Virus record (IMG/VR): IMGVR_UViG_3300003177_000021
Coordinates: 1-20,360 of that record
Reading direction: 5' to 3' (one strand)
Length of the DNA stretch: 20,360 nucleotides
Origin: a virus
The position numbers and the translations under genes were made by a program. Below are positions 1 to 20,360 of this stretch, piece by piece (the stretch's first letter is position 1; each line of letters starts with the position of its first letter). The notes under the pieces are model-generated. The model was not told where the DNA came from. It did no database searches and saw only the letters and a program-made list of their open reading frames with translations.

Positions 1-1
1 T

Positions 2-109
2 TTATGGCCATATAGTTTGCCTTCATTAGAGTTAGGTTTTGATAATGCTGATACAATTGGCGAATTAGATGTTATTTTCAAATTTTCATATTACAAAAGA
101 ATTAGTTAG
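2..109 (+). CDS. C-terminal end of a T4 gp19-like tail tube protein (partial)
   Basis: This frame is open from the left edge of the window and stops at TAG 107-109, giving the last 35 residues of a protein. The end (…SLELGFDNADTIGELDV… then FSYYKRIS) resembles the end of the next gene (…ALNFDYDNTNTFVTIPV… then FRFENIEYKLF): a Leu-x-Phe-Asp strand, a short turn with Asn/Thr, and a beta strand ending in an aromatic/basic tail. This is the expected C-terminus of the tail-tube fold of T4 gp19, gp48 and gp54. I infer a tube or tube-cap paralog. The rest of the gene lies outside the window, so which tube protein it is cannot be decided. Confidence 0.6.
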   Translation, partial: LWPYSLPSLELGFDNADTIGELDVIFKFSYYKRIS

Positions 110-138
110 TAAATAGTATCAGGTTATTGTGTTAAAAG

Positions 139-194
139 CACCTCCTTCCTTATAGATTATGGGAGTTAGCTTCAAAAAGCTAACTCCCTTTTTT
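139..194 (+). ncRNA. Candidate 3'-UTR or small RNA with an anti-Shine-Dalgarno mimic
   Basis: After the tail gene stops, positions 139-147 read CACCTCCTT, identical to the conserved 3' end of 16S rRNA that binds ribosome binding sites. It is followed at 161-194 by a strong intrinsic terminator, so the sequence would sit near the 3' end of an RNA, in an unpaired-looking AT-rich stretch. A TTAGTAAATA motif at 106-115, like the element upstream of both plus-strand operons, could start a short RNA of about 70 bases, or the segment may simply be 3'-UTR. No minus-strand gene uses this site as its own ribosome binding site: no start codon follows at proper spacing. That it acts as an RNA is inference. 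Confidence 0.3.
161..194 (+). terminator. Rho-independent terminator after the upstream tail gene
   Basis: A perfect 11-bp stem (161-171 with 178-188, GGGAGTTAGCT / AGCTAACTCCC) encloses a six-base loop and is followed by a T run at 189-194. It separates the upstream tail transcription unit from the gene starting at 244. Confidence 0.93.
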
Positions 195-196
195 GT

Positions 197-207
197 TTTA
201 GTAAATA
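197..207 (+). promoter_or_regulatory. Candidate late promoter element upstream of the tail tube operon
   Basis: The 11-mer TTTAGTAAATA lies directly after the terminator and 37 bases before the ATG at 244. The same 11-mer occurs at 7023-7033 before the other plus-strand operon. It contains a TAAATA core like the T4 late promoter (TATAAATA), and no -35 box is evident. A gp33-like coactivator is encoded in this window, which fits a T4-type late system, but promoter function is inferred. Confidence 0.4.
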
Positions 208-243
208 AATTTGATAGTCATACATTCAAGGAGGTCAATTTTA

Positions 244-735
244 ATGTCCTTATATGACGAATTCATTTCAAAATACCCTGATGGTATCAGGGCTAACTTA
301 TTCAAAGTTTATATTGAAGATTTGCCACCTGTTTTTGTTAAAAGCATGACCTTGCCTGGTGTAACACTTAATACATATAGCCTGTTTTATAATCAATTCA
401 TAAAACATTATGTAACAAGCCAAGACTTTGACCCAATAACAATGAATTTTTATATAGATAGTGTTCAATTATCATCATTCAAAAAATTCATGATTGAATG
501 GAAGAATGAAATAGTTGATTGGCAAACTGGCATGTTAGGTTATAGGGATGATTATGTCAAAGACATTATAATAGATGTTTTAGACACTTCAGGTAATACA
601 AAATTACAGGCTAAACTTTTAAATAGTTACCCTGTTAGTATTGAAGCATTGAATTTTGATTATGATAATACAAATACATTTGTTACAATACCTGTTTCAT
701 TTAGGTTTGAAAATATTGAATATAAATTATTTTGA
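244..735 (+). CDS. T4 gp19-like tail tube protein
   Basis: A 163-residue protein, the same length as T4 gp19, expected to form (or cap) the inner tail tube through which DNA passes. The start is ATG 244, placed eight bases after AAGGAGGT (228-235); the frame is open back to 211 but lacks a better start. The sequence fits the family: an N-terminal region with SKYPDGIRANLFKV, then a central PPVFVKSMTLPGVTL stretch (tube proteins place strand-turn residues there), a segment IEWKNEIVDWQTG, and a C-terminal beta hairpin like that of the partial gene upstream. It heads a plus-strand operon and is followed 18 bases later by a hub gene. Two adjacent tube paralogs suggest one forms the tube and the other the baseplate-tube junction (T4 gp48/gp54 role); I cannot tell which is which. 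Confidence 0.7.
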   Translation: MSLYDEFISKYPDGIRANLFKVYIEDLPPVFVKSMTLPGVTLNTYSLFYNQFIKHYVTSQDFDPITMNFYIDSVQLSSFKKFMIEWKNEIVDWQTGMLGYRDDYVKDIIIDVLDTSGNTKLQAKLLNSYPVSIEALNFDYDNTNTFVTIPVSFRFENIEYKLF

Positions 736-753
736 TAGGAAGGAGGCTATTGA

Positions 754-1449
754 ATGTTACCAAAAATTGATTACCCTGTTTACAGTTGTGAGTTACCTAT
801 TGATAATCAAACAGTTAAATTCAGACCTTTTAATTTGAATGAAGAAAAGTTATTATTAACAGCAAAAGAAGAATCACCTTTGGCTTTTTTAACTCAAATT
901 GATAATGTTATCAAAAATTGTTTAATGAATAATATTGAAATCAAATATTTAGTTGATTTTATATATTTGTTCAACCATATTAGGACTAAATCAAAAGGTG
1001 AAAAGGTTGAAGGCACAATCACTTGTGAACATTGTAAAAAACCTACACCTGTTTCAATTGATTTGTTAGGTAGCCTGAAGGTTTTAAATCAGGCAAATAA
1101 AAAGAAACTTGTTCAAGTTAGTGATAATTTAGGCTTTGAAATTGTACCAATAAAAAAGTCAATAATACATGAAAATATTGACATAAATAATGAAATTGAT
1201 ATAGCTAAATATTCAATATTGTATAGTATTAACAAGGTAATTTACAATGAAAAAATATATGATGAATTTACCATTGATGAATTACAAACAAATATAATTG
1301 ATAATTTAACAACAAATCAGTTAGAAAAGGTTTTAACAGTAATAGCTGACATGCCTGCTTTAGTATTCAAATATGAAATAAAATGTATTAATTGTGGTAA
1401 TGTAATGAAATATGAGGAGAGTGATTTTGGGGCTTTTTTTACTTTGTAA
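754..1449 (+). CDS. T4 gp26-like baseplate hub / tail assembly protein
   Basis: A 231-residue protein matching the T4 baseplate hub gp26 family (Pfam T4_baseplate) in its N-terminal signature: LP (residues 14-15) followed by VKFRPFNLNEEKLLL (residues 21-35). It carries two CxxC pairs (C91/C94 and C211/C214) that could bind one zinc. Start ATG 754 follows AAGGAGG (740-746). In T4, gp26 acts with gp28 and gp51 in assembling the central hub; here it lies immediately before a tape-measure candidate, the position of an assembly chaperone. Near its 3' end the frame runs through a T-TTT-TTT heptamer (1434-1440), where a -1 shift would extend it into the next ORF to give a 288-residue product (229 + 59 residues) instead of 231. 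Assignment is by motif and position. Confidence 0.75.
   Translation: MLPKIDYPVYSCELPIDNQTVKFRPFNLNEEKLLLTAKEESPLAFLTQIDNVIKNCLMNNIEIKYLVDFIYLFNHIRTKSKGEKVEGTITCEHCKKPTPVSIDLLGSLKVLNQANKKKLVQVSDNLGFEIVPIKKSIIHENIDINNEIDIAKYSILYSINKVIYNEKIYDEFTIDELQTNIIDNLTTNQLEKVLTVIADMPALVFKYEIKCINCGNVMKYEESDFGAFFTL
1414..1440 (+). other. Probable programmed -1 ribosomal frameshift site
   Basis: The slippery heptamer T TTT TTT (1434-1440) is in the correct phase with the gp26-like gene (codons GCT TTT TTT). Slipping back one base gives TAC TTT GTA AAG TTC ATT ATG…, open through the 53-codon ORF to TGA 1617-1619. A purine-rich Shine-Dalgarno-like GAGGAGA lies at 1414-1420, 13 bases upstream of the heptamer, close to the spacing known to stimulate -1 shifting (as in E. 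coli dnaX). The zero-frame stop TAA is only two codons past the site. I see no strong downstream hairpin. Confidence 0.65.
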
Positions 1450-1457
1450 AGTTCATT

Positions 1458-1619
1458 ATGAATTACAAAACTTTGTATGATTGGTATGAAGATATTCATT
1501 TGTTTGTAAGGTACACTCAATTTAATTATAGCGAGGCTTTTGCTTTGTTACCTTATGAATTTGATATTTATACAGCACTTGAAATTAAATCACGAAAAGA
1601 GGAGAATAAAAAACAATGA
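1458..1619 (+). CDS. Small tail-assembly ORF in the gp51 / lambda-T position, probably a frameshift extension
   Basis: A 53-codon ORF (ATG 1458 to TGA 1617-1619) that fills the gap between the gp26-like and tape-measure genes. The protein is rich in aromatic residues (KTLYDWYEDIHLFVRYTQF…) with a hydrophobic/aromatic middle and a charged tail (KSRKEENKKQ). Its ATG lacks a convincing ribosome binding site (only TTTGTAAAGTTCATT precedes it), unlike nearly all other genes here, whereas it is in frame with a -1 slip at 1434-1440. It is therefore probably made as the tail of a gp26-like fusion, although independent translation by coupling is possible. It overlaps the next start (ATGA, 1616-1619). 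The position matches T4 gp51 (hub assembly catalyst) and the T part of lambda gpGT; there is no clear sequence match to either. Confidence 0.65.
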   Translation: MNYKTLYDWYEDIHLFVRYTQFNYSEAFALLPYEFDIYTALEIKSRKEENKKQ

Positions 1620-3769
1620 TACCTGTTTATCAAAATACAGTAGCAAATGATATACCTTTTCAACCAAATATTGATACATTGTTTTTAGTTAAATTAATAA
1701 AAAATACAACAAAAACTATTTTGAATACAATTGTTGGTGGTACTAAATTAGGTTTTAATGCTATTAAAACACCTTTTGTAATAGGTAATCAAAATTTCAA
1801 AAATAAAATTGAAACAACAAGATTAGGCAAATTATTAATTGAAACTGTTGAAAAGAAAAATGGTGAAAAGAATTTTGAAAAACAACACAATGAGTTTATT
1901 AAGAATATTTTAACAGGGTTAAATGAAAAGGTTGAAAAAATAACTGATAAATTTGATGGTTTGTTAAAATCAGTAAAGCAGTTACACAATGTTCAACCAT
2001 CAAATTTATCAAATGAAGTTTCAGAAAATGTTGAAAATAATGAGCAAACAAATACTGAAACAAATAATGTTATAAATAATGAAATACAATCAAAACAACC
2101 TGAATTGAAAGTGCCTGAAAGTTTTTTCAAAAAGCTAACAAAAACAGTTTTAGGTTCAAAGAAAGAAGATAGTGGTTTGTTGGGTTTACTTACAAACCCT
2201 GGTAAATGGGTTACAGGTTTAGGGTTAGCTATTGAAAATCCTTTCATTATGATGCTTGGTAGTAAATTAACTGATTTGATAAAACAACACAAAGAAGAAA
2301 AACAAATTTTTAAAGAACAATTGAAACTTCAACAAAAAGAATTAAAAGTTGAAACAAAACAAGTACAACAAAAAGAAATTGAAAAACAATTAACTGAAGA
2401 TGAAGAAGGGTTAAAAGAAATTAAAAAACGCAATAGAGAAGAACAACAAGTTGAAAAAACTGAAACTAAAGGTAATTTTATAAGCAAATTTTTAAAAAAT
2501 AAATTTCAGCAAAATGAAGAAAATGGCGGTTTTTTATCAGATTTATTTAATAATTTCATTCAATATAAAACAACAAGTATGATTTTAGGTAAATTTGGTG
2601 GTATTTTAAAGAAAATACCAGGTGTTGGTAAAATAGGTGGAATTTTGAAAAAGATACCTGGTTTGGGTAAAATATTTACAACAGTTGAAGAAGGTGCTGA
2701 AGTTGGTTCAACAGGTGGTATATTAACAAAAATAGGTGGATTATTCAGTAAAATAGGTGGTGTTAGTAAATTTTTGCCATTATTAGGTAAAGTATTTGGT
2801 GCTGTACAAATAGGAGAATTAGCTTATGGTGTTGGTAAAGGTATTTTATCAAACCCTGAAAAGTATAATGATGAAGGTTATGATAGTAAAAAACATGGGT
2901 TCTTTTCAAGGGTAATTCATGGTATATTAAGACCTGATAAAGCAATTGCTGGATTGATTACCAGCATAAAAGGTACTGGTGAATTATTATATGATAAATT
3001 ATTCAAAAAATCACCTGAAGAAAAATGGTATGAAAAAGCTATTAATATGGTTAAAAAACGGGTTTCAAAACAAGTGTGGCAATTGTATAGTAATTATTTT
3101 GAAAACAGTGAGCAACCTGTTGTTAGTTTAGTTAAACTATGGCGTGAAGGTAAGCTAAAACGTGAAATGAAAAACAAACATGCCTTTTTTGTATTACCAA
3201 GTGAATATAATGAAGATATAAAACAAACTCAAACAAAAGTTCAGCAAATTACTACACAACAAAATAAACAATTGAATGTAACAAAAGTTCAACAAACTCA
3301 ACAAAAACCAATACAAACATTGAAAACACAAAATAAACAGCTAAATGTAACAAAAGTTCAACAAACTACTGTACCGCAAAATACAACAATACCTACTGAT
3401 TTAAATACTGACAATTTAAATTTCAAACAACAAAAAGGTAGTGTTATCAATATAAAACCTAATACAAATAAAGCCATAAATTTATCAAGTGATAGTGCTA
3501 CTATAAATATTGTTCAACCTGATAAAAACTTATTGAATAATATACAAATAACTGAACCAGCAAAACAATATAATTTATCTCCGCAAGAATTGCCTAAACA
3601 TAATAAACAATTTGAAAATAATCAACCTATTATCATAAACAATAATAACACAACAAGCAATAATACTGGTTCATTAAAACTTGATAATGATTATGATGCT
3701 CAAGATAATTTGTTCATAAGAATGAAAAATCATTTTTATGAAAGCAAAATATTAAGGTTTGCTTGGTAA
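1616..3769 (+). CDS. Probable tail tape-measure protein (T4 gp29 position)
   Basis: A 717-residue protein starting at ATG 1616 behind GAGGAG (1599-1604). No enzymatic motif is evident. Visible regions are: an N-terminal basic/hydrophobic segment; a charged, probably coiled-coil stretch around residues 220-290, rich in K, E and Q; a glycine-rich hydrophobic region around residues 325-420 with a tandem 13-residue repeat (GGILKKIPGVGKI, GGILKKIPGLGKI); and a Q/N/T-rich C-terminal third with a repeated QNKQLNVTKVQQT unit. Long helical charge-rich sequence with hydrophobic glycine-rich segments, directly after an assembly-chaperone-like pair, is the pattern of tape-measure proteins, which set tail length and reach the cell envelope on injection. 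T4 gp29 has 590 residues. A different internal tail protein is the main alternative. Confidence 0.55.
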   Translation: MIPVYQNTVANDIPFQPNIDTLFLVKLIKNTTKTILNTIVGGTKLGFNAIKTPFVIGNQNFKNKIETTRLGKLLIETVEKKNGEKNFEKQHNEFIKNILTGLNEKVEKITDKFDGLLKSVKQLHNVQPSNLSNEVSENVENNEQTNTETNNVINNEIQSKQPELKVPESFFKKLTKTVLGSKKEDSGLLGLLTNPGKWVTGLGLAIENPFIMMLGSKLTDLIKQHKEEKQIFKEQLKLQQKELKVETKQVQQKEIEKQLTEDEEGLKEIKKRNREEQQVEKTETKGNFISKFLKNKFQQNEENGGFLSDLFNNFIQYKTTSMILGKFGGILKKIPGVGKIGGILKKIPGLGKIFTTVEEGAEVGSTGGILTKIGGLFSKIGGVSKFLPLLGKVFGAVQIGELAYGVGKGILSNPEKYNDEGYDSKKHGFFSRVIHGILRPDKAIAGLITSIKGTGELLYDKLFKKSPEEKWYEKAINMVKKRVSKQVWQLYSNYFENSEQPVVSLVKLWREGKLKREMKNKHAFFVLPSEYNEDIKQTQTKVQQITTQQNKQLNVTKVQQTQQKPIQTLKTQNKQLNVTKVQQTTVPQNTTIPTDLNTDNLNFKQQKGSVINIKPNTNKAINLSSDSATINIVQPDKNLLNNIQITEPAKQYNLSPQELPKHNKQFENNQPIIINNNNTTSNNTGSLKLDNDYDAQDNLFIRMKNHFYESKILRFAW
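2597..2674 (+). repeat. Tandem 39-bp in-frame repeat inside the tape-measure gene
   Basis: Two adjacent 39-base units (2597-2635, 2636-2674) encode GGILKKIPGVGKI and GGILKKIPGLGKI. The bases differ mainly at third positions, so the protein repeat is kept while the DNA drifts. Confidence 0.85.
3261..3367 (+). repeat. Direct repeat of a 38-bp unit in the Q/N/T-rich tail of the tape-measure gene
   Basis: Two near-identical 38-base copies (3261-3298 and 3330-3367, offset 69 bases = 23 codons) each encode NKQLNVTKVQQT. They differ in a few central bases. The segment is low-complexity and probably a flexible linker. Confidence 0.85.
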
Positions 3770-3779
3770 TTTATAAAAA

Positions 3780-3819
3780 ATGGGTTGATAGTTTTAGGCT
3801 ATCAACCCATTTGTTGTTT
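3780..3819. terminator. Bidirectional terminator between the tape-measure and RNR genes
   Basis: A 12-bp perfect stem (3780-3791 with 3799-3810, ATGGGTTGATAG / CTATCAACCCAT) has a seven-base loop. T-rich sequence follows on the plus strand (TTGTTGTTTTT), and an A run (3775-3780) precedes it, giving a T run on the minus strand. It lies between convergent genes and can end transcription from both. Confidence 0.9.
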
Positions 3820-3835
3820 TTAGGTAATTTTAACA

Positions 3836-6800
3836 CTATTCACATTTTGACCAACCACAAGCTAAACACTTTTTGCACCCACCTTCTTTTATAACTTGTT
3901 TTTTACCACATTCTGGACATATTTCATATTCTTGTTGTTTCTTTTCATTTACTTGTATTTTTGCCATTGTTTTCTTTAAAGCACGACTAATGATATTTGG
4001 TAAATCATTTAACACTTCTGTTGATTTGTCAAGTGCTTTTGTAATTTCTTCCATGGGTAATTTATATCTCAAAGCTAATGATACCATTCTTGATAAAGCA
4101 TTCCAGTTAGCTTCCCTTTCTAATTTCAATTGTATTGATTTGTTACCTTTAGCATCTAAATATGCTTCCCAAGGTAATTTAGCAAATACCTCAACTGGGT
4201 AATTATCAACAACAGGTATTGTTACATAAACTTTTACCTTTTTCCAGTACATTGTATAAGTAAATGATTGTCTTTCTGGTGGTATAGGTAATTTTGTTAA
4301 TATTTGTTCAGTTTTGTTTTCATTATCTGATTTTGTTGATAAAACACCTTTTATTGAATTGTCCCTGAATATAGTTAAGCCTTTCAAACCGTTTGACCAA
4401 CCTTCTAATATCAAATCAGCAATTTCTTTTGGTGTTATATTTTCAGGTAAATTTATTGTTGATGATATACTGTCTGTAACCCACTTTTGTATTGTACCTT
4501 GTAATTTAACCCTATAATGAAAATCAATTTCATGTGCTTCCTTGTAATGATATTTCTTTTTCAATTCAGCTTCAGGTAAATTCAAATCTTCAGGTTTATT
4601 TTCAATCAGCCATTTCATTAATGGTAAGTGTAATACATTTGTTTCTTTGCCTAAAAGCCTACTCCTGCGTACATAAGCTATTTTGAATAATGGTTCAATA
4701 CCACTGGTACAATTATTTGCTATAATACTAATACTACCAGTTGGACCGTTATTCAACCATGCTATATTCCTAACACCATATTGTAATATATCATCGTATA
4801 TTTGTTTTGCCTGTTCAGCACTTTGAGTTAATTGAATATATTTTAATATACGTTGAACAACAGGTATTTTCAAAAACTTTTGTCTTTGGTCAGTTGTTTT
4901 CATTACTGGGCAACAACCTTTCATTTTAGCCATTTCAACATTGTGAATTAATAAAATTGAACTAATATTAGCAAATAATTTATCAACAAAATCAATTGTT
5001 TCAGGGTTATCATACTCATAACCTAACATTGCTAACATATCGGCTAATCCAGTGAATTCAATACCTACTTTCCTTAATTGTTTATCAACTTCATTTTGTA
5101 TAGGTATAGGGTGTTTGTTAATATCAATTGTATAATCACCAAATTCAAGGGCTACCTTGAGTGTTTCAGCTAATGAATTAAAATCAAGTGTAGCATTTTT
5201 TGTGAATGGGTTTTTAACAAATTGATACAAAACTACACCAATCAGGTTACAATTGCCTCCTTGGGACAAAATTTGCTCACCGCAATTCTCAGTATTTACA
5301 CAAACTATTGTATTTTCATCAACCTGATTTAGTTTTATCATAAAATTGTGAATATCATCTACAGTACCATTATAAACAGTATCTTTACCTATATATTTGA
5401 CTGAAACTACTTTATATGATAGTTCATTTTCAATCAATTTAGTTTGCTTACTTTCAGCACGTTTCAAACAATTTTCACTACAATAAGCTTGTTCACGTTG
5501 ATTAAATGGTACATAAAATTCTGAACCACAAACTTCACAATGTTTGATTACATATAATTTATCATTTAAAGTAAAGGTTTTTAAATCGGTAAGTTTATAA
5601 TCAATTGTTTTATTGTTTAATTTAAATGTTTGTTTACCATTAGACCAAATATTGTTTTGTTGTTTATAATATGCTATTTCATCACCTTCTTTTAATGTTT
5701 TAGTTTCCTTATAACTACCATCTTTCAACCTAAATTTATGATTACCAGTAACTTTGACAATACTACCATCATCAAATTTTACTTCATAAATATCTTCATT
5801 ATAACCAGTAACTCTTGGGTGTCTCATCATTTTAACAACAATATTACCATTTTCATCAACACCAAATACAGGCACATCTTTACCTTCTTCAGCTAACTGT
5901 TTTATAGATACTTCACCCCTACCATCTGCTACAATTATTAATGTATCACCAGTAACACATGGGTTTACACCTTTTGGTTCATATTCAGTACCCAATAAAT
6001 TACCCTGTGTTTCTTTTAATACAGTGTCCCAATATAAAACACCTGGTTCAGCACCTTGCCACATACCTTCAGCAATTGAATTCAAAATATCTTTAGCTTT
6101 CACTTTAGCATATGTTTTTATTTTGCCACCTTTGGCAAACCAATTTTTGATATTTCCATCCCAATGTTTATTATAAAAATCTTTATCAGCTTCGATATCA
6201 GGGTAAACTAATTCCCATTCTTCATCATTTTTAACTGCTTCAAAAAATTTATCACTCAACTTTACACTTATATTAGCATAATATACATTTGGTGTATAAT
6301 CATTGATGAAATCATAATCAAATACTTCTTTTGGGTTAGTTTTACATTTTATAAACAAGGGTAAATCAGGGTGCCAATCTTCAATTGTTATTATATGAGC
6401 ACCACGCCTACCATTTTGCCCAATAGTATTTGTATTTTCTGATAACAAAGGCATGAATGAAACAGCACCTGAACTTGTTTTTGCAGCATTGTTTACTTTA
6501 GCACCCCTTGGTCTCAAAATACTTATATCAGTGCCTACACCACCACGCCAACTATATGTTTTAGCTTGTTGTTTCATGAATTCATATATGCCATCCATGC
6601 TATCTTGTTCAATTGCTAAAAAGTAACAATTTGATAATGAAACCTTTTCTTCTTTGTTTTTATAGCCATATAAATTTGAACCAGCAGGTATGAGTTTCTT
6701 TCCAGCCATTAATCTTGGTACTTTTTGTAAATTATAACCTTCCCAAATTGATTTGTCTTCTTCTAAACCCTTTTTGTACCTATTAACAATATCTGACCAT

Positions 6801-6895
6801 GTTTTTTCACCTGAATGGCAATATTTCTTTTGAATGACTGATTGAATGAATTCTTCACTTTCTTTCAATAAGACATCAATTTCTTGCTTATCCAT
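3836..6895 (-). CDS. nrdJ: Adenosylcobalamin-dependent (class II) ribonucleotide reductase with an intein
   Basis: Reduces ribonucleotides to deoxyribonucleotides for phage DNA synthesis. The precursor has 1019 residues; removing a 225-residue intein (residues 313-537) leaves 794, normal for the family. Start ATG 6893-6895 follows AAGGAGGC at 6904-6911; an upstream in-frame ATG at 6931 has no such site. Class II signatures are SNCYF, the WRGGVGTDISILRPRGA block, SSGAVSFMPL, NGRRGAHIIT, the radical-bearing cysteine in NPCGE (restored only by splicing), GCCPVM and NNGPTGSISIIANNCTSGIEP. The C-terminus has the NrdJ cysteine tail (CPECGKK…GGCKKCLACGWSKC). No ATP-cone is evident. There is no accompanying small subunit, as expected for class II. 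It sits alone, opposite to the late genes on both sides, with its own promoter and a bidirectional terminator. Confidence 0.93.
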   Translation of the reverse strand: MDKQEIDVLLKESEEFIQSVIQKKYCHSGEKTWSDIVNRYKKGLEEDKSIWEGYNLQKVPRLMAGKKLIPAGSNLYGYKNKEEKVSLSNCYFLAIEQDSMDGIYEFMKQQAKTYSWRGGVGTDISILRPRGAKVNNAAKTSSGAVSFMPLLSENTNTIGQNGRRGAHIITIEDWHPDLPLFIKCKTNPKEVFDYDFINDYTPNVYYANISVKLSDKFFEAVKNDEEWELVYPDIEADKDFYNKHWDGNIKNWFAKGGKIKTYAKVKAKDILNSIAEGMWQGAEPGVLYWDTVLKETQGNLLGTEYEPKGVNPCVTGDTLIIVADGRGEVSIKQLAEEGKDVPVFGVDENGNIVVKMMRHPRVTGYNEDIYEVKFDDGSIVKVTGNHKFRLKDGSYKETKTLKEGDEIAYYKQQNNIWSNGKQTFKLNNKTIDYKLTDLKTFTLNDKLYVIKHCEVCGSEFYVPFNQREQAYCSENCLKRAESKQTKLIENELSYKVVSVKYIGKDTVYNGTVDDIHNFMIKLNQVDENTIVCVNTENCGEQILSQGGNCNLIGVVLYQFVKNPFTKNATLDFNSLAETLKVALEFGDYTIDINKHPIPIQNEVDKQLRKVGIEFTGLADMLAMLGYEYDNPETIDFVDKLFANISSILLIHNVEMAKMKGCCPVMKTTDQRQKFLKIPVVQRILKYIQLTQSAEQAKQIYDDILQYGVRNIAWLNNGPTGSISIIANNCTSGIEPLFKIAYVRRSRLLGKETNVLHLPLMKWLIENKPEDLNLPEAELKKKYHYKEAHEIDFHYRVKLQGTIQKWVTDSISSTINLPENITPKEIADLILEGWSNGLKGLTIFRDNSIKGVLSTKSDNENKTEQILTKLPIPPERQSFTYTMYWKKVKVYVTIPVVDNYPVEVFAKLPWEAYLDAKGNKSIQLKLEREANWNALSRMVSLALRYKLPMEEITKALDKSTEVLNDLPNIISRALKKTMAKIQVNEKKQQEYEICPECGKKQVIKEGGCKKCLACGWSKCE
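5285..5959 (-). other. Intein in the ribonucleotide reductase (225 residues)
   Basis: The insert begins with Cys (CVTGDTLIIV, block A), has a block B TGNH at residues 71-74 of the intein, a block F-like VYNGTVDDIHNFMI, and ends …VNTEN before the extein residue Cys. It interrupts NP|CGEQ, so the +1 nucleophile is the catalytic thiyl-radical cysteine itself. The penultimate residue is Glu rather than the usual His. No LAGLIDADG or HNH endonuclease motif is visible. Instead the middle (intein residues about 98-182) holds a four-cysteine finger CEVCGSEF…YCSENC. Confidence 0.92.
5468..5539 (-). other. Zinc finger (CxxC…CxxxC) inside the RNR intein
   Basis: Four cysteines at intein residues 141, 144, 160 and 164, with the pattern C-x2-C-G-x-E-F … Y-C-S-x-x-C, resemble the small finger that often accompanies phage HNH homing endonucleases. 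No HNH residues accompany it, so it may be the relic of an eroded endonuclease or a retained DNA- or RNA-binding module. Confidence 0.7.
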
Positions 6896-6930
6896 GATAA
6901 AAAGCCTCCTTCTGGCAATATTATTTTTCA

Positions 6931-6959
6931 ATTATATAAAATTTGTTTCAAAAAGTTAA
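6931..6959 (-). promoter_or_regulatory. Sigma-70-like promoter for the RNR gene
   Basis: On the minus strand TTAACT (6954-6959) is followed after 17 bases by TATAAT (6931-6936), with transcription expected near 6924, just before the AAGGAGGC site. The -35 box is followed by TTTT as in the other five minus-strand promoters. Confidence 0.75.
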
Positions 6960-7004
6960 CTGTCATCATTTGAAGCGGGTAAATATTATTTACTCTGAAT
7001 TTAT

Positions 7005-7033
7005 TATAATAAAATTTTAGCATTTAGTAAATA
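7005..7033 (+). promoter_or_regulatory. Candidate promoter region for the terminase operon
   Basis: A TATAAT (7005-7010) without a recognisable -35 box is followed by TTTAGTAAATA (7023-7033), the 11-mer also found at 197-207. If the second acts as a late promoter -10, the transcript would begin near 7040, which excludes the GTG at 7037 as a start and supports ATG 7085. Function is inferred. Confidence 0.4.
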
Positions 7034-7084
7034 TGTGTGAATAAATCTTATCAAAACAGCAAAAATCAAAAATGTGAGGTGTTC

Positions 7085-9073
7085 ATGGAACAAAAATTAT
7101 ATTACAACAACATTTATGGTTTGCGCAATACAAATACAAAATTACAATATACAGAAAAACAAATAAAAGAAATTATAAAATGTTCCAGTGATATTGAATA
7201 TTTTTTAGCTAATTATATAAAAGTTATTCACCCTGATAAAGGTTTAGTACCATTCAAGTTATATGATTTTCAGAAAGAAATAATCGAATATTACCAAAAA
7301 TATGATAGGGTGATAATTATGTCATCACGACAATGTATAACTGGTGATACTGAAATAGTTGTTAATGATGAAAAAACAACAATTGAACAATTATTCAAAA
7401 CTTATGATAAACCATCAAATAATGTAATATTTTTATATACAAAATTTATACAATCATTAGATATATCACACTTAAACAAATATATTGAAACACCATTTGG
7501 TAAAACAAAAATTTTAGAATTACACAAAACAATACCTTACAGAAAATACCGCATTGAGTTAGCTAATGGTTTAGTTTTAGAAGGTGCTCATAATCATGTT
7601 GTAATAACAGCATCAAATGAAGAAATTTATTTGAAAAATGCTTTAGGTGAAACTTTACAAACAATAAAAGGTAATAGTAAAGTTGTAAAGGTTATTGATT
7701 TAGGTATTGAAGAAAATATGTATGATATGACATTAGAAGATGAAAGAGGGCTTTATTATTCAAATGGTATTTTAAGTCATAATTCAGGCAAAACAATTTC
7801 AACGGTAGGTTATTTGTTACATTACATTTTATTTAACGAAGCTAAAAATGTAGCAATTTTGGCAAATAAAGGTGAAACAGCAAGATATATTTTAAGCATT
7901 TTGAAAGATATGTATGTAAATTTACCTATTTGGTTACAACAAGGTGTTGTTGTTTGGAATAAAACATTTATTGAACTTGAAAACAAATGTAAAGTTTTAA
8001 CAAGCAGTACCAGTGATAATGCATTGCGTGGTTATACGTGTAATATTTTATATGTTGATGAGACCGCTTTCATACCTAACTGGAATACTTTCTTTTCAAG
8101 TGTTTATCCTATTATAAGTGCTGGTAAAGATACTAAAATCATATTCAGTTCAACACCACTTGGTTTAAATCATTTTGCTAAATTATGGTTTGAAGCAGAA
8201 CAAGGGTTAAATGGTTTTAAACCTTTGAAAATACCATATACAAAAGTGCCTGGTAGGGATGAAAAATGGGCTGAAAAAATCAGGAAAGAAATAGGTGAAC
8301 GCAGGTTCAAGCAAGAATATGAATTACAATTTTTAGGTAGTGATAATACTTTATTATCACCTGAAGCATTGAATAGTCTATATTCAAAGAAACCAATAAG
8401 GACAGACGCTGATGATAATATTTTGATATATAAAGATCCTATAGAAAATCACATTTATATTTTAATTATTGATATAGCTCATGGTAAAGGGCAAGATTAC
8501 TCAACAATACAGGTTATTGATATAACAAATCAACCATTTGAACAGGTAGCAGTTTTCAGGAGTAATACAGTACCAACAAATGTATTACCATTTTATATAA
8601 ACTATTTGGGTAATTTATATAATGAAGGACTTGTTGTAGTTGAGAATAATACTGGTGAAGACGTTTTGTATATATTGAATTATGAATATGAATACCCAAA
8701 TATATTTTATTGGAACAAAGAATTTGGTTTAAAAACCACAAAGAAAGTAAAACAAAAAGGTAACAGTCATTTGAAATATTTAATTGAAAATAAACAGTTA
8801 TTGATATATGATTTTGATACAATACATGAATTAAGTGTTTATGCTTTACATGGTAATACTTATCAAGCTATAAAAGGTGAACATGATGATTTAGTCATGC
8901 CTTTAGTATTATTTGCTTATATTGTTGGTGATAAACAATTAAATGAATATTATATTAATCAAGAAGTATATAAACCACCTAAACAAATTGAACATGATAA
9001 CTTTAAATTCATTGGTTTTTATACAAATGGCGAAGAAGTTGAAAAATTGAGCATTGAAAAGGAGGAATTTTAA
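7085..9073 (+). CDS. Large terminase subunit (T4 gp17-like) with an intein
   Basis: The packaging motor: an ATPase that drives DNA into the prohead plus a nuclease that cuts genome-length DNA. The precursor has 662 residues; removing the 150-residue intein (residues 84-233) leaves 512. The N-terminus resembles gp17 (LANYIKVIHPDKGLVPFKLYDFQ). After splicing, Walker A reads SSRQSGKT; Walker B is ILYVDE, and SSTPLG is the coupling motif. The C-terminal RNase H-like nuclease shows IIDIAHGKGQDYS, VVVENN and HDDLV, which supply the expected acidic residues. ATG 7085 is chosen because GAGGTG (7076-7081) precedes it, although the spacing is short; the frame is open to a GTG at 7037 with no ribosome binding site. 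The gp15-like gene starts right after its stop. Confidence 0.93.
   Translation: MEQKLYYNNIYGLRNTNTKLQYTEKQIKEIIKCSSDIEYFLANYIKVIHPDKGLVPFKLYDFQKEIIEYYQKYDRVIIMSSRQCITGDTEIVVNDEKTTIEQLFKTYDKPSNNVIFLYTKFIQSLDISHLNKYIETPFGKTKILELHKTIPYRKYRIELANGLVLEGAHNHVVITASNEEIYLKNALGETLQTIKGNSKVVKVIDLGIEENMYDMTLEDERGLYYSNGILSHNSGKTISTVGYLLHYILFNEAKNVAILANKGETARYILSILKDMYVNLPIWLQQGVVVWNKTFIELENKCKVLTSSTSDNALRGYTCNILYVDETAFIPNWNTFFSSVYPIISAGKDTKIIFSSTPLGLNHFAKLWFEAEQGLNGFKPLKIPYTKVPGRDEKWAEKIRKEIGERRFKQEYELQFLGSDNTLLSPEALNSLYSKKPIRTDADDNILIYKDPIENHIYILIIDIAHGKGQDYSTIQVIDITNQPFEQVAVFRSNTVPTNVLPFYINYLGNLYNEGLVVVENNTGEDVLYILNYEYEYPNIFYWNKEFGLKTTKKVKQKGNSHLKYLIENKQLLIYDFDTIHELSVYALHGNTYQAIKGEHDDLVMPLVLFAYIVGDKQLNEYYINQEVYKPPKQIEHDNFKFIGFYTNGEEVEKLSIEKEEF
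7334..7783 (+). other. Mini-intein in the terminase Walker A motif (150 residues)
   Basis: The insert starts CITGDTEIVV, has a block B-like GAHNH around intein residues 84-88, and ends NGILSHN with the standard His-Asn; the next residue is Ser (SGKT). It splits the ATP-binding loop as SSRQ|SGKT, so the ATPase cannot work until splicing. At 150 residues it has only splicing domains and no endonuclease. Confidence 0.93.
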
Positions 9074-9742
9074 ATGACATTTTATTATTTTGAAACTATC
9101 AAAAAATACATAATTGCTTTTGCTTCATTGTTTGATGAAATTTATATACAAAGGTGGAATGCTAAAACAAATGAATTTGAACAATTGAAAGTACCTATCA
9201 CATTTGCTCCTAAACAAAAAGTATATGAATATATGCGTCAAAATAGACCTGATATAAGTGTTTATTTGCCCAGGTTAGGTTTTGTTTTATCGGGTATTGA
9301 ATATGACCCAAGTAGAAAGAGACAAACTAATGTTATAATAGGTAAAGATCCTGATAATGATAAAATATTATTAGAAGGTGTACCTTATATATTAACATTT
9401 GATATGGGTATTTGGACCAAATATTATGAAGATAACTTACAAATAATTGAACAAATAGCAAGTCAATTTGCCCCTGACGTTACCATTTCATTGAAAGAAG
9501 ATATTTTACTACAATTTGAAAGGAATTTCACAATCCAATTGAATAGTATCAATTTTAACATAAATGAACAATTTGGTGAAGAAGATATAAGAATAATACA
9601 AAGTGGATTAAATTTTACTGCTAAAGGGTATATTTATCCAAATATTCTTGATAGTAAACTTATCAAACAAATTGATTTGACTGGTTATTACAAAAGCAAA
9701 CAAGAACAAGCTAAAGTATTCGAAAAATTAATAAAACCATGA
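9074..9742 (+). CDS. T4 gp15-like tail sheath stabilizer / tail completion protein
   Basis: A 222-residue protein resembling T4 gp15, the ring that caps the finished tail, stabilises the contracted sheath and joins it to the head. The family pattern is visible at the N-terminus: YYFETIKKYIIAFASLFDEI followed by an IYIQRWN strand and the VPITFAPKQKVYEYMRQ block, with the conserved proline/aromatic motif. Later segments (LPRLGFVLSGIEYDPSRK, then VPYILTFDMGIWTK) also fit. ATG 9074 begins directly after the terminase stop, with AAGGAGG at 9059-9065 inside the terminase gene, so the two are probably translationally coupled. T4 keeps genes 15, 16 and 17 adjacent, though in a different order. Confidence 0.8.
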   Translation: MTFYYFETIKKYIIAFASLFDEIYIQRWNAKTNEFEQLKVPITFAPKQKVYEYMRQNRPDISVYLPRLGFVLSGIEYDPSRKRQTNVIIGKDPDNDKILLEGVPYILTFDMGIWTKYYEDNLQIIEQIASQFAPDVTISLKEDILLQFERNFTIQLNSINFNINEQFGEEDIRIIQSGLNFTAKGYIYPNILDSKLIKQIDLTGYYKSKQEQAKVFEKLIKP

Positions 9743-9755
9743 AAGGAGGATTATA

Positions 9756-10208
9756 ATGAAACATAAAATTAATGTTTATAATAAAAAGGCTGATAAAATT
9801 GCTGAAAAATTGAATATTGAAGATATACAACAAGTTGATTTGAAAGAAGTACCAAAAGTTGATAGCCATTTGAATGAAGAAATGACTGATTTGAATGAAG
9901 ATTATAGTATATTAAGGCAAAAAATAGCACATATATTAGTAAGAAGTGAAGAAATATTAGATGAAGCAACAAAAACAGTTAAAGTTATGCCAAATGCTAT
10001 GAACATCAGTGCTTTTAGTGATTTGGTGAAAAGTATTAGTGAAAGTTCAAAAATGTTGTTAGAAGTTCACAAAGAAATCATTGGTATTCAAGAAAAGCAA
10101 TTGAAAATGGAACAAATGAAAAAGGAATTAAATGAAGAAGTGAAACAAAATGAACAATTAACTGCTTCAACATTGAAAGATATTTTGAAAATAGTAAAAG
10201 AGGGTTGA
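9756..10208 (+). CDS. Probable small terminase subunit (T4 gp16-like)
   Basis: A 150-residue, highly charged and probably helical protein. The core from about residue 44 (LNEDYSILRQKIAHILVRSE…, then a MPNAMNISAFSDLVKSISE segment, then KMLLEVHKEI) has the layout of T4-type small terminases: a D-Y-x-x-x-R start, a long helix, a short break containing proline, and a second helix ending in a leucine-rich stretch. Small terminases bind the packaging start and regulate the motor. The ribosome binding site AAAGGAGG (9742-9749) overlaps the gp15-like stop. It lies downstream of gp17 and gp15, not directly before gp17 as in T4. The match is to a short, weakly conserved family, so a different coiled-coil protein is possible. 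Confidence 0.6.
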   Translation: MKHKINVYNKKADKIAEKLNIEDIQQVDLKEVPKVDSHLNEEMTDLNEDYSILRQKIAHILVRSEEILDEATKTVKVMPNAMNISAFSDLVKSISESSKMLLEVHKEIIGIQEKQLKMEQMKKELNEEVKQNEQLTASTLKDILKIVKEG

Positions 10209-10239
10209 AGGTTTTTAACCCTCAACCCTTTGGTTTTTT
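10201..10239. terminator. Bidirectional terminator between convergent late and early genes
   Basis: An 11-bp stem with one A·C mismatch (10201-10211 with 10219-10229; AGGGTTGA… / …TCAACCCT) has a seven-base loop and is followed by TTGG and six T. Both flanking stop codons (10206-10208 on plus, 10222-10224 on minus) lie inside the hairpin. Confidence 0.82.
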
Positions 10240-10422
10240 AACATGAATTTTGTGTTCTGCTTTAAACCTACCATAAATAGCTAACAAACTACTCAAAGCA
10301 CCATTTACAGCAAAATACTTATCTTGAACATTGTGAGCGGTGAAAAATACAAACACAAAACTAATTAATGATATTACACCGCCCCAAACGGTTTTTGATT
10401 GATAAAAAGGCTTTGAACTCAT
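10222..10422 (-). CDS. Small membrane protein, possible holin
   Basis: A 66-residue protein starting MSSKPFYQSKTVWGG. The N-terminal YQSKTVWGGVIS stretch leads into one clear hydrophobic segment (about residues 13-29), then a second, weaker one around residues 40-50 (VNGALSSLLAIYGRF), and a basic tail (KHKIHVKKPKG). Similar short proteins with a YQSKT-x-WG start occur next to lysis genes in many phages and prophages and are often called holins, which would open the membrane at lysis. No obvious ribosome binding site precedes the ATG; the upstream gene stops 13 bases away (10436), so coupling is likely. It is the last gene of its transcription unit, ahead of the terminator. The lytic transglycosylase at 13697-14323 could be its partner. 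Confidence 0.5.
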   Translation of the reverse strand: MSSKPFYQSKTVWGGVISLISFVFVFFTAHNVQDKYFAVNGALSSLLAIYGRFKAEHKIHVKKPKG

Positions 10423-10435
10423 AAATTCAACAGTG

Positions 10436-10621
10436 CTACTGGGCAGGTTTATCTTTACTTTTATTTAAATCAAGTATCACCTTTTTCCCATAACCTAAAT
10501 CATCAACTACTTCTTTAACTAAACCTATAATTTCATCAATAGTTAGCTTTTTATCAGCAAAATCTTGTTCAATCCTGCCAATCAATTTACCTATTAAAGT
10601 AAAAATTTCTTGAGTATTCAT
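10436..10621 (-). CDS. Hypothetical 61-residue protein
   Basis: A short helical protein (MNTQEIFTLIGKLIGRIEQ…, with a KKLTIDEIIGLVKEVVDDL segment) with amphipathic helices, no transmembrane segment and a charged end (NKSKDKPAQ). Start ATG follows AAAGGAGG with nine bases between. It lies between gp32 and the small membrane gene and is cotranscribed with both. Its helices resemble the cytoplasmic partners often found beside small phage membrane proteins, but I do not recognise a family and claim no function. Confidence 0.7.
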   Translation of the reverse strand: MNTQEIFTLIGKLIGRIEQDFADKKLTIDEIIGLVKEVVDDLGYGKKVILDLNKSKDKPAQ

Positions 10622-10649
10622 ATTTACTCAACCTCCTTTGTTATTTTTG

Positions 10650-11513
10650 TTAAAAATCTACATCATCAATATCATCTAAATCATCATCAAAATCAATATC
10701 ATCTTCTTCAACTTCTTCTTTTTGTTTTGGTTGTTGTTTAGGCTTGCTTGTTGTTTCAGGTTTATTTACTTGAGTTGGCATTTCTACACCCAAAGCATCA
10801 TTCAAAATAGCTTTTAATTTGTCATATGGTTTAATACTTTCAATAGCTTGTTGTTTAAAAGCTTCTAAATCATGTATTTGTTCATATATTTGTTTCATTT
10901 CTTTTTCAGTTTCAGCAATGGGTGTAATTTTGCCAGTAAATTCACTCAAATCATAATTATTATACCCACCTTTTTGAGTTACTTTCAATTTGAAATCCAT
11001 ACCTTCAAAGAAATCAAATACCATTACAGGTTCATCTTCAGGCATTTCAGGTGCTACTTTTGCCATTATCATATTGTAAACTGTAACTGGTAATTTGTAC
11101 AAAAACACTTTACCATTGTTTTCAGGATTGTTTTTATCATTTTTGATATATACATTAACCCATTTTTCACGCCTACGCCAAACATCACGGGCAAAATCAT
11201 TGCCTTCATTAAACAAAGCATTTGAATATTCACAAATAGGGCAAGATTCTGACCAGTCTTTTGTTTTTGGACATACTTCAATAATCCATCTGCCATTTAA
11301 TTGAAAAGCATGTCTTTGAATTTCAATAATAGGTTCTAATGTTGGGTCTTTTTGTGGCAAAAATCTCATTAGCACATAAGCATTACCTGATTTGTCAACT
11401 GTTGGGTACCAAATACGTTCATCTTTTGAGTAACCTTTCTTTTCATTTTCTTTAATTTTTTCAATACCTGCCTGTAAATTTTTCAATTTGTTTTTGAACT
11501 CATTAAAATCCAT
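10650..11513 (-). CDS. Single-stranded DNA-binding protein (T4 gp32-like)
   Basis: Coats single-stranded DNA during replication, recombination and repair. The 287-residue protein has the three parts of gp32: a basic N-terminal stretch (FKNKLKNLQAGIEKIKENEKK) for cooperative binding, a zinc-containing OB-fold core, and an acidic C-terminal tail (EEVEEDDIDFDDDLDDIDD) for partner contacts. Zinc ligands H68, C81, C91 and C94 have exactly the spacing of T4 gp32 (H64, C77, C87, C90). A linker rich in K, P, Q and T separates core and tail. Start ATG 11511-11513 follows AAGGAGG (11520-11526). The gene has its own promoter inside the upstream gene, as suits a protein needed in large amount, and lies beside gp59- and gp33-like genes as in T4. 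Confidence 0.93.
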   Translation of the reverse strand: MDFNEFKNKLKNLQAGIEKIKENEKKGYSKDERIWYPTVDKSGNAYVLMRFLPQKDPTLEPIIEIQRHAFQLNGRWIIEVCPKTKDWSESCPICEYSNALFNEGNDFARDVWRRREKWVNVYIKNDKNNPENNGKVFLYKLPVTVYNMIMAKVAPEMPEDEPVMVFDFFEGMDFKLKVTQKGGYNNYDLSEFTGKITPIAETEKEMKQIYEQIHDLEAFKQQAIESIKPYDKLKAILNDALGVEMPTQVNKPETTSKPKQQPKQKEEVEEDDIDFDDDLDDIDDVDF

Positions 11514-11514
11514 G

Positions 11515-12105
11515 TTAACCCTCCTTCCTTATTTTCATTTCATGTATTAACATTATAACCCTTTTTTGATAAAAAGTTAAAATTGATTTGAACATATAAT
11601 TAGCTTTTGCTAACAATAACGCCTCCTCTTGGTATAATTCATTTTCTGGCAATTTGTTTTTGAATAAGCTATATAATACCATATCTAATACCCAATCATG
11701 TTTTAAATATTCATAAAATACTTGAGTTGCTGTTTTGTTGCCTTTGTATTCAATGAACTGTTGAAACCTTTTGTCAATGTCAGTAAAATAAATTTGTTTA
11801 GTTTCATTCAAAGCCTGTTTTAATGATGATAAATTTGTTGAAAATAAGTAATTCAAAGCGGGTTTCATATTATTATATACATATTGCCATAAATGTAAAG
11901 CACATAATTTTTTATTTTGACAACAATATTCAAAAACATACCTTTTTGTTTGATAATGTTTAAACCTATTAGCAGGTAAAAATTCATTAGGGTAATTATT
12001 TACCCTAACCCATTCATTGGTTAAGTATTTATTCAATATGTGAAAAAATTGATAACACTTTATGGTTGATAAATTACCATAAAAGGTAACAAATATGTCT
12101 TTCAA
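11515..12105 (-). CDS. Helicase loader candidate (T4 gp59-like)
   Basis: A 196-residue, very basic and aromatic protein directly upstream of gp32, where T4 has gene 59. T4 gp59 loads the gp41 replicative helicase onto gp32-coated forks. Similarities are in layout: Y-x-x-(5)-K/N-Y near the start (KCYQFFHILNKYLTNEWVRV), a RFKHYQTKRYVFEYCCQ basic-aromatic helix followed by a WQYVYNN segment like the gp59 N-domain, then LKQALNETKQIYFTDI and a helical C-terminal half. Conservation is low, so this depends on synteny plus pattern. The start is TTG (12103-12105), overlapping the upstream TGA, with AAGGTG (12111-12116) five bases ahead; no better ATG exists nearby. The gp32 promoter lies in its 3' part. 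Confidence 0.5.
   Translation of the reverse strand: MKDIFVTFYGNLSTIKCYQFFHILNKYLTNEWVRVNNYPNEFLPANRFKHYQTKRYVFEYCCQNKKLCALHLWQYVYNNMKPALNYLFSTNLSSLKQALNETKQIYFTDIDKRFQQFIEYKGNKTATQVFYEYLKHDWVLDMVLYSLFKNKLPENELYQEEALLLAKANYMFKSILTFYQKRVIMLIHEMKIRKEG
11552..11580 (-). promoter_or_regulatory. Internal promoter for gp32
   Basis: TTAACT (11575-11580) and TATAAT (11552-11557) on the minus strand are separated by 17 bases and lie within the 3' part of the gp59-like gene, about 40 bases before the gp32 start. Confidence 0.7.
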
Positions 12106-12332
12106 ATGTTCACCTTTTTGTTGTGATTTTTCTTTTTTAACAAATTTAACTGTTTCACATCATTTTCAAGCCTTGACATGAAAACAGGGTCTGATTTGAT
12201 GAATGAAACAATGTCCTCTTCTGTTAAATCTTGGTATTCTTCAAACATGTCTTGAATACATTCCCAATAATTTTCACATAAACCTTTGCGTTTACGTATA
12301 TAAATTTCTTCAATAAATTGTTGTCTATTCAT
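12102..12332 (-). CDS. Late-transcription coactivator candidate (T4 gp33-like)
   Basis: A 76-residue protein in the T4 gene 33 slot (order 33-59-32). In T4, gp33 bridges RNA polymerase to the sliding clamp and activates late promoters. The sequence resembles gp33 in its helix-forming core: a FIEEIYIRKRKG start, a C-x-x-YWECIQDMFEE helix where gp33 has a Tyr-Leu-Glu-Ala helix, an acidic LTEEDIVSFI stretch and an NDVKQLNLLK end. The C-terminus is basic (KKKNHNKKVNI) and I do not see the usual clamp-binding hydrophobic tail of T4 gp33. ATG 12330-12332 is chosen because AAGGA (12341-12345) precedes it; the frame is open to 12362. The start overlaps the upstream stop and its end overlaps the gp59-like TTG, so translation is coupled. 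Confidence 0.45.
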   Translation of the reverse strand: MNRQQFIEEIYIRKRKGLCENYWECIQDMFEEYQDLTEEDIVSFIKSDPVFMSRLENDVKQLNLLKKKNHNKKVNI

Positions 12333-13197
12333 TATTAATATCCTTTTCATTAACATATTCAATAAATGATTTCAAAACATTTTGTGCTTTATCAGGGTTT
12401 GTTATAACAACACCACCAGCATTTTTATGACCACCTATGCTTTCTATATAAGATTCATTTTTCAATTGTTCAAAAAATTGTGTTAAATCTTTAGTTGATT
12501 TTAAATGCAACCTATTTGAACTACTCATGAAAAAATAATGTTCATATGGCAAATAAAGAGTTAACTCCATATCAACATCTTTGTCAATTACAATACAAAC
12601 ATTTTCAATAATTTCATAACGTTTGTCATTTATGAATTGTAAAATACGTTTTTCTTTTTCATCAAAAATCTTTTTCATTTCATCAGTTACTACATCAGGT
12701 TGTTTCATAAATTGTTGCTTAAATATTTCAAATTTAACATGCCAAAAATAAGCATTAATAACCCTACTTGCTTTGTAATTGTGTAACCACAAATCATAAT
12801 CATTTGTCCATTCAACTAATTGCTCATATTTTTGTATTTCAGGGTATTGTTTGTTATACTTATCATATATGATTTTTGCGGCACATTTTGTTGTATCAAT
12901 AACACAGGTTTTAACAAAATCAGGGTATTGTTCATCATTTGATCTTTGGTGATGGTCATAATAATGTATAGCTTCAAAACTGCTTAACATATTCATTTGT
13001 TCAGGTGTAATACGCAAATCAGTTATGTATAATATACCATGTTTGAACAATAACTTTTGTAATGTATTATCAAGGTAATTATAACCAACTGGGTAAATTT
13101 GATATATACTACCTTTCAAAAATAATTCTTCAATCAATATACTTGAAACAACACCATCCAAATCATAATGTGTTAAATTGATTTTGTTTTCACTCAT
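12325..13197 (-). CDS. DHH-family phosphoesterase (RecJ / oligoribonuclease-like)
   Basis: A 290-residue metal-dependent phosphoesterase. Motif I is HYDLDGVVSS (H10, D12, D14), motif II is YITDL (D60), the hallmark DHH is at 81-83 and motif IV is NDYD near 132-135. The C-terminal DHHA1-type substrate motif IGGHKNAGG is at 254-262. Such enzymes hydrolyse single-stranded DNA (RecJ), short oligonucleotides (NrnA) or similar phosphodiesters; the compact length without extra OB domains favours an oligonucleotide-degrading role, perhaps recycling nucleotides or aiding recombination. ATG 13195-13197 follows GGAGG (13203-13207); the upstream ATG (13209) overlaps this site. It heads the transcription unit leading through the gp33- and gp59-like genes. 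Substrate is inferred. Confidence 0.88.
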   Translation of the reverse strand: MSENKINLTHYDLDGVVSSILIEELFLKGSIYQIYPVGYNYLDNTLQKLLFKHGILYITDLRITPEQMNMLSSFEAIHYYDHHQRSNDEQYPDFVKTCVIDTTKCAAKIIYDKYNKQYPEIQKYEQLVEWTNDYDLWLHNYKASRVINAYFWHVKFEIFKQQFMKQPDVVTDEMKKIFDEKEKRILQFINDKRYEIIENVCIVIDKDVDMELTLYLPYEHYFFMSSSNRLHLKSTKDLTQFFEQLKNESYIESIGGHKNAGGVVITNPDKAQNVLKSFIEYVNEKDINNE

Positions 13198-13242
13198 TTC
13201 AACCTCCATAAATCATTAATATATGTTTGTTTCACAAATATA

Positions 13243-13270
13243 ATTTTAACCTACTTTTTTAAAAAGTTAA
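13243..13270 (-). promoter_or_regulatory. Promoter upstream of the DHH gene
   Basis: Minus-strand TTAACT (13265-13270) and TAAAAT (13243-13248) are separated by 16 bases, in the 80-base gap before the DHH gene. The -10 box is weaker than in the other five. Confidence 0.6.
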
Positions 13271-13290
13271 TTTTAAAATCATTCAATGAA

Positions 13291-13695
13291 TTACACAGCA
13301 TCTTCATAGGTAAAAACTTCCGAAAACACCACTAATTTTTCCTGTATTGTGTGATATAATTTAAGGTTTTTTATGAAAATCTTAAAAATTACATTTAAAT
13401 CGTCGCTAATGCCATTTTTAAAATCATCTACACTTTGAAACCAAAACAATATAAATTTCAACACAATTGTTTTATCACCTTTTTGTATTTCATCAAAATT
13501 GCCACTATATTTGTGATAAAAATAGAAACTGATTTCTTTGCTAATTTGTTTTATAATATCTTTGCTATTTTCAATGCCTATTATTTCTAACACATCAAAT
13601 AAACCAAGTATTTTGGCATACATTTCAATTTTTTCATTATTTGGTATAAATGTATATGTAACTTTAATTGATGGTATTGCTTGTTGTTTGTTCAT
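13291..13695 (-). CDS. Hypothetical 134-residue protein
   Basis: Not recognised. The sequence is mixed alpha/beta with many aromatic and hydrophobic residues (EISFYFYHKYSGNF, LKFILFWFQ) but no convincing transmembrane segment. It starts at ATG 13693-13695 after AAGGAGA (13701-13707) and follows the transglycosylase gene with a gap of one base, so both are probably made together. No catalytic motif or metal-binding pattern is visible. The following gap (13210-13290) holds a promoter, so it ends this transcription unit. Confidence 0.75.
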   Translation of the reverse strand: MNKQQAIPSIKVTYTFIPNNEKIEMYAKILGLFDVLEIIGIENSKDIIKQISKEISFYFYHKYSGNFDEIQKGDKTIVLKFILFWFQSVDDFKNGISDDLNVIFKIFIKNLKLYHTIQEKLVVFSEVFTYEDAV

Positions 13696-13696
13696 A

Positions 13697-14323
13697 TTAA
13701 TCTCCTTTTACAGTAATTGTTAATTGACCCAATATTTGTAATACTTCATTTACATAACGTTTATTACCACCACAATAGGTTAAAAGTGCTTTTGTTATAT
13801 TGCCATTTGATAATTGTATTATATCATTTAATATATAATTACCTGCTTTAACATTTGTTGTCATATCAAATAAATCTCTTGGAGTTTGTATTATACCTGC
13901 TTGTTTTAATTGTTTTATATGTTCATCAGTCAACAACACTTGAGTTAAACCAATAGCAAATATTTTCTTGCCTCTATATCTAACAGGTGCTGAAACAGCA
14001 GTTGGGTTGAATGAACTTTCCCTATATATTATAGCAGTTAACAAAAGTGGATGGCTATATTTTATTAATATATGAGCAAGATAGTTAGCTTGTTTCTTTG
14101 ACAACCTAAATGAATTTTTATAAATCCATCCAGCTAATTTGTTAACATCAATTTTTGTTGAACAAACATTTTTTGTAATTGTTTTTACTTTAGTTTTGAT
14201 AATTGTTTTAGTAATTACTTTGGGTTTATATGTAGGTTTTTTATGATGAGCTAAAATATTGAATAACAAAACACCAAGAAACATACCAACAACATAAGCA
14301 ACTACAAAATAAACTTTCTTCAT
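13697..14323 (-). CDS. Membrane-anchored lytic transglycosylase (SLT-like)
   Basis: Cleaves the peptidoglycan glycan chain. The 208-residue protein has an N-terminal transmembrane segment (about residues 4-24, YFVVAYVVGMFLGVLLFNIL), a lysine/threonine-rich stalk (residues 28-52), then a catalytic domain: YRESSFNPTAVS with the expected acid Glu102, an AIGLTQV motif (GxxQ) at about 123-129, DMTTNVKAGNYIL and a CGGN-x-x-Y end typical of goose-lysozyme-like SLT domains. The anchor could act as a signal-arrest-release segment for an endolysin, or hold the enzyme as a virion or exit protein. ATG 14321-14323 follows GGAGG (14330-14334). It has its own strong promoter and lies in the non-structural half, which favours a lysis role over a tail role, but that is inference. 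Confidence 0.82.
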   Translation of the reverse strand: MKKVYFVVAYVVGMFLGVLLFNILAHHKKPTYKPKVITKTIIKTKVKTITKNVCSTKIDVNKLAGWIYKNSFRLSKKQANYLAHILIKYSHPLLLTAIIYRESSFNPTAVSAPVRYRGKKIFAIGLTQVLLTDEHIKQLKQAGIIQTPRDLFDMTTNVKAGNYILNDIIQLSNGNITKALLTYCGGNKRYVNEVLQILGQLTITVKGD

Positions 14324-14356
14324 AAATTACCTCCACAAAATCAAATTTTCAAATCA

Positions 14357-14385
14357 ATTATAACCTAAATTTACCTAAAAGTCAA
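14357..14385 (-). promoter_or_regulatory. Sigma-70-like promoter for the transglycosylase gene
   Basis: Minus-strand TTGACT (14380-14385) and TATAAT (14357-14362) with a 17-base spacer, and GG just before the -10 (GGTTATAAT). Among the best promoter matches in the window. Confidence 0.85.
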
Positions 14386-14394
14386 GCTAAATTT

Positions 14395-14847
14395 TTAGTA
14401 ATGAGCAAAAATTATTACTTTATCATTACTTACACCTGTACCTGTAGCCTCAACACCTGTTGTTTTTTCTCCATCTTTAAATTCAAATGTTGTAACTTGC
14501 CAACCATGCTTTTCAAAATAGACATCTTCTACCCTTTCTATATAAACAGGGTAATCATCATCATAATTATTCAAATATGATTTTAATTGACCTACTGTTA
14601 AACCAAAATATTTTGGTTTAAAATATACAACAGGTTTTAAAATAGGTTTGAATTCAACATCTAAACCCATAAGTTTCAAAATTGAATTTTGTTTGTAATC
14701 AAATACTGTAAAAGGATTAATTAATTCATCTTTTAGTTTATTATAATCTGTTTTACTAATAATCAATTTATTTGGCGTTTTGTTAGTTTCATTTTTGTAT
14801 ATTTCAATAGCTTGTAAAATATAAGATATCAATTCTTTACCTGTCAT
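14395..14847 (-). CDS. Hypothetical 150-residue protein
   Basis: Not confidently recognised. The segment LTVGQLKSYLNNYDDDYPVY matches a theme common in phage hypothetical proteins (a leucine-rich helix followed by a DDD-P-V strand). The N-terminal part (TPNKLIISKTDYNKL… then a MGLDVEF strand) recalls phage proteins of unknown role in which a helix is followed by a conserved strand. ATG 14845-14847 follows AAGGAGG (14855-14861) and overlaps the upstream stop by one base (TGATG). It is the last gene before the transglycosylase promoter and probably ends the long operon that begins near 18941. Confidence 0.75.
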   Translation of the reverse strand: MTGKELISYILQAIEIYKNETNKTPNKLIISKTDYNKLKDELINPFTVFDYKQNSILKLMGLDVEFKPILKPVVYFKPKYFGLTVGQLKSYLNNYDDDYPVYIERVEDVYFEKHGWQVTTFEFKDGEKTTGVEATGTGVSNDKVIIFAHY

Positions 14848-15191
14848 CAAATAACCTCCTTCAAAGTGTAAACTTTATAACCAAAAAATACTTTTTTCAA
14901 AGTTGCTTCATCATATTGACACCATTCAACTTCTTCAGGTTCAAATTCAGCATATTCACTTTTTGGCCATAATATCATTTGTATTAAATTACCAAATACC
15001 CTAAAATTACCATATGTATCGTGTTCAAATATATATGGTTGTTTAATTAAATCTCCAGTATTGTCAATAATAACATAACCTTGTTTGAGCAATTTATTAA
15101 TACGCAAAGCTAACCTAATTAATGTATTTAGGTTTTTCAAACAATGTTTATTTAAAAATTGTTGTTCATAAGCTAACCTGAACTTATCCAT
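14847..15191 (-). CDS. Hypothetical 114-residue protein
   Basis: Not recognised. A basic N-terminal half (helical, rich in L, N and K) is followed by a beta-like middle (GYVIIDNTGDLIKQPYIF) and an acidic YAEFEPEEVEW region. ATG 15189-15191 follows GGGGTGA, a weaker ribosome binding site than most here; the upstream stop is 12 bases away. It overlaps the next gene's ATG by one base, suggesting coupled translation. Confidence 0.72.
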   Translation of the reverse strand: MDKFRLAYEQQFLNKHCLKNLNTLIRLALRINKLLKQGYVIIDNTGDLIKQPYIFEHDTYGNFRVFGNLIQMILWPKSEYAEFEPEEVEWCQYDEATLKKVFFGYKVYTLKEVI

Positions 15192-15203
15192 ATTTCACCC
15201 CAT

Positions 15204-15620
15204 TTACAACCAAAATGAAAAGAAATTATTTTTGAATATTTCAATGAACTTTTGTTTGTCCCTTTCAAATAATTCACGTTCCTTTTTGAAAAATTCAATA
15301 TGTTTATTTTCAGGTAATTGCCTCAAATTACCACAAACCTTCTCTAATATGTTACAATATAACCAATCAATGTTTTCTAACCTTCTTGTTACTTTGATTA
15401 ATTGTTGTAATGTTTTAATAGTGTTTTTATCACAATGACCATATTGTTGAAAGGTTTTTAAATGAATTTGTAAACCACGCCTGAATAAACTCAAACTGGT
15501 TAGGCTATCATCATCAATAAAATTAGCTAATTCTTTCCTGAAACGCCAAGCATTTCTTATAAACCCAGTTAATTTGTAATATTTGTCACTTATAGCATAT
15601 TTTAAACCATAAAAGTTCAT
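15204..15620 (-). CDS. Hypothetical 138-residue protein
   Basis: Not recognised. A basic helical protein with long charged helices (FIRNAWRFRKELANF, then IKTLQQLIKVTRRLENI, then FFKKERELFERDKQKF). No transmembrane segment and no cysteine cluster. It starts after a strong AAAGGAGG site and lies in the unknown part of the replication operon between the RegA side and the transglycosylase. The charge pattern would allow nucleic-acid or protein contacts, but nothing more specific can be said. Confidence 0.75.
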   Translation of the reverse strand: MNFYGLKYAISDKYYKLTGFIRNAWRFRKELANFIDDDSLTSLSLFRRGLQIHLKTFQQYGHCDKNTIKTLQQLIKVTRRLENIDWLYCNILEKVCGNLRQLPENKHIEFFKKERELFERDKQKFIEIFKNNFFSFWL

Positions 15621-15641
15621 ATTAACCTCCTTTTACAAATT

Positions 15642-16034
15642 TTAGTTAAAAATAAAATCTTCTTTCTCATAACTTAACATATCACCAATTACAACTAATG
15701 TTGTTACTATTATAAAATCTTCCGTGTAATTAGTTAATAATTCATCAACATTTAAACCAGCCCATTCTTCAAGTATCAAAAAATCAATAGCAAAATCTTC
15801 ATTATTATTACTTAAATATAAATTCACATAATTGCCATTTTCACTATTAATAGGTTCAAATAACAATTTCATTTCAGTTTGAACACCATCAATATCAATG
15901 AGTATAGGTTCACAAAATTTTATTTCATCATAAATATTTGAATAATATAAGTCATCAGCCATTGGGTAAAGTGATTTAAATGTATAAAAAATATCATCAA
16001 AATCATACTTTTCATATAATTGTTTTAAATTCAT
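15642..16034 (-). CDS. Hypothetical protein, DUF6557-like pattern
   Basis: A 130-residue acidic protein. Its layout (L-x-x-LYEKYDFDDIFYTFKSLYP at the start, an alternating acidic middle, LEEWAGLNVDEL and a final VVIGDMLSYEKEDF) recalls the small bacterial/phage family I know as DUF6557, whose members share the EEW-x-G segment; the identification is from memory. No function is known to me. It starts at ATG 16032-16034, overlapping the RegA stop (ATGA), so its translation is probably coupled to RegA. Confidence 0.7.
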   Translation of the reverse strand: MNLKQLYEKYDFDDIFYTFKSLYPMADDLYYSNIYDEIKFCEPILIDIDGVQTEMKLLFEPINSENGNYVNLYLSNNNEDFAIDFLILEEWAGLNVDELLTNYTEDFIIVTTLVVIGDMLSYEKEDFIFN

Positions 16035-16435
16035 TTACGTTTGCCTATTGAATATTTATGTATTATTGTATAATCTTTTTTGTCTTTGTATAAAACTAAC
16101 AATAATGGTACACTTTTTAAATCTTCTTCATCATACTTTTTAGGTTCAAACCTTTTAACTAACCCCCATTTCTCTAAATAATCAACAATTTTATGTAAAC
16201 GCTTTTCATCTTCCTCATTAAAGTTAGTTTGTTTGCCATCTAATTCAAGCAAGTTTTTGAAATGACAAATGTAATAATTACCTTTTTTCTTTAATATATA
16301 TGCACTTGGACTAATGAGTTTCTTCTTTTTGCTTCCAACACCCATTCTTTCAAGAGTTTCTTTTACTATAAGAAATGGTTTTTTCAATTCAACTAATACA
16401 CCAGGATGCTCATGAATATCTTGCTTTGTTGCCAT
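16031..16435 (-). CDS. regA: RegA translational repressor
   Basis: Binds around the start codon of selected early mRNAs and blocks ribosome loading, shutting early synthesis when levels are high. The 134-residue protein matches T4 RegA (122 residues) along its length: LKKPFLIVKETLERMGV, then an ILKKKGNYYICHFKN strand and helix, ELDGKQTNFNEEDEKR, YLEKWGLV, and the end HKYSIGKRK. About ten extra residues precede the conserved start. ATG 16433-16435 follows GGGAGGG (16440-16446). The gene sits after gp44 and gp62 homologs, as in T4. A stem-loop lies just before its ribosome binding site and could take part in autoregulation. Confidence 0.93.
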   Translation of the reverse strand: MATKQDIHEHPGVLVELKKPFLIVKETLERMGVGSKKKKLISPSAYILKKKGNYYICHFKNLLELDGKQTNFNEEDEKRLHKIVDYLEKWGLVKRFEPKKYDEEDLKSVPLLLVLYKDKKDYTIIHKYSIGKRK

Positions 16436-16453
16436 AATACCCTCCCAGCATTC

Positions 16454-16471
16454 AGCCTTTTTATTAAGGCT
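16454..16471 (-). promoter_or_regulatory. Stem-loop before the regA ribosome binding site
   Basis: Complementary six-base arms (16454-16459 and 16466-16471; AGCCTT / AAGGCT) enclose a six-base loop. On the minus strand the hairpin contains the gp62-like stop codon and lies about eight bases before the GGGAGGG site. It could affect coupling or RegA autoregulation; it has no T tail, so it is not a terminator. Confidence 0.45.
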
Positions 16472-16838
16472 TCATAGTATTTAATATTTGTTCAAGCTTA
16501 TTTACTTGTGAATTTGAAAGCACTTCAAGATATTGTAATGCTTCATTTTCATCGCATTTATAGTATTGTTGTATTATATTCAATTTACTTGGGTCATTTT
16601 TATAATATTTGAAAAATCTTTTGCGTTTTGGTATCATATGTAAATAAAATAAATATTTAGTTTGTTTTGACAAACTTTGAGCTTTACTAATAAGATAACT
16701 ATAAAATAAGCATTCTCTATCCATTGATAAATATCGGTTTATCATAAAATCATTGTAGTTTTTCATATCAGCTTCATTGTTTATAACATCAAATTGCTTT
16801 TGCCATGATATATTATTTAAATGGTCAAATAAGTTCAT
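16464..16838 (-). CDS. Clamp-loader small subunit candidate (T4 gp62 / DUF6433-like)
   Basis: Partner of the gp44-like ATPase in opening the sliding clamp. The 124-residue protein has the layout of the short gp62-type (DUF6433-like) proteins found in distant T4 relatives: FMINRYLSM near residue 30, a helical middle, KYLFYLHMIPKRKRFFKYYK (compare NYLMAAVPRGKRYGKW in T4 gp62), and QQYYKCDENEALQYLEVL at the end. It lies between gp44 and RegA, as gene 62 does in T4. It is shorter than T4 gp62 (187 residues). ATG 16836-16838 is preferred because AAGGG (16847-16851) precedes it; GTG or TTG codons just upstream are alternatives. Confidence 0.75.
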   Translation of the reverse strand: MNLFDHLNNISWQKQFDVINNEADMKNYNDFMINRYLSMDRECLFYSYLISKAQSLSKQTKYLFYLHMIPKRKRFFKYYKNDPSKLNIIQQYYKCDENEALQYLEVLSNSQVNKLEQILNTMKP

Positions 16839-16840
16839 TT

Positions 16841-17074
16841 TCAACACCCTTCACTTGTTTTTGTAAAATCACCTTTTATTAATCTAATTACTAACATAAT
16901 ACCTATAAACCCATTCATGAACAAAAATACTTTATCATGTATTAAATAATAATGAATGAATAACAATATTGTAGCTATCAAATCAAGTGGCACAAATAAA
17001 TATGTATATTTAGTATTGAATATCAAAAATGCTAACATTAATATTACTAAACCACTATAACCTATAATAACCAT
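16841..17074 (-). CDS. Small membrane protein with three hydrophobic segments
   Basis: A 77-residue protein with hydrophobic segments at about residues 3-19 (IIGYSGLVILMLAFLIF), 24-44 and 50-65 (FLFMNGFIGIMLVIRLI), a short hydrophilic start and a charged end. The aromatic/glycine spacing recalls small bacterial CBU_0592- or SemiSWEET-like membrane proteins, but I cannot confirm the family. ATG 17072-17074 follows AAGGAGA (17081-17087). It lies between the two clamp-loader genes and overlaps the region before the gp62-like start, so a membrane protein has been inserted into an otherwise conserved T4 replication operon. Confidence 0.72.
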   Translation of the reverse strand: MVIIGYSGLVILMLAFLIFNTKYTYLFVPLDLIATILLFIHYYLIHDKVFLFMNGFIGIMLVIRLIKGDFTKTSEGC

Positions 17075-17085
17075 TTAAATTCTCC

Positions 17086-18498
17086 TTAAAATAAACCTTT
17101 TTCATCAACAGTCATTAACTCCATTAAAAATGCTTTTATATTGATAGTTTGATCAGCTACAAAATAACTTTCATAAGCGTATTTGTTTATTAATATAATT
17201 AACCAGCCTAAATAATCTTTTTTCATACCTTGCTTTATTAGTTCAGGTATTTGCTTTTCAAACCAGCTATAAAAATTACCAGCATCCATATTTAATGCAG
17301 CAACATATTTACATAATTTTGAATAATTCTTTGATTTAATTACATCAATTAAATTGATTAATTGAGTTTCTTCTTGAAACATCAAATTGCGTTTATTTAA
17401 CATATCATTATCAGCTAACTTTTGAGTTTCAATTAGTATTTTTCTCATATCAGGGAAGTATTTTTGTATGAGTTTTTTAAGATTTTCTTTGGTATATTTT
17501 ACTTGTTCTTGTTCACAAATTGTAATCAAGCGTTTCAATAGTTGTTTTTTCATTGACAAAATTTCTTGTTTGTCAGTGAATATAAAATCAATTATTTCAA
17601 CCCTTGATTTCAGTGGTTCAATTATACGTTCTTTATGATTAGTTAAAAATATAAATGAACACACTTTAGAATGTGTTTCCAATACAGTTTTGAGGCTATC
17701 CTGTGCGTTAGGTGATAAACGGTCGCAATTGTGTGTTATTATACCATTTTTAGTTATAAAAGTATGATTTTTGTAAACAGTAAGGTTTCTTACTTTTTTC
17801 TTGCCAATAGGCTTTATTGATTTGATTTCAAATTCTTCAATTTTTTCAATATTAGTTTGTGATGAAACAATTATTTCACCTTCTTTTAAACCATCTCTAA
17901 TACTTTTTTCTACAATTGTACTATCTTTTTGCCTAACAAGGAATGGGTGTTCTTCTGTTACTTGAATTGTTCTACCATCTTCTAATTCAATTTCATACAC
18001 ATAATCTTCTTTATCAGATATTATTTCACCTTTGTCAATTTCTATTTGTTCAGTATTCATATTGAAAGAAACAATTTCATAAACTTTACCTAATTCAAAA
18101 TCTTTCAAAGCTAATGGTTTTATACCTTCAGGCGTATTTACCAAAACTTCTTCATCTTCTGCTAAACATTCATCCATAATTACAATTTTCTTTGTATTAT
18201 CAAATGATTTTGTTGAAGCAAATTGTATCACTTCTTGCCTAACAACATCAATTGAAGTATTCAATGAACCATTTATATATAACGTTTTAGCTTCAAATTC
18301 TTTTGCTAATACATAAGCACTACTTGTTTTACCTATACCTGCTTGGCCATTGAATAACAAATTTGGTATTTGTTGACGTTCAACAATTTGTTTTAACCTT
18401 TGTTTTAAGTTATTAGGTAAAATCAATTCATCAATTGTTGTTGGTCTGTATTTCAATGCCCAAATATAATTGTTACCTTCTAATTGCTGTATGCTCAT
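17086..18498 (-). CDS. Clamp-loader ATPase (T4 gp44-like) with an intein
   Basis: AAA+ ATPase that loads the sliding clamp on primed DNA. The precursor has 470 residues; removing a 147-residue intein (residues 111-257) leaves 323, close to T4 gp44 (319). Motifs are an N-terminal WALKYRP, Walker A GQAGIGKT (51-58), Walker B IVIMDECD (restored only by splicing at DE|CD), sensor-1 FIFLTNH and the arginine-finger LKSRVEIIDF. ATG 18496-18498 follows GGAGG (18504-18508). It begins the conserved block gp44–gp62–regA, interrupted by one small membrane gene. The DNA polymerase and clamp genes are not in the window. Confidence 0.93.
   Translation of the reverse strand: MSIQQLEGNNYIWALKYRPTTIDELILPNNLKQRLKQIVERQQIPNLLFNGQAGIGKTSSAYVLAKEFEAKTLYINGSLNTSIDVVRQEVIQFASTKSFDNTKKIVIMDECLAEDEEVLVNTPEGIKPLALKDFELGKVYEIVSFNMNTEQIEIDKGEIISDKEDYVYEIELEDGRTIQVTEEHPFLVRQKDSTIVEKSIRDGLKEGEIIVSSQTNIEKIEEFEIKSIKPIGKKKVRNLTVYKNHTFITKNGIITHNCDRLSPNAQDSLKTVLETHSKVCSFIFLTNHKERIIEPLKSRVEIIDFIFTDKQEILSMKKQLLKRLITICEQEQVKYTKENLKKLIQKYFPDMRKILIETQKLADNDMLNKRNLMFQEETQLINLIDVIKSKNYSKLCKYVAALNMDAGNFYSWFEKQIPELIKQGMKKDYLGWLIILINKYAYESYFVADQTINIKAFLMELMTVDEKGLF
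17728..18168 (-). other. Mini-intein in the clamp-loader Walker B motif (147 residues)
   Basis: The insert starts CLAEDEEVLV, has block B VTEEHPF, block F VRNLTVYKNHTFIT, and ends NGIITHN with the standard His-Asn before extein Cys. It lies at DE|CD, so the ATPase is inactive until splicing. No endonuclease domain is present. Confidence 0.93.
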
Positions 18499-18507
18499 TA
18501 TGACCTC

Positions 18508-18726
18508 CTACTTTAAAACAAATAATTTAATAAAAACTAACAATAACCACATGCCTAATAATATTACTTGAATTGTAACATGAAAGTAAAATAAATAACC
18601 TATCAAATATAGCAAACTATAAGATATACCAAATGAAATGATAAAAATTAAAAAACATAATAATGCAAACGAAATGAATGTTAAAATAATTAACTTTAAA
18701 TCATATTTATCCAACAATTTTCTCAT
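18508..18726 (-). CDS. Small membrane protein, second copy of a tandem pair
   Basis: A 72-residue protein with two hydrophobic segments (about residues 13-42 and 50-70), a basic start MRKLLDKYDLKL and a YFHVTIQ motif between the segments. It is closely similar to the upstream neighbour, including MRKL-x-x-KYDLKL, LLYL-x-GYL and FHVTIQ. Its ATG (18724-18726) overlaps the upstream stop (ATGA) and lacks a good ribosome binding site, so translation is coupled. Function is unknown; small paired membrane proteins can serve lysis, superinfection exclusion or transport. Confidence 0.72.
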   Translation of the reverse strand: MRKLLDKYDLKLIILTFISFALLCFLIFIISFGISYSLLYLIGYLFYFHVTIQVILLGMWLLLVFIKLFVLK

Positions 18727-18941
18727 GACAATCTTTCATTAAATAAAAATGTTCTAATTAAAGCTATTAATATCCAAATACCAAATGCCATTTGAATTGT
18801 AACATGAAAATGTAATAAATAACCAGCTAAATATAATAAACCATAAAATATACCAAATGAAATGGAAAAATAAAATAACAAAATTAAAATAAAACTCAAA
18901 AAGGTAAGTTTTAAATCATATTTTTCAAACAATTTTCTCAC
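18723..18941 (-). CDS. Small membrane protein, first copy of a tandem pair
   Basis: A 72-residue protein with the same layout as its downstream neighbour: start MRKLFEKYDLKL, hydrophobic segments at about residues 14-40 and 48-66, LAGYLLHFHVTIQ between them, and a charged end (FNERLS). It has a GTG start (18939-18941) behind AGGAGG (18947-18952). It is the first gene of the unit driven by the promoter at 18963-18991, ahead of gp44. Function is unknown. Confidence 0.72.
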   Translation of the reverse strand: MRKLFEKYDLKLTFLSFILILLFYFSISFGIFYGLLYLAGYLLHFHVTIQMAFGIWILIALIRTFLFNERLS

Positions 18942-18962
18942 AATAACCTCCTGTTTAATTTA

Positions 18963-18991
18963 ATTATAACATATTTTTACCTAAAAGTCAA
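18963..18991 (-). promoter_or_regulatory. Sigma-70-like promoter for the membrane-pair / clamp-loader operon
   Basis: Minus-strand TTGACT (18986-18991) and TATAAT (18963-18968) with a 17-base spacer, in the 117-base gap before the membrane genes. The sequence TTGACTTTTAGGTAAA is shared with the transglycosylase promoter. No terminator or other promoter is visible down to 14395, so one long transcript is likely. Confidence 0.85.
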
Positions 18992-19058
18992 TACTAAAAA
19001 TTCAATAATTAAATAAATTACTTCTTGTTAATTACAAATTTTATTCATAAATTTTGAT

Positions 19059-19547
19059 TTAATTAGTATCATTTTCTAATTTTTCACATTCTTCTTCCTC
19101 TTCTTCAACAACCCTATCATATTCACCATATTCAATATCTTCGCCTTCATATTTATCAAATACTTCATCAACTATTTCACTACTTTTTGTTTCTTCGTAT
19201 TCTTCTTGAAGTTCCTCAATTAAAGTCAACATATTTATAATTAAACTAAACAAAGCAGTTTCATATGCTTTGTATTCTTTCAATTCATCTTCATCATAAA
19301 AATTTGTTGATAATACATAAAAATATTGTGTAAAAATATAATTTACATCTAATAGTTTATCCCTAAAAGCTTCCGTATCAATTTTTGTTATATCAGATTC
19401 AGATATATCTATTTGATGCATAATATCATTAAATAACTCTTTGTAACATGTATATATCATTTTATGAAAAACAGTACTTGATGATTTTGTTTCTAAAGCT
19501 TCTTTCATATTAAACCAACAATTTAAATGAATATTTAATTTATTCAT
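19059..19547 (-). CDS. Hypothetical 162-residue protein with an acidic tail
   Basis: Not recognised. A mixed helical protein (IYTCYKELFNDIMHQIDI…, LFSLIINMLTLIEEL) ending in a long run rich in Glu, Asp and Tyr (EYDRVVEEEEEECEK). Such acidic tails occur in DNA-mimic and interaction proteins as well as in gp32-type partners, but no specific match is visible. ATG 19545-19547 follows AAAGGAGG. It forms a two-gene unit with the gene upstream, 13 bases away. Confidence 0.75.
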   Translation of the reverse strand: MNKLNIHLNCWFNMKEALETKSSSTVFHKMIYTCYKELFNDIMHQIDISESDITKIDTEAFRDKLLDVNYIFTQYFYVLSTNFYDEDELKEYKAYETALFSLIINMLTLIEELQEEYEETKSSEIVDEVFDKYEGEDIEYGEYDRVVEEEEEECEKLENDTN

Positions 19548-19559
19548 TATTACCTCCTT

Positions 19560-20270
19560 TTATAATTCATTAAAAATAAATTCATTTATTGCCTCTACAA
19601 TTTTAGTTAACTTTTTATAAACATGTTTAAAATTAAATATTTCTTTTTCGTATAAGCTAAAAGGTTCATCAAACAAAATTCTTATGTCAAAATCAGTTAA
19701 ACTAACCCTAATTTGAACTTCATCAAAAAACTTATCATATATCGCATATTCATTACCAATATAACTTAATTGTGGTTTAAAATATTTATCTTCATATTGT
19801 TCAACAATATTATCAATTGCTTGTATTAACTTTTGAACTGGTAAATCAAAATCAAGTATTGTCAAATCTAATTCTTCATCACTATACCATTCATTTTCTA
19901 CAATATCATAAATATACCAAATGCCATTTTCAAAAATATATAGCCATTCAGCATTAACCTGATCAGAATATTTTTTCAAATCATAAAATGTTTCAAATGT
20001 TTTTGGTGCTACTAATTCATATATTTCATTTCTATCTCTATGAAAAAATATACTTGTTTTGTAATCATATTTAGCGTTATTTTGTTTTTCAATATTCTCA
20101 GCAATAAATAAAGCATCTCCTTGATTGATTAATTTTTCAACTTTCTCTTTTGTGTTATAATATTCATTTAAAATAGGTGCTAACCTTTCAGGGTAATTAT
20201 CCCATTGACTATAAATAGCTTTGAATTTGTTGGCTTCCTTTAAAACAATTACAGCCTCTTTGATATTCAT
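19560..20270 (-). CDS. Hypothetical 236-residue protein
   Basis: Not recognised. ATG 20268-20270 follows AAGGAGG (20276-20282); the frame is open slightly further upstream without a better site. The protein is acidic, with W and Y scattered through the middle (WLYIFENGIWYIYDIVENEW), a beta-rich region around IRVSLTDFDIRILFDE, and helical ends. No membrane segment and no metal-binding or catalytic motif were seen. It is the first gene of a two-gene unit with a strong promoter at the right edge of the window. Confidence 0.75.
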   Translation of the reverse strand: MNIKEAVIVLKEANKFKAIYSQWDNYPERLAPILNEYYNTKEKVEKLINQGDALFIAENIEKQNNAKYDYKTSIFFHRDRNEIYELVAPKTFETFYDLKKYSDQVNAEWLYIFENGIWYIYDIVENEWYSDEELDLTILDFDLPVQKLIQAIDNIVEQYEDKYFKPQLSYIGNEYAIYDKFFDEVQIRVSLTDFDIRILFDEPFSLYEKEIFNFKHVYKKLTKIVEAINEFIFNEL

Positions 20271-20304
20271 AATAACCTCCTTCAAATTTAATCTTTCAAT
20301 ATTA

Positions 20305-20332
20305 ATTATAACCCATTTTTAGAAAAAGTCAA
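20305..20332 (-). promoter_or_regulatory. Sigma-70-like promoter at the right edge
   Basis: Minus-strand TTGACT (20327-20332) and TATAAT (20305-20310) with a 16-base spacer and GG before the -10 (GGTTATAAT). It drives the gene at 20270 and probably the one after it. Confidence 0.82.
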
Positions 20333-20360
20333 GTAAAAAATTCGCAAAATCATAATTTTT

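Follow-up and report, generated by a model that had tools for sequence, protein, structure and literature searches.

Does a T4-like phage use a programmed -1 ribosomal frameshift to make two tail-assembly chaperones from one gene? The question is raised by the gp26-like gene of IMG/VR virus record IMGVR_UViG_3300003177_000021, of which positions 1 to 20,360 were analysed; this whole stretch of 20,360 nucleotides, in which the T4 core genes gp15, gp32, regA, gp33-like and gp44-like are present, is referred to here as the window. The -1 frameshift of lambda gpG/gpGT, together with its counterparts in other long-tailed phages, was reportedly described by Xu et al. in 2004. G-T frameshifting is called widely conserved "except T4" in a passage of one review (PMC5009743). 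The original prediction held that a -1 slip fuses the gp26-like protein to an ORF at the position of gp51, just before the tape measure gene, and we assign this reading a probability of about 0.93.

The features of the locus are listed in Table 1. The gp26-like ORF matches PF12322 (T4_baseplate; E = 3e-32, model positions 3-218 of 219, above the cut-off) and phrog_150 (E = 8e-31), and a search of its own genome agrees with the gp26 family assignment. The -1 frame read from the slip site matches phrog_634, "baseplate hub assembly catalyst", with a modest score (E = 2.7e-7) over model positions 56-112 of 121. The 53-residue part, whose comparison with gp51 had been proposed as a check, gave a profile match to phrog_634 by itself (E = 3.6e-6), and extending it by the six codons that precede ATG 1458 raised the score by 3.6 bits and moved the start of the match four positions earlier. 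The match of the window's gp51 part begins near position 56-60 of the 121-position profile, the first half of which overlaps the gp26-like part of T4 gp51 (match to T4 gp51 147-246). The pair lies between a gp19-like tube gene and a long ORF taken as the tape measure from its position alone; this 717-aa ORF had no family match in profile searches and no tblastn match to the related loci, their tape measures included. The window gp26 also carries two CxxC pairs, C91xxC94 and C213xxC216, that resemble a zinc ribbon; they are found in several other lineages and are degraded in most cyanophage versions.

Table 1. Features of the predicted chaperone locus and probable inteins in the window.
Feature	Position	Strand	Evidence
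gp19-like tail-tube paralogue, upstream of chaperone	244-735	+	phrog_45 tail tube, E = 5e-21; PF06841, E = 1e-5
gp26-like ORF, predicted short 0-frame chaperone form, 231 aa, ending GAFFTL before the stop	754-1449	+	PF12322, phrog_150
Shine-Dalgarno-like GAGGAGA, possible upstream stimulator	1414-1420	+	Sequence; enrichment and spacing in relatives
Slippery heptamer T TTT TTT	1434-1440	+	In phase with gp26; T TTT TTN at the site in 270/270 related loci
-1 extension, 59 codons and stop, gp51 part of the predicted fusion, ...GAFF/YFVKFIMNYKTLYDW...	1440-1619	+	phrog_634
Candidate stimulatory hairpin, TTTGTAA..TTACAAA, inner TTCA/TGAA, weak in the window	1443-1469	+	
53-codon ORF within the -1 extension; ATG 8 nt past the gp26 stop; no ribosome binding site	1458-1619	+	
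717-aa ORF at tape-measure position, overlapping the gp51 stop (ATGA)	1616-3769	+	Position and length only
Probable intein in ribonucleotide reductase with TSCPD domain	3836-6931, aa 332-532	-	
Probable intein in large terminase	7037-9073, about aa 100-249	+	Weak match
Probable intein in gp44-like clamp loader	17086-18498, aa 139-257	-	

The 3′ end of the gp26-like ORF reads GGG GCT TTT TTT ACT TTG TAA, and this codon order places T TTT TTT in phase as X XXY YYZ, as had been predicted; all coordinates check. After a slip back of one base the next codon is TAC (1440-1442), and 59 codons are open from 1440 to 1616, ahead of a stop at 1617-1619. The sequence thus bears out the predicted -1 frame, with the 53-codon ORF contained in it. 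The heptamer is the only run of at least seven Ts on either strand of the window, and the plus strand holds no A7. Such a site might still reflect chance, with an incidental T run in a low-GC genome falling where two adjacent genes overlap, and in-phase U6/A6 heptamers are indeed common in the AT-rich window, whose ORFs contain 15. A -1 run of more than 14 codons follows just two of them, namely T TTT TTT at 1434-1440 and one A AAA AAG within the gp33-like gene. When the codons of the gp26-like ORF were shuffled, 2.3% of trials placed T TTT TTN in phase among the final 12 codons, a figure for the heptamer alone in which the 59-codon open -1 frame is not yet required. The A AAA AAG of the gp33-like gene (12138-12132, minus strand) was set aside. 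A -1 slip there would join a 196-aa ORF (12105-11515), and because that ORF has its own Shine-Dalgarno-like site, the heptamer is probably a chance occurrence.

The chance reading is already refuted by comparative data. Single-protein IMG/VR scans with the window gp26 and terminase found no relatives, and alignments were therefore used for the IMG/VR searches. Three profile scans, in which the heptamer was not used, gave 175 loci, and a fourth, anchored on the window, added 78. The full comparison set comprises 270 loci (261 without re-fetched records) in 188 lineages below 80% DNA identity. The heptamer was in phase in 175/175 loci of the first three scans and in 78/78 of the fourth; at least 35 open -1 codons follow the gp26 stop in 172 of the 175, and the remaining three contigs carry only 8-15. 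The original prediction had called for a comparison of related genomes, and across the whole set the C-terminal end of gp26 holds T TTT TTN in phase, with the -1 frame leading into gp51, in 270/270 loci and 188/188 lineages. The per-lineage chance of T TTT TTN given the amino acids is 0.43, and at internal Phe-Phe pairs of the same genes this sequence occurs in 14/182 cases. The second Phe codon at the site is TTC in 118 of 180 lineages with TTT or TTC, vs. 30% in gene bodies (p = 2e-21). This conservation, the homology of the -1 frame to gp51 and the missing start codons described below stand against chance, to which we give practically no weight.

Annotated isolates agree with the metagenomic loci. 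In 16 of them (cyanophages, pelagiphages, a Methylophilales phage, phages of Sinorhizobium, Rhizobium and Agrobacterium, Stenotrophomonas DLP6, and Vibrio D527), the end of gp26 without exception carries T TTT TT[TCG] in phase, 0-8 codons ahead of the stop, with the -1 frame continuing into gp51. The heptamer is also present in the KVP40-type vibriophage R11Z, which is classified in Straboviridae. The window itself is divergent. Its gp26 reaches at best 35% identity to any relative, a quick tree groups it on a long branch with three metagenomic phages (support 100), and searches of IMG/VR and INPHARED with the proteins tried turned up no close relative.

In Escherichia coli, the -1 signal of dnaX consists of a Shine-Dalgarno-like motif about 10 nt upstream, a slippery heptamer and a downstream stem-loop. 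The relatives of the window carry the same classical bacterial cassette, with a Shine-Dalgarno-like motif upstream of the heptamer and, about 8 nt beyond it, a stem-loop under selection, although the dnaX heptamer is A AAA AAG and its product is a shortened clamp-loader subunit, as opposed to the extended protein predicted here. In 83% of loci a Shine-Dalgarno-like stretch matching over 4 nt or more is present in the 24 nt upstream, most often at a spacing of 8-10 nt from the heptamer. At this site GAG outnumbers GAA by 78:29, against 1155:2968. Downstream, the 55 nt that start 6 nt past the heptamer have a mean fold z of -1.72 relative to dinucleotide shuffles (n = 132), while three control stretches gave -0.34, -0.01, and -0.17. 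When the -1 frame was recoded synonymously, codons 2-18 had a mean z of -1.59 and later stretches -0.18 and -0.40; since the fold goes beyond that of synonymous recoding, selection acts on the RNA structure over and above the protein. Base pairing peaks 8-15 and 26-33 nt past the heptamer. A single conserved hairpin register was sought among the relatives and not found, as the stem register varies by lineage, and no single consensus pairing is therefore claimed.

In the window these flanking signals are less typical. The predicted GAGGAGA is where it was said to be, at 1414-1420, and its distance of about 13-14 nt from the heptamer exceeds the usual 8-10 nt of the relatives. The 27-nt candidate hairpin has a fold z of -1.7; 12/200 shuffles fold equally well, and p is about 0.05 against synonymous recoding. 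We count the weak hairpin, the distant GAGGAGA and the window's want of close relatives against the frameshift.

The T run could also act on RNA polymerase, which would slip on it and produce mRNAs with an extra or a missing U. Polymerase slippage needs about nine or more Ts. There are seven in the window and runs of 7-9 in 73/270 loci, but just six in the other 197/270, usually closed by C, which is short for polymerase slippage. Moreover, the codon phase T TTT TTN is kept without exception, and RNA structure downstream of the run implicates the ribosome. We consider transcriptional slippage extremely improbable.

A third alternative concerns how gp51 is started. Ribosomes that terminate at 1447-1449 could resume at ATG 1458 and make a free, small gp51, and we count this ATG, too, against the frameshift. 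Its spacing from the gp26 stop is workable for reinitiation, and some ATG, GTG, or TTG is found among the first seven -1 codons in 83/188 lineages. The other 105/188 have none (76/188 have none in the first eleven), so gp51 lacks a usable start there and reinitiation cannot be the shared mechanism. No Shine-Dalgarno sequence precedes ATG 1458, consistent with the claim that the small ORF lacks a ribosome binding site, and a Shine-Dalgarno match (4 nt at normal distance) was found at candidate gp51 ATG or GTG codons in 0/75 lineages; the same test was positive at gp26 starts in 104/188, those starts being only approximate. Reinitiation also leaves the universal heptamer and the continuous gp51 of T4 unexplained, and we judge it highly improbable. 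In S-RS29, P-SSM3, Melnitz-3, HTVC008M, and Mosig, either no start codon is present at the conserved beginning of gp51 or annotation places the start within the conserved part, and in S-SSM4 no gp51 is annotated. The gene is often unannotated in public cyanophage genomes (e.g., NC_031900.1, NC_062735.1, HQ316583.1), apparently because it has no start codon, and the frameshift explains this frequent lack of annotation.

What the data show is the anatomy of the locus, its homology and conservation, and, in relatives, RNA signals under selection. The preferred reading, a programmed -1 frameshift, is set out here by analogy with lambda G/GT and T4 gp26/gp51, from which the slippage itself, its rate and the chaperone role are inferred. 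Most ribosomes would stay in the gp26-like frame until its stop at 1447, giving the short form. With tRNA-Phe paired to both TTT codons of the heptamer, a smaller share would slip back one base and read 59 more codons, yielding a long form composed of a gp26-like domain and a gp51-like tail. On the model of lambda gpG/gpGT, the domain shared by both forms would cover the tape measure, and recruitment of tube or hub subunits would fall to the minor tail extension.

The lambda system resembles the window in having its -1 slip near the 3′ end of the chaperone gene, between tube and tape measure, and in producing a short and a long form; its heptamer differs from T TTT TTT. Sequence homology between the window gp26 and lambda gpG was not detectable (hhalign probability 0.1%, E = 0.47). 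The AlphaFold model of the window gp26 (pLDDT 92) matches viral gp26 and baseplate hub proteins with E-values down to 7e-16. Foldseek returned nothing significant for it in the PDB; among the matches listed, 3FGX (probability 0.57) and HK97 gp13, 2OB9 (0.44), had by far the highest probabilities, with E about 2. Both are described as TACs in a passage of PMC9603447. For T4 gp51, no solved structure matches were obtained. The suggested link between gp26/gp51 and the G/GT family stands for layout, mechanism, and probably fold, and fails at the level of sequence, where the comparison with lambda gpG finds nothing.

T4 gp26 and gp51 are known as hub-assembly chaperones, gp51 being essential and absent from the virion. 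PF12322 is found in both gp26 and gp51 of T4, MX01, Phi1, and Thanatos and also in gp51 of 44RR, and the C-terminal part of gp51 matches phrog_634 in all five phages. When aligned to the frameshift products, the gp51 proteins of these phages continue across the junction, and gp26 ends at it. The gp26 and gp51 of T4 and its near relatives are paralogues, with gp51 as the fused long form. The two systems share PF12322 in both proteins and a full-length alignment of T4 gp51 with the fusion; unlike those of the window, the T4 genes are separate, lie on opposite strands and lack the heptamer. T4 gp26 retains the Phe-Phe pair (TTC TTT GAG), as does MX01, but the heptamer is lost. T4 itself does not use the shift, and its two forms are separate genes. 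The predicted use of the G/GT layout by T4-like phages accordingly applies to the window and to relatives outside the core Straboviridae, and not to T4.

A quick tree places the two Straboviridae groups together, opposite all frameshift lineages (support 89), which is compatible with one duplication giving rise to Straboviridae gp26 and gp51. We think it quite likely that the three-part cassette is ancestral in T4-like phages and was replaced once, in the core Straboviridae, by a duplication after which the slippery site decayed. The cassette would have been retained in cyanophages, pelagiphages, rhizobial phages, KVP40-type vibriophages, and the lineage of the window, and in the core Straboviridae gp26 would correspond to the short form and gp51 to a hard-wired long form.

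Much of this idea has been put forward before. Passages in two papers (PMC10885494, PMC12846349) attribute the role of gp26 and gp51 as tail-assembly chaperones to Vladimirov, Gautam & Davidson 2022. According to the first, citing the same work, some T4-like phages do without frameshifting and encode the short protein and the long fusion in separate genes; the second, also crediting it, treats poly-T tracts as known -1 signals in T4-like TAC-N genes. The connection of gp26/gp51 with tail-assembly chaperones is consequently not new. As described in those passages, the system has the same two genes, with a short form and a long form carrying the gp51 extension, and what sets the window apart is its divergent lineage, with no more than 35% identity in gp26. 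Going by these passages, the idea of a frameshifted gp26/gp51 chaperone was already known, and the window adds a new, divergent and strongly supported case to it. The extent of the comparison and the RNA-signal statistics come from the present analysis and may or may not overlap with Vladimirov et al. 2022.

The frameshift also bears on older observations. A passage of PMC3037559 reports that gp51 of cyanophages and marine vibriophages is without its first ~200 residues; on the reading favored here, these "missing" residues are gp26, joined by the -1 slip. Most of the apparent exception of T4 to the frameshift rule of long-tailed phages is thereby removed. Because the pair is a frameshift product in most lineages and two genes in T4, the ratio of short to long chaperone becomes directly testable in T4. 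Apart from the tail locus, the window contains three probable inteins, in none of which an endonuclease domain was detected; their positions are given in Table 1.
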